64,000 nucleotides of DNA from Rhodococcus ruber NBRC 15591. GTDB lineage: Bacteria > Actinomycetota > Actinomycetes > Mycobacteriales > Mycobacteriaceae. The DNA is taken from contig NZ_BCXE01000021.1 of the NCBI RefSeq assembly GCF_001894945.1, forward strand, positions 62,001-126,000. The letters are read 5' to 3'. Below are positions 1 through 64,000 of this stretch, in pieces. Position 1 is the first letter of the stretch. Each line of letters begins with the position of its first letter. Made by a program: the position numbers and the translations under genes. Below the pieces are notes generated by a model that was not told the origin of the DNA, did no database searches, and saw only the letters and a program-made list of their open reading frames with translations.

Positions 1-134
1 TACCTTTGACGTTGTGCAGGTCACATACAGTCAGTACGCTCGGTTCGACGAGTTGAGCGGAAGGGTCGGGCCGGCGACGGTCCGGCGCCTCGGACGACAC
101 AGGTCGACGAGGATCCGGCGGTCAGGAGACGCAC

Positions 135-1172
135 ATGGGTTCATCACGCACACGCACGCTCCGGCCGGTACCGGATGCGGAGACTCGGGTGGTCTTCCGG
201 ACCATCCACGGTTACCGCCGCGCGTTCCGGCTCGCCGGCGACGGGCCCGCGCTGCTGCTGATCCACGGGATCGGCGACAACTCCTCGACCTGGCAGGAAG
301 TCATCCCGCACCTGGCCCGTAAGTACACCGTCATCGCCCCGGACCTGCTCGGCCACGGCCGCTCCGACAAGCCCCGCGCCGACTATTCGGTCGCCGCGTA
401 CGCCAACGGGGTCCGAGATCTGCTGTCGGTCCTGGGCATCGAGCACGTCACGGTGGTCGGGCATTCCCTCGGCGGCGGCGTCGCGATGCAGTTCGCGTAC
501 CAGTTCCCGCAGATGGTCGACCGGCTCATCCTGGTCTCGGCAGGCGGCGTCACCAAGGACGTCCATCCCGCCCTGCGCCTGCTGTCCATGCCGGGCCTGA
601 GCGAGGTCCTCAAGCTGCTCCGGCTGCCGGGCGCGATGCCCGCGGTACGCGTCGCCGGCGGCCTGCTGGGGCAGTTGCACGACACGCCGCTGCGGCCGGG
701 GGTCTTCCTGCACGACACGTCGGATCTGATCCGCGTCCTGAGCGGATTGCCCGATCCCACCGCCTACGAGGCGTTCCTGCGCACACTGCGGGCCGTCGTG
801 GACTGGCGCGGGCAGGTGGTGACGATGCTCGACCGCTGTTACCTGACCGAGAACCTGCCCGTGCAGCTGATCTGGGGAGATCACGACAGCGTGATCCCGG
901 TGAGCCACGGTTACCTGGCGCATTCGGCGATGCCGAATTCCCGGCTCGACGTCTTCCGCGGCGCCGGTCACTTCCCGTTCCGCGACGACCCCATCCGGTT
1001 CCTGCGGGTGGTCGAGGAGTTCCTCGACTCGACCGCGCCTCTCGTGTTCGACGAGGAGCGCTGGCGTGAGTTGCTGATCAACGGCGTCAGCGAGAGCCAG
1101 ATCACCGGCGGCCCGGCCACCCGGCAGGCCGTGCTCGGTGCGATGGGCGCCGACGAGCGCAGCGCCACCTGA
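135..1172 (+). CDS. alpha/beta hydrolase (Rv2715-like)
   Basis: A 345-residue alpha/beta-hydrolase-fold enzyme, probably cytoplasmic, with no signal peptide. Visible motifs are the oxyanion region LLIHGIGD (about 41-48), the nucleophile elbow GHSLGGG with Ser111, an acid in the WGDHD segment near residue 255, and the histidine in GAGHFPF near 285. The lid between residues 145 and 225 is long and Leu-rich, suggesting a hydrophobic substrate. The ATG is preceded by AGGAG six bases upstream. The family covers esterases, C-C hydrolases and haloperoxidase-like proteins, so the substrate is not known. In M. tuberculosis a related hydrolase (Rv2715) lies near nrdR and lexA, which fits this neighbourhood. 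Fold confidence is high, reaction confidence low. Confidence 0.85.
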   Translation: MGSSRTRTLRPVPDAETRVVFRTIHGYRRAFRLAGDGPALLLIHGIGDNSSTWQEVIPHLARKYTVIAPDLLGHGRSDKPRADYSVAAYANGVRDLLSVLGIEHVTVVGHSLGGGVAMQFAYQFPQMVDRLILVSAGGVTKDVHPALRLLSMPGLSEVLKLLRLPGAMPAVRVAGGLLGQLHDTPLRPGVFLHDTSDLIRVLSGLPDPTAYEAFLRTLRAVVDWRGQVVTMLDRCYLTENLPVQLIWGDHDSVIPVSHGYLAHSAMPNSRLDVFRGAGHFPFRDDPIRFLRVVEEFLDSTAPLVFDEERWRELLINGVSESQITGGPATRQAVLGAMGADERSAT

Positions 1173-1268
1173 GCGCCCCGCCCACCGTGGCGAGCGGCGG
1201 ACTCGACGGGGACGGGCGCCGCGGTCCGCGGCCGGCCGGCGCGTCGGCGCGGTCCCGCCGGCAACAAC

Positions 1269-1274
1269 TAGCCT
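1269..1274 (+). promoter_or_regulatory. -10 hexamer of a leaderless helicase transcript
   Basis: TAGCCT ends six bases before the GTG at 1281. A transcript starting about seven bases after this hexamer would begin at the start codon, so the helicase mRNA is probably leaderless. No Shine-Dalgarno sequence is seen. The same hexamer at the same distance precedes the gene at 5236. Confidence 0.5.
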
Positions 1275-1280
1275 GGAGCG

Positions 1281-3785
1281 GTGCTGCTTCCGGAACTGAT
1301 CCCCGACATCGTCGACGAGGACTCGTTGTTCGACGCCTTCACCGCCTTCACGACCGGGCGCGGCCTCTCGCTGTATCCGGCGCAGGAGGAGGCGCTGCTC
1401 GAACTGGTCTCCGGGTCGAACGTCATCCTCGCGACGCCCACCGGGTCGGGCAAGTCGATGGTCGCACTCGGTGCGCACTTCTTCGCCCTGGCCACCGGTA
1501 AGCGCACGTTCTACACGGCCCCGATCAAGGCCCTGGTCAGTGAGAAGTTCTTCGCGCTGTGCGAGGTGTTCGGCGCCGATCGGGTCGGGATGATGACCGG
1601 TGACGCCTCGGTGAACCCCGGTGCCCCGATCGTCTGCGCCACCGCCGAGATCGTCGCCAATCTGGCGCTGCGCGAGGGCGCCGACTCGGACATCGGCCAG
1701 GTGGTGATGGACGAGTTCCACTTCTACTCCGAGCCGGACCGTGGCTGGGCCTGGCAGGTGCCCCTCGTCGAGCTGCCCCGTGCGCAGTTCCTGTTGATGT
1801 CGGCGACCCTCGGCGACGTCACGTTCCTGCAGAAGGACCTGACCCGTCGCACCGGCCGCCCCACCACCGAGGTCTCCGGCTCCGAGCGGCCGGTGCCGCT
1901 GTCGTTCACCTATTCCCAGAAGCCGATCGGCGAAGAGATCGAGGAACTGGTCACCACCCATCAGGCCCCCGTCTACGTCGTCCACTTCACCCAGGCCGCC
2001 GCCCTGGAACGAGCGCAGGCCCTGACCAGCGTCAGCATGTGCTCCCGCGAGGAGAAGGAGGCGATCGCCGAGGCGATCGGCGCGTTCCGGTTCTCCACCG
2101 GTTTCGGCAGGACGCTCTCGCGGTTGGTGCGGCACGGTATCGGCGTGCACCACGCCGGGATGTTGCCGAAGTACCGGCGACTCGTCGAGCGGCTGGCCCA
2201 AGACGGCCTGCTCAAGGTCATCTGCGGCACCGACACGCTGGGCGTGGGCATCAACGTGCCCATCCGGACGGTGCTGCTGACCGGCCTGACGAAATTCGAC
2301 GGCACCCGGACCCGGCAGCTCAAGGCCCGCGAGTTCCATCAGATCGCCGGCCGCGCCGGCCGCGCCGGGTTCGACACGATGGGCACCGTCGTGGTGCAGG
2401 CACCCGAGCACGAGATCGAGAACGTGCGGGCCCTCGCCAAGGCCGGTGACGACCCGAAGAAGCGCCGCAAGGTGCAGCGTAAGAAGGCTCCCGAAGGGTT
2501 CGTCTCGTGGGGCGAGGGCACGTTCGACAAGCTCGTCGCCGCCTCCCCCGAGCCCCTCACCTCGCGCTTCTCCGTGAGCAATTCCATGTTGCTGAACGTG
2601 ATCGCCCGTCCGGGCAGCTGCTTCGAGGCGATGCGTCACCTGCTCGAGGACAACCACGAGACGCGCCCGGCCCAGCGCCGGCACATCCTCAAGGCGATCT
2701 CGCTGTATCGGGGGCTCGTGCAGGCCGGCGTGGTGCAGCAGCTCGACGAGCCCGACGAGTTCGGCCGGACGGCGCGACTGACGGTGGACCTGCAACGCGA
2801 CTTCGCGCTGAACCAGCCCCTGTCGCCGTTCGCGCTCGCCGCGATCGAGCTGCTCGACATCGACTCCCCCACCTACGCGCTGGACGTGGTGTCCGTGATC
2901 GAGTCGACGCTCGACGATCCGCGGCAGATCCTCATGGCCCAGCAGCACGCCGCCCGTGGTGAGGCCGTGCAGCAGATGAAGGCCGACGGCATCGAATACG
3001 AGGAGCGGATGGAGCTCCTCGAGGAGATCACCTGGCCGAAGCCGCTCGCGGACCTGCTCGAGCCGGCCTTCGAGACGTACCGCACGGGGCACCCGTGGGT
3101 CTCGGAGTTCCCCCTGTCCCCCAAGTCGGTCGTGCGGGACATGGTCGAGCACACCATGACGTTCGCCGAACTGGTCGGCCACTACGGGCTGGCCCGCTCG
3201 GAGGGGCTGGTGCTGCGCTACCTCGCGGACGCCTACCGGGCCCTGCGCCAGACGGTTCCCGACGCGGCCCGCACCGAGGAACTCGAAGACCTCACCGAGT
3301 GGCTGGGCGAGCTGATCCGCCAGGTCGATTCGAGCCTGCTCGACGAGTGGGAGTCGCTGACCAATCCCGGCATCGAATCCGACGATCAGCAGGTGGCCTT
3401 CGGTGCGGACGTGCCCAAACCGATCTCGGCGAACCCACGGGCGTTCAAGGTGATGGTGCGCAACGCGATGTTCAAGCGGGTGGAACTGGCGTCGCGACGA
3501 CGCTGGGACGCACTCGCCGGCCTCGGCGACGGACTCGAAGCGCAGGACTGGGCCGATCTCCTCGAACTGTACTTCGAGGAGTACGACGAGATCGGCACCG
3601 GTCCCGACGCGCGGGGCCCGCAACTGTTCACCGTCGTCGAGGAGAAGGACCTGTGGCGCGTCCGGCAGACCCTGGCCGACCCCGAAGGCGACCACGGCTG
3701 GGCGCTGCTCGGCGAGGTGAACCTCGCCGAATCCGACGCGGCCGGCGAGGTCGTGTTCGACGAGTTCGAGATCGTCGAAGGCTGA
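1281..3785 (+). CDS. DEAD/DEAH-box RNA helicase with DUF3516 C-terminus
   Basis: An 834-residue superfamily 2 helicase of the Ski2-like type. Walker A is ATPTGSGKS at 51-59, the Walker B box reads DEFH at 144-147, motif III is MSATLGD, and the second RecA domain carries GVGIN and the HQIAGRAGRAG motif. The C-terminal half matches what I recall of actinobacterial DUF3516 helicases and is not found in HelY. It should unwind RNA using ATP, with a likely role in RNA turnover or ribosome biogenesis that is inferred only. The GTG start gives a normal helicase N-terminus. The amidohydrolase gene begins three bases after the stop, so the two are probably co-transcribed. Confidence 0.88.
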   Translation: MLLPELIPDIVDEDSLFDAFTAFTTGRGLSLYPAQEEALLELVSGSNVILATPTGSGKSMVALGAHFFALATGKRTFYTAPIKALVSEKFFALCEVFGADRVGMMTGDASVNPGAPIVCATAEIVANLALREGADSDIGQVVMDEFHFYSEPDRGWAWQVPLVELPRAQFLLMSATLGDVTFLQKDLTRRTGRPTTEVSGSERPVPLSFTYSQKPIGEEIEELVTTHQAPVYVVHFTQAAALERAQALTSVSMCSREEKEAIAEAIGAFRFSTGFGRTLSRLVRHGIGVHHAGMLPKYRRLVERLAQDGLLKVICGTDTLGVGINVPIRTVLLTGLTKFDGTRTRQLKAREFHQIAGRAGRAGFDTMGTVVVQAPEHEIENVRALAKAGDDPKKRRKVQRKKAPEGFVSWGEGTFDKLVAASPEPLTSRFSVSNSMLLNVIARPGSCFEAMRHLLEDNHETRPAQRRHILKAISLYRGLVQAGVVQQLDEPDEFGRTARLTVDLQRDFALNQPLSPFALAAIELLDIDSPTYALDVVSVIESTLDDPRQILMAQQHAARGEAVQQMKADGIEYEERMELLEEITWPKPLADLLEPAFETYRTGHPWVSEFPLSPKSVVRDMVEHTMTFAELVGHYGLARSEGLVLRYLADAYRALRQTVPDAARTEELEDLTEWLGELIRQVDSSLLDEWESLTNPGIESDDQQVAFGADVPKPISANPRAFKVMVRNAMFKRVELASRRRWDALAGLGDGLEAQDWADLLELYFEEYDEIGTGPDARGPQLFTVVEEKDLWRVRQTLADPEGDHGWALLGEVNLAESDAAGEVVFDEFEIVEG

Positions 3786-3788
3786 GCC

Positions 3789-5231
3789 GTGCCGCCGCAC
3801 CTCGTCCTGCGCAATGCCCGCACCGCTCCCGGCGCCGACCCGGTCGACCTGCCGATCACCGGCGACCGCGTCGTCTCCGATCCCGCGGGCGGCGCCGAGG
3901 TCGTCGACGTCGGGGGGCGACTGGTACTGCCGGGACTGTGGGACGCGCACGTGCACTTCGACCAGTGGGCCCTCGCGCACGCCGCGCTCGACCTGTCGGG
4001 CGCGACGTCGGCCGCGCACGCGGTCGCGCTGGTGGCCGCCCGCCTGGTCGTCGACCCCGCTCCCGTCGTGGTCGCGCGCGGCTTTCGCGACGGGCTGTGG
4101 CCGGACGCACCCACCGCAGCGGTGCTCGATGCGATCGCCCCCGCCCGGCCGGTCGTCGCGCTCAGCGCGGACCTGCACTGCGCCTGGTTCAATACCTCCG
4201 CGCTACAACACTTCTCGCTGCATCCACATCCCACGGGATTGCTGCGCGAGAGCGAGTTCATGCCGCTGATGAACGACATCCAGCGCGTGGACGCCGAGGT
4301 GCGCGACCGGCTCGTGGACGCCGCGGCCCGAGCGGCCGCGGCCCGGGGTGTCGTCGGGGTCGTCGACTTCGAGATCGCCGACAATCTGGCCGCCTGGTCA
4401 CGCCGCATCGGCGCCGGGACGCGGTACCTGCGTGTCCGGTGCGGCATCTGGCCCCGGTGGCTCGGTGCCGCGATCGCGGCGGGAATGCGGACCGGCGACC
4501 CGGTGCCCGGCACGGCGGGTCTGGCGACGGTCGGTCCCGTGAAGGTGATCGTCGACGGGTCGCTCGGTACCCGCACCGCCTACTGCCACGAGCCGTATCC
4601 CGACGGCGAGCACGGGGTGCTGACTGTGCCTCCGGAACAACTCGAGCCGCTGATGCGCCACGCCCACGACCACGGGTTCGAGAGCGCAGTCCACGCGATC
4701 GGCGACCACGCGTGTGCGCACGTGCTCGACGCGTTCGCCGCCACCGGGGCACACGGCAGCGTGGAACACGCTCAGCTCGTGGCCGAGCGCGACGTCCCAC
4801 GCTTCGCGCGGTCCGGTATCGCGGCGAGCATCCAGCCGGCGCACGTGTACGACGACGTGGACCTGGCCGAGCGGTACTGGCCCGGCCGGACGCACCGCTC
4901 GTTTCCGTACGCGACGCTCCACGCGGCGGGCGCGCGCCTCGTCCTCGGCTCCGACGCACCGGTCGCACCCCTCGATCCGTGGCGGACCCTGGCCGCCGCG
5001 ATCGACCGCACCCTGCCCGACGGCCGCGTCTGGCACCGCGAGCAGGAACTGGATCTGCAGGTGGCGCTCGCAGCGTCCACCGGCGGCCGGACCCGCGTCA
5101 CCGCCGGTGACGTCGCCGACCTCGTGGTGCTCGACGCGGACACGCTGCCCCGCTCCGGCGCGGAGCTGGCCGCGACGGCGGTGTGGGGCACGATGCTCGG
5201 CGGCCGTTGGACGCACGGGCCGCTAGCCTGA
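3789..5231 (+). CDS. amidohydrolase family protein (YtcJ-like)
   Basis: A 480-residue metal-dependent amidohydrolase of the YtcJ/amidohydrolase-3 group. The metal-binding DAHVHFD motif lies near residue 52, later conserved pieces include VDGSLGTRTAY, HAIGDHA and the terminal metal-ligand region LGSDAPV, and the C-terminus returns to the small beta-sandwich (GDVADLVVLD). The family hydrolyses C-N bonds in cyclic or N-acyl compounds; the substrate cannot be told from sequence. The GTG lies three bases after the helicase stop, and the next gene starts four bases after this stop, so the three genes form a compact same-strand group, although the third has its own promoter-like hexamer. Confidence 0.85.
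   Translation: MPPHLVLRNARTAPGADPVDLPITGDRVVSDPAGGAEVVDVGGRLVLPGLWDAHVHFDQWALAHAALDLSGATSAAHAVALVAARLVVDPAPVVVARGFRDGLWPDAPTAAVLDAIAPARPVVALSADLHCAWFNTSALQHFSLHPHPTGLLRESEFMPLMNDIQRVDAEVRDRLVDAAARAAAARGVVGVVDFEIADNLAAWSRRIGAGTRYLRVRCGIWPRWLGAAIAAGMRTGDPVPGTAGLATVGPVKVIVDGSLGTRTAYCHEPYPDGEHGVLTVPPEQLEPLMRHAHDHGFESAVHAIGDHACAHVLDAFAATGAHGSVEHAQLVAERDVPRFARSGIAASIQPAHVYDDVDLAERYWPGRTHRSFPYATLHAAGARLVLGSDAPVAPLDPWRTLAAAIDRTLPDGRVWHREQELDLQVALAASTGGRTRVTAGDVADLVVLDADTLPRSGAELAATAVWGTMLGGRWTHGPLA
5224..5229 (+). promoter_or_regulatory. -10 hexamer inside the amidohydrolase end
   Basis: TAGCCT covers the last codons of the amidohydrolase and lies six bases before the GTG at 5236. It repeats the arrangement at 1269, giving the downstream gene a probable leaderless transcript of its own. 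Confidence 0.45.
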
Positions 5232-5235
5232 GCGG

Positions 5236-5988
5236 GTGAGCGAAGAGTCCGCCCCGGCGTTCCGGCTGGGCTACGTCCCCGGTGTCACCCCCGGGAAATG
5301 GGCGCGGGTGTGGGCGGAACGGATACCCGACGTCCCCCTGGAACTGGTACCGGTGGCGGCCGCGGCCGGCGAGAGCGCGGTGCGCGACGGCACGGTCGAC
5401 GCCGCGGTGCTGCGATTGCCGCTGCCTCGCGACGGACTGTCGGTGATCAATCTCTACACCGAGACGTCGGTGGTGGTCGTGCCCGAAGACCATGCGGTCG
5501 CGGCAGTCGACGAACTGGACGTCGCGGATCTCGCGGAGGAAACGGTGCTGCACCCGCGCGACGACGTGCTGGACTGGGCGCGCCTGCCGGGACAGGAGGC
5601 GTTCGAGCGGCCGGCTACGACGGAGGCGGCCGTGTCGTACGTCGCCTCGGAGGTGGGGGTGCTGGTCGTGCCGCAGTCGTTGGCGCGGCTGTACCACCGC
5701 AAGGATCTGACGTATCGGCCGGTGACCGACGCCCCGCAGTCCCAGGTGGGACTGGTGTGGCCGTCGGAGCGGACCACCGAGCTGGTCGAGGAGTTCGTCG
5801 GGATCGTGCGGGGCCGCACCGCCAACAGCTCGCGGGGCCGGCAGGACGAATCCCAGCCGAAGCAGAAGCGGCGCGGGGAACGCCAGGGTTCGCAACCGAG
5901 GAAGGTCGTCGGCGACAAGAAGCCGAAGACCCGCCGCGGCAATGCGGGACGCCCGAAGAGCGCCGGACGTGCGCGGCGGCGTCGATAG
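5236..5988 (+). CDS. LysR-type effector-binding domain protein without HTH
   Basis: A 250-residue protein whose first 190 residues resemble the periplasmic-binding-protein-like effector domain of LysR regulators: an N-terminal strand FRLGYVPGV, then VDAAVLRLPL, VVVPEDHAVA and VLVVPQSLARL. The usual LysR N-terminal helix-turn-helix of about 60 residues is absent. Residues 195-250 form an Arg/Lys-rich tail that could bind nucleic acid or another acidic partner. The GTG start is supported by the leaderless arrangement and by the immediate start of the fold. It may be a ligand-binding accessory protein or a regulator with an atypical DNA contact. No pathway is indicated; the gene follows an amidohydrolase on the same strand. 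Confidence 0.7.
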   Translation: MSEESAPAFRLGYVPGVTPGKWARVWAERIPDVPLELVPVAAAAGESAVRDGTVDAAVLRLPLPRDGLSVINLYTETSVVVVPEDHAVAAVDELDVADLAEETVLHPRDDVLDWARLPGQEAFERPATTEAAVSYVASEVGVLVVPQSLARLYHRKDLTYRPVTDAPQSQVGLVWPSERTTELVEEFVGIVRGRTANSSRGRQDESQPKQKRRGERQGSQPRKVVGDKKPKTRRGNAGRPKSAGRARRRR

Positions 5989-6065
5989 CGGGTCCGGCGC
6001 GGTGACCGGTCTCGGAGCGGGGAGGCTGCAGGACACCGCGCGCGGAGCCCGGCGTACCCGGCGGC

Positions 6066-6443
6066 TCACCCCGAACGCACGAGGCAGAACACGTGGCCGC
6101 CCGGATCACGGTAGGTACGAAAGGTAGGGCTGGGATTGGGACCCGCGACGCGGGTCGCACCGTGCCGCAGGGCCCACGCCTCCGCGGCCTCGAGGTCGTC
6201 CACCTCGAGGTCCAGGTGCGCCTGCAACCGCACCCTGCCGTCCGGCCACGTCGACGGGGTGAATTCGGGTGCCAGCTGGAACGCCAGGCCCCCACCGGCA
6301 GGGGCACGCAACTGGACCCAGTCGTCGTCGGTGGCGGCGTCGTCGATGTCCCAGCCGAGCAGCGCGGCATAGAACGAGGCCAGCCCGGACGGATCCGGTG
6401 TGTCGAGGACGTAGACCTGCAGTGCGATGGCGGGGCGCGACAT
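6066..6443 (-). CDS. VOC (glyoxalase/bleomycin-resistance) family protein
   Basis: A 125-residue protein of the vicinal oxygen chelate fold. It shows the paired beta-alpha-beta-beta-beta modules: VYVLDTPDPSGLASFYAALLGW near the start, then LEVDDLEAAEAWALRHGATRV and the terminal DPGGHVFCLV. Members bind a metal or small ligand and include lyases, dioxygenases and resistance proteins; the role here is unknown. I chose the ATG giving MSRPAIALQ because the longer frame adds only a short unconserved tail. It is transcribed against the gene at 5236, and a related-strand protein lies just upstream at 6537. Confidence 0.78.
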   Translation of the reverse strand: MSRPAIALQVYVLDTPDPSGLASFYAALLGWDIDDAATDDDWVQLRAPAGGGLAFQLAPEFTPSTWPDGRVRLQAHLDLEVDDLEAAEAWALRHGATRVAGPNPSPTFRTYRDPGGHVFCLVRSG

Positions 6444-6536
6444 GGGCTCATGATCCCGCGAAGTCACCGGCCGGGGCCGGGGAACGCGGCCATTCGACGG
6501 CGCGGGCTCCCGTCGACGGCACAGCCCGTGCGGGCT

Positions 6537-7193
6537 CTACCCGGCCCCAGGGGGCACGACCTCGATCTCGCGTCCCCACGAGACACCGGGAGCGGCGGGC
6601 AGCCGGTCTCCGCTCCAGAACCGTCCGGGGTCGTACCAGTTGCTGCCGCGTCCGCGCTGCTCGAGCAGGCCCATCGCCTCGAGGGTCGCGCCCACCACCT
6701 CGGCGCAGTACGCGCGCTCGAGGCCCGCGTCCGCCGGACGTGTGCGCCACGGCAGCCGGCCCGCGAACCAGCGCCCCGCCAGCCGGCCCGTCGAGGGGAA
6801 CGGCGTGCCGTCCAGCCGGGCGACGGTGCGCAGCAGCTGATCCTCCTGCGCCGGCGTCACCTCGACGCCGAGCTGGCGCAGCCAACCGCGCTGGCCGTAC
6901 CGCGCGCTCCACACCTGCACCGCCTCGCGCAGGTCGTGCAGCTGCACACCGCGGTGGTGCCGGCCGGTCCACATGTCGGGCAGGCTCCTGCCCAGCTCGG
7001 CGTGCCACATCAGTGGGGGCAGGTCGTCGAGCACCACTGCCAGGCCGACGTGGTTGACGGGGGCGTTGGTCAGCGTCTGGATCGCGCGGTCGGCGTGGCT
7101 GCTGCCGCGAAAGATCCAGAGATCACCGGTGCGGGTCACCGCCACCGCGTCGTCGAGGGTGATCCGGGCCTGCGCTGAGCGCCGCTGCTGCAT
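6537..7193 (-). CDS. permuted papain-like (YiiX/NlpC-P60-type) protein
   Basis: A 218-residue protein with no assigned function. It carries a His in NHVGLAV (His48) and, more than 100 residues later, a Cys in AYCAEVV (Cys163). This His-before-Cys order is typical of circularly permuted NlpC/P60 enzymes such as YiiX and YaeF, which act as amidases, peptidases or lipid acyl hydrolases. The stretch TRTGDLWIFRG at 21-30 also resembles the start of that fold. The ATG giving MQQRRSAQ was preferred because the upstream extension in the open frame is Arg-rich and unconserved. No signal peptide is visible. The assignment rests on motif order and spacing. Confidence 0.6.
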   Translation of the reverse strand: MQQRRSAQARITLDDAVAVTRTGDLWIFRGSSHADRAIQTLTNAPVNHVGLAVVLDDLPPLMWHAELGRSLPDMWTGRHHRGVQLHDLREAVQVWSARYGQRGWLRQLGVEVTPAQEDQLLRTVARLDGTPFPSTGRLAGRWFAGRLPWRTRPADAGLERAYCAEVVGATLEAMGLLEQRGRGSNWYDPGRFWSGDRLPAAPGVSWGREIEVVPPGAG

Positions 7194-7295
7194 GATCGAC
7201 AGCCTCTCACGCGGGGAAGTAGCGGGATCAGGCGCCGGATCGCGGCAGCGGCCGACCCGCCGGCGCCACCCCGCATCGATACGTCTCACCCGAGG

Positions 7296-7323
7296 TTGAC
7301 AGTGCGGCAGACGGCGTTACGGT
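7296..7323 (+). promoter_or_regulatory. promoter of the hydrolase-LuxR gene
   Basis: A perfect TTGACA at 7296-7301 is followed after 16 bases by TACGGT at 7318-7323. The ATG lies six bases further on, so this is a strong sigma-70-type promoter with a probably leaderless transcript. Confidence 0.65.
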
Positions 7324-7329
7324 GCAGGG

Positions 7330-8379
7330 ATGGACCACGAGGTCCGGTACGCCGCCGGCGGAGATGTCAGCATCGCATACCAGGTGCTGGGCAGAGCGGG
7401 ACCCGACCTCGTCTTCGTTCCGGGATTCGTCTCACACCTCGACCTCGCCTGGGAAGAGCGGTTCTTCGCGCGTTTCCTGCGCAGCCTGGGATCGTTCACC
7501 CGGCTGATCTGGTTCGACAAGCGGGGAACCGGCCTGTCGGACGTGCCACGGGAGGAGGTGTCCATGGACGCCTGCGTCGAGGACGTCCGGGTCGTGATGG
7601 ACGCCGCCGGGTCCCGGCGGGCGACCCTGTTCGGGGTCGCCGTCGGCGCCGGGATCTGCACCTCGTTCGCATTGAAGTACCCCGACCGCACACGTTCGAT
7701 GATCCTGTGGGACGCGCATGCCCGGCTCCTGGAGGACGACGGGTATGCGGCGGGGTGGAGCGAGGAGTTCTTCTCGTCGGTCCTGGCCGGCATCGACGAG
7801 GGGTGGGCGACGGGCTCCGGTATCGCGTCGATGAATCCGACACTGGCCGGGGACGAGCGGTATCGATCCTGGTTCGCGCGTCACGCCCGGGCGGCGGCGG
7901 GCCCGGCGCAGGCACGGGAACTGTTCCGGCTCTGCGCCGCGACCGATCTTCGTCCGAGGCTGCACGAGATCCGAGTTCCGACGCTTCTGCTCCACCACGT
8001 CGACGATCCGTGGCTGTCGGTCGAACACTCCCGCTACGTCGCGGCGCGCATCCCGGGCGCGACCCTCGTCGAACTACCCGGGATCGATCACTGGCCCTGG
8101 ATCGGCGACATGGACGCGGTGTTGATCGAGATCGAGGCCTTCCTGACGGGGGTACGGCGGGGCCGCCGGAACCGCCCGGCGTGGGGGCCGGAGGCCCTGA
8201 CCACCCGGGAACGAGAGGTGGGCGCGCTGGCGGTCGCCGGACTCAGCTCCCTCGAGATCGGCCGGCGCCTGTTCATCGGCGAGCGGACGGTCGAGACCCA
8301 CCTCGCCAACATCTACGCGAAGCTCGGCATCAACTCGAGGGTGGAGCTGGTGCGGCGAGCGGTCGACTTCGGTCTGTGA
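7330..8379 (+). CDS. alpha/beta-hydrolase-like sensor fused to LuxR HTH
   Basis: A 349-residue two-domain regulator. Residues 1-270 form an alpha/beta-hydrolase fold with DLVFVPGF, the WFDKRGTGLSD segment typical of cyclase-associated hydrolases, an acid near LHHVDDPW and a histidine in GIDHWPW. At the nucleophile elbow the sequence is GVAVG, so Ala104 stands where the catalytic Ser would be, which suggests ligand binding without hydrolysis. Residues 284-349 are a LuxR/GerE helix-turn-helix (LTTREREV to the ETHLANIYAKL recognition region). It is probably a ligand-sensing transcription factor, with targets unknown. The cupin and MBL genes downstream on the same strand are candidates. Confidence 0.82.
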   Translation: MDHEVRYAAGGDVSIAYQVLGRAGPDLVFVPGFVSHLDLAWEERFFARFLRSLGSFTRLIWFDKRGTGLSDVPREEVSMDACVEDVRVVMDAAGSRRATLFGVAVGAGICTSFALKYPDRTRSMILWDAHARLLEDDGYAAGWSEEFFSSVLAGIDEGWATGSGIASMNPTLAGDERYRSWFARHARAAAGPAQARELFRLCAATDLRPRLHEIRVPTLLLHHVDDPWLSVEHSRYVAARIPGATLVELPGIDHWPWIGDMDAVLIEIEAFLTGVRRGRRNRPAWGPEALTTREREVGALAVAGLSSLEIGRRLFIGERTVETHLANIYAKLGINSRVELVRRAVDFGL

Positions 8380-8490
8380 GCCGGCCTCCGGCACCGCCGG
8401 GACGGCGCGCGACGTCCGTACTGGTACCGATGCACTCATCTCTGGTGAGCGCATACCGTTCTCTTCGAAAGCGGTTGCAGGAGGTGCATC

Positions 8491-9078
8491 ATGAACAGGC
8501 ACGCCGAACTCGGCCACCGGCAGTCGATTCACGATCTGATCCCTCGCCTGCGACAGGCGTCCACACTGCGCGACGGACCGGAGTCGGTCCGTGCGGTTCT
8601 GGCCGCGGCAGTCGCCGACGACAGCGACTGGCTGGACCCGCAGTACCAGGAGCGTCCCGAGACGCGGGACTGGGTGCTGTACCCCGTCCACCGGGCCTCG
8701 GACGGGCACCTGTCGATCCTGGTGGCGGTGTTCAGGGCCGGAGTGAGCACTCCGGTCCACAATCACGGTGCGTGGGCGGTGGTCGGCGTGTACCGGGGCC
8801 GGGAACGTGAGACGTGGTATCGCCGGCTCGACGACGGGCGTGTGCCGGGCAGAGCCCGGCTCCAGGTTGCCGACACCTTCGTGAACCCGCGGGGCACGGT
8901 GACCGTCGTACCCGACGGAACGATCCACTCGGTGGAAGCGCTCGACGGGACCGATGCGATCTCGATCCACGTCTACGGCACGGACATTCTCACGCAGAAC
9001 CGCAGCACGTTCGATCTGCGGACGGGGAGCGAGGCGCCCTTCCGTCCCGACTTCACCGACCTCGGATCCGAGCGCTGA
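8491..9078 (+). CDS. cysteine-dioxygenase-like cupin
   Basis: A 195-residue single-domain cupin resembling bacterial cysteine dioxygenase and 3-mercaptopropionate dioxygenase. The mononuclear iron ligands can be placed as His90 and His92 in VHNHGAW and His146 in DGTIHSVEA. The core TPVHNHGAWAVVGVYRG is close to the family signature. The expected reaction is O2-dependent oxidation of a thiol to a sulfinate. A strong AGGAGG at 8479-8484 lies six bases before the ATG. The MBL-fold gene follows after 49 bases with its own strong ribosome-binding site, suggesting one operon. The thiol substrate cannot be told from sequence. Confidence 0.78.
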   Translation: MNRHAELGHRQSIHDLIPRLRQASTLRDGPESVRAVLAAAVADDSDWLDPQYQERPETRDWVLYPVHRASDGHLSILVAVFRAGVSTPVHNHGAWAVVGVYRGRERETWYRRLDDGRVPGRARLQVADTFVNPRGTVTVVPDGTIHSVEALDGTDAISIHVYGTDILTQNRSTFDLRTGSEAPFRPDFTDLGSER

Positions 9079-9127
9079 CGGCCCGGCGCCGACGGCTGTT
9101 TCACCGTATCCACCGGAAGGAGGAGGG

Positions 9128-10270
9128 GTGACGACGAGAGCGGAGACCCGCGATCGACGATCCGCCGGACAGCTGCCGGAGCGGGACCCGGTACGGGTGG
9201 AGCTCCGGCCGGTCGACGCGGTCGATGTGACGACGCTGGTGGACAACTCCTCCGACGTGCTTCTGCCCGACGTGGGGCCCGTCCGCCGCTGGGGGCTGGC
9301 CGGATCGGCAGGTCCGCTCCCGATCGTCCCCAGCGATCTGGCGGTCGGATTCCGGACTGTCGACCTCCTCCGCGCGGAGCACGGGTTCTCCGTACTGGTC
9401 GAGATCCGGGTCGGCGAAACCACGCACCGCGTCCTCTACGACGCGGGGGCCACGCCGGACGGGCTGATGGCGAACCTCGATCGGCTGGCGATCTCCCCGG
9501 ACGGCATCGAGGCGATCGTGTTCAGCCACGGCCACTTCGACCACGTCATGGGTCTGCAGGGCCTCGCCCGCCGGCTCGGCTCCCGGCGCCTGCCGATCCT
9601 CGTGCACCCCGATTTCTGGACGCGCCGGCGCATCGTCGGTCCCGGCGGCGCCTTCGAGCTACCGACACCGAGCCGCGCGGCGATCGAGGGCGCGGGGTTC
9701 GTCGTCGTCGAGAACCGGCGCCCCTCCTTCCTGCTCGACGGAATGCTCCTGGTGACCGGCCGGATCGCGCGGACCACCGGGTACGAGACCGGCATGCCGG
9801 GCCATCAAGTCCACCGGGACGGCCGCTGGCGGCCCGACCCGCTGATCGACGACGACCAGGCCGTCGTCCTGCACCTCCGCGAGCGGGGACTCGTCGTTCT
9901 CACCGGATGCGGGCACGCCGGGCTGATCAACATCCTCGAGCACGCCGAGCGGCTCACCGGGGTCGGCCGGCTCCACGCCGTCCTCGGCGGGTTCCATCTC
10001 CGCGACGGTCCGATCGTCCCTCGGACGGTGACCGCCCTCGCGGCGGCGGACCCGGCCGTGGTCGTGCCCGCCCACTGCACGTCCTGGAAGGCGCAGCACG
10101 CGCTGTTCACCGCCCTCCCGGACGCGTTCCACCCCAATGCCGTCGGTAGTCGATTCGAGTTCCGGACACGCCCGCAGCCGGATACGACCGGGACGCAACG
10201 GATCACCGGACAGGCCCTGAAACACACTGTCCGCCCGGAGCGTCCGGGAGATCGCGCCGGTCGACGGTGA
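9128..10270 (+). CDS. MBL-fold metallo-hydrolase (COG1237-type)
   Basis: A 380-residue metallo-beta-lactamase-fold protein. The metal-binding motif reads HGHFDH (FSHGHFDHVMGL), and GCGHAGLINILEH is the signature of the group that includes the archaeal dihydropterin-ribofuranosyl-aminobenzene-phosphate synthase homologues. Late ligands are probably in LGGFHL and PAHCTSWK. The GTG at 9128 directly follows GGAGGAGG and removes a long Arg-rich extension, so I prefer it. The first 55 residues are an unconserved leader. Because it shares a probable operon with the cysteine-dioxygenase-like cupin, a role in sulfur or redox metabolism is possible, but this is inference from position. Confidence 0.75.
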   Translation: MTTRAETRDRRSAGQLPERDPVRVELRPVDAVDVTTLVDNSSDVLLPDVGPVRRWGLAGSAGPLPIVPSDLAVGFRTVDLLRAEHGFSVLVEIRVGETTHRVLYDAGATPDGLMANLDRLAISPDGIEAIVFSHGHFDHVMGLQGLARRLGSRRLPILVHPDFWTRRRIVGPGGAFELPTPSRAAIEGAGFVVVENRRPSFLLDGMLLVTGRIARTTGYETGMPGHQVHRDGRWRPDPLIDDDQAVVLHLRERGLVVLTGCGHAGLINILEHAERLTGVGRLHAVLGGFHLRDGPIVPRTVTALAAADPAVVVPAHCTSWKAQHALFTALPDAFHPNAVGSRFEFRTRPQPDTTGTQRITGQALKHTVRPERPGDRAGRR

Positions 10271-10318
10271 CGAGCATCGGTCACAGGTGAGCGCGGCCCC
10301 GACCCGACCCCTGCCGTC

Positions 10319-10324
10319 TAGGCT
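10319..10324 (+). promoter_or_regulatory. -10 hexamer before small membrane protein gene
   Basis: TAGGCT lies seven bases before the ATG at 10332, the same spacing class as at 1269 and 5224. A leaderless transcript is likely. Confidence 0.45.
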
Positions 10325-10331
10325 CGCGCGC

Positions 10332-10595
10332 ATGGCATTGAAGGGCAGGCAGTGGTGGAAACTCGTCGGGCTCGCCGGAGCGGTCGGCGTCGCCGCGACG
10401 GGCGCAGTCGTGATGCGCGACGAGCGCAGGCGGCGTGCGTACACCCCCGACGAGGTACGCACGAAGCTGCACGACCGCTACGCCCGCGTCGCCGCCGCGC
10501 ACGACACGCAGAGCGCGGTGCCCCTGGACGAGGTGACCACGGGACTGTGCACGCGGATCCGCACCGGGTTCCGGGGGATCCGGATCCGCCGCTGA
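10332..10595 (+). CDS. small single-pass membrane protein, function unknown
   Basis: An 87-residue protein with one hydrophobic helix at about 11-29 (VGLAGAVGVAATGAVVM), preceded by a positively charged start (MALKGRQWWK) and followed by RDERRRR. By the positive-inside rule the orientation is ambiguous. The C-terminal 50 residues (TPDEVRTKLHDRYARV) look helical and soluble. I do not recognise a family with confidence; short proteins of this shape are common in mycobacteria and rhodococci. The ATG at 10332 was chosen over an upstream frame start because of the -10 hexamer just before it. Confidence 0.6.
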   Translation: MALKGRQWWKLVGLAGAVGVAATGAVVMRDERRRRAYTPDEVRTKLHDRYARVAAAHDTQSAVPLDEVTTGLCTRIRTGFRGIRIRR

Positions 10596-10633
10596 GGCGA
10601 CCCGCCCGGCCGGGCGGCTGCGCCGGCCGCCGA

Positions 10634-11896
10634 TCACCCCAGGGCGGAGGCGAACCCGTCCGCGAGGTCCTGCACCTGCTCGTCCGTCATCACGAACGAC
10701 GGCGAGATCTGCAGTGCACCCTGCCCCGCGGCCCGGCTCGAAATCCCGTGCTGCCGAAGCGTCTTCACGAACTGCAGCGCCTCGGACGCGTCGGCGAGCT
10801 GCACTGCGGCCACGGCACCGAGACCGCTGCGGACCTCCGCGACGCGCGGGTGCTCGGCCAGCGGGGACAGCTTCTCGTGCAGGGTCCGCTCCAGCCGCGC
10901 CGACTCGGCGAGCAGGTTCTCGCGCTCGAGGATGTCCAGGTTCGCCAGGGCCGCCGCCGCGGCACCGGCATGCCCGCCGTAGGTGTAGCCGTGCCGCCAC
11001 CACACCCCGCCGGCGAAGAACGGTTCGGCCACCTTGGGCGACACGAACACCGCGCCCATCGGCACGTACCCGGAGGTGAGCCCCTTCGCCGTGGTCATCA
11101 GGTCCGGTTCCAGACCGAGCCGGTCCGAGGCGAACCACGAGCCGCCGATGCGGCCGAAGCCGGTGACCACCTCGTCGACCACGAAGAGCACGTCGTGCTC
11201 ACGGCAGATGTCGCGGACCTCGGCGAGATAGCCCTCCGGCGGCAGGTACACGCCGCCCGCGCCGATGATCGGCTCGCAGAAGAACGCCGCGATCCGGTCG
11301 GCCCCGACCCGTTCGATGAGGGCGAGCAGCGACTTCGCGTCGTCCCACGACACCTTGGCGGCGTCGTCCCAGAGGTCGCCGTACCCCTCGGCGTTGACCG
11401 GGATTCCGGCGAGGGACGTGCCCCCGACGTGCATGCCGTGATAGGCCTTCTCCCGGCTGACGACGAGGGTCTTCTCCGGCCGTCCCAGCTCCTGCCAGTA
11501 GCGGCGCGTCAGCTTGGCCGCCGTGTCGATCGAATCCGAACCGCCGGAGGTGAAGAAGATCTTGCTGCCGGGAACGGGTGCGATCGTGGCGAGCCGTTCC
11601 GCCAGTTCGACGGTCGGCTCCGCGGCCAGGTCGCCGAAGTTGGAGTAGTGCGCCACCTTCGCCAGTTGCGCTGCCACCGCGTCACCGATCTCGGAGCGGC
11701 CGTGACCGACGTTCGCGAACCAGAGGCCGGCGGTGGCATCGAGATACCTGGTGCCGGCCCGGTCCCAGATGTAGGCGCCCTCGCCGCGCGCGACGACGAA
11801 CGCACCGTCCCGTTCGACGGCACCCATGTCTGCGAACCCGTGCCACAACGCGCCCACGATCTGCTCCTGTTCCACGAACGGCGATGAAACCGCCAT
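10634..11896 (-). CDS. class III aminotransferase
   Basis: A 420-residue PLP-dependent fold-type I aminotransferase of the omega/class III group. Key pieces are the N-terminal GEGAYIWDRAGTRYLD, the phosphate-binding SGGSDSIDTA, the aspartate-containing LFVVDEVVTGFGR that contacts the pyridine ring, and the Schiff-base lysine in TTAKGLTSGYVPMG. Members transfer amino groups from amines or beta- and omega-amino acids to pyruvate or 2-oxoglutarate; the substrate cannot be fixed here. The ATG giving MAVSSPFVEQ was chosen; a longer frame would overlap the divergent hrpA start. The starts of the two genes are 58 bases apart. Confidence 0.87.
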   Translation of the reverse strand: MAVSSPFVEQEQIVGALWHGFADMGAVERDGAFVVARGEGAYIWDRAGTRYLDATAGLWFANVGHGRSEIGDAVAAQLAKVAHYSNFGDLAAEPTVELAERLATIAPVPGSKIFFTSGGSDSIDTAAKLTRRYWQELGRPEKTLVVSREKAYHGMHVGGTSLAGIPVNAEGYGDLWDDAAKVSWDDAKSLLALIERVGADRIAAFFCEPIIGAGGVYLPPEGYLAEVRDICREHDVLFVVDEVVTGFGRIGGSWFASDRLGLEPDLMTTAKGLTSGYVPMGAVFVSPKVAEPFFAGGVWWRHGYTYGGHAGAAAAALANLDILERENLLAESARLERTLHEKLSPLAEHPRVAEVRSGLGAVAAVQLADASEALQFVKTLRQHGISSRAAGQGALQISPSFVMTDEQVQDLADGFASALG

Positions 11897-11954
11897 CTTA
11901 TGCGCCGGGCGGCGCGCAGCGAGAACGCGCGCTTCGCTAGGCTGTACATCCAGC

Positions 11955-15875
<3,921 letters not shown>

Positions 15876-15899
15876 GCGGCGACGCGTCCCGCCGGGCGC

Positions 15900-16373
15900 T
15901 CAGTTCTCGGATCCGGTCTCGCGCCGGTGCTGGTGCTCGCGCAGCTCCTTGATCTCGCGTTCGAAATCCTCTGCGGAGCTGAAGGACCGGTAGACGGACG
16001 CGAACCGCAGGTACGCCACCTCGTCCAGGTCGCGCAGGGGTCCGAGGATGGCCAGACCGACCTCGTTGCTCGGAATCTCCGGGGACCCCTTGGCCCGCAC
16101 CGCGTCCTCGACCTGCTGGGCGAGGAGGTTGAGGGCATCGTTGTCGACGTCGCGTCCCTGACAGGCGCGAGCTACGCCGCGCACCACCTTCTCCCGGCTG
16201 AACGGTTCGGTGACGCCGCTGCGTTTGACGACCGACAGCACCGCCGTCTCGACCGTGGTGAACCGTCTTCCGCACTGGGGGCATGCCCTCCGGCGCCGGA
16301 TCGCGGCCCCCTCGTCGGCTTCACGGGAATCGACGACGCGGGAATCGGGGTGCCGGCAATACGGGCAGTACAT
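15900..16373 (-). CDS. nrdR: transcriptional repressor NrdR
   Basis: A 157-residue regulator of ribonucleotide reductase genes. The zinc ribbon uses Cys3, Cys6, Cys31 and Cys34 (CPYC and CPQC), and an ATP-cone domain follows from about residue 48, with KRSG and REK typical of nucleotide binding. The start at MYCPYC matches the family; a longer open frame upstream is not conserved. NrdR binds (d)ATP and represses nrd operons. The position next to the LysM gene and lexA is the usual actinobacterial arrangement (Rv2718c–Rv2720). No nrd operon is present in the window. Confidence 0.95.
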
Positions 16374-16565
16374 GTCGATTCCTTCGTCGTAGCCGTGCTG
16401 GCCGCGACGTCGGCGTCGAACCGATGCCGTCCTCCCGAGACCGGACCCACCGGCAGGCGAATCGCTCTCGGCGCGACCACACGAGGTGGTGTCACTGACA
16501 AGAGTCGACAATACCTGCATACCCGGGTCGTCGGCCGAACCCGGTGCCTGCCCGCCCATGCCTGT

Positions 16566-17144
16566 TCACCGCGGCGCGGAGGCCGGAACGAGCAGGGTCT
16601 GGCCGGTGCGGAGGCGACCGTCCGGCATGGCATTGAGGTCGAGGATCCGCTCGATCGCCTCGGACCGGGACAGACCCGGAGCCACCCGGGCCGCGACGTC
16701 GCCGAGCGATTCGCCCGCCTGCACGACGGTGACGTCGGTGCGTGCGGCGCCGGCCGCGACCTGACTGGTGCGCAGGTGCGCGATGCCGAGCAGTCCCGCA
16801 GTCACGAGCGCGGTCAGCAGCGCCGTCGCCAGTATCGTGCCCGGGCGGGTGTGTGCGACCTCGGCCGGCCGGTGCGGGACGCGTGAGACCCGGACCGGAG
16901 CGCGCCGGTAGTCCACGATCCCCCCGTCCGGACGGACGGGAAGCCGGCGGGCGGGCGCCTCGTGGGGGCGCCGCACGAGATGCGTCGTCCCTGCCCGGCG
17001 TACCCGGTCCTCGGTGTCCTGCGGCCCGGTGTCCTGCGGCCCGGTGTCGTGCGGCCCGGTGTCGTGCGGCCCGGTGTCGTGCGGCCCGGTGTCGTCGAAC
17101 TGCCGGTGGTTCCGTTCGGTTCGGCGCACTGCTGATGTCCTCAT
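16566..17144 (-). CDS. SOS-linked membrane LysM protein (Rv2719c/DivS-position)
   Basis: A 192-residue type II membrane protein. Residues 18-42 are five copies of a DTGP(H/Q) repeat, residues 43-100 are Arg/Pro-rich and cytoplasmic, a transmembrane helix covers about 102-123, and a LysM domain covers about 138-188 (VQAGESLGDVAARV to TGQTLLVP). The gene is divergent from lexA with a LexA-type box between them. In M. tuberculosis the equivalent Rv2719c is damage-induced and linked to cell-wall hydrolysis and division arrest; in Corynebacterium the same position holds the division suppressor DivS. A damage-induced division or wall role is therefore likely, by position and architecture. Confidence 0.8.
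   Translation of the reverse strand: MRTSAVRRTERNHRQFDDTGPHDTGPHDTGPHDTGPQDTGPQDTEDRVRRAGTTHLVRRPHEAPARRLPVRPDGGIVDYRRAPVRVSRVPHRPAEVAHTRPGTILATALLTALVTAGLLGIAHLRTSQVAAGAARTDVTVVQAGESLGDVAARVAPGLSRSEAIERILDLNAMPDGRLRTGQTLLVPASAPR
17010..17094 (-). repeat. 15-bp tandem repeat inside the LysM gene
   Basis: About five copies of a 15-base unit (CCGGTGTCGTGCGGC on the plus strand, with T/C variants) encode the DTGPH/DTGPQ peptide repeat. Unit length is a multiple of three, so copy-number change would keep the frame. Confidence 0.85.
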
Positions 17145-17266
17145 CGAGGCCTCCGTGTCACTCGCCCGCGGGACGGTGCCCGCGACGTGTCGCTCGTCCG
17201 CGGGACAGGACCCGCAGCGGAACTTCGGTCATCGCTCGATCGACGGCCGTTCGATCACCTGTTCGA

Positions 17267-17282
17267 AGGAACGTATGTTCGA
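17267..17282 (-). promoter_or_regulatory. LexA (SOS) box for the LysM gene
   Basis: The sequence AGGAACGTATGTTCGA matches the mycobacterial SOS box TCGAACNNNNGTTCGA except at the first two positions. It lies about 120 bases before the LysM gene start and 140 bases before lexA. The fully kept half-site GTTCGA suggests real LexA binding. Confidence 0.65.
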
Positions 17283-17329
17283 TGTGTACCACGTCGCTCC
17301 GACAAAGTCAGCACAACGGGCGGAAAACG

Positions 17330-17345
17330 TCGAACAGATGTTTGA
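17330..17345 (+). promoter_or_regulatory. LexA (SOS) box for lexA autoregulation
   Basis: TCGAACAGATGTTTGA matches the SOS box with one changed base in the right half-site. It overlaps the proposed lexA -35 hexamer at 17342, so LexA bound here would exclude RNA polymerase. Confidence 0.8.
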
Positions 17346-17370
17346 TAACCGGGCCGCGGAGAGCTAGATT
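17342..17370 (+). promoter_or_regulatory. lexA promoter
   Basis: TTGATA at 17342-17347 and TAGATT at 17365-17370 are separated by 17 bases. The start codon is 50 bases downstream, leaving a leader with GGAGGT at about 17409-17414 as ribosome-binding site. Confidence 0.65.
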
Positions 17371-17420
17371 CGATCCATCACATCCAGCACATCCGACACA
17401 CGACGCACGGAGGTCACGAC

Positions 17421-18134
17421 ATGACGGACGGCCATCCCCCGGCGGGGCGGAGCCGGACGACCACCGCGGATCCGGCCGTCGGCCTCACGGAACGCCAGCG
17501 CCGCGTCCTCGAGGTGATCCGCGAATCGGTCACCCAGCGCGGCTACCCTCCGAGCATCCGCGAGATCGGCGACGCAGTGGGCCTCAACTCCACCTCGTCG
17601 GTGGCGCACCAGTTGCGCACCCTCGAGCGCAAGGGTTTCCTCCGGCGCGATCCGAACCGTCCCCGCGCGGTGGACGTGCGCGGGCTCGAGGATTCGCAGC
17701 CGCCGGCGCCGCAGGCGCAGCCGGTGGACGGGGTCGATGTCGCCGCCGAGTCGGCCACGGCGGCTGCCATGGTCCCCGTGCTGGGCAGGATCGCCGCGGG
17801 CGGGCCGATCCTGGCGGAGGAGTCCGTCGAGGACGTGTTCCCGCTCCCGAGAGAACTGGTGGGTCAGGGTTCGCTGTTCCTGCTCAAGGTGGTCGGCGAG
17901 TCGATGGTCGACGCGGCCATCTGCGACGGCGACTGGGTCGTGGTGCGCCAGCAGAACGTCGCGGACAACGGGGACATCGTCGCCGCGATGCTCGACGGTG
18001 AAGCGACCGTGAAGACGTTCAAGCGCGTACACAACGACGTGTGGCTGATGCCGCACAACCCGATGTTCGAACCGATCCCGGGCAACGACGCGGTGATTCT
18101 CGGCAAGGTCGTGACCGTGATCCGCAAGATCTGA
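17421..18134 (+). CDS. lexA: SOS repressor LexA
   Basis: A 237-residue LexA. The N-terminal winged helix covers about 21-86 ([31 protein letters not shown]). The autocleavage site is Ala126-Gly127 in RIAAGGP, and the catalytic dyad is Ser161 (VGESMVD) with Lys198 (TVKTFKR). It represses DNA-damage genes until RecA filaments trigger self-cleavage. The leader of about 20 residues before the winged helix is a common actinobacterial extension. The ATG has GGAGGT seven bases upstream. Likely targets inside this window are lexA itself, the LysM gene and recA. Confidence 0.97.
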
Positions 18135-18156
18135 CCTCGCCCCTTCCGCAGAACGC

Positions 18157-18191
18157 GCACGGCGGCGCCGCGATTCGCGGCGCCGCCGTGC
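18157..18191. terminator. bidirectional terminator between lexA and acyl-CoA dehydrogenase
   Basis: A perfect 16-base inverted repeat (18157-18172 and 18176-18191) with a three-base ATT loop lies between the two convergent stop codons. It has no T-run, as is common in high-GC actinomycetes. Confidence 0.8.
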
Positions 18192-18205
18192 ATGTCCCGG
18201 TGGGG

Positions 18206-19348
18206 TCAGAGATTCAGGCCGCGGCCGATGATGTCCTTCATGATTTCGTTCGTCCCGCCGTAGATCTTCTGCACGCGGGCGTCGAGATACGCCTTCGCGA
18301 CCGGGTATTCACGCATGTAGCCGTATCCGCCGTGCAGCTGCAGGCACCGATCGATCAGCTCGACCTGCTTGTCGGTGGTCCAGAACTTGGCCATCGCCGC
18401 CTCCTGCACGCTCAGGGTGCCGGCATTGAGCTGCTCGATGCACTTGTCCACGAACACGCGTGCAAGGGTGGTCTCGGTGGCCAGCTCGGCCAGCTCGAAA
18501 CGGGTGTTCTGGAAGCTGCCGATCGACTTGCCGAATGCCTTGCGGTCCCGGCAGTACTGCATCGTGTCCTCGAGCACGGCTTCCATCGCCGCCGCCGCCA
18601 CCACCGCGATCGACAGACGTTCCTGCGGCAGGTTCTGCATCAGGTAGATGAAGCCCATGCCCTCCTCACCGAGGAGGTTGGCGGCAGGCACCCGCACGTC
18701 GGTGAAGTGCAGTTCGGCGGTGTCCTGCGCCGCGAGGCCGATCTTGTCGAGGTTGCGGCCCCGCTCGAAGCCCGCCATCCCGCGCTCGACGACGAGGAGC
18801 GAGAAGCCCTGCGCGCCCTTCTCCGGGTCGGTGCAGGCGACGACGATCACCAGGTCCGCGTTGATGCCGTTGGTGATGAAGGTCTTGGAACCGTTGAGGA
18901 TCCACTCGTCGCCGTCGCGCACCGCGCGGGTCTTGATGCCCTGCAGGTCGCTGCCCGTACCGGGCTCGGTCATCGCGATCGCAGTGATGATCTCGCCGGA
19001 ACAGAATCCCGGCAGCCAGCGCTGCTTCTGCTCCTCGTTCGCCAGCTTCAGCAGGTATGGGGCCACGACGTCGTTGTGCAGCATGAAACCGATGCCGCTG
19101 AACCCTCCGCGGGTGGTTTCCTCGGTGACGATCGTGTTGTAGCGGAAGTCCTCGACACCGCCGCCGCCGTACTCCTCGGGCACGGCCATGCCCAGGAAAC
19201 CCTGCGCGCCGGCCTTCTTCCAGATCTCGCGGTCGACGATCTTGTCCTGCTCCCACTGCTCGTGGAAGGGAGCCACCTCCTGCTCGAGGAACTTCCGGTA
19301 CGACTCCCGGAAGAGTTCGTGCTCGGGCTCGAAGAGGGTGCGTTCCAT
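18206..19348 (-). CDS. acyl-CoA dehydrogenase (FadE20-like)
   Basis: A 380-residue FAD-dependent acyl-CoA dehydrogenase of standard length. Visible features are AMTEPGTGSDLQGI, where FAD and substrate bind, the central beta domain ending in WILNGSKTFITNG, and the C-terminal helical domain with LHGGYGYMREYPVAKAYLDAR and the terminal FAD motif GGTNEIMKDIIGR. It introduces the alpha,beta double bond of an acyl-CoA; chain length is not predictable. The M. tuberculosis homologue fadE20 lies near hflX and lexA. The start MERTLFEPEHELFR is the family N-terminus. It converges on lexA across a terminator hairpin. Confidence 0.92.
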   Translation of the reverse strand: MERTLFEPEHELFRESYRKFLEQEVAPFHEQWEQDKIVDREIWKKAGAQGFLGMAVPEEYGGGGVEDFRYNTIVTEETTRGGFSGIGFMLHNDVVAPYLLKLANEEQKQRWLPGFCSGEIITAIAMTEPGTGSDLQGIKTRAVRDGDEWILNGSKTFITNGINADLVIVVACTDPEKGAQGFSLLVVERGMAGFERGRNLDKIGLAAQDTAELHFTDVRVPAANLLGEEGMGFIYLMQNLPQERLSIAVVAAAAMEAVLEDTMQYCRDRKAFGKSIGSFQNTRFELAELATETTLARVFVDKCIEQLNAGTLSVQEAAMAKFWTTDKQVELIDRCLQLHGGYGYMREYPVAKAYLDARVQKIYGGTNEIMKDIIGRGLNL

Positions 19349-19428
19349 GTGCGCTCCTGTATCCGATGACGTACGTCACGCTCACGGTAGACATCGGAAG
19401 GCCCGTCTGACGCTGACAGGAACGAGCG

Positions 19429-20739
19429 TTATTTGTGACCGGACACGCCGGGCGCTCGACGGCGCAGGTCCGCCGCGCGGCGCAGGAGCGGGTAGGCGAT
19501 CAGGATGCCGATCGAACCCCACGCGATGCCGCCGAGCTCGACGGAGCCCACGGTGAGGGTGAGGTCGCCGATCCCGGCCACCAGCGCGGCGGCGGCCACC
19601 ATGAGGTTGACCGGATCGGTGAAGTCGACCTTCGCCTCCATCCAGATCCGCACGCCGAGAATGCCGATCAGGCCGTACAGGACCAGGGTGGCGCCGCCGA
19701 GCACCCCGTCGGGGACGGTGAAGACGAGGGCCCCGAACTTCGGCGAGAAGGCGAGGACCACGGCGGTCGCGGCAGCCACCCAGTACGCCGCGGTCGAGTA
19801 CACCCGCGTCGCGGCCATCACGCCGATGTTCTCCGCGTAGGTGGTGGTGCCCGAGCCGCCGCCGACCCCGGCGAGCGTCGTGGCCAGGCCGTCGGCGAGC
19901 AGCGCGTCGCCCGCGACGTCGTCGAGGTTGCGGCCGGTCATCGCCGCCACGGCCTTGACGTGGCCGACGTTCTCGGCGACGAGAACCACCACGACGGGCA
20001 GCGCCAGCAGCACCACGGAGAGCTCGAACGCCGGGGCGCGCAGTTCGGGCAGGCCGAACCATGCGGCGTCACGCAGGGCCGTGACGCGTTCCTCGGCGAG
20101 TCCGCCGGTGACGGCGGCGAATACCCAGCCGACGACGACGCCGACGAGAATGCCGAGACGGCCGACGAGTCCGGGGCCCAACACGGTGACGAGCAGGATG
20201 GCGGTCAGCGTGATCGCCGCGACGAGCGGCTGGGCTTCGAAGGACCCGACCGCGACCGGCGCGAGATTCAACCCGATGAGCGCGACGATCGCGCCGGTCA
20301 CCACGGGGGGCATCAGTGCGTCGACGACGCGGGATCCCAGCGCCCTGACGACGAGTCCGACGAGGACGAGGGCGAGGCCCACGGCGACGATGCCGCCGAG
20401 CTGGGCGGCGGGGCCCTCCGCGGCCGAGGCCGTCAGCGGTGCGATGAACGCGAACGACGAGCCGAGGTAGCTCGGTACCCGGCCGCGGGTGATCAGCAGA
20501 AACAGGGCGGTGCCGACGCCGGAGAAGAGCAGCGTCGTGGTGACCGGGAAGCCGGTGATCGTCGGCACGAGCAGCGTCGCGCCGAACATGGCGACGACGT
20601 GCTGCATGCCGATGCCCACGGTGCGGGGCCAGGACAGTCGTTCGTCCGGGGCGACGACCTCGCCGTCGGCAACGCGACGCCCGTCGCCGTGCAGGGTCCA
20701 GCCCAACCCGGCCGTCCGTGTCCTCAGTTGTTCCTTCAC
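19429..20739 (-). CDS. uracil-xanthine permease (NCS2 family)
   Basis: A 436-residue membrane transporter of the nucleobase-cation symporter-2 family with about 12-14 helices. The N-terminal LSWPRTVGIGMQHVVAMFGAT and the central VVLVAENVGHVKAVAAMTGR carry family motifs, and the paired half-helix regions (SSFAFIAPLTA, GSGTTTYAENIGVM) match UraA-type permeases, where the Glu in AENVG contacts the base. It probably imports uracil or xanthine with protons. I place the start at the GTG at 20739 because TACCAT lies eight bases upstream; an in-frame ATG at 20778 is the alternative. Confidence 0.85.
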   Translation of the reverse strand: MKEQLRTRTAGLGWTLHGDGRRVADGEVVAPDERLSWPRTVGIGMQHVVAMFGATLLVPTITGFPVTTTLLFSGVGTALFLLITRGRVPSYLGSSFAFIAPLTASAAEGPAAQLGGIVAVGLALVLVGLVVRALGSRVVDALMPPVVTGAIVALIGLNLAPVAVGSFEAQPLVAAITLTAILLVTVLGPGLVGRLGILVGVVVGWVFAAVTGGLAEERVTALRDAAWFGLPELRAPAFELSVVLLALPVVVVLVAENVGHVKAVAAMTGRNLDDVAGDALLADGLATTLAGVGGGSGTTTYAENIGVMAATRVYSTAAYWVAAATAVVLAFSPKFGALVFTVPDGVLGGATLVLYGLIGILGVRIWMEAKVDFTDPVNLMVAAAALVAGIGDLTLTVGSVELGGIAWGSIGILIAYPLLRRAADLRRRAPGVSGHK

Positions 20740-20806
20740 AACGGGGAATGGTAGGCGCCCGCCCCGGTCCGGTCGCATCGGCTGCTCCCGGCGGCGATCG
20801 CGTCCG

Positions 20807-22492
20807 TCAGGCGAGTACGCGGGCCGCCGCGTCGCGGGCTTCCCCGGGGTCGACGGCGCGGAGCACCTCGTCCGCGGCCTCGCGGCAGCGGTCGAGGGTC
20901 ACCGCGGCGAGTCGGGACCCGACACCGGCGACGGCCGCGGCCGCACACGACAGCGAGGTGACCCCCATGCCGGCCAGGACACAGCCGAGCAACGGGTCGG
21001 CGGCCGCCTCCCCGCACACCCCGACTCGCTTGCCGGCGGCGCGTCCGGCGGCGGCGGTGCGGGCGACCAGGGCCAGCACAGCCGGCTGCCACGGATCGGT
21101 GAGGGATGCGAGGTGGGGCGACATGCGGTCCGCGGCCATCGTGTACTGCGCGAGGTCGTTGGTGCCGATCGACAGGAAGTCGACGTGTTCGAGGAGACGT
21201 TCGGCGAGCAGCGCGGCGGCCGGCACCTCCACCATCACGCCGGGCACGAGCCCGCGGGCGCGGACGGCAGCGGCGAAGTGTGCGGTCTCGGCGACGGTCG
21301 CGATCATCGGTGCCATCACCCAGGGCTCGGTGCCCGTGCGCGCGGCCGCGGCGGCGACGGCGTCGAGCTGCCGGTCGAGCAGTCCCTCGGTGGCGTTCGC
21401 AATCCGGATGCCGCGCAACCCGAGTGCCGGGTTGTGCTCGTCGGGATGGTCGACGAAGCGCAGGGGCTTGTCGGAGCCCGCGTCGAGGGTCCGCAGGACG
21501 ACCTTGCGGCCGGCGAAGGCGCTGAACACCTCGGCGTAGATCTCCGCCTGCTCCTCGACGGTGGGTTCGGTTTCCCGGTCCAGGAAGCACAGCTCGGTCC
21601 GGAACAGGCCGACTCCCTCTGCGGGGGTCGCGCGGGCCGCGCGGGCACCGGCGCCGTCCTGAACGTTGGCGAGGATCTCGACGCGATGCCCGTCCTCGGT
21701 GGCGCCCGGGCCGGCCCACGACGCGATGCGCGCCTGCTCGCTGCGGGCCGCGGCGACCGCAGCGGCCGCCTCTTCGGGGTCGGGATCGAGGCGGAGCTCA
21801 CCGGCCGCGCCGTCGAGCAGGACGCGGACGCCGGCCGGGACGGTGTCGAGGTCGGCCGCCGCGACCACGCAGGGGATGCCGAGCTGGCGGGCGATGATCG
21901 CGGTGTGACTGGTGGGCCCGCCGAGGGTGGTGGCGAGTCCGATCACCCGGCTCGGGTCGAGGCCGGCGGTGTCGGCGGGGGCGAGGTCCTCCGCGAGCAG
22001 GATGGACGGCTCGTCGGGCAGGTCGAGACCGGGTTCGGGATGGCCGGCGAGTTCGGCGATCACCCGGTCGCGGATGTCGAGAAGGTCGGTGACGCGCTCG
22101 GCCATCAGCCCGCCGAGCTTGGTGAACATGTCGGCGAACTGGTCGGTGGCACCGACTGCGGCCTCGATCGCGCCGGATCCGCTGCGGATCTTCGCGGCGA
22201 CGGCGCCGAGCCACCCGCGGTCCTCGGCGAGCTGTGCGTTGGCGAGCAGGACCTCGGCGGCGGCGCCCGAGGCTCGCCCGGCGCGACTGCGCAGCCGCTC
22301 CGCGACCGCGCCGGCGGCGGCCCGGAAGCGCTCGGCCTCGGCGTCGCGTGCGGTGTCCGGGATGCGCTCGAACGTGGTGGGGATCTGTGGCCGCGGGGCG
22401 GGGCGTACGACGGGCCCGTAGGCAACCCCGGGCACGACCGGCGTGCCCCGCACGATCGAGATCTCCGCCGCTGCGGGGATCGCCTTCTCCAT
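20807..22492 (-). CDS. ptsI: phosphoenolpyruvate-protein phosphotransferase (PTS enzyme I)
   Basis: A 561-residue enzyme I. The phosphorylated histidine is His196 in GGPTSHTAIIARQLGIP, the N-terminal domain binds HPr, and the C-terminal TIM barrel binds phosphoenolpyruvate with motifs GVGLFRTELCFLDR and the Cys-containing VGVCGEAAADPLL. It moves phosphate from PEP to HPr, the first step of sugar phosphotransfer in the cytoplasm. It is divergent from the fructose operon, which supplies HPr and EIIABC, so the window encodes the whole relay. A TTGACA/TAATCT promoter lies upstream with an embedded palindrome. Confidence 0.95.
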   Translation of the reverse strand: MEKAIPAAAEISIVRGTPVVPGVAYGPVVRPAPRPQIPTTFERIPDTARDAEAERFRAAAGAVAERLRSRAGRASGAAAEVLLANAQLAEDRGWLGAVAAKIRSGSGAIEAAVGATDQFADMFTKLGGLMAERVTDLLDIRDRVIAELAGHPEPGLDLPDEPSILLAEDLAPADTAGLDPSRVIGLATTLGGPTSHTAIIARQLGIPCVVAAADLDTVPAGVRVLLDGAAGELRLDPDPEEAAAAVAAARSEQARIASWAGPGATEDGHRVEILANVQDGAGARAARATPAEGVGLFRTELCFLDRETEPTVEEQAEIYAEVFSAFAGRKVVLRTLDAGSDKPLRFVDHPDEHNPALGLRGIRIANATEGLLDRQLDAVAAAAARTGTEPWVMAPMIATVAETAHFAAAVRARGLVPGVMVEVPAAALLAERLLEHVDFLSIGTNDLAQYTMAADRMSPHLASLTDPWQPAVLALVARTAAAGRAAGKRVGVCGEAAADPLLGCVLAGMGVTSLSCAAAAVAGVGSRLAAVTLDRCREAADEVLRAVDPGEARDAAARVLA

Positions 22493-22549
22493 GTCTCCTC
22501 CTCGCCGCCCGGTGTGTCGGGATGAGCCTCCGGGGTAATTCTGTGATCG

Positions 22550-22577
22550 AGATTACTCCGAACCATTGACATGTCAA
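22550..22577 (-). promoter_or_regulatory. ptsI promoter
   Basis: On the minus strand TTGACA (22577-22572) and TAATCT (22555-22550) are separated by 16 bases. The -35 hexamer is one arm of the palindrome at 22566-22577. Confidence 0.65.
22566..22577. promoter_or_regulatory. palindrome TTGACATGTCAA between ptsI and deoR-type gene
   Basis: A perfect 12-base palindrome in which each arm is a TTGACA -35 hexamer, one for ptsI and one facing the fructose operon (a TAAAAC at 22590 lies 18 bases on). Two direct repeats AAACAACAT follow at 22592-22600 and 22602-22610. Both are candidate sites for the DeoR-type repressor encoded next to them. Confidence 0.55.
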
Positions 22578-22630
22578 CACATACGGGCGTAAAACAACAT
22601 GAAACAACATTCAGCGGCAAGGAGCCCGGT

Positions 22631-23398
22631 GTGTACGCAGAGGAACGGCAACAGGCGATCGCCGAGCTGATCGGCCGGCGGGGACGGATGTCCGTCGCCG
22701 ACCTGGCCACCCGCTTCCGCGTCACCACCGAGACCGTCCGCCGGGATCTGGCCCTGCTCGAACGGCTGGGACATGTGCGCCGTGTGCACGGCGGCGCCAT
22801 CCCCACCGCTGCACTCACCGTCACCGAACCCGCACTGAACGAGCGCGAACACACCCACGCCGCGCAGAAGGACCGGATCGCAGCCGCGGCGGCCCGGTAT
22901 CTCCCCGCCGCCGGCGGCAGCGTGGTGTTCGACGCCGGCACCACCACCGGCCGCCTGGTGGCGGCCCTGCCCGCCGACGTGGACCTCGAGGTGGTCACGA
23001 ACTCGGTTCCCATCGCCGCGCGGCTCGCCGGACTCGGATCGGTGCGTCTGCACATGCTCGGCGGCCGGGTCCGCGGGATCACGCAGGCCACGGTCGGCGA
23101 GGATGCGCTGCGGTTCCTCCGCGCGCTGCACGTCGACGTCGCCTTCATCGGCACGAATGCACTCAGTGTCGGCCACGGCCTGTCCACTCCCGACCCGGAC
23201 GAGGCCGCCGTCAAACGCGCGATGGTGCGCTGCGCCGACCGGGTCGTGGTCCTCGCCGACTCCTCCAAGATCGGCCGGCAGCACCTCATCAGCTTCGCCC
23301 CCGTCGACGCCGTGGACGTTCTCGTCACCGACACCGAGCTCGACGACACCGACTGCAAAGAACTCACCGACAACGGAATCGAGGTGGTGACGGCATGA
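22631..23398 (+). CDS. DeoR-family transcriptional regulator of the fructose operon
   Basis: A 255-residue DeoR-type repressor. The winged helix-turn-helix is at the N-terminus (RQQAIAELIGRRGRMSVADLATRFRVTTETVRRDLALLE), followed by the ribose-isomerase-like sensor domain with FDAGTTTGRLVAAL and the phosphate-binding DSSKIGR. Such proteins usually sense a sugar phosphate, here probably fructose 1-phosphate or fructose 1,6-bisphosphate. I chose the GTG at 22631, since AAGGAG lies six bases before it and the family starts MYAEERQQ. The stop overlaps the fruK start by four bases (ATGA). Likely targets are its own operon and ptsI. Confidence 0.9.
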   Translation: MYAEERQQAIAELIGRRGRMSVADLATRFRVTTETVRRDLALLERLGHVRRVHGGAIPTAALTVTEPALNEREHTHAAQKDRIAAAAARYLPAAGGSVVFDAGTTTGRLVAALPADVDLEVVTNSVPIAARLAGLGSVRLHMLGGRVRGITQATVGEDALRFLRALHVDVAFIGTNALSVGHGLSTPDPDEAAVKRAMVRCADRVVVLADSSKIGRQHLISFAPVDAVDVLVTDTELDDTDCKELTDNGIEVVTA

Positions 23399-24411
23399 TC
23401 GTCACGCTGACCGCCAATCCGAGCCTAGACCGGACGGTGGCGCTGACGGGCCCCCTCGTCCGCGGCGCCGTGCACCGCGCCGCCGCCACCCGCGTGGACC
23501 CAGGTGGCAAGGGCGTCAACGTCGCCCGGGTGCTCCGCGCGGCCGGACGCCCGGTCCTGGCGGTCCTGCCGGGGAACACCGGCGACCCGCTGCTCACCGC
23601 GCTCGACGACCACGGCATCGGCTACCGCGCCGTGCCGACCGGGGGTCCCGCCCGCAGCAACATCACCGTCGCCGAGCCCGACGGCACCACCACCAAGTTC
23701 AACGAACCCGGGCCGGCGTACACGCAAGGCACCCTGGAGTCGCTGCGCCGGACCGTCGTGGACGCCGCCGCCGCCGCCCACTGGCTGGTGATGTCCGGAT
23801 CCTTGCCACCCGGTGTGCCGACCGACTGGTACGCCGACCTCGTCCGCGCCGTCCGCGCCGCCGTTGACGGGTCCGCCTGCCGAATCGCCGTGGACACCTC
23901 CGAGTCGCCCCTGCTGGCGCTCGCGGCCGGGTTCCCGGACGCCGCACCCGATCTGCTCAAGCCGAACTCGGACGAGCTCGCACAGCTCACCGGCGCGGAC
24001 GCCACCACCCTGGAATCGGCGGCGGCCGCCGGCGACACCGAACCCGTCGTCGCGGCAGGACGACGACTGGTCGAACGTGGCGTCGGGGCGGTACTGGCCA
24101 CACTCGGCGCGGCGGGCGCGGTCCTGGTCACCGACGAGGGTGCGTGGCACGCAGTCCCCGGCCCCGTGACCGCGCGCAGCACCGTCGGCGCCGGCGACTC
24201 CTCCCTCGCCGGCTATCTCGTCGCGGAGCTGGCCGGACTCGATCCCGCCGAACGGCTCCGCCACGCCGTCGCATACGGCTCGGCAGCCGTGGCCCTGCCC
24301 GGCACCACGCTGCCCGGACCCGACGACGTCGCCACCGGCGCTGTCGAGGTCACCCCGATCCGTCCCCGCCCCCTCGGCACCCCCTCCCCGGTCCTCCCTC
24401 ACCCCCAGTAA
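23395..24411 (+). CDS. fruK: 1-phosphofructokinase
   Basis: A 338-residue PfkB-type kinase. The N-terminus MIVTLTANPSLDRTV is typical of 1-phosphofructokinases, with the substrate-binding GGKGVNVARVLRAAG near 35 and the second PfkB signature with the catalytic aspartate at GAGDSSLAGYL near 263. It phosphorylates fructose 1-phosphate, the EII product, to fructose 1,6-bisphosphate. It overlaps the regulator gene by four bases and is followed nine bases later by fruA, so the operon is tightly coupled. The C-terminal 25 residues are Pro-rich and unconserved. Confidence 0.94.
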   Translation: MIVTLTANPSLDRTVALTGPLVRGAVHRAAATRVDPGGKGVNVARVLRAAGRPVLAVLPGNTGDPLLTALDDHGIGYRAVPTGGPARSNITVAEPDGTTTKFNEPGPAYTQGTLESLRRTVVDAAAAAHWLVMSGSLPPGVPTDWYADLVRAVRAAVDGSACRIAVDTSESPLLALAAGFPDAAPDLLKPNSDELAQLTGADATTLESAAAAGDTEPVVAAGRRLVERGVGAVLATLGAAGAVLVTDEGAWHAVPGPVTARSTVGAGDSSLAGYLVAELAGLDPAERLRHAVAYGSAAVALPGTTLPGPDDVATGAVEVTPIRPRPLGTPSPVLPHPQ

Positions 24412-24420
24412 GGACACGCC

Positions 24421-26463
24421 ATGCCAGACCTCGCCTCCGGCCCCGCCTCCGGACCCGCGATCATCGACGACGGCCTGATCGCACTCGACGCAGACCTCGG
24501 CGCCGACAAGGAGTCGGTCATCGCCGCGCTCGCCGCGCGGCTCGCCGACGCCGGCCGCGCCACCGACGCGGCGGCACTGACGGCCGCCGCCCTGGACCGG
24601 GAGGCCAAGTCGGCCACCGGCCTGCCGGGTGGGATCGCCATCCCGCACTGCCGCGCGGACGCCGTCGCCACCGCATCGCTCGGCTTCGCGCGGCTGTCCC
24701 CCAAGGTGGACTTCGGCGCCCCCGACGGACCCGCGGACCTCGTGTTCCTGATCGCCGCCCCGGAGGGGGCCGGTGCCGAGCACATGAAGCTGCTCTCCTC
24801 GCTCGCCCGGGCGCTCGTGCGGCCGGACTTCGTCGGTTCGCTGCGCGAGGCCGCCACCGCTGCGGACGTGGTCGCGCTGGTCGAGGGAGTGCTTCCGAAG
24901 CCGGCGCCGGCTACCGCTGCGGCCGCCGAGCCCACGCCGCCCGCCACCGAACCCACGCCGGCCCCCGCGACCGCCGAGCGCACCATCGTCGCCGTCACCG
25001 CCTGCCCGACGGGGATCGCCCACACCTACATGGCCGCCGACGCCCTCAAAGCCGCGGGTGAGCGCGCCGGAGTCACGGTGCGGGTCGAGACCCAGGGCTC
25101 GAGCGGCAGCACACCGCTGCCGGCGTCCGTGATCGCCGGCGCCGACGCCGTCATCTTCGCCACGGACGTCGGCGTGAAGAACCGGGAACGGTTCGCGGGC
25201 AAACCGCTCGTCGCCTCGGGTGTCAAACGAGCCATCAACGAGCCCGACGTGATGGTCGCCGAGGCGGTCCGCGCGGCGAAGGATCCGTCCGCGAGCACCG
25301 TCGACGCGGCCGCCGTCGCCGCCGCCGCCGACGAATCCTCGTCCGGCGAGGTGGGCTGGGGAGTTCGGCTACGGCAGATCCTGCTGACCGGCGTGAGCTA
25401 CATGATTCCCTTCGTCGCGGCGGGCGGCCTGCTGATCGCTCTCGGCTTCCTGCTCGGCGGGTACGAGATCACCGAGCCCGCCGCCGACATCGTGGTGAAC
25501 AACTCGCTCACCGACCTGCCGGACGGCGGCCTGCCCACCTACCTCGGCGCGGTGCTCTTCCAGCTCGGCTCGCTCGCGTTCTCGTTCCTGGTGCCCGCAC
25601 TCGCCGGCTACATCGCCTTCGCGATCGCCGACCGGCCCGGTCTGGCACCCGGCTTCACCGCCGGCGCGGTCGCCGTGTTCGTCGGTGCCGGGTTCATCGG
25701 CGGCCTCGTCGGCGGCATCATCGCCGGCTTCGCCGCGCTGTGGGTGGGCCGCATCCCCGTCCCGGTGTGGGCGCGCGGCCTGATGCCGGTGGTGATCATT
25801 CCGCTGTTCGCGACCCTCGCCGTCGGCGCCCTGATGTTCCTCGTCCTCGGCAAGCCCCTCGCCGCGATCACCTCGGGCCTGACGAACTGGCTCAACGGCC
25901 TGTCCGGGAGCTCGGTCGTCATTCTGGGCGTGATCCTCGGCCTGATGATGTGCTTCGACCTCGGCGGCCCGGTCAACAAGGCCGCCTATGCGTTCGCCGT
26001 CGCCGGACTCGACGTCTCGAACAACGCATCGCTGCAGATCATGGCCGCCGTGATGGCCGCGGGCATGGTGCCGCCGCTGGCGATGGCGCTGTCGTCGACC
26101 CTGCGACCGGGGATCTACAGCACCGCCGAGCGGGAGAACGGCAAGGCCGCATGGCTGCTCGGGGCCTCGTTCATCTCCGAGGGCGCAATCCCGTTCGCGG
26201 CGGCGGACCCGCTGCGGGTTATCCCGTCCATGATGGCCGGCGGCGCCGTCACCGGCGCCCTGGTAATGGCGACCGGGACGACCCTCAGCGCCCCGCACGG
26301 CGGCATCTTCGTGTTCTTCGCCATCGGCAATCTGCTGTGGTTCCTCGTCGCCCTCGCCGCCGGCACCGTCGTGGGTGCGCTCTGCGTGACCCTGGCCAAG
26401 GAGGTGCACCGACCCGCCCACCTGCGCAGCAGCGACACCGCGGCCCAGCCTGCCGTCGCCTGA
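24421..26463 (+). CDS. fruA: PTS fructose transporter subunit IIABC
   Basis: A 680-residue fused permease. The IIA domain covers 1-150 with the phosphorylated His76 (IPHCRAD). A Pro/Ala/Thr linker (160-184) leads to the IIB domain at about 186-285 with phosphocysteine Cys195 in TACPTGIAHTYMAADAL. The IIC membrane domain runs from about 315 to 660 with eight or so helices, beginning LRQILLTGVSYMIPFVAAGG. It imports fructose and releases fructose 1-phosphate. The domain order A-B-C matches actinobacterial fructose permeases. HPr is encoded 37 bases downstream. Confidence 0.95.
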   Translation: MPDLASGPASGPAIIDDGLIALDADLGADKESVIAALAARLADAGRATDAAALTAAALDREAKSATGLPGGIAIPHCRADAVATASLGFARLSPKVDFGAPDGPADLVFLIAAPEGAGAEHMKLLSSLARALVRPDFVGSLREAATAADVVALVEGVLPKPAPATAAAAEPTPPATEPTPAPATAERTIVAVTACPTGIAHTYMAADALKAAGERAGVTVRVETQGSSGSTPLPASVIAGADAVIFATDVGVKNRERFAGKPLVASGVKRAINEPDVMVAEAVRAAKDPSASTVDAAAVAAAADESSSGEVGWGVRLRQILLTGVSYMIPFVAAGGLLIALGFLLGGYEITEPAADIVVNNSLTDLPDGGLPTYLGAVLFQLGSLAFSFLVPALAGYIAFAIADRPGLAPGFTAGAVAVFVGAGFIGGLVGGIIAGFAALWVGRIPVPVWARGLMPVVIIPLFATLAVGALMFLVLGKPLAAITSGLTNWLNGLSGSSVVILGVILGLMMCFDLGGPVNKAAYAFAVAGLDVSNNASLQIMAAVMAAGMVPPLAMALSSTLRPGIYSTAERENGKAAWLLGASFISEGAIPFAAADPLRVIPSMMAGGAVTGALVMATGTTLSAPHGGIFVFFAIGNLLWFLVALAAGTVVGALCVTLAKEVHRPAHLRSSDTAAQPAVA

Positions 26464-26500
26464 TCCGATCGACGACCGTCCCTACCCCGAAGGAGTTCTC

Positions 26501-26758
26501 ATGCCCAGCACCACCGTCACCGTCGGCTCGTCCATCGGCCTGCATGCCCGGCCTGCCGGCATCATCGCCGAAGCCGTGGTCGCCGCCGGAGTCCCGGTGA
26601 CCCTCGCCGTGGACGGCGGCGAACCCGTCGACGCGGGCTCGGCGCTGCTCGTCATGACGCTCGGCGCCACCCAGGGCACCGAGGTCACCGTCACCAGCGA
26701 CGACGCCGACGTGCTCGCCCGCATCGCCGAACTGGTGGCCGCGGACCTCGACGCCTGA
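26501..26758 (+). CDS. ptsH: phosphocarrier protein HPr
   Basis: An 85-residue HPr. The phosphorylated His15 is in IGLHARPAG. The region around Ser47 (DAGSALLVMTLGATQG) corresponds to the Ser46 site, but actinobacteria generally lack the HPr kinase that modifies it. It carries phosphate from enzyme I to the EIIA domain of FruA. The ribosome-binding site AAGGAG is at 26490-26495. As in other actinomycetes it lies at the end of the fructose operon. The next gene is convergent, with only two bases between stop codons. Confidence 0.95.
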   Translation: MPSTTVTVGSSIGLHARPAGIIAEAVVAAGVPVTLAVDGGEPVDAGSALLVMTLGATQGTEVTVTSDDADVLARIAELVAADLDA

Positions 26759-26760
26759 CC

Positions 26761-27837
26761 TCAGCCGCGGCGGCGGCGCGACGACCGTCGCCACAGCCCG
26801 CCCGCAGCGGCGGCGACCACCACGATGCCCGCGGCGATCGCCGCGGGCATCGCGCCGCGCGGGGTCCGCACCGGCTCCGGCGCGGCCACGGGCCGGAAGA
26901 GGGTCACCACGTCACGCCACACCCGCACGGGCGGCAGGGCACCACCGACGGATTCGGACGCGGTCAGCAGGTCCCCGTCCGCGGTGAAGGCCACCGCCTC
27001 GCCCTGTGGTTCGCCGGGCACCGGCACCCGCAGGGACGGTCCCGCCGCGAGCGCGGCCGCGACGTCGCCGTCGGGGGCATGGAAGAGGTGGACATCGGTG
27101 TACGTGCGTACCGCGGCGACGGTGCCGTCGGGACTGATCGCGCCGCCGGTGATCAACGTGGAGGACGCCCCGCCGACGGGGCCACCGGGGGTGTCCGTGG
27201 GACCGAGGGTGACGGTCCCGATGCGTTCGAGAGGGACCGGACCCGGCTCGGGCAGCTCGTCCACGCTTCGTCCGCCGGCCGGCCGGTAAAGGCCGGCGCT
27301 GCCGAACAGGGGCTTGGAGACGATCAGCGGCACCCCGTCGCGGGGGACGAGCAGCGTCTCCGCATCGCGTGGGCCGTCGGGGTAGGCGAGCCGGTGCAGA
27401 CTCCCCGCGCCGGTCTGCGGGTCGACCGAGATCAACGCGACGGTGTCGCGTGCGGCGCGATTGTCGCCGAGGTCGCCGAGCCAGAGCCGGCCGTCCGGAC
27501 CCGCGGCCAGGTCCTCCACGTCGTACGGGTCGACGGCCGGCGGGATGCGTCGCAGCACCGCACAGTCGTCCCCCAGCTCGAAGACCGCCTCGTCGGCACC
27601 GGCGTCCGGCACCGCGAACAGTCGCCCCCCGGCGACGGCCAGGCCCGACAGTTCCGCGAGGGCAGGATCGGCGGGGGTGCACAACACGCTCCCGTCGACC
27701 TCGGCGGCCGGGGCGGTGGTCTGCGCCGTGGCGGCCGGGGCGGTGGTCTGCGCCGCGGCGACCGGGGCGGTGGTCTGCGCCGCGGCGGCCGGCGACGACA
27801 CCGTCGCGACCACCAGGGCGACGAGAGCGCCGCGCAC
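26761..27837 (-). CDS. secreted, membrane-anchored propeller-like protein
   Basis: A 358-residue exported protein of unknown function. Residues 1-20 are a signal peptide (MRGALVALVVATVSSPAAAA), residues 21-47 hold three copies of an AQTTAP-type repeat, and the body from 50 to 320 has repeating strand motifs (LSGLAVAGGRLFAVPD, DLAAGPDGRLWLGDLGDN, ALISVDPQTG) suggesting a beta-propeller. A C-terminal helix (PAAIAAGIVVVAAAAGGLW) followed by an Arg-rich tail anchors it. The GTG at 27837 shares one base with the hflX stop (TAGTG), giving translational coupling; a much longer open frame running through hflX in another frame was rejected. Confidence 0.75.
   Translation of the reverse strand: MRGALVALVVATVSSPAAAAQTTAPVAAAQTTAPAATAQTTAPAAEVDGSVLCTPADPALAELSGLAVAGGRLFAVPDAGADEAVFELGDDCAVLRRIPPAVDPYDVEDLAAGPDGRLWLGDLGDNRAARDTVALISVDPQTGAGSLHRLAYPDGPRDAETLLVPRDGVPLIVSKPLFGSAGLYRPAGGRSVDELPEPGPVPLERIGTVTLGPTDTPGGPVGGASSTLITGGAISPDGTVAAVRTYTDVHLFHAPDGDVAAALAAGPSLRVPVPGEPQGEAVAFTADGDLLTASESVGGALPPVRVWRDVVTLFRPVAAPEPVRTPRGAMPAAIAAGIVVVAAAAGGLWRRSSRRRRG
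27704..27784 (-). repeat. three 27-bp tandem repeats encoding AQTTAP units
   Basis: Three nearly identical 27-base units (27704-27730, 27731-27757, 27758-27784) encode a nine-residue Ala/Gln/Thr/Pro repeat just after the signal peptide. Only a few bases differ among units, suggesting recent duplication. Confidence 0.85.
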
Positions 27838-29285
27838 TAGGCGGCGTACTCGACCAGGGCCGACGCGAGGGCCCGCGGCACGCGGGCGTGCACGCGCGTA
27901 CCGTCCACCTCGTGCGCGGAGGTCAGGACCTGCCCGTCCGAGTGGATCCGCGCGAGCAGGTCCCCTCGTGTGTACGGCAGCAGCACCTTCACCTCGACGT
28001 CCGGGTGTTCGAGCAGCGCGGCGAGGTGCTCGCGCAGATCGTCGAGTCCCGCGCCGCTGCGCGCCGAGACGAACACCGCGTCGGGGAGCAGGGCACGCAG
28101 TTCGGCGACGGTCAGCGGGTCTGCGGCGTCGACCTTGTTCACCACGATGAGCTCGGGCGGCGGCGGCGCGTCGGACTCGCGCAGCACGTCGGTGATCACC
28201 TCGCGCACCGCCTTGATCTGGTCGGTCGGCAGCGGGTCGGACCCGTCGACGACGTGCAGCAGCAGGTCCGCGTCCGTGACCTCCTCGAGGGTCGACCGGA
28301 ACGCCTCGACGAGCTGGGTCGGCAGGTGCCGCACGAACCCGACGGTGTCGGTGAGCACGTACTCGCGCCCGTCCGGGAGTTCGGCCCGGCGGGTGGTCGG
28401 ATCGAGCGTCGCGAACAACGCGTTCTGCACCAGCACACCGGAACCGGTGAGCTTGTTGAGCAGGCTCGACTTGCCGGCATTGGTGTAGCCGACGATCGCG
28501 ACCGACGGGATGCGGTTGCGCATCCGCCGGGTGCGTTTGGTGTCGCGAACGGACTTCATCGCCTTGATCTCGCGGCGCAGCTTGGCCATCCGCTCGCGGA
28601 TACGGCGACGGTCCGTCTCGATCTTCGTCTCGCCGGGACCACGCAGGCCCACGCCCCCGTTGCTGCCGGCACGGCCACCGGCCTGCCGCGACATCGATTC
28701 GCCCCAGCCTCGCAGCCGCGGCAGCATGTACTCCATCTGCGCGAGCGATACCTGCGCCTTGCCCTCGCGGGAGGTCGCGTGCTGGGCGAAGATGTCGAGG
28801 ATCAGCGCGGTGCGGTCGATGACCTTCACCTTGACGATCTTCTCCAGGGCGGTCAGCTGCGCGGGGGTGAGCTCGCCGTCGCAGATGACGGTGTCGGCGC
28901 CGGTGGCCAGAACCACCTGGCGCAGTTCCTCGGCCTTGCCGGAACCGATGTAGGTCGCGGCGTCGGGACGGTCCCGGCGCTGGATCAGGCCCTCGAGCAC
29001 CTGGGAACCGGCGGTCTCGGCCAGGGCGGCGAGCTCGGCGAGACTCGCCTCGGCCTGAACCGCGGTGCCTCCGGTCCAGACCCCGACGAGCACGACCCGT
29101 TCGAGGCGCAGCTGCCGGTACTCGACCTCGGTGATGTCCTCGAGTTCGGTGGACAACCCAGCGACGCGGCGCAGGGCGCTGCGGTCCTCGAGTTGCATCT
29201 CGCCGACCGACGGGTCGGCGGCGGCCCAGCCGGGGACGCGGTCCGTGTCGCCGGTGGCCGATTCGTTTCGTCGTGTGTTCGTCAT
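27837..29285 (-). CDS. hflX: GTPase HflX
   Basis: A 482-residue ribosome-associated GTPase. The N-terminal HflX domain covers about 40-200 (GGTAVQAEASLAELAALAETAG, ATYIGSGKAEEL), a glycine-rich loop with RGPGETKIETDRR follows, then the G domain with P-loop VGYTNAGKSSLLNKL, G2/G3 (ATLDPTTR, DTVGFVRHLP) and NKVD. It splits stalled or idle ribosomes, notably under heat or antibiotic stress. The ATG giving MTNTRRNES was chosen; upstream residues in the open frame are unconserved. Downstream it is coupled to the exported propeller-like protein. Confidence 0.93.
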   Translation of the reverse strand: MTNTRRNESATGDTDRVPGWAAADPSVGEMQLEDRSALRRVAGLSTELEDITEVEYRQLRLERVVLVGVWTGGTAVQAEASLAELAALAETAGSQVLEGLIQRRDRPDAATYIGSGKAEELRQVVLATGADTVICDGELTPAQLTALEKIVKVKVIDRTALILDIFAQHATSREGKAQVSLAQMEYMLPRLRGWGESMSRQAGGRAGSNGGVGLRGPGETKIETDRRRIRERMAKLRREIKAMKSVRDTKRTRRMRNRIPSVAIVGYTNAGKSSLLNKLTGSGVLVQNALFATLDPTTRRAELPDGREYVLTDTVGFVRHLPTQLVEAFRSTLEEVTDADLLLHVVDGSDPLPTDQIKAVREVITDVLRESDAPPPPELIVVNKVDAADPLTVAELRALLPDAVFVSARSGAGLDDLREHLAALLEHPDVEVKVLLPYTRGDLLARIHSDGQVLTSAHEVDGTRVHARVPRALASALVEYAA

Positions 29286-29383
29286 ACACGACCATCGTCC
29301 CACTTCGGGCGCGCGGACGCATGCGACTTTCCCGGTGTCCGCGCAGGGCGAAACCGTGCGACGACGCGGCGTCGCCGTGACAG

Positions 29384-30250
29384 TCAGTCCAGGCCGTCCC
29401 ACCAGTGATCGCCGATCGTGCCCGACGCGACCAGCACCGAGGGGCCACGCAGCGCGGCCCGGCCGTCCTCGAGGCGCACCTGCACCGCCCCGCCGGGGAC
29501 GTGCACCCGGACGGTGCCGGAGTCGGCGCCGTCGAAGCGCAGCGCCGCCGCGGCGGCGGCGACCGTGCCGGTGCCGCAGGACCGGGTCTCGCCCACCCCC
29601 CGCTCGTACACCCGCATGTCCACCGCGCCCGCGGCGATCGGGGTGAGGAACTCGATGTTGACGCCCTGGGGAAAGAAGCCGGGGTCGAAACCCGGACCGG
29701 ACAGGTCGAGGGCGGCCAGGGTCGCCGCGGTCAGGTGCGGATCGACGCAGGCCAGATGCGGGTTCCCGACGTCGATGCCCAGACCGCGGTACACCCGGCC
29801 TTCGATGGTCGCGGTCGACTCCCCCAGCTCGCGCACCACGCCCATGTCGACGGTGACGTCGCCGTGCGTCGCGTCGGCGCTGTGCACCTGCACCGGCTTG
29901 CCGCCGGCGCGACTGCCGACGACGAACGCGTCACGCGATTCGAACCCGCCGGCGGTGACGAAGTGCGCGAACACCCGCACCCCGTTGCCGCACATCTCCG
30001 CGATCGACCCGTCGGCGTTGCGATAGTCCATGAACCAGTCGTCGGCGGCCGTCCCCTCCGGCAACGCGGGCAGGACCCCCGCGTCGACGAGCGCCCCGGC
30101 CCGCGCCACCCGCAGGACCCCGTCGGCGCCGAGACCACGACGACGGTCGCACAACGCCGCCACCCGCTTCGGCTCGAGGGAAATCCGCACCTCCAGATCG
30201 GGAAGGATCACGAAGTCGTTCTCGGTGCCGTGGCCCTTGCTGAAGTCCAT
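29384..30250 (-). CDS. dapF: diaminopimelate epimerase
   Basis: A 288-residue enzyme that converts LL- to meso-diaminopimelate for lysine and peptidoglycan synthesis. The two catalytic cysteines are Cys87 in EMCGNGVR and Cys225 in [11 protein letters not shown], on the two pseudo-symmetric halves. The start [13 protein letters not shown] is the family N-terminus, with AAGGTGG upstream as ribosome-binding site. It lies nine bases after miaA and about 100 bases before hflX on the same strand, as in mycobacteria. Confidence 0.96.
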
Positions 30251-30259
30251 GCCGCCACC

Positions 30260-31186
30260 TTAACGACGGTCCGCCCCGGCGAGAACTCGAAGCGCCGCGT
30301 CCCGCAGCGCAGGATCGGCGCCGTCGATCCAGTGCACCCGTGGGTCCCGGCGGAACCACGAGCGTTGCCGGCGCACATAGCGCCGGGTGCCGATGAAGGT
30401 GCGCTCCCGCGCGTGTGCGAGGTCGCACTCCCCGGCCAGGTACTCGAGTACCTGCGCGTACCCGATCGCCCGGCGAGCCGTGACCCCCTCGCGCAGCCCC
30501 CGTTCGCACAGCGCCGCGACCTCGTCGACCAACCCCTGCTCGAACATCCGGTCCGTGCGCCGCGCGATCCGGTCGTCGAGCGCCGCGGTGTCCCGGTCCA
30601 CCCCGAGCACGACCGTCCCCCATCTGGGTTCGCCGATCTGCGGCTGCGACGCCGCGAACGGCGCCCCGGTGAGTTCGACGACCTCGAGTGCGCGGACCAT
30701 GCGGCGACCGTCGGTGGGCAGGATCGTCGCCGCGGCCACCGGGTCGGCCCGGCGGAGCGCGTCGTGCACCGCGGCCACCCCCTCGTCGGCGAGCAGCGCC
30801 TCCCACTTGGCGCGGACCTGCGGATCCGTCGCGGGGAACTGCCACTCGTCGAGGAGCGCCTGGACGTACATCATCGAGCCGCCGACGATGATCGGCACGA
30901 CGCCGCGCGACCGGATCGCCTCCACGTCGGCGGTCGCGGCCTGTTGATACCGCGCGACCGTGGCAGTCTCGGTGACGTCGAGGACGTCGAGCTGATGATG
31001 GGCGATGCCGCGGCGCTCGCCGACGGCGAGCTTGGCGGTGCCGATGTCCATGCCGCGGTACTGCTGCATCGCGTCGATGTTGACGATCTCCCCGCCGAGT
31101 TCCTCGGCGAGATCCAGGCCCAGGTCGGACTTTCCGGTGGCCGTCGGGCCGACGACGGCGACCGGGCGGACGGGGTCGACGCTCAC
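30260..31186 (-). CDS. miaA: tRNA dimethylallyltransferase
   Basis: A 308-residue enzyme that transfers a dimethylallyl group to A37 of tRNAs reading UNN codons. The P-loop [15 protein letters not shown] is at the N-terminus, followed by [19 protein letters not shown] and the conserved [17 protein letters not shown] and RAIGYAQ motifs. The GTG at 31186 overlaps the upstream gene's stop (GTGA), removing a long unrelated upstream frame. MiaB, encoded about 3 kb away, adds the methylthio group to the same base. Confidence 0.95.
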
Positions 31187-31908
31187 GGCCGCCACATCCC
31201 CACGTGGTATCCGACCCCGTACGGCGCGCTGCTGTGGGTCGTGGCGGCCGACGCCGGTCCCTCGGGACCGAACACCGCGGCCAGCACCTGCCAGGCCGCG
31301 CGGCCGTCGCAGACCGTTTCGGCGCAGAGTGCCGGGTCGAGCGCGGCGAGGGCGGCGACGTCGCCGACCGCGAGGGCGACGCCGAGCGCCTCGTCCAGGT
31401 TCTGCGCCTCGGGACGGTAGGAGCCGGGAGACTTCGCGGTGAGCGTGGCGGGACCGTCGGCCACCACGAGCAGTGCCGTCGGGGTGCGGTCCGCGTCCAG
31501 GGTGCTGCGCAGCTGCCGCCCGAGCCGGGCGCAGTCCTGCGGGGTCGTCCCGGCCGGCACGACGTGCGTGGTGGCGCGCACGACCGGTGCGGTCCGGTCG
31601 CGCAGCCAGCCCGCGATCAGCGCCGGCAGCGGCAGCTGCGGATCGGGGGTCCCCGTGGCCGCCGGCCCGAGCGCGACGACCAGGTCGACGCCGAAGCCAC
31701 GGAACGTTCCGACGGCGGTGTCCGGGACGTCCGTGGCGTCCGTGCCCGCACCGACGACGACCCACCGTGCCGCGGCACGCAGCTCCGTCCCGACGGCGAG
31801 CACGGCGGCGCGCAGGTCGGCGGTCTCGGCGGCCGCGGAGCCGGTCAGCTCGGGAACGAGCAGGGGCGGGGACGGCACGAACGCCGCGGCGATCAACACA
31901 CGGGCCAC
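31183..31908 (-). CDS. class III extradiol dioxygenase-fold protein (Rv2728c-like)
   Basis: A 241-residue protein resembling the class III extradiol ring-cleavage (LigB/MEMO) fold: it starts [18 protein letters not shown], followed by [19 protein letters not shown] and [11 protein letters not shown]. The conserved metal-binding histidine usually found near the N-terminus (PHPP/HPP) reads VPSPP here, so the enzymatic site may be lost. It sits directly upstream of miaA with a four-base overlap, the same position as Rv2728c. The function is unknown. The start is either GTG 31908 (MARVLIAA) or GTG 31899. Confidence 0.7.
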
Positions 31909-32050
31909 CGTAGTCGACCCGACCCGCCGACTCGCGGCCGTGCGACCTGTTTCAATAGTGGGCGGGCGTGGTCTCGGAGCGACCTCCGCGGCCCGACCAC
32001 GCGAACCAATGCGACCAGGCAGCCGTGCCGCGCGGCAGAGATGAGGACCG

Positions 32051-33409
32051 ATGACCGACCCGAACGCAACCCAGGAATCCCGCGCTCCGAAGCCGGGCGC
32101 CCCCAAACCGGGTCGGCAGCGGCCGGCCGCCGAGACCTCGGCTCCCAAACCGCACCCGGCTGCCCATCCCCACCCGCAGCCCACCGTTCCGGCCAGCGAT
32201 CCGAGCCGGTGGGGCCGCGTCGACGAGGACGGCACGGCGTGGGTGAAGACCGCCGAGGGCGAGCGGTGCATCGGGTCCTGGCAGGCGGGCGACGCCGCCG
32301 AGGGTCTGGCCCACTTCGGCCGCCGATACGACGACCTCGCGACCGAGGTGGCAATTCTCGAGTCGCGGCTGCGTTCGGGCACCGGCGATGCGAAGAAGAC
32401 CCGGGCGGCCGCCCAGGCGCTCGCGGAGTCCCTTCCCACCGCCGCGGTGATCGGTGACCTCGATACCCTCGCCGCACGGCTTGCGGCGATCGTGGCGGAC
32501 TCCGAGAAGGCGGCTCTCGCCGCGAAACAGGAGAAGGAGCACCAGCGGGCAGCGGCCACCGCCCGCAAGGAGGCCCTCGCGGCGGAGGCCGAGCAGATCG
32601 GCGCCGAGTCGACGCAGTGGAAGGCCGCCGGTGACCGGTTGCGGGAGATCCTCGAGGAGTGGAAGACGATCCGCGGCGTGGACCGGAAGGTGGACGACGC
32701 GCTGTGGCGGCGTTATTCGAAGGCCCGCGAGGCGTTCAACCGACGGCGTGGCGCGCACTTCGCCGAACTGGACCGTGAGCGTGCCGCCGCACGGGCCCGC
32801 AAGGAGGAACTCGTCGCGCGGGCCGAGGACCTGCAGGACTCGACGGACTGGGGGGCGACGGCGGCCGCGTTCCGCGAACTGCTGGCGGAGTGGAAGGCGG
32901 CCGGCCGCGCCCCGCGCGAGGCCGACGATCAGCTGTGGAAGCGGTTCAAGGGCGCCCAGGACGTGTTCTTCGCCGCCCGCAACGCCGCCGCCTCGGAGCG
33001 GGACGCCGAGTTCGAGGAGAACGCGCGGGCGAAGGAGGCGCTGCTGCAGTCGGCGGCGTCGATCGATCCGTCGGCGGACATCGACGCCGCCCGGGCCCGG
33101 CTTCGCGAACTGCAGGACCGGTGGGAGGAGATCGGCAAGGTCCCGCGGGAACGTATGCACGACCTCGAGAGTCGTCTGCGGGCGATCGAGAAGCGGGTCC
33201 GCGAGGCCGCCGAGTCCGAGTGGCGGCGCACCGACCCGGAGGCGCTGGCCCGTGCCGCCCAGTTCCGGGAGCGTGTGCGCCAGTTCGAGGAGCAGGCGGC
33301 CAAGGCCACCGCGGCGGGCCGCCCGAAGGACGCCGAGAGCGCCCTCGCGCAGGCGCAGCAGTGGCGGGAGTGGGCCGACGCCGCGGAAGGTGCCGTCGGG
33401 GAGCGGTGA
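32051..33409 (+). CDS. DUF349 coiled-coil protein (Rv2731-like)
   Basis: A 452-residue, highly charged and helical protein. Residues 1-50 are Pro/Lys-rich and disordered. A short folded part follows ([24 protein letters not shown]), then long coiled coil with at least three DUF349 repeats whose signature is WK..G..PR or WEEIGKVPR followed by LW.R. Several lie around residues 215-245, 280-310 and 355-385. The function is not established; in mycobacteria the gene sits between miaA and miaB as here. The ribosome-binding site GAGGA is four bases before the ATG. It is transcribed against the neighbours on both sides. Confidence 0.82.
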
Positions 33410-33410
33410 A

Positions 33411-33486
33411 CCCCGGGCACGACCGAACCCGGACACGACCGAACCCGGACACGACCGAACCGCGAGCACGACCGAGCCCGGACACC
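33411..33486. repeat. 16-bp tandem repeats after the DUF349 gene
   Basis: About four and a half copies of a unit GACCGAACCCGGACAC run from the DUF349 stop codon to the terminator hairpin. Units vary slightly, and one is 17 bases long. They are outside any convincing reading frame. Confidence 0.75.
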
Positions 33487-33524
33487 ACGGTGCCCCCGGC
33501 TCGTTCGAGCCGGGGGCACCGTGG
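33485..33524. terminator. bidirectional terminator hairpin
   Basis: A perfect 19-base inverted repeat (33485-33503 and 33506-33524) with a two-base centre. It lies between the convergent DUF349 and membrane-protein genes and should stop transcription from both sides. Confidence 0.88.
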
Positions 33525-33544
33525 TTCGTGCGGTTCCGGGACGA

Positions 33545-34153
33545 TCAGTCGTCGAGCAGGCCCTTGTTCTCGTCCCGGGCGGCGGCGTCCCGCAGCTCCG
33601 CCTCGGCGGCGAGCTGGAGCGCGGTGCGCGTCCACACCACCTTCGCCCAGTGGAAGGTGAGCACCATGACGGCGAACCAGCCCAGGATCAGGCCGATGCC
33701 CGGTCCCGCTCCCGGGTCGCCGACGGGCAGGGTCTGCCGGGTCCAGATCGAGAGCATGCCGAACACGATCGACACCGCGGAGCCGGCCAGCGCCAGCCAC
33801 GCCAGCACCCATCGGCGGGTGACGAGCGCCAGGATGGCGAAGATCGAGCCGAAGACCAGGGCGAGCCACACGAAGATGCGGGACGGCAGGGCAATGGATT
33901 CGGCGGTCGCATCGGGGGCGAAGGACAGCACCTCCCACCCGTTGGCCGCCCCGGCGTGGGGCAGGCTGAACGAGCCGAGCAGCACGAGCACCCCGACCGC
34001 GACGACGAGCGCCCGGGCGCCCGGGTCGATCTCACCGGCGATCTTGCGTTCGGCCGCTTCGAGGTCGGCACGGACTTCGTCCATCGGATCCCTTCCGTCG
34101 TTCCCGGCACCGTCGCCGGGGGTCCTGCCCTCGTCGGGGCCGCCCGCCGTCAT
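33545..34153 (-). CDS. conserved membrane protein (Rv2732c-like)
   Basis: A 202-residue protein with an acidic N-terminal segment of about 50 residues and four predicted membrane helices ([76 protein letters not shown]), ending in a charged tail. The ATG at 34153 overlaps the miaB stop (ATGA), giving coupling; the longer frame through miaB is not real. The gene occupies the same place as Rv2732c next to miaB. No function is known. Confidence 0.8.
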
Positions 34154-35709
34154 GCCCCGCATCCCGTCCGGGCCGGAAGCGGTTCGGGCGCACCGATCTG
34201 CGGGAGACCGAGTCCGACACCGATGGGTGGTGTCTTGGGTGTGCGGCCCTGCTCGAACCGGTCGCCCGCGCGGGTGCGCCGGTGGGTCAGGATCGGGGTG
34301 TCCGCGACGAGATGATGGGGAGCGGCCTCGCTGACCACGACGGTGACGATGTCGCCGGGGCGGACCGCACGGTCGACGTTCCCCTCGGGCCGGAAATGCA
34401 CGAGCCGGCCGTCCCGGGCGCGACCGCTCATTCGGGCGGTCTCGGCATCCTTGCGGCCCTCCCCCGCGGCGACGAGCAGTTCGACCTGAGCACCCACGAG
34501 CGCGCGGTTCCCCTCGAGGGTGATCCGTTCCTGCAGGGCGATGAGTCGTTCGTACCGTTCCTGGACCACGGCCTTGGGCAGCTGGTCGTCCATCTCCGCG
34601 GCGGGAGTGCCGGGACGCTTGGAATACTGGAACGTGAAGGCGCTGGTGAAGCGGGCCTTCTCGACGACGTCGAGGGTCTCCTGGAAGTCGTCCTCGGTCT
34701 CGCCGGGGAATCCGACGATGATGTCGGTGGTGATCGCCGCGTGCGGCATGGCCGCGCGCACCTTCTCGATGATCCCGAGGAATCGCTCCTTGCGGTACGA
34801 CCGTCGCATCGCACGCAGGACGCGGTCCGAACCCGACTGCAGCGGCATGTGCAGCTGCGGGCACACGTTCGGGGTCTCGGCCATCGCCTCGATGACGTCG
34901 TCGGTGAACTCCGCGGGGTGCGGGGAGGTGAACCGGACCCGTTCGAGGCCCTCGATGTCGCCGCACGCGCGCAGCAGCGCGGCGAACGCGCCCCGGTCCC
35001 GGGGCTGCTCGGGGTCGGCGAACGATCGGCCGTAGGAGTTGACGTTCTGCCCGAGCAGGGTCACCTCGAGCACGCCCTCGTCGACGAGCGCGCGGACCTC
35101 GGCGAGGATGTCACCGGGCCGGCGGTCCACCTCCTTGCCGCGCAGCGACGGGACGATGCAGAAGGTGCAGGTGTTGTTGCAGCCGACGGAGATCGACACC
35201 CACCCGGCGTAGCTGGACTCGCGCCGGGCCGGCAGGGTCGAGGGAAACGCCTCGAGGGATTCGAGGATCTCCACTTCGGCGCGGCGGTTGTGCCGGGCAC
35301 GATCGAGCAGTGCCGGCAGGTTGCCGATGTTGTGCGTGCCGAACACGACGTCGACCCACGGCGCCTTCTTCACGACGACCTCGCGGTCCTTCTGGGCGAG
35401 GCACCCGCCGACGGCGATCTGCATGTCGGGCTTGGCATCCTTGACCGGCCGGAGATGGCTCAGGTTGCCGTAGAGCTTGTTGTCGGCATTCTCACGCACC
35501 GCGCAGGTGTTGAAGACCACGAGGTCGGCGGCCGCACCCGGCCCGGCCTTGACGAATCCGGAGTCCTCGAGCAACCCGGACAGCCGCTCGGAGTCGTGCA
35601 CGTTCATCTGGCAGCCGTAGGTGCGCACCTCGTAGGTGCGGGCGGCGGCCTCGCCGGTCGCGTCGAGGGCGGCCGGGGCGTTGGGGGGTTCACGGTCGAT
35701 CGATGACAC
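34150..35709 (-). CDS. miaB: tRNA-2-methylthio-N6-dimethylallyladenosine synthase MiaB
   Basis: A 519-residue radical-SAM methylthiotransferase. The N-terminal UPF0004 domain starts [15 protein letters not shown] with its first cluster cysteine, and two more follow in NTCAVRENA and VGGCLAQ. The radical-SAM cluster motif is [12 protein letters not shown], and a TRAM domain covers about 400-470. It adds a methylthio group to the base prenylated by MiaA. The GTG at 35709 lies five bases after a TAGGCT hexamer, so the message is probably leaderless. The Pro/Thr-rich tail beyond residue 480 is unconserved. Confidence 0.95.
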
Positions 35710-35714
35710 GTCTC

Positions 35715-35720
35715 AGCCTA
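35715..35720 (-). promoter_or_regulatory. -10 hexamer of a leaderless miaB transcript
   Basis: On the minus strand TAGGCT ends five bases before the miaB GTG, repeating the pattern seen before the genes at 1281, 5236 and 10332. Confidence 0.45.
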
Positions 35721-35876
35721 GCTCACGGACCCGGCCGGCCCCGCAGTGGGCCGAGGGAAACAACGCCAAGGGAGACAACTTAGTCCATCGCCCGTCGCCG
35801 CGGGGCGAACCGGCTCCGGCCTTTCGGCGCCGACCGTAAATTTTCCATTACGCAGTCCGAACTCGGCTTCCGAAAG

Positions 35877-35907
35877 TTGCTGCACGGCGGCACGGGCAGC
35901 ATAGGGT
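35877..35907 (+). promoter_or_regulatory. gluA promoter
   Basis: TTGCTG at 35877-35882 and TAGGGT at 35902-35907 are separated by 19 bases. The ATG is only seven bases downstream, suggesting leaderless gluA mRNA. Confidence 0.45.
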
Positions 35908-35914
35908 TCTGACC

Positions 35915-36703
35915 ATGACACCAGCGGCGGTCGAATCCGAGAAGCCCTCCGGCTCGACGGGCGGCGCACCCCCGATGATCTCGATGTCGGAGGTGCAGAA
36001 GCACTTCGGAGCCCTGCACGTGCTGCAGGACATCAATCTGGACGTACCTGCGGGGCAGGTCGTGATCGTGGTCGGGCCGTCCGGGTCCGGCAAGTCCACC
36101 CTGTGCCGGACCATCAACCGGCTCGAGCCGATCGACTCGGGTGAGATCCGGGTGGACGGCAAGGTGCTCCCCGCGGAGGGCAAGGCGCTCGCGGCGCTGC
36201 GCGCCGACGTGGGCATGGTGTTCCAGTCGTTCAACCTGTTCGCGCACAAGACGATCCTCGAGAACGTCATGCTCGCCCCGGTGAAGGTCCGTCGCAAGGG
36301 CAAGAACGAGGCCAAGGAGCAGGCGCTGCAGCTTCTCGACCGGGTCGGCATCGCCAACCAGGCGGAGAAGTACCCCGCCCAGCTCTCGGGCGGGCAGCAA
36401 CAGCGCGTCGCGATCGCGCGGGCCCTGGCGATGAACCCGAAGGTCATGTTGTTCGACGAACCGACGTCGGCGCTGGATCCCGAGATGGTCCAGGAAGTGC
36501 TCGACGTCATGACGTCCCTGGCCCGGGAGGGCATGACGATGCTCGTGGTGACCCACGAGATGGGTTTCGCCCGCAAGGCCGGCAACCGCGTGCTGTTCAT
36601 GGCGGACGGGCAGATCGTCGAGGACACCGATCCCGACACGTTCTTCACCGCGCCCAAGTCCGCCCGCGCCCAGGATTTCCTCGGCAAGATCCTCAGTCAC
36701 TGA
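35915..36703 (+). CDS. gluA: glutamate ABC transporter ATP-binding protein
   Basis: A 262-residue ATPase of the polar amino acid uptake family. Walker A is GPSGSGKST near residue 57, the signature is [14 protein letters not shown], and Walker B is [15 protein letters not shown]. The first 20 residues are an Ala/Ser/Pro-rich extension before the fold. It powers import by GluC and GluD of glutamate delivered by GluB. The order gluA-B-C-D next to recX matches Corynebacterium glutamicum. Glutamate, aspartate or glutamine specificity cannot be separated by sequence alone. Confidence 0.92.
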
Positions 36704-36755
36704 CCCGGCGTCGCTGCCGCATCCGGCGGCACCACCCACAACACGGAGGTACTCG

Positions 36756-37589
36756 ATGAGAATCACCCGCTCGGTTCGCCTGGGCATCGGCGCGATCGCC
36801 GTCGCTGTGCTCGCCACCGCGTGTGGCGGAGACGAGCAGCGCAGCGTGTCGCAGTCCGCCGAGAGCGGCTCCCTCGTCGTCGGCATCAAGTTCGACCAGC
36901 CCGGACTCGGGTTGCGCAACCCCGACGGCACCTTCAGCGGGTTCGACGTCGAGGTCGCGAAGTACGTCGGGCAGCAGCTGGGGGTGGCGCCGGAGAACAT
37001 CGAGTTCAAGGAGGCTCCGTCCCCGCAGCGCGAGACGCTCATCGAGAACGGTGAGGTCGACTACATCGTCGCCACCTACTCGATCACCGACGCGCGCAAG
37101 GAGAAGGTCGACTTCGCCGGGCCGTACTTCGTCGCGGGCCAGTCGCTGCTCGTGCGGGCCGACAACACCGACATCACCGGACCGGAGTCGCTCAGCGGCG
37201 GTAAGCGGCTGTGCTCGGTGGCCGGTTCCACTCCCGCCCAGAACGTCAAGGACACCTACGCGCAGGATGTGCAGCTGCAGGAGTTCGACACGTACTCCGC
37301 CTGCGTCGAGGCGCTGCGCAACGGCGCGGTCGACGCCGTGACCACCGACGACATCATCCTCGCGGGTTACGCGGCGCAGTACCCGGGGCAGCTGAAGGTC
37401 GTGGGCGAGCCGTTCACCGAGGAGCGCTACGGCATCGGCCTGGCCAAGGGTGACACCGAGTCCCGCACTCTGCTCAACGACGCGATCGAGGAGATGATCG
37501 CGAGCGGTGCCTGGCAGGCGGCCCTCGAGTCCACCGTCGGCCCGTCCGGGTACCCGTTGCCGGAGCCGCCGCAGGTCGACCGCTACTGA
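36756..37589 (+). CDS. gluB: glutamate-binding lipoprotein
   Basis: A 277-residue substrate-binding protein of the SBP family 3. A signal peptide ends in a lipobox with Cys23 (VLATACGGD), so the protein is lipid-anchored outside the membrane. The body shows KFDQPGLGLRNPDGTFSGFDVEVAKYV and DYIVATYSITDARKEKVDFAGPYF, which match the family signature. It binds glutamate and passes it to GluCD. GGAGG lies about seven bases before the ATG, and the gene follows gluA after 52 bases. Confidence 0.93.
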   Translation: MRITRSVRLGIGAIAVAVLATACGGDEQRSVSQSAESGSLVVGIKFDQPGLGLRNPDGTFSGFDVEVAKYVGQQLGVAPENIEFKEAPSPQRETLIENGEVDYIVATYSITDARKEKVDFAGPYFVAGQSLLVRADNTDITGPESLSGGKRLCSVAGSTPAQNVKDTYAQDVQLQEFDTYSACVEALRNGAVDAVTTDDIILAGYAAQYPGQLKVVGEPFTEERYGIGLAKGDTESRTLLNDAIEEMIASGAWQAALESTVGPSGYPLPEPPQVDRY

Positions 37590-37672
37590 CCGTCCCATGC
37601 CGTCCGGCCGGCCCGTGCGACGACTCGTCGCGGGCCGGCCGGACCCCAGTCCCCGATCGGTGGAGTTGACCT

Positions 37673-38353
37673 GTGGATCTGTTGAGCAAGTACGGCGACG
37701 AGTTGATCGACGCCTTCTGGACCACTGTGCAATTGACGGTGCTCTCGGCGATCGGCGCGCTGATCCTCGGAACGATCCTCGCCGGGATGCGCGTGTCCCC
37801 GGTACCGGTGGCGCGGGCGGTCGGCACCGTGTACGTGGGGATCTTCCGCAACACCCCCCTGACGCTGATCATCATCTTCTGTCTCTTCGGCTTGTCGCAG
37901 ACGCTCGGCATCAGCCTGGCACCGCAGTCGTCGCCGACGTTCCTGGTGGACAACAATTTCCGGCTCGCCGTGCTGGGACTGAGCGTGTACACCGCGGCGT
38001 TCGTCTGCGAGTCGCTGCGCTCGGGCATCAACACCGTGAACGTCGGGCAGGCCGAGGCAGGCCGCTCCCTCGGGTTGACCTTCGGCCAGAATCTGCGCCT
38101 GATCGTGCTGCCTCAGGCGTTCCGTGCGGTGATCGCCCCCCTCGGTAGCGTGCTGATCGCCTTGACCAAGAATTCGACGATCGCGTCCGTCATCGGCGTC
38201 TCGGAGGCCTCCCTGTTGATGAAGACCATGATCGAGAACGAGGCGCAGATCTTCGTCATCGGCGGCATCTTCGCCCTCGGCTTCGTGATCCTGACCCTGC
38301 CCACGGGCCTGCTGTTCGGCTGGCTGAGCACGCGATTCGAGGTGTCCCGGTGA
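37673..38353 (+). CDS. gluC: glutamate ABC transporter permease
   Basis: A 226-residue inner-membrane permease of the HisM type with five helices. The EAA loop is [24 protein letters not shown], where the ATPase docks, and [14 protein letters not shown] follows. The GTG start gives [22 protein letters not shown], with GGTGGAG upstream. Together with GluD it forms the membrane channel. The stop overlaps the gluD start by four bases. Confidence 0.92.
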
Positions 38354-39279
38354 GCACCGGCCGCGCAACCGTCCTCTACGACGCTCCCGGTCCCCGGGCG
38401 CGAACCCTCTACCACGTCGCCTCGGCGGCGGTGGCCGTGCTGCTCGTCGCCGTCGGCTACTTCGTCTACCGGGCGCTCGACGACAAGGGTCAGCTCACCA
38501 GCGACAAGTGGGACCCGTTCCTCGAATCGAGTTCGTGGACCACGTACCTGATCCCCGGCATCCGCGGCACCCTCGTCGCCGCGGCGATATCGATCGTGCT
38601 CGCCCTGCTTCTCGGGGCCGCACTGGGCATCGGCCGGCTCTCCGATCACCGGCCCGTGCGCGCCGTGTCCGGGTTCGTCGTCGAGCTGTTCCGGGCGATC
38701 CCGGTGCTGATCCTGATGATCTTCGCCTACCAGCTGTTCGCCGAGTACCAGGTCTTCCAGTCGGAGTATCTGGCACTGGCGGCGGTGGTCACCGGCCTGA
38801 CCCTCTACAACGGCTCGGTGATCGCCGAGATCGTGCGTGCCGGCATCCGGTCCCTGCCCCGCGGACAGACCGAGGCCGCTTCGGCGCTGGGCATGCGCAA
38901 GAGCCAGATCATGCGCCTGATCCTGCTGCCGCAGGCCGTCACCGCGATGTTGCCGGCGATCGTCTCGCAGATGGTGGTGGCCCTGAAGGACTCCGCACTC
39001 GGTTACCTCATCGGCTACGTCGAAGTCGTGCGATCCGGTCAGCAGCTCGGTGCGTTCTTCGGCAACTACCTGCCGTCGCTGCTCGTGGTGGCGGCGATCA
39101 TGATCGTGCTCAACGGCGCGTTGACGATCCTCGCGACCCGGCTCGAACGTCGCCTGCGCACCGGGCGCAAGAACCGGGCCGCGATGCCGGAGGCCGACGA
39201 GAACGCGCCCGACAACGTGCTGTCCGGCATGACCGTGCCCGGGGTGGACATCACGAGCGACCACGACAAGCGCCGGTAA
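38350..39279 (+). CDS. gluD: glutamate ABC transporter permease
   Basis: A 309-residue permease, longer than GluC because of a cytoplasmic N-terminus with one extra helix ([21 protein letters not shown]) and a 45-residue hydrophilic C-terminal tail. The EAA loop is [24 protein letters not shown]. The GTG overlaps the gluC stop (GTGA). The tail after residue 265 is charged and may be a regulatory region; similar tails occur in corynebacterial GluD. The gene converges on recX. Confidence 0.92.
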
Positions 39280-39283
39280 CGCG

Positions 39284-39862
39284 TCAGTCGGCGGCGAATT
39301 CGCCGGGCCCGGAATCGTGCCCGGCGAGTTCGTTGCGGACCACCTCGAAGGCCAGGCCCTGCGGGTATCCCCGGCGGGCGAGCATGCCGACCAGCCGTCG
39401 CACCACCTTGTCCCGCTCCGCAGCGATCTCGCGCCGGTCGCCCTCCGTGGGCAGCGGCGGTTGGGTGCGCAGCTTCTTGCGCACCAGTTCGGTGGCACGG
39501 GCGCGCTCGTCGTCGCCGTCGATCTGCTCGAGTGCCTCCGCGGCCTCGACCTGCCCGATTCCCTTGCGGCGCAGCTCCATGGCCAGGGCACGTTTGCCCT
39601 TCCCGGCGTACAGGTGGCGGGAGCGTACCCACTGCTGGGCGAACTCGGCGTCGTCGACGAGACCGACCTCCGTCAACCGGTCGAGGGTCCGCTCGGCGAC
39701 GTCCGCGGCGAAGCCCTTCTGTTCGAGCTTCGCGGCGAGTTCGGCGCGGCTGCGAGCCCGGTCGGTCAGCAGACGGAGGCACAGGTCCTTGGCCTGTGCC
39801 TCCGTTCCACCACCGGGCCGGTCGCCGCCGCGCCGGTCACCGCGACGGGAGTCGCCGTCCAA
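39284..39862 (-). CDS. recX: RecA regulator RecX
   Basis: A 192-residue, helical protein that inhibits RecA filament extension. The three-helix repeats are visible: LCLRLLTDRARSRAELAAKL, ERTLDRLTEVGLVDDAEFAQQWVRSR and KRALAMELRRKGI. The N-terminal 20 residues are Arg/Gly/Asp-rich and unconserved. It begins eight bases after the recA stop, so it is co-transcribed with recA and should also respond to DNA damage. The stop codon is only four bases from the end of gluD. Confidence 0.94.
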   Translation of the reverse strand: MDGDSRRGDRRGGDRPGGGTEAQAKDLCLRLLTDRARSRAELAAKLEQKGFAADVAERTLDRLTEVGLVDDAEFAQQWVRSRHLYAGKGKRALAMELRRKGIGQVEAAEALEQIDGDDERARATELVRKKLRTQPPLPTEGDRREIAAERDKVVRRLVGMLARRGYPQGLAFEVVRNELAGHDSGPGEFAAD

Positions 39863-39870
39863 TGCCCGAC

Positions 39871-42003
39871 TCAGAAGTCGGCGGGCTCGTCGGCGTTCTC
39901 GGCGGTGATATCCGCCCCGATCCCGAGCTTCTCCTTGATCTTCTTCTCGATCTCGTCCCGGATGTCGGTGTTCTCGAGCAGGAACTTGCGGGCGTTCTCC
40001 TTGCCCTGACCGAGCTGATCGCCCTCGTAGGTGTACCAGGAGCCGGACTTGCGGATGAAGCCCTGCTCGACACCCATGTCGATGAGCGAGCCCTCCTTAC
40101 TGATGCCGTGGCCGTAGAGGATGTCGAACTCGGCCTGCTTGAAGGGCGGCGACACCTTGTTCTTGACGACCTTGACGCGGGTGCGGTTGCCCACCGCATC
40201 GGAGCCGTCCTTGAGGGTCTCGATGCGCCGCACATCCAGTCGCACCGACGCGTAGAACTTCAAAGCCTTACCGCCGGTGGTCGTTTCGGGTGAATTGTGA
40301 ACCATTACACCGTCGACGAAGTAGTTGTGGTTGCCCTCGACCTCGATATCGAAACGGCTCATCGACCGGGTCGGCGGCTTCACGTGCACGTCGAGCACAC
40401 GCGAGGGGACGAGCCGCTGAGTCGGCTCCACGAATTCGGGAGCCACGATGCCGAGACCGCGGAAGCGGGGCAGCAACTTGTACTCCATCGAAGGGGCCAT
40501 GTACGGCGCGACGATCTCCTGGAACTTCGCGGAGGCCGACGTGGAGAAGACCAGCACGGCCTTCTGCGCGGCGCCGGCGAGTCGCAGCCGAACGTCGAGT
40601 CCGTGGACATCTCGCAGGTAGTCGCGCAGACGTGCGCGCGAGCCCTCGCTCATGGCCTCCACACAGATCTCGATACGACCACTTCTGCCCTCGGTACGCT
40701 GCTGCACTCCCTTGGAACGCACAGAGAACGACCCGTCGTCCATGTACCAGACCGCCAGCGCAAGCGGTGTGAGCGACTTCAGATACTCCTCCGAGAGAAA
40801 CTTCTTGCCGTCCCCGAGGTACACGGCGCGCTGCAGCTCCGCCAGCTCGGGCAGCGGCGTGAATTCGACGAACTTCGCACCCTTGTCGTTCTCCCGCACG
40901 GAGTGCCCGATGTTGCCGAGCAGATTCGTCTTCCAGTCGAGGTACGCGTGTTGCGCAGGACCGTGCCCCATGCGGAAGCGAACGCCGTTGCGGTCACGCC
41001 GGTTCGGGGAGAGATTGCCGTCCCCCATCAACGAGCCCAGGACGATCTGGAACTGCTGGTCGCTCAGGCGATGCGGTTCCATCGAGAGGACGCGGTCACC
41101 GGCGATGATCTCACCGGCAGGGGTCCACCCTCCCGGTGTACGGATGAGATGGTTCGGAGTCGCGGCGAACTGAGACCGACCGTTCCCTCCGGACTTCTCC
41201 ACAGTGAACTGCAGGAAATGGTCGGCACGGCCGTTGTCGAACCAGTTCACGATCCGGCGCGGCACGATGCTGTCGGTGTCGGGATCGTAGGACATCACCT
41301 CGACGTCCATCTTCTGGTTGACGATCTTGCCGATCTTCTCCGTCGTGCCGTCGGCCAGCTGGACCCGGGTGCCGTAGGAGAAGCATCCGAACATGACTCC
41401 GATCTTCTCGCGCAGCTGGTTGATGAAGATCGCGGTGGTGCCGGAGTTGTTGAGCGCGCCGGTCATCTTGCGCAGCGCCTGGCTCATCAGGCGGGCCTGC
41501 AGTCCGACGTGGCTGTCACCCATCTCACCCTCGATCTCGGCGCGCGGCACCAGGGCCGCCACCGAGTCGACCACGATGATGTCGAGCGCGCCGGAACGGA
41601 TCAGCATGTCCGCGATCTCGAGTGCCTGCTCACCGGTATCCGGCTGCGACACGAGCAGGGCGTCGGTGTCGACGCCGAGCTTGCGGGCGTACTCCGGATC
41701 GAGAGCGTGCTCGGCGTCGATGAAGGCCGCGATGCCGCCGGCGGCCTGGGCGTTGGCGACCGCGTGCAGCGCGACCGTCGTCTTACCGGACGATTCCGGG
41801 CCGTAGATCTCGACGACCCGTCCGCGCGGGAGGCCACCGATGCCGAGCGCGACGTCGAGTGCGATCGAGCCGGTCGGGATCACGGCGATGGGCTGGCGGG
41901 ACTCCTCCCCCAGGCGCATCACCGAGCCCTTGCCGAAGCTCTTGTCGATCTGCGCGAGCGCCAGTTCGAGCGCCTTGTCGCGATCGTGTGCCTGTGGTGC
42001 CAT
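39871..42003 (-). CDS. recA: recombinase RecA precursor with intein
   Basis: A 710-residue precursor: N-extein 1-206, intein 207-570, C-extein 571-710, giving a mature RecA of 346 residues, normal for the family. The exteins carry Walker A (GPESSGKTT), the conserved [15 protein letters not shown] and the C-terminal [27 protein letters not shown]. RecA drives strand exchange and LexA self-cleavage. Activity requires intein removal. The ATG at 42003 follows AAGGGGA; a longer frame upstream runs through the promoter and is rejected. recX follows after eight bases. A LexA box lies about 150 bases upstream. Confidence 0.97.
40294..41385 (-). other. RecA intein (M. leprae-type site) with LAGLIDADG endonuclease
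   Basis: A 364-residue intein inserted after Gly206 of RecA, in [14 protein letters not shown]. It starts with Cys1 ([13 protein letters not shown]), has the block-B TPNH motif ([15 protein letters not shown]), and ends in VMVHN with the penultimate His and terminal Asn, followed by Ser as +1 nucleophile, so all splicing residues are present. Two dodecapeptide motifs, [11 protein letters not shown] and [12 protein letters not shown], mark a homing endonuclease that looks intact. From memory, site and sequence agree closely with the M. leprae RecA intein and differ from that of M. tuberculosis, which is inserted nearer the C-terminus. Confidence 0.95.
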
Positions 42004-42145
42004 CGTGGTCCCCTTTTCGAGTCTCGTCTTGCTTGCCGATGACGTTAGAGTCCGGCACCGACAAGTTCGCCGTCCCGACCGGCGAGCGGCCGGATCTGTG
42101 GATGAATCGGACGCCTGTGGACTACTTCTCCACCACCCGCGCCCC

Positions 42146-42168
42146 AGCATAGGCGAACAATTGTTCGA
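42146..42168 (-). promoter_or_regulatory. recA promoter region with LexA box
   Basis: On the minus strand the box TCGAACAATTGTTCGC (42168-42153) matches the SOS consensus in 15 of 16 positions. TATGCT, a good -10 hexamer, follows two bases later (42151-42146), so bound LexA would block the promoter. The resulting leader is about 135 bases. Confidence 0.85.
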
Positions 42169-42186
42169 ACGGAACGGCGCGGCGGT

Positions 42187-42390
42187 TCACCGGCGTGCGG
42201 GCGGGACGTCGAATTCGTCGCACAGGGCCCGCCACACCTCGCGGGGTTCCTGCCCGGCCTCGATGGCCTCGGCGGCGGTGTGCCCGCCGAGGGAGAGCAG
42301 GACGTGGTCACGGAGCAGGGCGTCGCCACGCATCTGCCCGAACTCGTTGCGGACATACTCGTGGAATTCGGTCAGTCGCACCCGAGCCAC
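42187..42390 (-). CDS. DUF3046 protein (Rv2738c-like)
   Basis: A 67-residue soluble protein starting MARVRLTEFHEYVRNEFGQM and continuing DHVLLSLGGHTAAEAIEAGQEPREVWRALCDEFDVP. The whole sequence matches the DUF3046 family found just upstream of recA in mycobacteria and relatives. The family has no known function. The start is GTG. The recA promoter and SOS box lie just after its stop, so it is probably not damage-induced with recA. Confidence 0.88.
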   Translation of the reverse strand: MARVRLTEFHEYVRNEFGQMRGDALLRDHVLLSLGGHTAAEAIEAGQEPREVWRALCDEFDVPPARR

Positions 42391-42464
42391 GGTAGTCGCT
42401 CTCCGGCGTGGGCCCCGGCGCCCGGCGCCTGTCCCATCACCGCGCCCGCGTCACCGCACCCGCG

Positions 42465-43619
42465 TCACCGTACCTCGGGCACGACGCCGCGGCAGACGGC
42501 GATCGGGTCCTCGACCTGCGCTGCCGTCGCGGCGGCCAGGCGCGCCGACCGGGCGAAGCGCGGCTCGGCCAGCACGGTGTCCACAGCCGCCCGCAGTGCG
42601 CCCGGCTCGAGTGGCCGCACGACGACCGCGCTGCCCTGCCGGGCGGCCCGATTGGCCAGTTCCCACTGGTCGCCGCCGCCGGGCACCACCACGGCGGGCA
42701 CCCCGGCGCTCAGCGCCTTGGCGAGCATCCCGTGCCCGCCGCCACACACCACCACGTCGGCCTGCTCGAGCAGCAGGTCCTGCCGGCCGTGCCCGGCCAC
42801 GACACCGTCCGGCCAGGCCCGCTCGGGCGGCTCGAGCATCGCGACGACGATCCGCATCCCGGAGCCGCCGAGACCCGCGCACACGGCGTCGAGCAGGCCG
42901 GGCACGCCGGTGGCCGCGGTGGACGGCGCCACCATCACCAGGGGTCCGTCGCCGGCGGGCGGCTCCAGGACCTCGCGGGTGGGTTCCCACAGCAGCGGGC
43001 CCACGACGTGCGCCTGCGCGGGCCAGTCCGGTCGCGGCACCTCGAGGGCCGGAAGCGTGGCGACGAGCCGGGCTGCCGGTCCCGGATCCCGCGCGGCCAG
43101 GCCGATCCCGACGCGCGCCTGCGCCCGTTCGCGCTCCCCCTGCCGAATCGAGCGGGCGGTCGCCGCCCGCAGCACCGCGTCCCGCGCCCGGCCGCGCAGG
43201 CCGGTGCCGGGGGCGAGACCGCTCCCGACGGGCGGCAACCCCCGCGAGGGCAGATACAGCGGATGGGGCGACAACTCCACCCACGGGATGCCGAGACGTT
43301 CCGCGGCCATGCCGCCGCCGGCGGTGAGGACGTCCGAGACGACGAGATCGGGAAGCAGGGCGCTGAGCCCGGGCAGCATCTCCGCCGCGATATGCGCGGC
43401 GCGGGCATGGATGCGGGCGCCGGCATCGGCATCGTCGTCCTCCGGACGCGGCGCCAGGCCGGCGAGCGGGGCCAGGGTCACGCCGTCGAGGTCCAGGCCC
43501 AGCCACCGCTCGCCGGTGAACAGAACCGGGTCGTCGCCCGCCTCGGCCAGCCGCAGACTCAGGGCTATCGCGGGGATCGCATGCCCCGCGTCCGGCCCGG
43601 CCACCACTGCCACTCGCAT
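42465..43619 (-). CDS. MGT-type glycosyltransferase (Rv2739c-like)
   Basis: A 384-residue GT-B glycosyltransferase of the UDP-glycosyltransferase/MGT type. It starts MRVAVVAGPDAGHAIPAIAL and has the C-terminal nucleotide-sugar motif VVCGGGHGMLAKALSAGVPAVVVPGGGDQWELANR, typical of enzymes that glycosylate lipids or small molecules. The ATG was chosen because the extra upstream residues in the open frame are unconserved. In M. tuberculosis an alanine-rich transferase (Rv2739c) holds the same place above Rv2738c. Donor and acceptor are unknown. Confidence 0.82.
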   Translation of the reverse strand: MRVAVVAGPDAGHAIPAIALSLRLAEAGDDPVLFTGERWLGLDLDGVTLAPLAGLAPRPEDDDADAGARIHARAAHIAAEMLPGLSALLPDLVVSDVLTAGGGMAAERLGIPWVELSPHPLYLPSRGLPPVGSGLAPGTGLRGRARDAVLRAATARSIRQGERERAQARVGIGLAARDPGPAARLVATLPALEVPRPDWPAQAHVVGPLLWEPTREVLEPPAGDGPLVMVAPSTAATGVPGLLDAVCAGLGGSGMRIVVAMLEPPERAWPDGVVAGHGRQDLLLEQADVVVCGGGHGMLAKALSAGVPAVVVPGGGDQWELANRAARQGSAVVVRPLEPGALRAAVDTVLAEPRFARSARLAAATAAQVEDPIAVCRGVVPEVR

Positions 43620-43977
43620 CGATTCAGACTGCCACACCGGGTTCCCGCACTCTGCGGACAGCGAGGATCGGGCCGGCGGCGGGGCACCCGGACGTGCCGA
43701 TCCCGTCGGCCCGCCCGGACGGTGCGACGAGGTCGTCGCAGGCGGGCACGTCGACGAGCACGCAGCGTGGCGCCGTCCCCAGCCGACGTTCGTCGCGCAC
43801 GCGCCCGTGATGCCGGGTCCGGCGGACGGCCGCTCCCCCACAGCGAGCGGGCAGGTCCCCGCACGGGTGGCTTCTTCGACGGTCGGCTCACCGATCGGTG
43901 GTCGGTCCCTTCGAAGACGGGTATGGCGGTCGCTTCCGGTGATCACTCCGTTCCGGTCGCCCCGGGCGAGCGGCCTT
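43620..43977. other. intergenic region without a convincing gene
   Basis: A 358-base stretch between the glycosyltransferase start and the kinase stop. Frames through it give Arg/Pro-rich or Ser/Gly-rich translations with no family resemblance. I see no hairpin, tRNA or strong promoter; a TGATCA-centred palindrome (GTGATCAC at about 43938) is the only regular element noticed. Confidence 0.55.
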
Positions 43978-45513
43978 TCAGGGATACGCCGACCAGAACT
44001 GGAGCACCTGTTCGCGGGTGGTGACCGTTCCGTTCTCGATGATCAGCAGTTCGTTCCGGTCGAACGTGTAGCGCACAGGTCCCGACACGACCGTGAATCC
44101 GGCGGCGTCCGGGACGGCATCGGCCAGCTCGATGTCGGCGCCGTCGCCGAGTCGCAGACCCTTGTAGTAGAGGCCGTCGAAGCCGTTGCGGCACACCAAG
44201 ACCCGAGATTCCGAAGTGCGCGCCACCGCGACGGCCTCGTCGGCAGCGTTGCAGCGCGGCCCGATGTCGTCGTCGAAGCCCCGGATACCTGCCTGCGCGA
44301 CGGGGATGCGGTCCGGGCGGCTCTGTGGCGCGGCGGTGGTCGTCGGTGCGAGGGCGGAGGTGGTGATGTCGGTGATCTCCGCCGTGGCCGGGACGGACAC
44401 CGAAGGAAGCGTGGCCGGGCCGGGGGTGTCGACCCGTCCGGTAGCCGAGATGCCGGCCCGCACGTCCGCGTCCTGCGAGCCGTCGCGGGCGAGCAGGATC
44501 CCGGTCAGTGCCCCGGCCAGCGTGACAGCCGCCACCACGCCCAGCAGCACGAGCAGCGGCCGCGGAGAACGCGCCCCCGGATGTCCGGACGCGGCAGGGG
44601 GCCCGGGAGACACCGGGGTGGCGGTCGACGCGGCGGAGACCGTCCGCGTCGGCTCGGTGACCGGCTCGTCGAGAGCGGCGCGCGCGGCTGCGGCCAGCGC
44701 GCCGCACGTGGGGAAACGATCCTCGGGCCGCTTGGCCATCGCGCGGGCGATCACCGCGTCGAGCGCGGGTGGTAGCTCGGGCCGCGCCGCGGTGGGACGT
44801 GGCGGGGCCAGATGCAGATGTGCGTGGACCAGATGCGCCGCCTCGGTTCCCGGGAAGGGGGGCCGCGCCGTGAGCAACTGATAGAGCGTGCACCCCAGGG
44901 CGTAGACGTCGGTGCGAGGGCCGGGCGGCCGTCCCTCGATCTGCTCCGGGGAGGCGTACTGCAGGCTGGCGACGAGGATGCCGGTCTCGGTGACCGCCGT
45001 GCTGCCGAGACTCTTGGCGATCCCGAAGTCCGCGAGCAGGACGCGCTCCGGTTCACTTCCGCTGCTCGGGGCGAGCAGGATGTTCGCGGGCTTGACGTCG
45101 CGGTGCAGCACACCGTGCGCATGCGCGTGATCGAGTGCCCGAGCGGTCTCGGACACGATGCGCACGGCGCGCGCCGGACGCATCGGCCCCTCTCGCAGAG
45201 CGCCCACCGCATCGGTGCCGTCCACGTACTGCATCGCAATCCACAACTGGTCGCCGACGTTGCCGCGGTCGTACACGGTGACGATGTTGGGATGTTCGAG
45301 CCGCGCGACGTGATCGGCCTCCCGGAGGAACCGGCTGCGGTTGCCGGGATTCGCGTTCGCCGACAGGTCGAGCAGCTTCAGTGCAACGAAACGCGGCAGG
45401 TTGGGATGCCGCGCCAGGTAGACGCTGCCCATGCCCCCGGTCGCGAGGCGGCGTTCGATGCGGTACCCGGCGAACACGGAACCGGGCTGCAATTCTCCCA
45501 CGGTGTCGTCCAC
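43978..45513 (-). CDS. transmembrane Ser/Thr protein kinase
   Basis: A 511-residue eukaryotic-type kinase. The kinase domain covers about 17-280: glycine loop ATGGMGSVYLA, Lys46 (VALKLL), catalytic HRDVKPANI with Asp139, DFGIAKS and the activation-segment end YASPEQIEG. A Pro/Thr-rich linker leads to a transmembrane helix at about 329-351 (PLLVLLGVVAAVTLAGALTGILL) and an extracellular domain of 160 residues without PASTA repeats, containing two cysteines (GPRCNAADEA, RVLVCRNGFDGLYYKG). The extracellular part resembles short sensor domains of mycobacterial kinases, but I do not recognise it. It probably senses an envelope signal. The start codon is GTG. Confidence 0.88.
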   Translation of the reverse strand: MDDTVGELQPGSVFAGYRIERRLATGGMGSVYLARHPNLPRFVALKLLDLSANANPGNRSRFLREADHVARLEHPNIVTVYDRGNVGDQLWIAMQYVDGTDAVGALREGPMRPARAVRIVSETARALDHAHAHGVLHRDVKPANILLAPSSGSEPERVLLADFGIAKSLGSTAVTETGILVASLQYASPEQIEGRPPGPRTDVYALGCTLYQLLTARPPFPGTEAAHLVHAHLHLAPPRPTAARPELPPALDAVIARAMAKRPEDRFPTCGALAAAARAALDEPVTEPTRTVSAASTATPVSPGPPAASGHPGARSPRPLLVLLGVVAAVTLAGALTGILLARDGSQDADVRAGISATGRVDTPGPATLPSVSVPATAEITDITTSALAPTTTAAPQSRPDRIPVAQAGIRGFDDDIGPRCNAADEAVAVARTSESRVLVCRNGFDGLYYKGLRLGDGADIELADAVPDAAGFTVVSGPVRYTFDRNELLIIENGTVTTREQVLQFWSAYP

Positions 45514-45714
45514 TCCCGAGTCCGTCGTGGCGCCCGCCCGACGGCCGTCTCAGAATATCGCGCACCGACGCAGGACCCGCACCCGAATGCTCCGAATCGG
45601 ATCGCGGTGCTACCCGATGTCGCCCGAGGCGCGGCAGCGTCGCCCGCACCCGGCGTCGGTGGCCCGGTCGGCGGCAGGTGATCACGAGGGCACGAGGCAC
45701 GCAGCCACCTGGCC

Positions 45715-45747
45715 GGTTCTGCCCGGCTGCCGGAGCCGGGCAGAACC
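45715..45747 (-). terminator. terminator after the OYE-family gene
   Basis: A 14-base perfect inverted repeat (45715-45728 and 45734-45747) with a five-base loop begins six bases after the stop codon of the minus-strand gene ending at 45754. Confidence 0.8.
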
Positions 45748-45753
45748 GTGGGG

Positions 45754-46830
45754 TCAGCCCGCGTGCAGGAAGGGGTAGTCGGTGTAGCCCTCGGCGCCCG
45801 ACGAGTAGAACAGCGCCGATTGCGGCTGGTTCTCCGGGTGCTCCCCCGCCCACCGCTCGACCAGGTCCGGGTTGGCGAGGACCGCCCGGCCCACGGCCAC
45901 GGCATCGGCGTGGGCGGCCTCGATCAGCTCCACCGCTTCGTCCCGGGTGGTCGGCGAGCCGAAGCCGCTGTTGCCGATCAACTTGCCGCCGAACCGCCGG
46001 CGCAGCTCCTGCACCAGTTCGCCGGCCGGTTCCTTGTGCAGCACGGAAAGGTATGCCAGGCCCAGTGGACGCAGTCGATCGAGGAGGGCGCCGTAGGTGG
46101 CGAGGACGTCGTCGCGGTCGGTCTCGTAGGCGTCCTGGATGTTGTGCTCGGGCGAGATCCGCAGTCCGACCCGGCCGGGGCCGATGGCCGACGCCACCGC
46201 CGTGACCACTTCGACGACGAAGCGGGCCCGGTTCTCCGGAGAGCCGCCGTACTCGTCCGTACGCTGATTGGCGGCCGGTGAAAGGAACTCGTGCAGCAGG
46301 TAGCCGTTGGCGCCGTGGATTTCCACCCCGTCCAGCCCGGCCTCGATCGCCCGCCGCGCCGCGGCGACGAAGTCCTCGACGATCCCGCGCGCTTCGTCGG
46401 TGGTCAGCGCGTGCGGTATCGGGTACGGCTGCTCGCCCTTCTCGGTGTGTCCCACGCCGTCGATCGCAATCGCGCTCGGAGCGACGACCCGTCGGCCGCC
46501 GTTCACGTCGGGGTGGGTCACGCGTCCGCCGTGCATCACCTGCATCACGATGTGGCCGCCGCGGGCGTGCACCGCGTCGGCCACCCGTCGCCAGCCGGCC
46601 ACCTGCGCGTCGGTGACGATTCCCGGCTGGCCGACGAAGGCCTGCGACTCGTGGTTGGGGTAGGTGCCTTCGGTGATGATCAGCCCCACGCTCGCCCGCT
46701 GCCGGTAGTGCTCGACCACCAGGTCGCCGGGAACACCCGACGGTCCGGACCGCAGCCGGGTCAGCGGGGCCATGACGACCCGATTGGCGAGCTCGAGATC
46801 TCCGAGAGTGACGGATGTGAACAGGTCCAT
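45754..46830 (-). CDS. alkene reductase (Old Yellow Enzyme family)
   Basis: A 358-residue FMN-dependent ene-reductase. The N-terminus MDLFTSVTLGDLELANRVVMAPLTRLRSG is typical; the active-site pair appears in VEIHGANGYLLHEFLSPAANQRTDEYGG, and VRISPEHNIQDA and the FMN-binding IGNSGF and AVGRAVLANPDLVER follow. It reduces activated C=C bonds, nitro compounds or nitrate esters with NAD(P)H. Physiological substrates of such enzymes are usually unclear. The ATG at 46830 replaces a longer frame with no conserved residues. A terminator hairpin follows directly. Confidence 0.92.
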   Translation of the reverse strand: MDLFTSVTLGDLELANRVVMAPLTRLRSGPSGVPGDLVVEHYRQRASVGLIITEGTYPNHESQAFVGQPGIVTDAQVAGWRRVADAVHARGGHIVMQVMHGGRVTHPDVNGGRRVVAPSAIAIDGVGHTEKGEQPYPIPHALTTDEARGIVEDFVAAARRAIEAGLDGVEIHGANGYLLHEFLSPAANQRTDEYGGSPENRARFVVEVVTAVASAIGPGRVGLRISPEHNIQDAYETDRDDVLATYGALLDRLRPLGLAYLSVLHKEPAGELVQELRRRFGGKLIGNSGFGSPTTRDEAVELIEAAHADAVAVGRAVLANPDLVERWAGEHPENQPQSALFYSSGAEGYTDYPFLHAG

Positions 46831-46907
46831 GGCAGGGGCAACGGGTGCGGGCACACCTGCGATTCCCGATCGGAGTGCGGCAGGTGTCACACCGGTCGCT
46901 GCCGGGG

Positions 46908-48455
46908 TCAGTCCGGCACGTCAGCCAGCACGTCACCGGCGACGGCGAGCGCCCTGGCCCGGTCACCGGGTACGAGTCCGATCCGGGTGCGGCGGTCGAG
47001 GATGTCGTCGACATCCAGGGCGCCCTCGTGGGTGACCGCGAACTCGAGTTCCGCCCGGCTGACGTCGAGTCCGGGGGCGATCGGCTCGAGCGCGTGCGGA
47101 CCCGCGGCGAGCAGCGCAGCTTCGGTTCCGTAACGCCGCACCAGGTTCGGCGGGGCCGCGACGGTGCGCAGCACGCCGGGCGGGGCTGCGCCGACGAGGG
47201 CAAGCCGCGTGGTGCGGCACGGTCCGGCGCGCAGCCCGGCGGCCTCGACCGCCGCGTCGACGGCGTCCTGCGCCATCCGCCGGTAGGTGGTGAGCTTGCC
47301 CCCGACGATGCCGATCGGACCGTGCTCGGACCGCACGACGGCGTGCCGGCGTGACAGGTCCGCGGTGGCGTCCCCGATTTCGGTGCCCGGTGCGGACGAG
47401 TCGAGCAGCGGCCGCAGTCCCGCGAAGGCCCCGAGGACGTCGTTGCGGGTCAGGGGTGTGGCGAGGGCCGTGTTGGCGGTGTCGAGGAGAAAGTCGATCT
47501 CGTTGTCGGTGGCCTGCGGGACGTCCGGCAGCGGGCCGGGCGCCGGCTCGTCGGTCAGACCCAGGTAGATCCGGCCCGACTGGGCGGGCAGCGCGAAGAC
47601 GAATCGGTTGGTGGCACCGGGAATCGGCACGGTCAGCGCGACGGTCGGGTTGCCGAGGGCGGTGGCGTCGAGGACGAGGTGCGTGCCGCGGCTGGGCCGT
47701 AGCCGGATCGAAGGATCGACCTGTCCGGCCCACACGCCGGCCGCATTGATCACGGCGGCGGCCGCCACCCGGATCTCGGTGCCGGTGAGCGTGTCACGCA
47801 GGACGGCGCCGCCGGCGGTGACGGACTGCGCGTCGACGCGGGTGAGGATGCGGGCGCCGTGGGAGGCGGCGGTGCGGGCGAGCGCGACGACGAGCCGGGC
47901 GTCGTCGACGAGCTGACCGTCGTACGCGAGCAGGCCCCCGCGCAATCCGTCGCGCCGGACGGCGGGCACCAGGCCGGCGACGCGTCCCGCGCCGATGCGA
48001 CGCGAGCGCGGCAGCACCGCGGACGGGGTGTGCGCGGAGACGCGCAGGGCGTCGCCGGCCAGGAACCCGGTGCGTACAAGTGCGGCCTCGCCGCGTCCCA
48101 CCGACGGCAGCAGCGGCACCAGCTGCGGCATCGCCCGCACCAGGTGCGGCGCCGTGTGGGTCATGAGGATGCCCCGCTCGACGGCGCTCTCGCGGGCGAT
48201 GCCGATGTTCCCGGTGGCGAGGTAGCGCAGTCCGCCGTGGACGAGCTTCGAGCTCCACCGGCTCGTGCCGAAGGCGAGATCGTGACGTTCGACGAGGACG
48301 ACGCTCAGGCCGCGCGACGCCGCGTCGAGGGCGGCGCCCGTGCCGGTGACCCCACCGCCGACGACGAGCACGTCGACGGAGGGGTGGGCGGCGAGGTCGT
48401 CGAGTTCCCGCCGTCTGCGGGCGGCGTCGAGGGCGCTGGAGGCAGGTCCGGTCAC
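46908..48455 (-). CDS. glpD: glycerol-3-phosphate dehydrogenase (FAD)
   Basis: A 515-residue FAD enzyme that oxidises sn-glycerol 3-phosphate to dihydroxyacetone phosphate and passes electrons to the quinone pool. The FAD-binding motif is VLVVGGGVTGTGAALDAASRGLS near residue 30, followed by ERHDLAFGTSRWSSKLVHGGLRYL, and the C-terminal helical domain includes TYRRMAQDAVDAAVEAA and AVTHEGALDVDDILDRRTRIGL. The GTG overlaps the upstream TetR gene's stop (GTGA). The arrangement glpD–TetR–flavoprotein–lipid kinase equals Rv2249c–Rv2252 as I recall it. Confidence 0.94.
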   Translation of the reverse strand: MTGPASSALDAARRRRELDDLAAHPSVDVLVVGGGVTGTGAALDAASRGLSVVLVERHDLAFGTSRWSSKLVHGGLRYLATGNIGIARESAVERGILMTHTAPHLVRAMPQLVPLLPSVGRGEAALVRTGFLAGDALRVSAHTPSAVLPRSRRIGAGRVAGLVPAVRRDGLRGGLLAYDGQLVDDARLVVALARTAASHGARILTRVDAQSVTAGGAVLRDTLTGTEIRVAAAAVINAAGVWAGQVDPSIRLRPSRGTHLVLDATALGNPTVALTVPIPGATNRFVFALPAQSGRIYLGLTDEPAPGPLPDVPQATDNEIDFLLDTANTALATPLTRNDVLGAFAGLRPLLDSSAPGTEIGDATADLSRRHAVVRSEHGPIGIVGGKLTTYRRMAQDAVDAAVEAAGLRAGPCRTTRLALVGAAPPGVLRTVAAPPNLVRRYGTEAALLAAGPHALEPIAPGLDVSRAELEFAVTHEGALDVDDILDRRTRIGLVPGDRARALAVAGDVLADVPD

Positions 48456-49069
48456 GGTCGATCCTCTCCGGCAGGGGCCAGGTAGGTGTCCACGGCGTGC
48501 GCCAGCTCGGTCAGCAGTGCCTCCCGGTCGACCACCTCGGCGATCATTCCGGCGGACTGTACGACCGACTGGGCGGTGAGCAGTACGAACGCGGCGAGCG
48601 TACGGGCGTCCCCGGCGCGGACGGTGCCGTCGCGCTGACCGCGGGTGAGCGCACCGGTCAGCACCTCGAGGACCGCGTGCTGGCTGGTGCCGAGCCGGTC
48701 CACGATGTACGTCATGAGCAGGTCCGGATCCGATCGGAGGATCTTCTCGAACAGCGGGTGCGCGCCGATCTCGTCGACGGCCGTCACGACGGCCCGTACG
48801 ATCCGCGGCCGGACGGGTCCCTCGCCGTCGAGATCCGGGAGTACGGCGCGGATCTCCCGGGTGAGCAGGTCCGCGACCAGGGCACGGGTGTCGGGCCAGC
48901 GGCGATAGACCGTGGGGCGGCTGACACCGGCGCGGCGTGCCACCTCGGCGAGGGTGGTGCGCCGCAGTCCGAAGTCGAGCAGGCAGGAGCGGGTGGCGTC
49001 GAGGATCTGATCCTCGACGGTCGTTGCCGGCGCACCCGACGACCGGAATTCTTCGTTACGGATAGACAT
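48452..49069 (-). CDS. TetR-family regulator (Rv2250c-like)
   Basis: A 205-residue TetR repressor. The DNA-binding helix-turn-helix lies at about 20-66 (EDQILDATRSCLLDFGLRRTTLAEVARRAGVSRPTVYRRWPD), and the C-terminal ligand domain is helical and unconserved. The ATG giving MSIRNEEFR was chosen; 20 bases separate it from the divergent flavoprotein start, so this protein probably controls both genes and glpD, which overlaps its stop by four bases. The ligand is unknown; a lipid or acyl-CoA is plausible from context. Confidence 0.86.
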   Translation of the reverse strand: MSIRNEEFRSSGAPATTVEDQILDATRSCLLDFGLRRTTLAEVARRAGVSRPTVYRRWPDTRALVADLLTREIRAVLPDLDGEGPVRPRIVRAVVTAVDEIGAHPLFEKILRSDPDLLMTYIVDRLGTSQHAVLEVLTGALTRGQRDGTVRAGDARTLAAFVLLTAQSVVQSAGMIAEVVDREALLTELAHAVDTYLAPAGEDRP

Positions 49070-49087
49070 TGTATGTAACACTGTAAC
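49055..49087. promoter_or_regulatory. candidate TetR operator between divergent genes
   Basis: GTTAC at 49055-49059 is an inverted partner of GTAAC at 49075-49079, which is repeated directly at 49083-49087 (TGTAACAC then TGTAACGC). The elements cover the starts of both divergent genes, where a TetR dimer could block either. Confidence 0.4.
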
Positions 49088-49089
49088 GC

Positions 49090-50712
49090 ATGACTGTGAG
49101 CTTCACACCCCGCCATCCGTCCGCTGCCGCCGAGATGGAGTGGGACGCGTGGGGTACGGCGGATCGCCGGAAGGAACTCGGCGACGGCGTCCGCACCCTG
49201 CTGCAGCAGGCCCTCGGCGTGGACACCCACCGGGCCCCGTCCCTGGCCGAGAGCGCGGTGCGACTCCTCCCCTCCCGCCTGGACACGCGGCACCGCCACG
49301 GCCTCGGCCGCATCGTCGGCCCCGGGCACGTCGGCGACGACGACGCGGCCCGCCTCCGTCACGCCGGCGGCAAGAGCACCCTCGACCTGCTGCGACGACA
49401 GGACCCGGGACCGCAGGATGCTCCCGACGCGGTGGTGCGGCCCGGCAGCCACGACGAGGTACTCGCCGTACTCGACTACTGCGCCGGCGAGGCGATCGCC
49501 GTCGTCCCGTTCGGCGGCGGCACCAGCGTCGTCGGCGGCCTGGACCCGGTGCGCGACGGATTCGACGCCGTCGTCGCCGTGGACCTGCAACGGATGAATG
49601 CGCTCACCGATCTCGATCCGGTCTCCGGCGTGGCGACGCTGCAGGCCGGCGCCACCGGACCACAGGTCGAGGAACTGCTCGGCGCCCACGGCTTCTCGCT
49701 CGGGCACTTCCCGCAGAGCTTCCGCCACGCGACCGTGGGCGGGTTCGCCGTGACCCGGTCCTCCGGCCAGGCATCGGCGGGCTACGGCCGGTTCGACGAC
49801 ATGGTCGAGCATCTCGTCGTCGCGACGCCGAGCGGTACCGTGCGCGCAGGGCGCGCGCCGGCCTCGGCCGCCGGACCGGACCTGCGGCAGTTGTTCCTCG
49901 GCTCCGAGGGACTGTTCGGCATCGTCACCGAGGTCGGCGTGCGAATCCACCCGGTCCCCGCCGCGGTCGCCCGTCGCGCCTGGTCGTTCCCCGACTTCGC
50001 CACGGGTGCAGACGCGCTGCGCACCCTGGTGCAGACCGGCGCCGTCCCCACCGTGCTGCGTCTGTCGGACGAGTCCGAGACCGCCGTCAATCTCGCGCTG
50101 CACGAACACATCGGTTCGACCGCCCCCACCGGCTGCCTGGCCGTGACCACCGTCGAGGGCACCGCGGACCACGTGCGCGCCCGCGCCGCCGAGGTCGATG
50201 CGCTGCTCGCAGCCACGGGCGGCACCGACCTCGGCGAAGAACCGGCCCGGACCTGGGAGGACGGCCGATTCGACGCACCGCACCTGCGCGACGCGCTGCT
50301 GCGGGCCGGGGCGCTCGCCGAGACCCTCGAAACCGCCACCACGTGGAGTAATCTGGCGCGGTTGCGGACCGCGGTGACCGACGCGCTCACCGCATCGCTG
50401 CAGGATCAGGGCACCCCGCCTCTGGTGCTGTGTCACATCTCGCACACGTACCCCACCGGGGCATCCCTGTACTTCACCGTCGTGTGCGCACAGGCGGACG
50501 ATCCCCTCGCGCAGTGGTCGGCAGCCAAACGCGCCGCCACGGACGCGATCGTGACGGCCGGCGGCACGGTCACCCACCATCATGCCGTCGGCCGGGACCA
50601 CCGGCCCTGGATAGCCGAGGAGATCGGCACACTCGGCACCTGCCTGCTGCGTGCGGTCAAGGACGCAATCGACCCGCGCGGCATCCTCAACCCTGGGAAG
50701 CTGCTGCCGTGA
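49090..50712 (+). CDS. FAD-linked oxidase (alkyl-DHAP-synthase-like, Rv2251-like)
   Basis: A 540-residue flavoprotein of the VAO/PCMH group that resembles alkyldihydroxyacetonephosphate synthase. The FAD-binding region spans about 115-290: VVRPGSHDEVLAVLDYCAGEAIAVVPFGGGTSVVGGL and GHFPQSFRHATVGGFAVTRSSGQASAGYGRFDDMV. The C-terminal cap ends in HHHAVGRDHRPW, where the family has active-site histidines. In eukaryotes this enzyme makes ether lipids; in actinobacteria the reaction is not settled. It neighbours glpD and a lipid kinase, so a glycerolipid role fits. The lipid kinase overlaps its stop by four bases. Confidence 0.85.
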   Translation: MTVSFTPRHPSAAAEMEWDAWGTADRRKELGDGVRTLLQQALGVDTHRAPSLAESAVRLLPSRLDTRHRHGLGRIVGPGHVGDDDAARLRHAGGKSTLDLLRRQDPGPQDAPDAVVRPGSHDEVLAVLDYCAGEAIAVVPFGGGTSVVGGLDPVRDGFDAVVAVDLQRMNALTDLDPVSGVATLQAGATGPQVEELLGAHGFSLGHFPQSFRHATVGGFAVTRSSGQASAGYGRFDDMVEHLVVATPSGTVRAGRAPASAAGPDLRQLFLGSEGLFGIVTEVGVRIHPVPAAVARRAWSFPDFATGADALRTLVQTGAVPTVLRLSDESETAVNLALHEHIGSTAPTGCLAVTTVEGTADHVRARAAEVDALLAATGGTDLGEEPARTWEDGRFDAPHLRDALLRAGALAETLETATTWSNLARLRTAVTDALTASLQDQGTPPLVLCHISHTYPTGASLYFTVVCAQADDPLAQWSAAKRAATDAIVTAGGTVTHHHAVGRDHRPWIAEEIGTLGTCLLRAVKDAIDPRGILNPGKLLP

Positions 50713-51614
50713 TCGAATCCGTCACCGTCCTGACGAATCCGGCCGCGGGTCCGCGTACCGCGCGCGCGACCAGGGCTGCCACGACCCGGTTGCGCGAACG
50801 GGGCCTGCACGTCACCGAGATCGCCGGCGACACCCCGCAGCACTCGCTCGAACTGGTCCGGCGCACCGTGGCCGCCGGTACCGGGGCACTCGTCGCGGTC
50901 GGCGGGGACGGGCTCGTCTGGCTCGCCTGGCAGGCACTCGCGCAGAGCGGCATACCGCTCGGCATCGTCCCGGCCGGGACCGGGAACGATCTGGCCCGCG
51001 TCCTGCAGCTGCCGTCGGACCCGGTGGCCGCGGCCGACGTGGTCGCCGACGGGTCGACGCGGACGATCGATCTCGGCCGGGTCCGGGCGGCCGGCCGGCC
51101 GGACCACTGGTTCGGCACCGTGCTCGCCAGCGGCTTCGACTCACTGGTCACCGACCGCGCCAACCGGATGCGGCGGCCGCGCGGCCGACTGCGCTACAAC
51201 GTCGCGATGGTCGCGGAACTGGCGCATCTGCGCTTGCTGCCGTACCGCATCACGCTGGACGACGGCGACCTCGAGGTGGCGGCGACGATGGTGGCCGTGG
51301 GCAACGCCTCGACCTACGGGGGCGGCATGCGCATCGCCCCGGCCGCACGTCTCGACGACGGTCTCCTCGACGTCGTGATCGTGACCTCGGCCAACCGGAC
51401 CCGCCTGCTGCGCCTGTTCCCGACCGTCTACCGCGGCACCCATGTCGAGCTGGACGAGGTGACCGTGCGCCGCACCCGGCGAGTGCGGCTCGAATGTCCC
51501 GGCATCTCCGCGTACGCGGACGGCGAGCCGCTCGGCCCGCTGCCCGTCGACGTCGAGGCCGTACCCGGAGCCGGAGTCGTCCTCGTGCCCGGTGCTCAGC
51601 CCCCGAACGTGTAG
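50709..51614 (+). CDS. diacylglycerol/lipid kinase (Rv2252-like)
   Basis: A 301-residue kinase of the DAGK catalytic family. It begins VTVLTNPAAG, has the nucleotide-binding VAVGGDGLVWLAWQAL (GGDG at 65-68) and PAGTGNDLARVL, and a later GGGMRIAPAARLDDGLLDVVIV. The family usually has Thr after GGDG; here it is Leu. It phosphorylates diacylglycerol or a similar lipid; the M. tuberculosis homologue is reported to be a diacylglycerol kinase involved in phosphatidylinositol mannoside synthesis. The GTG overlaps the flavoprotein stop (GTGA). The C-terminal end overlaps the convergent deacetylase by 19 bases. Confidence 0.88.
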   Translation: MIESVTVLTNPAAGPRTARATRAATTRLRERGLHVTEIAGDTPQHSLELVRRTVAAGTGALVAVGGDGLVWLAWQALAQSGIPLGIVPAGTGNDLARVLQLPSDPVAAADVVADGSTRTIDLGRVRAAGRPDHWFGTVLASGFDSLVTDRANRMRRPRGRLRYNVAMVAELAHLRLLPYRITLDDGDLEVAATMVAVGNASTYGGGMRIAPAARLDDGLLDVVIVTSANRTRLLRLFPTVYRGTHVELDEVTVRRTRRVRLECPGISAYADGEPLGPLPVDVEAVPGAGVVLVPGAQPPNV

Positions 51615-52309
51615 AGCTCGAAACCGGCGGCCCGGTCGAAGCCGGGCAGCGCCGCGGTGGCCGACTCCACCTGCGCCCGGGCCTGGTCGATCACCGGGTC
51701 GGCCGCGAGCGCCTCGAGGTAGCGGCGATGCTCGGCGAGGGACGCGACGCCGGCCTCGACCGTGTCGGTGACGTCCACCGCGTGAGTCGGAGACGTCGTG
51801 TTCACCGCGACCCACCGCACCCCGGGCCACGGCGGCAGCCCCTGCTCGGCCAGCTCCGGGAAGATCCATTCGTTCGCCGCGTCGGCGACCGCGTCGAGCA
51901 CGCTCAGTCCCAGGGCCCGATGGTCGGCACTGTTGAGGACACCGGGAAACCACGTGAGCCCGAAGTGGCCGGTCACCACCATCTCGGGACGGTGCCGCCG
52001 GATCGCCGCCGCAAGATCGCGACGCAGGTCCGGCCCGGCCACCAGGCGGCCGTCCGGGTGCCCGAGGAACTCCACCACCTCGACTCCGACGACGCGAGCC
52101 GACGCCCGCTCCTCCTGCTCACGCAGCGGCCCGCACTCGGCCGGCGGCAGACCCGCGATGCCGGCCTCACCGCTGGTCGCCAGCACGTACCGCACGTCCT
52201 TGCCCTGGCGGGTCCACCGCGCCACCGCCGAGGCCGCACCGTACTCGATGTCGTCCGGGTGCGCGGCGATCACGAGCGCACGCTGCCAGTCCTCGGGTAC
52301 CGGTTCCAT
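51596..52309 (-). CDS. PIG-L/LmbE deacetylase
   Basis: A 237-residue zinc-dependent deacetylase. The metal motif AAHPDDIEYG is at about 15-24, and a late ligand histidine lies in SADHRALGLSVLDAV. MshB (mycothiol) and Mca also belong to this family, as do lipid GlcNAc deacetylases. Compared with MshB of about 300 residues this protein is shorter and lacks its insertions, so it is probably not MshB. The start MEPVPEDWQRALVIAAHPDD is preferred; a much longer antisense frame through the esterase is not real. Its stop overlaps the end of the lipid kinase gene. Confidence 0.85.
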   Translation of the reverse strand: MEPVPEDWQRALVIAAHPDDIEYGAASAVARWTRQGKDVRYVLATSGEAGIAGLPPAECGPLREQEERASARVVGVEVVEFLGHPDGRLVAGPDLRRDLAAAIRRHRPEMVVTGHFGLTWFPGVLNSADHRALGLSVLDAVADAANEWIFPELAEQGLPPWPGVRWVAVNTTSPTHAVDVTDTVEAGVASLAEHRRYLEALAADPVIDQARAQVESATAALPGFDRAAGFELYTFGG

Positions 52310-52366
52310 TCCTCTACTATCGCCGATCCCGGTGCGCCGGTGGGAGCCTCGCGCATACTGGATGTC

Positions 52367-53698
52367 GTGTCGTGGTCCGGACTCGTCGAAGCAGCGCTCG
52401 ACGTGCATCTGACCACGACGGCTGCCGCCGTGGTGTTTGTCGTCCTCGCCGTCGGCGGTTTCACCGCGCTCGTCGCACGCCGTAGCCGCCGATGGCTCGT
52501 CGTGTGGGTTCCCGTGGCCGTCGTGTCCACGGTTGTGCTCGTGCTCGCGGCGGCCGTGCTCGTCGAGCAGGTGTGGCGACCGTTTCCGGACCGACTGCCG
52601 CGCTCGGTGTACGTGTGGTCCGGCCTGGCCGTCCTGGCAATCGCGCTCGGCGCCGGCCGCTGGGTCGTCCGGCACCGGGACCGGCGACCGCTGGCCGCGG
52701 CCGGTCTCGTCGTGGCCGTCGTAGCGGTGGTGGTGGCCGCCGCGGGGCAGGTCAACGCGGTGTACGACGCCTACCCGACGGTGCGTGCGGCTCTGGGTCT
52801 GAGCAACTACCGCACGGTGCCGCTCGCCGAGGCCTTGGGCTCGGCGGCGGCGACGATCGACCGGCGACCTCTGTCGGAGAACTGGACACCGCGCGGCGAC
52901 CTGCCGGAAACCGGGGCGGTGACGACCGCACGGATACCGGGCGCTGTCTCCGGATTCCGTGCGCGGGACGCACGAATCTACCTCCCCCCGGCGTACTTCG
53001 CCGACCCGCGACCCGAACTGCCCGTGCTGGTGCTGCTGGCCGGCCAGCCCGGTGGCACCGAAGACTGGCTCGTCGGCGGACGGTTGACGCAGATCATGGA
53101 TGCCTACGCGGCGGAGCACGACGGCCTCGCACCCGTCGTCGTGCTGGCCGACGGAACCGGCGGGCAGTTCGACAACCCGCTGTGCGTCGACTCGCATCTC
53201 GGCAACGTCGCGACGTACCTGACCGTCGATGTGCCGGCCTGGGTGCGCAGGCAACTGCAGGTCGACCCGGATCCGTCCGGATGGGCGATCGGCGGCTTCT
53301 CCTACGGCGGGACGTGCGCCCTGCAACTGGCGACCACCCGGCCCGACGTCTACCCGACCTTCCTCGACCTGTCGGGGCAGGCGGAACCCACCATCGGAGA
53401 CCGGGACCGCACCGTCCGGGAGGTATTCGGCGGCGACGCGGCCGCCTTCGCGCGCAACAACCCGGCCGAGTTGCTGACGCGTAACCGGTACCCCGGATCG
53501 GCGGGTGTCTTCGTCGTCGGTCTCGACGACCGCGAATATCGCTCCGGGCTGGAGCAGCTGACGACAGCGGCCGCGGCCGCCGGAATGGACGTCCACCTGA
53601 CGGAGCTTCCCGGCGCACACAGCTTCGCGGTGTGGTCCGCCGGATTGGAGAAGGAGTTGCCGTGGCTCAGCCGACGACTCGGCCTCGTCGCTCGATGA
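52367..53698 (+). CDS. membrane-anchored alpha/beta-hydrolase esterase
   Basis: A 443-residue protein with four predicted N-terminal helices (about 16-37, 44-66, 81-98 and 109-128) and an extracytoplasmic esterase domain from about 185. The domain belongs to the esterase D/mycolyltransferase-like family: IYLPPAYF, LVLLAGQPGG, nucleophile Ser312 in GGFSYGGTCALQ, and His in LPGAHSF. The downstream gene overlaps it by 37 bases and encodes an aminoacyl-PG-synthase-like protein. As I recall, C. glutamicum has a similar esterase/alanyl-PG synthase pair, so the enzyme may remove or transfer aminoacyl groups on lipids. The GTG at 52367 removes a long false upstream frame. Confidence 0.78.
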   Translation: MSWSGLVEAALDVHLTTTAAAVVFVVLAVGGFTALVARRSRRWLVVWVPVAVVSTVVLVLAAAVLVEQVWRPFPDRLPRSVYVWSGLAVLAIALGAGRWVVRHRDRRPLAAAGLVVAVVAVVVAAAGQVNAVYDAYPTVRAALGLSNYRTVPLAEALGSAAATIDRRPLSENWTPRGDLPETGAVTTARIPGAVSGFRARDARIYLPPAYFADPRPELPVLVLLAGQPGGTEDWLVGGRLTQIMDAYAAEHDGLAPVVVLADGTGGQFDNPLCVDSHLGNVATYLTVDVPAWVRRQLQVDPDPSGWAIGGFSYGGTCALQLATTRPDVYPTFLDLSGQAEPTIGDRDRTVREVFGGDAAAFARNNPAELLTRNRYPGSAGVFVVGLDDREYRSGLEQLTTAAAAAGMDVHLTELPGAHSFAVWSAGLEKELPWLSRRLGLVAR

Positions 53699-56181
53699 CG
53701 GCGCGTGCCGGTGGGGTGCTGCGCCGGGCTCCGGTGTCCCTGACCCTGCTCGCGGTGTTCTGGGTGGCCGGACTCGTCACTGGTTCGGTGCTGCACGGCC
53801 CGTCGCGCGAGTTGGCCCTCCAGATCTCGCTGGGTACCGGCAGCATCGGCGAAGGCCGCGTATGGGTGCTGTGGACCTCCGGGCTGTTCGCCTCCGGTCT
53901 CGGCGAGTACATTCTGGCGACTGCGGCGATCCTTGCGGTGGCCGTGCCCGTCGAGAACCGGATCGGTGCCGGCAGGTTCGCGGTGGCCGCCGTGGTCTCG
54001 CAGGGCGCAGGTGCCACGCTCGCGCTCGTCGTGGCGCTGCTCGCGTCCTCCGTACCGAACTCGTGGGGATTCGAACTGCACGGTCACCTGATCGAGGACC
54101 CACTGCCGTGGATCCTGGGCGCCCTGCTCGCGGCCACCGCGGGGATGGGCACTCTGTGGCGTCGCCGTATTCGCACACTGGTGCTGGTGTTCCTCGTCAC
54201 GACCGCGCTGTTCGCCGGCCACCTGCAGGACGTCACGCGCCTCTGCGCGGCGCTGACGGGGTTTTTCCTCGGTCCGGTGCTGTTCGGGCGGGCCGCCCGC
54301 GGTCCGGCACTCGGCGGCACGGTGCGGGAGCGCCGCACCCTGGTGGCGCTCGTCGTGGCGGCGAGCGTCCTCGGGCCCGTCCTCGCGGCGTTCTCGCCAC
54401 ACGCCATCGGCCCGCTGTCCGCGCTGCGCGAGCTGTTCGACCAGGTCCCCTATACCGCACGGGAGCTGGTCGACGTCTGCGCGGACCCGGCTCTGCGTGA
54501 CGAGTGCCGCAAGGGGCAGCAGGCGCTGCGCTTGTCGGGCATCGGGCCCCTGGTGATGAACCTCATGCCGTCGGCGGTGCTACTGGTCGGGGCGGAGGGT
54601 CTGCGTCGCGGGCGCCGCGCCGCCTGGCTCCTGTCGGTATGGGGACACGTCGCACTGATCGCCGTGGCCGCAGTGAGCGTGATCGTGCAGATCACCGAGC
54701 AGGACGAGACCCGCTCACTGCTGTACGGCGCGCGCCGCAGCAGCTCGGTCTCCATGGAACTCGCACCGCTGCTCGCCCTTGTCGCGGTGCTCGTGCTGCT
54801 GCTGGCGACCCGGCGGTTGTTCGGCGTGCAGGCACCGCGCGGCACCTATCCCCGCGTGTGGCTGGGCACCGGGGCCGCCGCAGGCGTCGCCCTCGTCACC
54901 TATGTGGCGCTGGGAACGCTGCTCTCCGACGACTTCGACCGCGATCCGGGCATCGGCACGCTGCTGCGCGACGCGCCGCGACGGCTCGTGCCGCCTGTGT
55001 ACCTGCAGTTGTTCGAACCCCCCGTACTGCCGCTGACGTCACCCGCCACACTGCTGTTCGAGTGGGTCGGAGTGCTCGTGTGGGTCACATTCTGCATGCT
55101 GATGCTCCGCAGCTTCGTGGTCCCCGCCGTCGGGCACGATCCCCGCGACGAGCTTCGCGTCCGTGCGCTGCTGCACCGCCCCGGGGGTAGTTCCCTGTCC
55201 TGGATGACCACGTGGAGCGGCAACCGGTACTGGTTCACCGCCGACGGCCGGCACGCCGTCGCCTACCGGGTGCACTCGGGTGTCGCGCTGACCACCGGTG
55301 ACCCCGTGGGCAATCCGGCCGACCTCGAGCGGGCGGTCGACGAGTTCGCCACGTACTGTCTCGGCAACGGCTGGACCCCGTGCTTCTACTCGGTCGGGGA
55401 GGACACCGCCGCAATCGGCCGGGGTCACGGCTGGAGCTGCCTGCGGGTAGCCGAGGAGACGGTCGTGGCATTACCCGGCCTCGCCTTCAAGGGCAAAAAG
55501 TTCCAGGACGTGCGCACCGCCCTCAACCGCGCCGTCAAGGACGGAGTGCAGGCACGGTGGACGACGTTCGCCGAGGCTCCGCTGGCGGTGACGGAACAGA
55601 TCGTGGCGATCTCCGAGGAGTGGGTCGCCGACAAGGGCCTCCCCGAGATGGGCTTCACCCTCGGCGGCCTCGAAGAACTGCGCGACCCGGAGGTGCGACT
55701 GCTCCTGGCGATCGACGCGGACGACCGCGTGCACGCGGTGACGTCGTGGCTGCCGGTCTACCGGGACGGCGCCCTGATCGGTCTGACGCTGGACTTCATG
55801 CGCCGCCGCTCGGAGGGATTCCGTCCCGCAATGGAATTTCTCATCGCCTCCGCCGCGATGTCCGCGCAGGAGGAGGGTCTCGAGTTCCTCAGCTTGTCGG
55901 GCGCGCCGCTCGCCGGAACCGACCCGGCGGCCGACGCACTCGACCGCGGCGCACTCGACGCGCTGCTCGATCTGCTGGGCCGCACCCTCGAGCCGGTCTA
56001 CGGATTCCGGTCCCTACTCGCCTTCAAAACGAAGTTCCAGCCGCAGCACCGGCCCATGTACATGGTCTTCCCCGACGCCGCAGCACTGCCCACGATCGGA
56101 CTCGCCGTCGGGCATGCGTATCTGCCCGACGTGTCGCTCGGGCAGGGACGCCGGCTGGTCGCGCAGTTGCTGCGCCGATGA
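53662..56181 (+). CDS. aminoacyl-phosphatidylglycerol synthase-like membrane protein (DUF2156)
   Basis: An 839-residue membrane enzyme. Residues 1-500 hold about 12 helices; the early part (GEYILATAAILAVAVPVENRIGAGRF) looks rhomboid-like. The C-terminal DUF2156 domain from about 510 has a tandem GNAT fold (WSGNRYWFTADGRHAVAYRVHSGVALTTGDPVG; FKGKKFQDVRTALNRAVKDG; FLSLSGAPLAG), as in MprF and alanyl-PG synthases. It should move an amino acid from aminoacyl-tRNA to a membrane lipid, reducing negative surface charge. No lysyl-tRNA synthetase domain is present, unlike mycobacterial LysX. GAAGGAG inside the esterase gene lies five bases before the GTG at 53662. Confidence 0.82.
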   Translation: MAQPTTRPRRSMTARAGGVLRRAPVSLTLLAVFWVAGLVTGSVLHGPSRELALQISLGTGSIGEGRVWVLWTSGLFASGLGEYILATAAILAVAVPVENRIGAGRFAVAAVVSQGAGATLALVVALLASSVPNSWGFELHGHLIEDPLPWILGALLAATAGMGTLWRRRIRTLVLVFLVTTALFAGHLQDVTRLCAALTGFFLGPVLFGRAARGPALGGTVRERRTLVALVVAASVLGPVLAAFSPHAIGPLSALRELFDQVPYTARELVDVCADPALRDECRKGQQALRLSGIGPLVMNLMPSAVLLVGAEGLRRGRRAAWLLSVWGHVALIAVAAVSVIVQITEQDETRSLLYGARRSSSVSMELAPLLALVAVLVLLLATRRLFGVQAPRGTYPRVWLGTGAAAGVALVTYVALGTLLSDDFDRDPGIGTLLRDAPRRLVPPVYLQLFEPPVLPLTSPATLLFEWVGVLVWVTFCMLMLRSFVVPAVGHDPRDELRVRALLHRPGGSSLSWMTTWSGNRYWFTADGRHAVAYRVHSGVALTTGDPVGNPADLERAVDEFATYCLGNGWTPCFYSVGEDTAAIGRGHGWSCLRVAEETVVALPGLAFKGKKFQDVRTALNRAVKDGVQARWTTFAEAPLAVTEQIVAISEEWVADKGLPEMGFTLGGLEELRDPEVRLLLAIDADDRVHAVTSWLPVYRDGALIGLTLDFMRRRSEGFRPAMEFLIASAAMSAQEEGLEFLSLSGAPLAGTDPAADALDRGALDALLDLLGRTLEPVYGFRSLLAFKTKFQPQHRPMYMVFPDAAALPTIGLAVGHAYLPDVSLGQGRRLVAQLLRR

Positions 56182-56193
56182 GCCGGCGTGACC

Positions 56194-56367
56194 TCACACC
56201 CGGGTGATGTGATCGTCCTTGCTGCCGCTCACGGCCTTGTACACCATGTAGCCGCCGAAGATCAGCGCACTCACCACGAGAATTCCGAACAGGTGCTCCG
56301 CGAGCGCCCCGATCACCACGAGAGCGATCCACACCAGCGCCACCACACCCACGATCTTCCAGAACAT
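56194..56367 (-). CDS. 57-residue membrane protein
   Basis: A short gene opposite to its neighbours. It starts MFWKIVGVVALVWIALVV and has two hydrophobic segments (about 5-21 and 27-44), ending in a charged tail KAVSGSKDDHITRV. AAGGAG lies six bases before the ATG, which supports translation. Its stop is 12 bases from the stop of the aminoacyl-lipid synthase gene, so the two genes converge. I do not recognise a family. Similar tiny hydrophobic proteins are common in actinomycetes and are often missed. Confidence 0.7.
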   Translation of the reverse strand: MFWKIVGVVALVWIALVVIGALAEHLFGILVVSALIFGGYMVYKAVSGSKDDHITRV

Positions 56368-56583
56368 CGTCCACTCCTTGCCTCGTTGCCGTCGAGGTCG
56401 ATCCTGACACTCCCCGCACCGAAAAACACCAGGTCAACGCAGAGATCAGGGAAAGATGGGTGGTTACCCGGAGACCGGAGCCGCACTGCTGGGGGCCCGG
56501 CCCGGAGCGGGGTGGTGACAGGGAGCACGCCGCGGCGACATACCCTCGACAGGTTCGGTCCCCTCGTCAGAAGGCTGAGAATC

Positions 56584-57180
56584 GTGTCCTCGACCCGCAG
56601 CACGCCCGCCCGCGACCTGGCACAGATCGCCGTGTTCGCCGCCCTGATCATCGCCCTGGGCCTGCCCGGACAGATCACCATGGGCTCGTCGGGCGTGCCG
56701 ATCACGCTGCAGACGCTGGGCGTCATGCTTGCCGGCGCCCTGCTCGGCGTCCGCAGGGGCGTGCTGTCGGTGGCGACGGTGATCGTGCTGGGCCTGGCGC
56801 TGCCGGTGCTCGCGGGGGGACGCACCACGCTCACGGCGCTGGCCGGGCCCACGGTCGGCTTCCTGCTCGGCTGGCTGCCCGCCGTGGCGGTGATCGGCTG
56901 GCTCTCGGCGCGCATGCTGCCCCGCTACCGGGTGCTGCCGGGCATCGCCGTCAACGTGCTCGGCGGCATCGTCGTGCTCTACGCGTTCGGGATCGCCGGC
57001 ATGCTCGCGCGCACCGATCTCACGCTGTGGGCGGCCCTGAGCGCGAACGCCACCTTCCTGCCCGGTGACCTGCTCAAGGCCGTCGTGGCGGCGGTCGTCG
57101 CCGCGCAGGTGCACCGCGCCTACCCCGCCCTGTCGAGTCCGAGCGCACCGGCGCGCCCGGCCGCCGATCCCGCGCACTGA
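56584..57180 (+). CDS. bioY: biotin transporter BioY
   Basis: A 198-residue membrane protein with six helices, the substrate-binding S component of an energy-coupling-factor transporter. The signature region is ALIIALGLPGQITMGSSGVPITLQTLGVMLAGALLG, and the later LPGDLLKAVVAAVVAAQ is also typical. The start is a GTG with a weak ribosome-binding site. It is followed 22 bases later by the ATPase and permease genes, forming bioYMN. I saw no BioR/BioQ-type operator in the 216 bases upstream. Confidence 0.92.
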   Translation: MSSTRSTPARDLAQIAVFAALIIALGLPGQITMGSSGVPITLQTLGVMLAGALLGVRRGVLSVATVIVLGLALPVLAGGRTTLTALAGPTVGFLLGWLPAVAVIGWLSARMLPRYRVLPGIAVNVLGGIVVLYAFGIAGMLARTDLTLWAALSANATFLPGDLLKAVVAAVVAAQVHRAYPALSSPSAPARPAADPAH

Positions 57181-57202
57181 ACGTCGCGCCGGACACGACC
57201 GC

Positions 57203-57883
57203 ATGAGCGAGATCCGCTTCCGGCAGGTGGGGCACGCCTACGGGGAGCGCACCGTCCTCGACGGCATCGACGTGACCCTCACCGAACGCCGCGTCGGGAT
57301 CGTCGGTGCCAACGGCAGCGGCAAGTCCACCCTGGCGCGGATGATCAACGGACTGGTGGTCCCGACCTCCGGCACCGTCACGGTGGACGGCCTCGACACC
57401 GCCCGCAAGGCCCGCGAGGTGCGCCGGCGCGTGGGATTCGTGTTCACCGATCCCGATCATCAGATCGTGATGCCCACTGTCGCGGAGGACGTCGCCTTCT
57501 CCCTGCGCCGCAGCGGACTCGGCAAGGACGAGCGCGCGGAACGGGTACGGCGGGTGCTCGCCGACTTCGGGCTGGCCGGGCACCACGACCACCCGAGTCA
57601 CCTGCTCTCCGGTGGGCAGAAGCAACTCCTCGCCCTCGCGGCGATCATGGTCACCGAGCCGCACGTACTGGTGGCGGACGAGCCGACGACGCTGCTGGAC
57701 CTGCGCAACGCCCGGCTGATCGCCCGGACCTTCGCCGCCCTCGAGCAGCAACTGGTCGTGGTCACCCACCATCTGGATCTACTGGCGGGCTTCGATCGGG
57801 TGCTCGTCGTCGACGGCGGCCGCGTCGTCGCCGACGATGCGCCGGGCCCGGCGATCGACTTCTACCGCAAGCTGGTCTCGTGA
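57203..57883 (+). CDS. bioM: biotin ECF transporter ATPase BioM
   Basis: A 226-residue ATP-binding protein of the CbiO type. Walker A is VGANGSGKST near 38, the Q-loop region FVFTDPDHQIVMPTVAEDVAF is typical of energy-coupling-factor ATPases, the signature is LLSGGQKQLLALA, and Walker B is VLVADEPTTLLD. It drives biotin uptake with BioY and BioN. The ATG was chosen over a longer frame that runs back into bioY. It overlaps bioN by four bases (GTGA). Confidence 0.92.
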   Translation: MSEIRFRQVGHAYGERTVLDGIDVTLTERRVGIVGANGSGKSTLARMINGLVVPTSGTVTVDGLDTARKAREVRRRVGFVFTDPDHQIVMPTVAEDVAFSLRRSGLGKDERAERVRRVLADFGLAGHHDHPSHLLSGGQKQLLALAAIMVTEPHVLVADEPTTLLDLRNARLIARTFAALEQQLVVVTHHLDLLAGFDRVLVVDGGRVVADDAPGPAIDFYRKLVS

Positions 57884-58485
57884 GCACCCTGGGGCTGTAC
57901 CACCGCGCGTCGTCGCCGGTGCACCGGGCACCGGCGGGACCGAAGCTGCTCGTCACGGCCGCGCTCATCGTGGCGCTCACGGTGTGGATGCGGCAACCGT
58001 GGCAGGTGCCGGCCGCCTCGGCACTCGTGCTCGGGCTCTACCTGCTGGCCCGGATCCCGCCCCGTCCCGCGCTGCGACAGCTTCGGCCGCTGCTGTGGAT
58101 GCTCGTGGTGATCGCGGCGTTCCAGGTGCTGCTCGCCGGCTGGGAACGGGCGGTGGTGGTGTGCGGCCAGCTGCTGGTCGCGGTGGCCCTGGCCGCGCTG
58201 GTCACGCTGACGACCCGGGTGAGCGACATGCTCGACGCGATCGTGACGGGACTTCGTCCGCTCCGCCGGGTCGGCGTCGACCCGGAGCGGGTGGGTCTCG
58301 TCCTGGTGATGACCGTCCGGGCGGTCCCGATGCTCGGAGCGATCGTCGCGCAGGTCACCGAGGCGCGGAAAGCCCGCGGCCTCGGCTTCTCGCTGCGGGC
58401 CCTGGCGGTGCCCGTCGTGGTGGGGGCGCTGCTGACCGCCGAGGCGATGGGTGAGGCCCTCGTGGCCCGCGGCCTGGACGACTAG
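57880..58485 (+). CDS. bioN: biotin ECF transporter transmembrane protein BioN
   Basis: A 201-residue T component of the CbiQ type with about five helices. The coupling-helix motif appears in EARKARGLGF, and a second short Ala-Arg-Gly motif in ALVARGLDD. The GTG overlaps the bioM stop. It links the ATPase to BioY. The gene stops 14 bases before the convergent pspM stop. Confidence 0.9.
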   Translation: MSTLGLYHRASSPVHRAPAGPKLLVTAALIVALTVWMRQPWQVPAASALVLGLYLLARIPPRPALRQLRPLLWMLVVIAAFQVLLAGWERAVVVCGQLLVAVALAALVTLTTRVSDMLDAIVTGLRPLRRVGVDPERVGLVLVMTVRAVPMLGAIVAQVTEARKARGLGFSLRALAVPVVVGALLTAEAMGEALVARGLDD

Positions 58486-58499
58486 TCGCCGGCGCGCCG

Positions 58500-59309
58500 T
58501 CAGTTCCGGTAGCGGCTCTCGATCTGCTGGATCTCCCGCCACGACTGGGCCCAGCCCTCGAGTCGATCCGACGCCGAGATCAGCTCGGCGCGCTGACGGT
58601 CGAGCAGATCCATCGAACGGGTCCCGTCCGGGGCCGCCGCGAGCCGGGCCGCGGCGGCGACGAGTTCCTCGAACTGGTCGACGCCCGTGTCGAGCCGCTT
58701 CCCGGCGGCCGCGACGGCCGGACCGAGGTGGGCTTGGGCGGCGGCGCTGTCGCGGGCCGCGGCTTCGAGTGCGACCACGTCGACCGCGACTGCTTCGAGG
58801 GCGCCGGCGGCGTCTCGGGCGGCCGACGCGATCTCCTCCAGATCGTCGGCGGCGACGGTGCGGGACCGGGCCAGCACCGTCAGCAGCTGGGCGAGACTCT
58901 GTTCGTCGCTGGCGAGCCGGGCCATCGGGGACCGCGCGACGGAACCCGACGGCGGCAGGGCCCGGCGGGCGGGCGCCGGCGGCGGCAGCGCCACGGCGTC
59001 GAGACGCCGGAAGGTACGGAACGCGAGTGCGGCGGGCACGACGAGCGCGGCCGTCGTGCCGCCGGTGGCGACGACGGTCCAGTCGGGAGCCGACGCTGCC
59101 ACCAGGGTCGCGGTGCCGACCCCACCCATTCCGGAGGCAGTGCCGAAGATGCGGGCACGGCGACGCGCGCGACGCTTCTTGCGCCGCAGCCGGGCCGCGG
59201 GGTCGTTCCAGCGGCGCGCCGCCTCGACCACGTTGCCGGTCATGTCCCGGAGCGCGGCCGCGGCCGGACCGGGAAACTGTCCGGTCCGGCCGCGTGCGGG
59301 AATGTTCAT
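58500..59309 (-). CDS. pspM: phage-shock envelope-stress protein PspM-like (Rv2743c)
   Basis: A 269-residue protein with a basic N-terminus (RLRRKKRRARRRARIF) followed by two hydrophobic helices (GMGGVGTATLVAASA; WTVVATGGTTAALVVPAALAF) and a long helical C-terminal half rich in Ala, Glu and Asp (LLTVLARSRTVAADDLEEIASAARDAAGALEAVAVDVV). It follows pspA after 40 bases in the order clgR–pspA–pspM, as in M. tuberculosis, where Rv2743c is a membrane partner of PspA. The role is envelope-stress response, by position and architecture. Confidence 0.8.
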   Translation of the reverse strand: MNIPARGRTGQFPGPAAAALRDMTGNVVEAARRWNDPAARLRRKKRRARRRARIFGTASGMGGVGTATLVAASAPDWTVVATGGTTAALVVPAALAFRTFRRLDAVALPPPAPARRALPPSGSVARSPMARLASDEQSLAQLLTVLARSRTVAADDLEEIASAARDAAGALEAVAVDVVALEAAARDSAAAQAHLGPAVAAAGKRLDTGVDQFEELVAAAARLAAAPDGTRSMDLLDRQRAELISASDRLEGWAQSWREIQQIESRYRN

Positions 59310-59349
59310 GACGATGTCGCGTTTCTGCAGTCGGTGATCGACGCCGGCG

Positions 59350-60165
59350 CTACTGAGAGCCGGCGCTACCCGCCGCCGAGGGCGGTTCCTTGGTCGGGTT
59401 GACCGCGGGGGTCGCGGGCGCCGCGGCGCCGGGCAGCGCCTCGCCCTTCATGGAGGCGCGGATCTGCTCGAGACGGCTGTGGCCGGCCATCTGGACGGTG
59501 GCCTGCTGGACCTCGAGCATCCGGCCGTGCACCGAGTTCTGGGCGAGCTCGGCCGACCCGAGCGCGGTGGCGTAGCGACGCTCGATCTTCTCGCGGACCG
59601 CGTCCAGGCTCGGCGTGGTGCCCGGCGCGGCGAGCGTCGAGTCCATCGAGCGCAGGGACTCGCTCACGCGCTCCTGCATCTTGGCCTGCTCGAGCTGGCT
59701 GAGCAGCTTGGTGCGCTCGGCCACCTTCTGCTGCAGCGCCATCGCGTTCTGCTCGACGGCCTTCTTCGCCTGTGCCGCAGCCTGCAGCGACTGGTCGTGC
59801 AGGACCTTCAGATCCTCGACGGACTGCTCGGCGGTGACCAGCTGGGCAGCGAAGGCCTCTGCGGCGTTCGTGTACTGGATGGCCTTCTCGGTGTCGCCGG
59901 CCGCGTTGGCCTGGTCGGCCATGAGCACGGCCTGCCGCGCGCTCGCGTTCAGCTTCTCGACCTCGTCCAGCTGCCGGTTGAGCTTCATCTCCAGCTGACG
60001 CTGGTTGCCGATGACGGACGCGGCCTGCTGGGACAGCGCCTGGTGCTGACGCTGCGCATCCTCGATCGCCTGCTGAATCTGGACCTTCGGATCGGCCTTC
60101 TCATCGATCTTGGAGTTGAACAGTGCCATCAGGTACTTCCAACCCTTGACGAACGGATTAGCCAT
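59350..60165 (-). CDS. pspA: PspA/IM30 family protein
   Basis: A 271-residue PspA-like protein that polymerises on the inner membrane under stress. The N-terminus [34 protein letters not shown] includes the amphipathic membrane helix, and the rest is the long coiled-coil hairpin ([26 protein letters not shown]). The C-terminal 35 residues are Ala/Pro-rich and disordered, as in mycobacterial PspA. The ATG at 60165 is the family start. It is downstream of clgR, and in M. tuberculosis ClgR, itself under SigE, switches it on. Confidence 0.92.
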
Positions 60166-60359
60166 GGGTGTGATCCTGCCTCCATCTGGTACGCCGCGGC
60201 GAACGCGACCCGATGCACGGCCCTCGCGCACCGTTTCCGGACGGTCCCGGGAGCCCCGCATACCCGGCCGTCGTGTGTCCCGAGCCACCCCCCGGTGGTG
60301 ACCCGGAGTGTGTCGCTTTCGTCCGCGTCCGGCCAGGCCGTCGCGGTCCGACCTCCATG

Positions 60360-60755
60360 TTATGCGGCAGCCAGCGCGCGTGCCGCCGGCGGCGGGATCA
60401 CCACCCGCGTGTCCTGCGCCACGAGTGCCGCGTGCTCGGCGGCGAGGGCCTCCGAGTCGCGGGGAGCCGGCTCGGCTCCGACGACCGCCGCTCCCACCGG
60501 GGTCCGGCCGCGGGCGGGAACCGCATCGGCGAGCGACTCGCTGACGTCGAAGAGCACGTCGGACAAGGGCACGTCGAGGGCGTCGCAGATCGCGGCGAGC
60601 AGTTCGCTCGACGCCTCCTTGCGTCCGCGTTCGATCTCGGAGAGGTAACCGAGGCTGACCCGGGCGCTGCTGGAGACCTCACGCAGGGTGCGGCTCTGCG
60701 AAACGCGGGTGCGCCGAAGGCTGTCACCGATTGCCTCACGCAACAACAGCGCCAT
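60360..60755 (-). CDS. clgR: transcription activator ClgR
   Basis: A 131-residue XRE-type regulator. The helix-turn-helix is at about 10-67 ([49 protein letters not shown]). ClgR activates clp protease genes and, in mycobacteria, the pspA operon. The protein ends ARALAAA; such an LAA-type hydrophobic tail resembles ClpXP degrons and fits the known conditional ClpP1P2 degradation of ClgR in related species. A SigE-type promoter lies upstream. The pspA gene starts about 195 bases after its stop. Confidence 0.93.
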
Positions 60756-60789
60756 CCCATCCTCCTTCGTCCGTCGTCGCTCAACCCGT

Positions 60790-60818
60790 CAACGCACGAC
60801 GCACGTCGCCGGGTTCCC
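60790..60818 (-). promoter_or_regulatory. SigE-type ECF promoter of clgR
   Basis: On the minus strand GGGAACC (60818-60812) is followed after 17 bases by CGTTG (60794-60790), matching the mycobacterial SigE consensus GGAAC-N17-19-GTT. It lies 35 bases before the clgR start. Confidence 0.7.
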
Positions 60819-60901
60819 GGCTCCCCGCCCGGGCACGAAAACCCCTGCCGGGCGCGGCTCCGCACGGGTCCGGTTGCCACCGGTACCGCGGTGTCAAGAC
60901 A

Positions 60902-61414
60902 CTACATCCCCGCGGCGGCGTGCACGCGGGTGAGTAGGCCCGACACGGCGGCGTGGGTGGCACCGGACCGGATGTCCCACCGGTCTCCGGACACCGACGG
61001 ACAAGTGACCACCGTGCCTCCCGGTCCGGCGATCCCGAGGTACAGCGTGCCCGGCGGATGCCCGTCCTGCGGATCCGGCCCGGCCACGCCGGTGACGCCC
61101 ACGCCCCACGTCGCGGCGCAGCGCGCCGCGGCGCCCTCGGCCAGGGCCGCGGCGGTCGACTCGGAGACCGGCCCGTCCGCCGCGAGGCGCCCCGCATCCA
61201 CCCCCGCCAGGGTGGACTTGAGGTCGGTGGCGTAGACGATCAGCCCGCCGCGCAGCACCACGCTTGCACCGGGTACCCCGGCGATCGTCGCCGCAATCAG
61301 CCCGGCCGTGAGAGATTCGGCCGTCGCCACCGTCTGCCGCTGCGCGGCCAGGGCCGCGACCAGCTCCGCGGCCGCGGTACCGGCAACGAGGGGGTCGGGC
61401 ACCATCCCACTCAC
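60902..61414 (-). CDS. CinA C-terminal-type amidohydrolase (PncC)
   Basis: A 170-residue protein equal to the CinA C-terminal domain alone, which deamidates nicotinamide mononucleotide. Key pieces are TVATAESLTAGLIAATIAGVPGASVVLRGGLIVYATDLKSTLAGV and GVGVTGVAGPDPQDGHPPGTLYLGIAG. The N-terminal COG1058 domain of full CinA is absent. The GTG at 61414 overlaps the pgsA stop (GTGA), so the two genes are translated together; an ATG nine bases later is an alternative. Its place beside pgsA and clgR is the usual actinobacterial one. Confidence 0.88.
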   Translation of the reverse strand: MSGMVPDPLVAGTAAAELVAALAAQRQTVATAESLTAGLIAATIAGVPGASVVLRGGLIVYATDLKSTLAGVDAGRLAADGPVSESTAAALAEGAAARCAATWGVGVTGVAGPDPQDGHPPGTLYLGIAGPGGTVVTCPSVSGDRWDIRSGATHAAVSGLLTRVHAAAGM

Positions 61415-62067
61415 TGCCCGTGCTGTTGCTCGACGCGGTGCACGCCGGCGCGTAGCCGCACCGCCTGGACGACGTAGTCGATGCCGGTGCCGACCGTCAG
61501 GATCACTGCCAGCGCCATCAGCGCGACCGCGAACGGCGTCGCCGCCGCCGGCAACGGCAGCAGGTACAGCACGATCGCGAGGGACTGGAACAGGGTCTTG
61601 GCCTTGCCGCCGCGGCTCGCGGGGATCACCGCGTGCCGCAACACGAAGAAGCGCAGTGCGGTGACGCCGAGTTCGCGCGCCGCGATGATGCCGGTCACCC
61701 ACCACGACAGGTCACCGAGCAGCGACAGGCCCACGAGGGCGGCGCCGATGAGGGCCTTGTCGGCGATCGGATCGGCGAGCTTGCCGAAATCCGTCACGAG
61801 TCCGTGCTTGCGCGCGAGCTGGCCGTCGATCCGGTCCGTGATCGCCGCGACGGCGAACACGGCCGTGGCGGCGAGGCGCCACGCGGCATCGTGGCCGTCG
61901 CCGGCGAACAACACCAGCAGGAACACCGGCACCAGAGCGATCCGCACCATGGTGAGGATGTTGGCGATGTTCCACAGCGGCACCGGCTCCGCGGCCGCGG
62001 GCGCGTGCGGCCCGGGGGCCGCCGCGGCCCCACCGGTCCCGGCCACCTCGGGATGCGGCGCGCTCAC
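61411..62067 (-). CDS. pgsA: CDP-diacylglycerol-glycerol-3-phosphate 3-phosphatidyltransferase
   Basis: A 218-residue membrane enzyme that makes phosphatidylglycerol phosphate. The CDP-alcohol phosphotransferase signature DG..AR........G...D...D is visible in DRIDGQLARKHGLVTDFGKLADPIADK, followed by several helices. The first 30 residues are Ala/Pro-rich and precede NIANILTMVRIALVPVFLLVL. The GTG at 62067 has AGGGAGG five bases upstream, better than longer alternatives. Phosphatidylglycerol is the acceptor for the aminoacyl-lipid synthase encoded at 53662. Confidence 0.92.
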   Translation of the reverse strand: MSAPHPEVAGTGGAAAAPGPHAPAAAEPVPLWNIANILTMVRIALVPVFLLVLFAGDGHDAAWRLAATAVFAVAAITDRIDGQLARKHGLVTDFGKLADPIADKALIGAALVGLSLLGDLSWWVTGIIAARELGVTALRFFVLRHAVIPASRGGKAKTLFQSLAIVLYLLPLPAAATPFAVALMALAVILTVGTGIDYVVQAVRLRAGVHRVEQQHGQ

Positions 62068-62199
62068 ACCGGCCTCCCTGCCGCGGACGGCGCCGGGGGA
62101 CGACGCGGACCCGGGTCCGCCGGGGCGACACGTGAGCATGGAGATCCGACCGGCACACGGACACAATATCGGTAGAGCGACCGGCTACTGTTCACCACT

Positions 62200-62727
62200 A
62201 TGAATTCGCGGACGACGGACCCGGAACCCCACGACCGCATAGTCGTGCGACGGGCGCGAACCGGCGACATTCCGGAGATCAAGCGACTGGTCGACATCTA
62301 TGCGGGCAAGATCCTCCTCGAGAAGAATCTCGTCACGCTGTACGAGTCCGTGCAGGAGTTCTGGGTGGCCGAGACGGCGGGCACCGTCGTCGGCTGCGGG
62401 GCCCTGCACGTGCTGTGGTCCGACCTGGGCGAGATCCGCACCGTCGCGGTGGATCCGCGGGTCAAGGGCCGCGGAGTCGGCCACCTGGTCGTCTCCCACC
62501 TGATCGACGTCGCCCGCGACCTCGAACTGGAGCGGCTGTTCGTACTCACCTTCGAGGTCGAGTTCTTCGGCCGGCACGGATTCACCGAGATCGACGGCAC
62601 TCCCGTCACCGCGGAGGTGTACGCGGAGATGTGCCGTTCCTACGACACCGGTGTGGCCGAGTTCCTGGACCTGAGCTACGTCAAGCCGAACACCCTCGGA
62701 AACACCCGGATGCTGCTCTCCCTCTGA
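62200..62727 (+). CDS. amino-acid N-acetyltransferase (GNAT; Rv2747-like)
   Basis: A 175-residue GNAT-fold acetyltransferase. It has VRRARTGDIPEIKRLVDIYAGKILLEKNLVTLYESVQEFWVAE, the acetyl-CoA-binding VDPRVKGRGVGHLVV and the terminal FFGRHGFTEI. The closest remembered match is Rv2747, annotated ArgA, an N-acetylglutamate synthase of the short GNAT type that starts arginine synthesis. That protein also lies next to pgsA3–clgR. The ATG at 62200 has no strong ribosome-binding site. The minus-strand pgsA gene is divergent from it. Confidence 0.85.
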   Translation: MNSRTTDPEPHDRIVVRRARTGDIPEIKRLVDIYAGKILLEKNLVTLYESVQEFWVAETAGTVVGCGALHVLWSDLGEIRTVAVDPRVKGRGVGHLVVSHLIDVARDLELERLFVLTFEVEFFGRHGFTEIDGTPVTAEVYAEMCRSYDTGVAEFLDLSYVKPNTLGNTRMLLSL

Positions 62728-62758
62728 GCCTCTTCCCCCACCACGAATGCGAGGATCC

Positions 62759-63043
62759 ATGCCGCTGTTCGCTGTCGAGTACACCTACTCCGAGGCCACC
62801 GCCGACGGCCGCGACGAGCACCGGCCCGCCCACCGGGGCTGGCTCGGAGAACTCGTCGACGCCGGGACGGTACGCGCGACCGGCCCGTGGGCCGACGGGT
62901 CGGGCGCGCTGATCGTCGTCGAGGCTGCGGACGAGCCGGCCGTGCGCGAGGTCATGGCGCAGGATCCCTTCGCGCGTCGCGGCCTGGTCGACGACGTCCG
63001 GATCACGGAGTGGCTCCCGGTGATGGGCGTCTTCAACGACTGA
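62759..63043 (+). CDS. YciI family protein
   Basis: A 94-residue ferredoxin-like alpha/beta protein. It starts MPLFAVEYTYSE and shows EHRPAHRGWLGELVDAGTVRATGPWAD and GALIVVEAADEPAVREVMAQDPFARRGLVDDVRITEWLPVMG, matching the YciI family, whose His and Asp residues are thought catalytic or ligand-binding. The function is unknown. The ATG at 62759 gives the family start; another ATG at 62747 is possible. It follows the acetyltransferase after 31 bases. Confidence 0.85.
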   Translation: MPLFAVEYTYSEATADGRDEHRPAHRGWLGELVDAGTVRATGPWADGSGALIVVEAADEPAVREVMAQDPFARRGLVDDVRITEWLPVMGVFND

Positions 63044-63066
63044 CGCCCCTCACCGGTGCCGCGAGG

Positions 63067-64000
63067 TCAGGTGAGGTCGGCCTTCTCGCTGCGCGTCTTG
63101 AGCAGACTCGCCACGGTCGTCACCACGAGCACACCGACGATCACGCCCAGCGACAACCACGTCGAGATCTCCGGCACCGCGACGTGCTCCCCGCCGTTGA
63201 CGAACGACAGCGTGTTCTCGTGCAGCGCGTGGAGCACCAGTTTGATCCCGATGAACCCGAGGATCACGGACAGGCCGTAGGACAGGTAGACCAACCGTTC
63301 GAGCAGGCCGCCGATGAGGAAGAACAGCTGTCGCAGGCCCATCAGAGCGAACGCGTTGGCGGTGAACACCAGGTAGGGCTCGCTGGTGAGGCCGTAGATC
63401 GCGGGGATCGAGTCGAGCGCGAACAGGATGTCGGTGAAGCCGATGGCGGCCAGGGCGAGCAGCATCGGGGTCGCGAACCGCTTGCCGTCGATCCGGGTGA
63501 ACAGCTTGTCGCCGTGGTACTCGTCGGTGGTCGGGTACACCTTGCGGACCAGGGAGACGATCCGGTTCTCCCGCTCCTTCTCGTGCTCGACCTCCTCACC
63601 GTGCTCGCGGATCAGCTTGATCGCGGTGTAGATGAGGAATGCGCCGAAGAGGTAGAACACCCAGCTGTAGGTGTTGATGGCCGCGGCACCGACGGCGATG
63701 AACGCCCCGCGCATCACGAGTGCCAGGACGATGCCGATGGTGAGTACCTTCTGCTGGTACTCGCGCGGCACCGCGAAGGTCGACATGATGATCACGAAGA
63801 CGAACAGGTTGTCGACGCTGAGAGCCTTCTCGGTGACGTACCCGGCGAAGTACTCACCGCCGTACGTCGGTCCCCAGACGGCGAACACCACGACGCCGAA
63901 CACCACGGCGAGGCCGATGAACACCGCCGACCAGAAGCCCGACTCGCGCAACGTGGGCGCGTGCGGTTTGCGGACGTGCGCGTAGAAGTCGAAGACGAAC
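63067..64000 (-). CDS. TerC family membrane protein, 5'-truncated by the window
   Basis: The C-terminal 310 residues or so of a TerC-like integral membrane protein; the reading frame continues past the window edge upstream (…FVFDFYAHVRKPHAPTLRESGFW). It shows the family motifs EKALSVDNLFVFVIIMSTF, REYQQKVLTIGIVLALVMRGAFI and ALDSIPAIYGLTSEPYLVFTANAFALMGLRQLFFLIG, with acidic residues inside helices that may bind metal. The family is linked to tellurite resistance and, more recently, manganese export. Rv2723 is the mycobacterial homologue. Confidence 0.9.
   Translation of the reverse strand, partial: FVFDFYAHVRKPHAPTLRESGFWSAVFIGLAVVFGVVVFAVWGPTYGGEYFAGYVTEKALSVDNLFVFVIIMSTFAVPREYQQKVLTIGIVLALVMRGAFIAVGAAAINTYSWVFYLFGAFLIYTAIKLIREHGEEVEHEKERENRIVSLVRKVYPTTDEYHGDKLFTRIDGKRFATPMLLALAAIGFTDILFALDSIPAIYGLTSEPYLVFTANAFALMGLRQLFFLIGGLLERLVYLSYGLSVILGFIGIKLVLHALHENTLSFVNGGEHVAVPEISTWLSLGVIVGVLVVTTVASLLKTRSEKADLT

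Follow-up and report, generated by a model that had tools for sequence, protein, structure and literature searches.

The RecA proteins of Mycobacterium leprae and M. tuberculosis each contain an intein, inserted at the sites named RecA-b and RecA-a, respectively. Earlier studies reportedly address how M. leprae RecA splices in vivo and what endonuclease its intein encodes; Davis 1994, Frischkorn 2000 and Singh 2009 are cited in reference lists. The M. tuberculosis RecA intein (PI-MtuI) differs from the M. leprae type in its RecA site and in having Cys at position +1. Its length is given as 440 aa in PMC8861304. The recA gene of the window, the stretch of 64,000 nucleotides of Rhodococcus ruber DNA analyzed here, very probably carries an M. 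leprae-type (RecA-b) intein of class 1 with a nested LAGLIDADG homing endonuclease, for which splicing, cutting and homing are predicted.

Translation of recA gave 710 residues and one stop, as read in a first-pass annotation that set the 710 codons against the usual 346 or so; the intein-free RecA of genome G001 has 346 residues. The features of the locus are as follows.

39284..39862, minus strand: recX, immediately 3' of recA (NCBIfam RecX, 224.8 bits, cut-off 217)
39871..42003, minus strand: recA, entire frame
39871..40293, minus strand: recA C-extein, 140 aa and stop, starting SPETTTGG (translation; Pfam RecA_C 8e-25)
40294..41385, minus strand: intein, 364 aa, class 1 (translation and profile matches)
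40294..40470, minus strand: last part of the splicing domain, intein residues 306-364 (profile and structure model)
40471..41073, minus strand: LAGLIDADG endonuclease domain, intein residues 105-305
40735..40737, minus strand: codon of Asp217, acidic residue of motif 2 (Asp in 82/86 rows; aligns with MDDG of I-SceI)
41020..41022, minus strand: codon of Asp122, acidic residue of motif 1 (Asp in 85/86 aligned rows)
41074..41385, minus strand: first part of the Hint (splicing) domain, intein residues 1-104
41386..42003, minus strand: recA N-extein, 206 aa, ending REKIGVMFG (translation)
42042..42064, minus strand: LexA-independent damage promoter pattern of mycobacteria, matched exactly, about 38 bases upstream of the recA start
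42153..42168, plus strand: LexA-box-like palindrome GCGAACAATTGTTCGA upstream of recA, 1 mismatch

The insert is exactly 364 residues, in frame and stop-free, and is located after Gly206 of RecA. Its N-terminus reads CFSYGTRV and its C-terminus FVDGVMVHN. Since the intein-free recA of G001 reads VMFG directly followed by SPETT, the insert is cleanly bounded. The insertion is confirmed as real and chance is excluded as its explanation. A frameshift or assembly artefact was ruled out by the open frame and by at least 15 entries among the protein matches listed (the window's own included) that are 98-100% identical to the window intein, on 117 contigs in all. An alternative ATG at 42150 would allow a longer recA frame; the start at 42003 is favored, based on the start of RecA and the promoter-like motif at 42042-42064.

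Class 1 inteins have the Hint fold with Cys or Ser at position 1, a TxxH block, a penultimate His, a terminal Asn and Cys, Ser or Thr at +1. The window intein has this fold together with Cys1, TPNH at residues 76-79, His363, Asn364 and Ser at +1, and translation bears out the earlier reading of these residues in a 364-residue insert between Gly206 and Ser. The whole RecA protein of the window matched Pfam RecA with an E value of 1.7e-137 and passed the NCBIfam profiles intein_Nterm (47.4 bits, cut-off 24.5) and intein_Cterm (26.6, cut-off 15.6). The matches to Pfam Intein_splicing (25.9, cut-off 35.8) and to the NCBIfam profile for intein-containing RecA (662, cut-off 1024) were sub-threshold.

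The site and sequence had been matched to the M. leprae RecA intein, and both parts hold: the insertion lies between MFG and SPETT with the same splicing ends, and homology extends over the full length, with 78% identity over residues 1-364 (365 residues in M. leprae, L051, versus 364 in the window). The M. leprae intein is, however, not the nearest relative. The RecA inteins of Rhodococcus sp. HNM0563 (L001), Rhodococcus sp. SMB37 (L002) and R. yananensis (L040), which share site and genus with that of the window, are 87, 87 and 82% identical to it, and the intein tree places the window intein closer to those of Rhodococcus, Skermania and Nocardia than to that of M. leprae. The hosts of these three inteins form no single clade with the window's genome in a tree of hrpA and miaB. 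An M. tuberculosis-type intein in the window was ruled out, the RecA-a site (between KNK and C) reading KNKVSPPFK without interruption. The M. tuberculosis type indeed occupies another RecA site, with Cys at +1 as in the M. tuberculosis-type intein of protein P0017, and its endonuclease is probably of a different type; its description as unrelated did not hold because the splicing domain is homologous to that of the window intein despite the different site.

RecA proteins containing inteins of both types were also encountered (P0017, P0019, P0020, P0021 and P0093; loci L053, L065 and L211), amounting to 5/120 among the protein matches listed and 2/78 parsed genome loci, plus L211. The second intein of P0017 matched PI-MtuI with an E value of 5.9e-90. 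In the titles and passages of the literature searched no case of a RecA holding two inteins was found; a figure legend in PMC8529194 assigns a color to two inteins in one gene.

The first-pass annotation had further described two LAGLIDADG motifs and an apparently intact endonuclease. The window intein passed Pfam LAGLIDADG_2 (132 bits, cut-off 25) and has the LAGLIDADG homing endonuclease fold. The two motifs, VLGSLMGDG and LAVWYMDDG, are both degenerate relative to the textbook letters, and each retains its acidic residue (Asp122 and Asp217). The fold and the MDDG motif are shared with the intron endonucleases I-SceI and I-WcaI, which are intron-encoded rather than nested in an intein and are 18-20% identical. 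A dead endonuclease, in an element reduced to a splicing-only passenger, is improbable. Single acidic residues are missing in some relatives (in the RecA intein alignment Asp192 is kept in 77/86 rows and Asp217 in 82/86, compared with 86/86 for Asp216), but the window intein has an open frame and retains every one of these residues, and its endonuclease domain is complete in the model. Moreover, the median dN/dS of residues 107-290 was 0.153, as low as in the splicing parts (0.159-0.167) and compared with 0.105 for RecA, over 312 close pairs that are not independent. The intein is 364 residues long in 97/102 parsed rows, duplicates included. Judged from the sequence, the endonuclease looks intact.

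A scan with one genome per species recovered 172 relatives, and all of the best 80 of these were RecA inteins at the identical insertion site; the junction pattern parsed 78 of the 80 loci. Among these 80, identity to the window intein was 82-87% in Rhodococcus, 85% in Skermania, 81-85% in Nocardia and 77-85% in many mycobacteria (M. leprae, 78%), and 69-75% in Micromonospora, Nocardiopsis, Nonomuraea, Saccharopolyspora and Amycolatopsis. One metagenome-assembled genome labelled Acidobacteria (L013, 84%) clusters with mycobacteria in both the intein and RecA trees; mislabelling or contamination is probable. Full-length matches were present in 4/18 genomes of the genus; 10 further genus matches were only partial, and the three examined (L082, L086 and L090) lie in other genes. 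L082, in the window's own genome (G000:C4:168703-171987), is a DnaB-like helicase frame with two intein-like inserts by eye, and L090 (G001:C175), in the sister genome with the intein-free recA, is a terminase-like frame with one such insert by eye. In the family, 18/401 drawn genomes matched at E<=1e-20, 18/18 at the same RecA junction; in the phylum, 33/396 matched at E<=1e-30, 4 of which overlap the family count. Eight further phylum loci were fetched (L207-L214) and 5 were seen at the RecA junction; L208 and L214 were unparsed and the printed left border of L209 is a false pattern match.

A protein search found 5152 matches, with the junction pattern in 120/120 of those listed. Because the 15 entries 98-100% identical to the window intein stand on 117 contigs, the allele appears to be common in the window's species. 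In a search for intein-free alleles of the species, 120 of 7897 RecA proteins were listed; none of the 120 is more than 96% identical to the G001 RecA, and the list may lack records near the window, so that it speaks neither for nor against such alleles. The NCBI label "intein-containing recombinase RecA" is already attached to a Rhodococcus artemisiae protein (P0022); no treatment of RecA inteins in Rhodococcus was found in the titles and passages of the literature searched. A putatively viral 174-kb IMG/VR contig encodes an intein-containing RecA (L129:4389-6482); the intein occupies the same RecA site as that of the window and is 37-39% identical to it, and a neighboring ribonucleotide-reductase-like frame (118-2835) contains an intein-like stretch by eye. 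A phage origin of the window copy was ruled out, the best viral contig being 37-39% and the best phage record 32% identical.

Intein and RecA trees were built by a quick method from 87 rows each (L028 and L036, both short, were dropped from 89; the window and the viral L129 were included), whereas pairwise divergence and residue conservation were obtained from 86 rows with L129 left out. The trees broadly agree, with Rhodococcus, Nocardia and Skermania together in both, most Mycobacteriaceae together and Micromonosporaceae together, although many forks are weak; the position of the window intein hangs on a fork with an SH-aLRT of only 89, and the intein of L127, 66% identical and from the family, branches separately in the intein tree. 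Among 3655 pairs compared, Mycolicibacter sinensis E1572 (L021) and M. kumamotonensis DSM 45093 (L024) have near-identical inteins in clearly different recA genes (pS 0.008 for the intein versus 0.192 for RecA), a clear sequence signature of recent intein transfer between them. The pair L042/L050 also has a lower pS for the intein (0.184 versus 0.356). The reverse was found for L031/L035, two strains labelled M. senuensis (intein 0.456, RecA 0.149), and for L057/L064 (0.344 and 0.086); such a pattern would be left by separate gains, though the pS of RecA is generally the lower (median 0.44 versus 0.60).

The history within the genus was traced on a tree of 5478 columns of hrpA and miaB from 17/18 genomes (without the fragmented G009, and with a partial hrpA for G003). 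In this tree the sister of the window's genome is G001, supported at 100/100. G001 is empty at the intein site and has a RecA N-extein protein identical to that of the window; the next relatives, G004, G014 and G017, are also empty. The other carriers, G010, G011 and G016, are placed elsewhere, and the four carriers as one clade were rejected (AU p 5.8e-9). Because the sister is empty and the carriers do not form one clade, the intein was gained or lost at least twice in the genus, two being the minimum number of changes on the tree. Horizontal movement or an old shared element had been suggested earlier; a gain in the window's lineage after the split from G001 is the somewhat better-favored reading over repeated clean loss, though not proven.

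Old vertical inheritance from the ancestor of the genus, with clean losses, is less probable yet a serious contender. It draws on the grouping of Rhodococcus, Nocardia and Skermania in the intein tree as in the RecA tree and on the divergence of the window from the other three carriers, for which intein dS (1.04-1.15) is near that of hrpA (0.90-0.92), with 0.74-0.79 for miaB and 0.48-0.57 for RecA. With intein dS not below that of hrpA, miaB or RecA, the four carriers show no sign of recent transfer among themselves, a picture that old descent with losses would equally produce. Against vertical inheritance, we count four losses as needed (G001; G004/G014/G017; the seven-genome group of G007; G002/G012), and two gains are fewer events. 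Furthermore, intein dS exceeds that of hrpA between G010 and G011 (0.55 versus 0.34) and falls below it between either of these and G016 (0.76-0.84 versus 1.07-1.10), so that a single vertical clock does not fit. The differences between the window and G001 recA also lean weakly to the junction, with 4/40 within 15 bases on each side of the insertion (p 0.026) and 9/40 within 60 bases (p 0.036); uncorrected p values at 15, 30, 45, 60, 90 and 120 bases per side were 0.026, 0.079, 0.13, 0.036, 0.035 and 0.063. Changes assigned to the window's side fell within 120 bases in 8/17 cases (p 0.028), and those on G001's side in 3/8. These data fit weakly with co-conversion during homing. The genus sequence closest to the window within 45 bases of the insertion is still that of G001 (84/90; other carriers 78-82), and the site sequence points to no sampled carrier as donor. 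Among 13 gene pieces of the window, GC3 is lowest in the intein (0.841, versus 0.859-0.939 for the rest), and intein GC3 was below extein GC3 in 9/10 filled loci compared, which is not decisive.

The element most likely works by a conventional intein cycle. The 710-aa RecA precursor would be produced, and Cys1, TPNH, His363/Asn364 and Ser at +1 would catalyze excision of the intein, joining Gly206 to Ser so that RecA regains its normal 346 residues. Once released, the intein would cut intein-free recA at MFG/SPETT, and recombination repair would copy the intein into the cut gene. The structure of the gene, the fold match, the conservation of key residues, the empty site of the sister and movement within the family are observed; for this strain, splicing, cutting and homing are predictions.

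RecA acts against the background of LexA and the SOS response. The damage promoter pattern at 42042-42064 has 0 mismatches, and the window contains 2 sites with <=1 mismatch versus 0.03 expected. LexA-box-like sites with <=2 mismatches number 14 versus 3.6 expected, so that the GCGAACAATTGTTCGA match is weak alone. Elsewhere in the window, a stretch of 95 bases contains three palindromes that differ from the LexA box by 1 or 2 mismatches (17251, 17267 and 17330), and 17251-17345 is possibly a LexA-controlled promoter region.

The insertion point lies in the L2 DNA-binding loop of RecA, and unspliced RecA should therefore be inactive. This location lends something to the idea that conditional splicing gates RecA activity under stress and that the intein is retained as a regulator, as do precedents from RadA and DnaB inteins. 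Single-stranded DNA is described as accelerating splicing of the Pyrococcus horikoshii RadA intein (PMC5790916) and an M. smegmatis DnaB intein as an oxidative stress sensor (PMC6195587). Such a role is nevertheless very unlikely: the intein is present in only 4/18 genus and 18/401 family genomes and is thus dispensable. Slighter still is the chance of a damage-responsive gate, which by analogy would combine an intein in the DNA-binding loop, probably damage-inducible promoters and splicing sped by single-stranded DNA; if it were true, active RecA would become available on demand, in the way reported for RadA of archaea.

Overall, the earlier interpretation is partly supported, and the intein is of a known kind at a known site in a further host, with an evolutionary contrast. 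The intein of M. leprae RecA is a single branch of a family that is old, spread across the actinobacteria and still mobile. The window's species, filled at the site, and its sister G001, empty and with an identical RecA N-extein protein, constitute a natural pair that offers a test bed for the cost or benefit of an intein in RecA.
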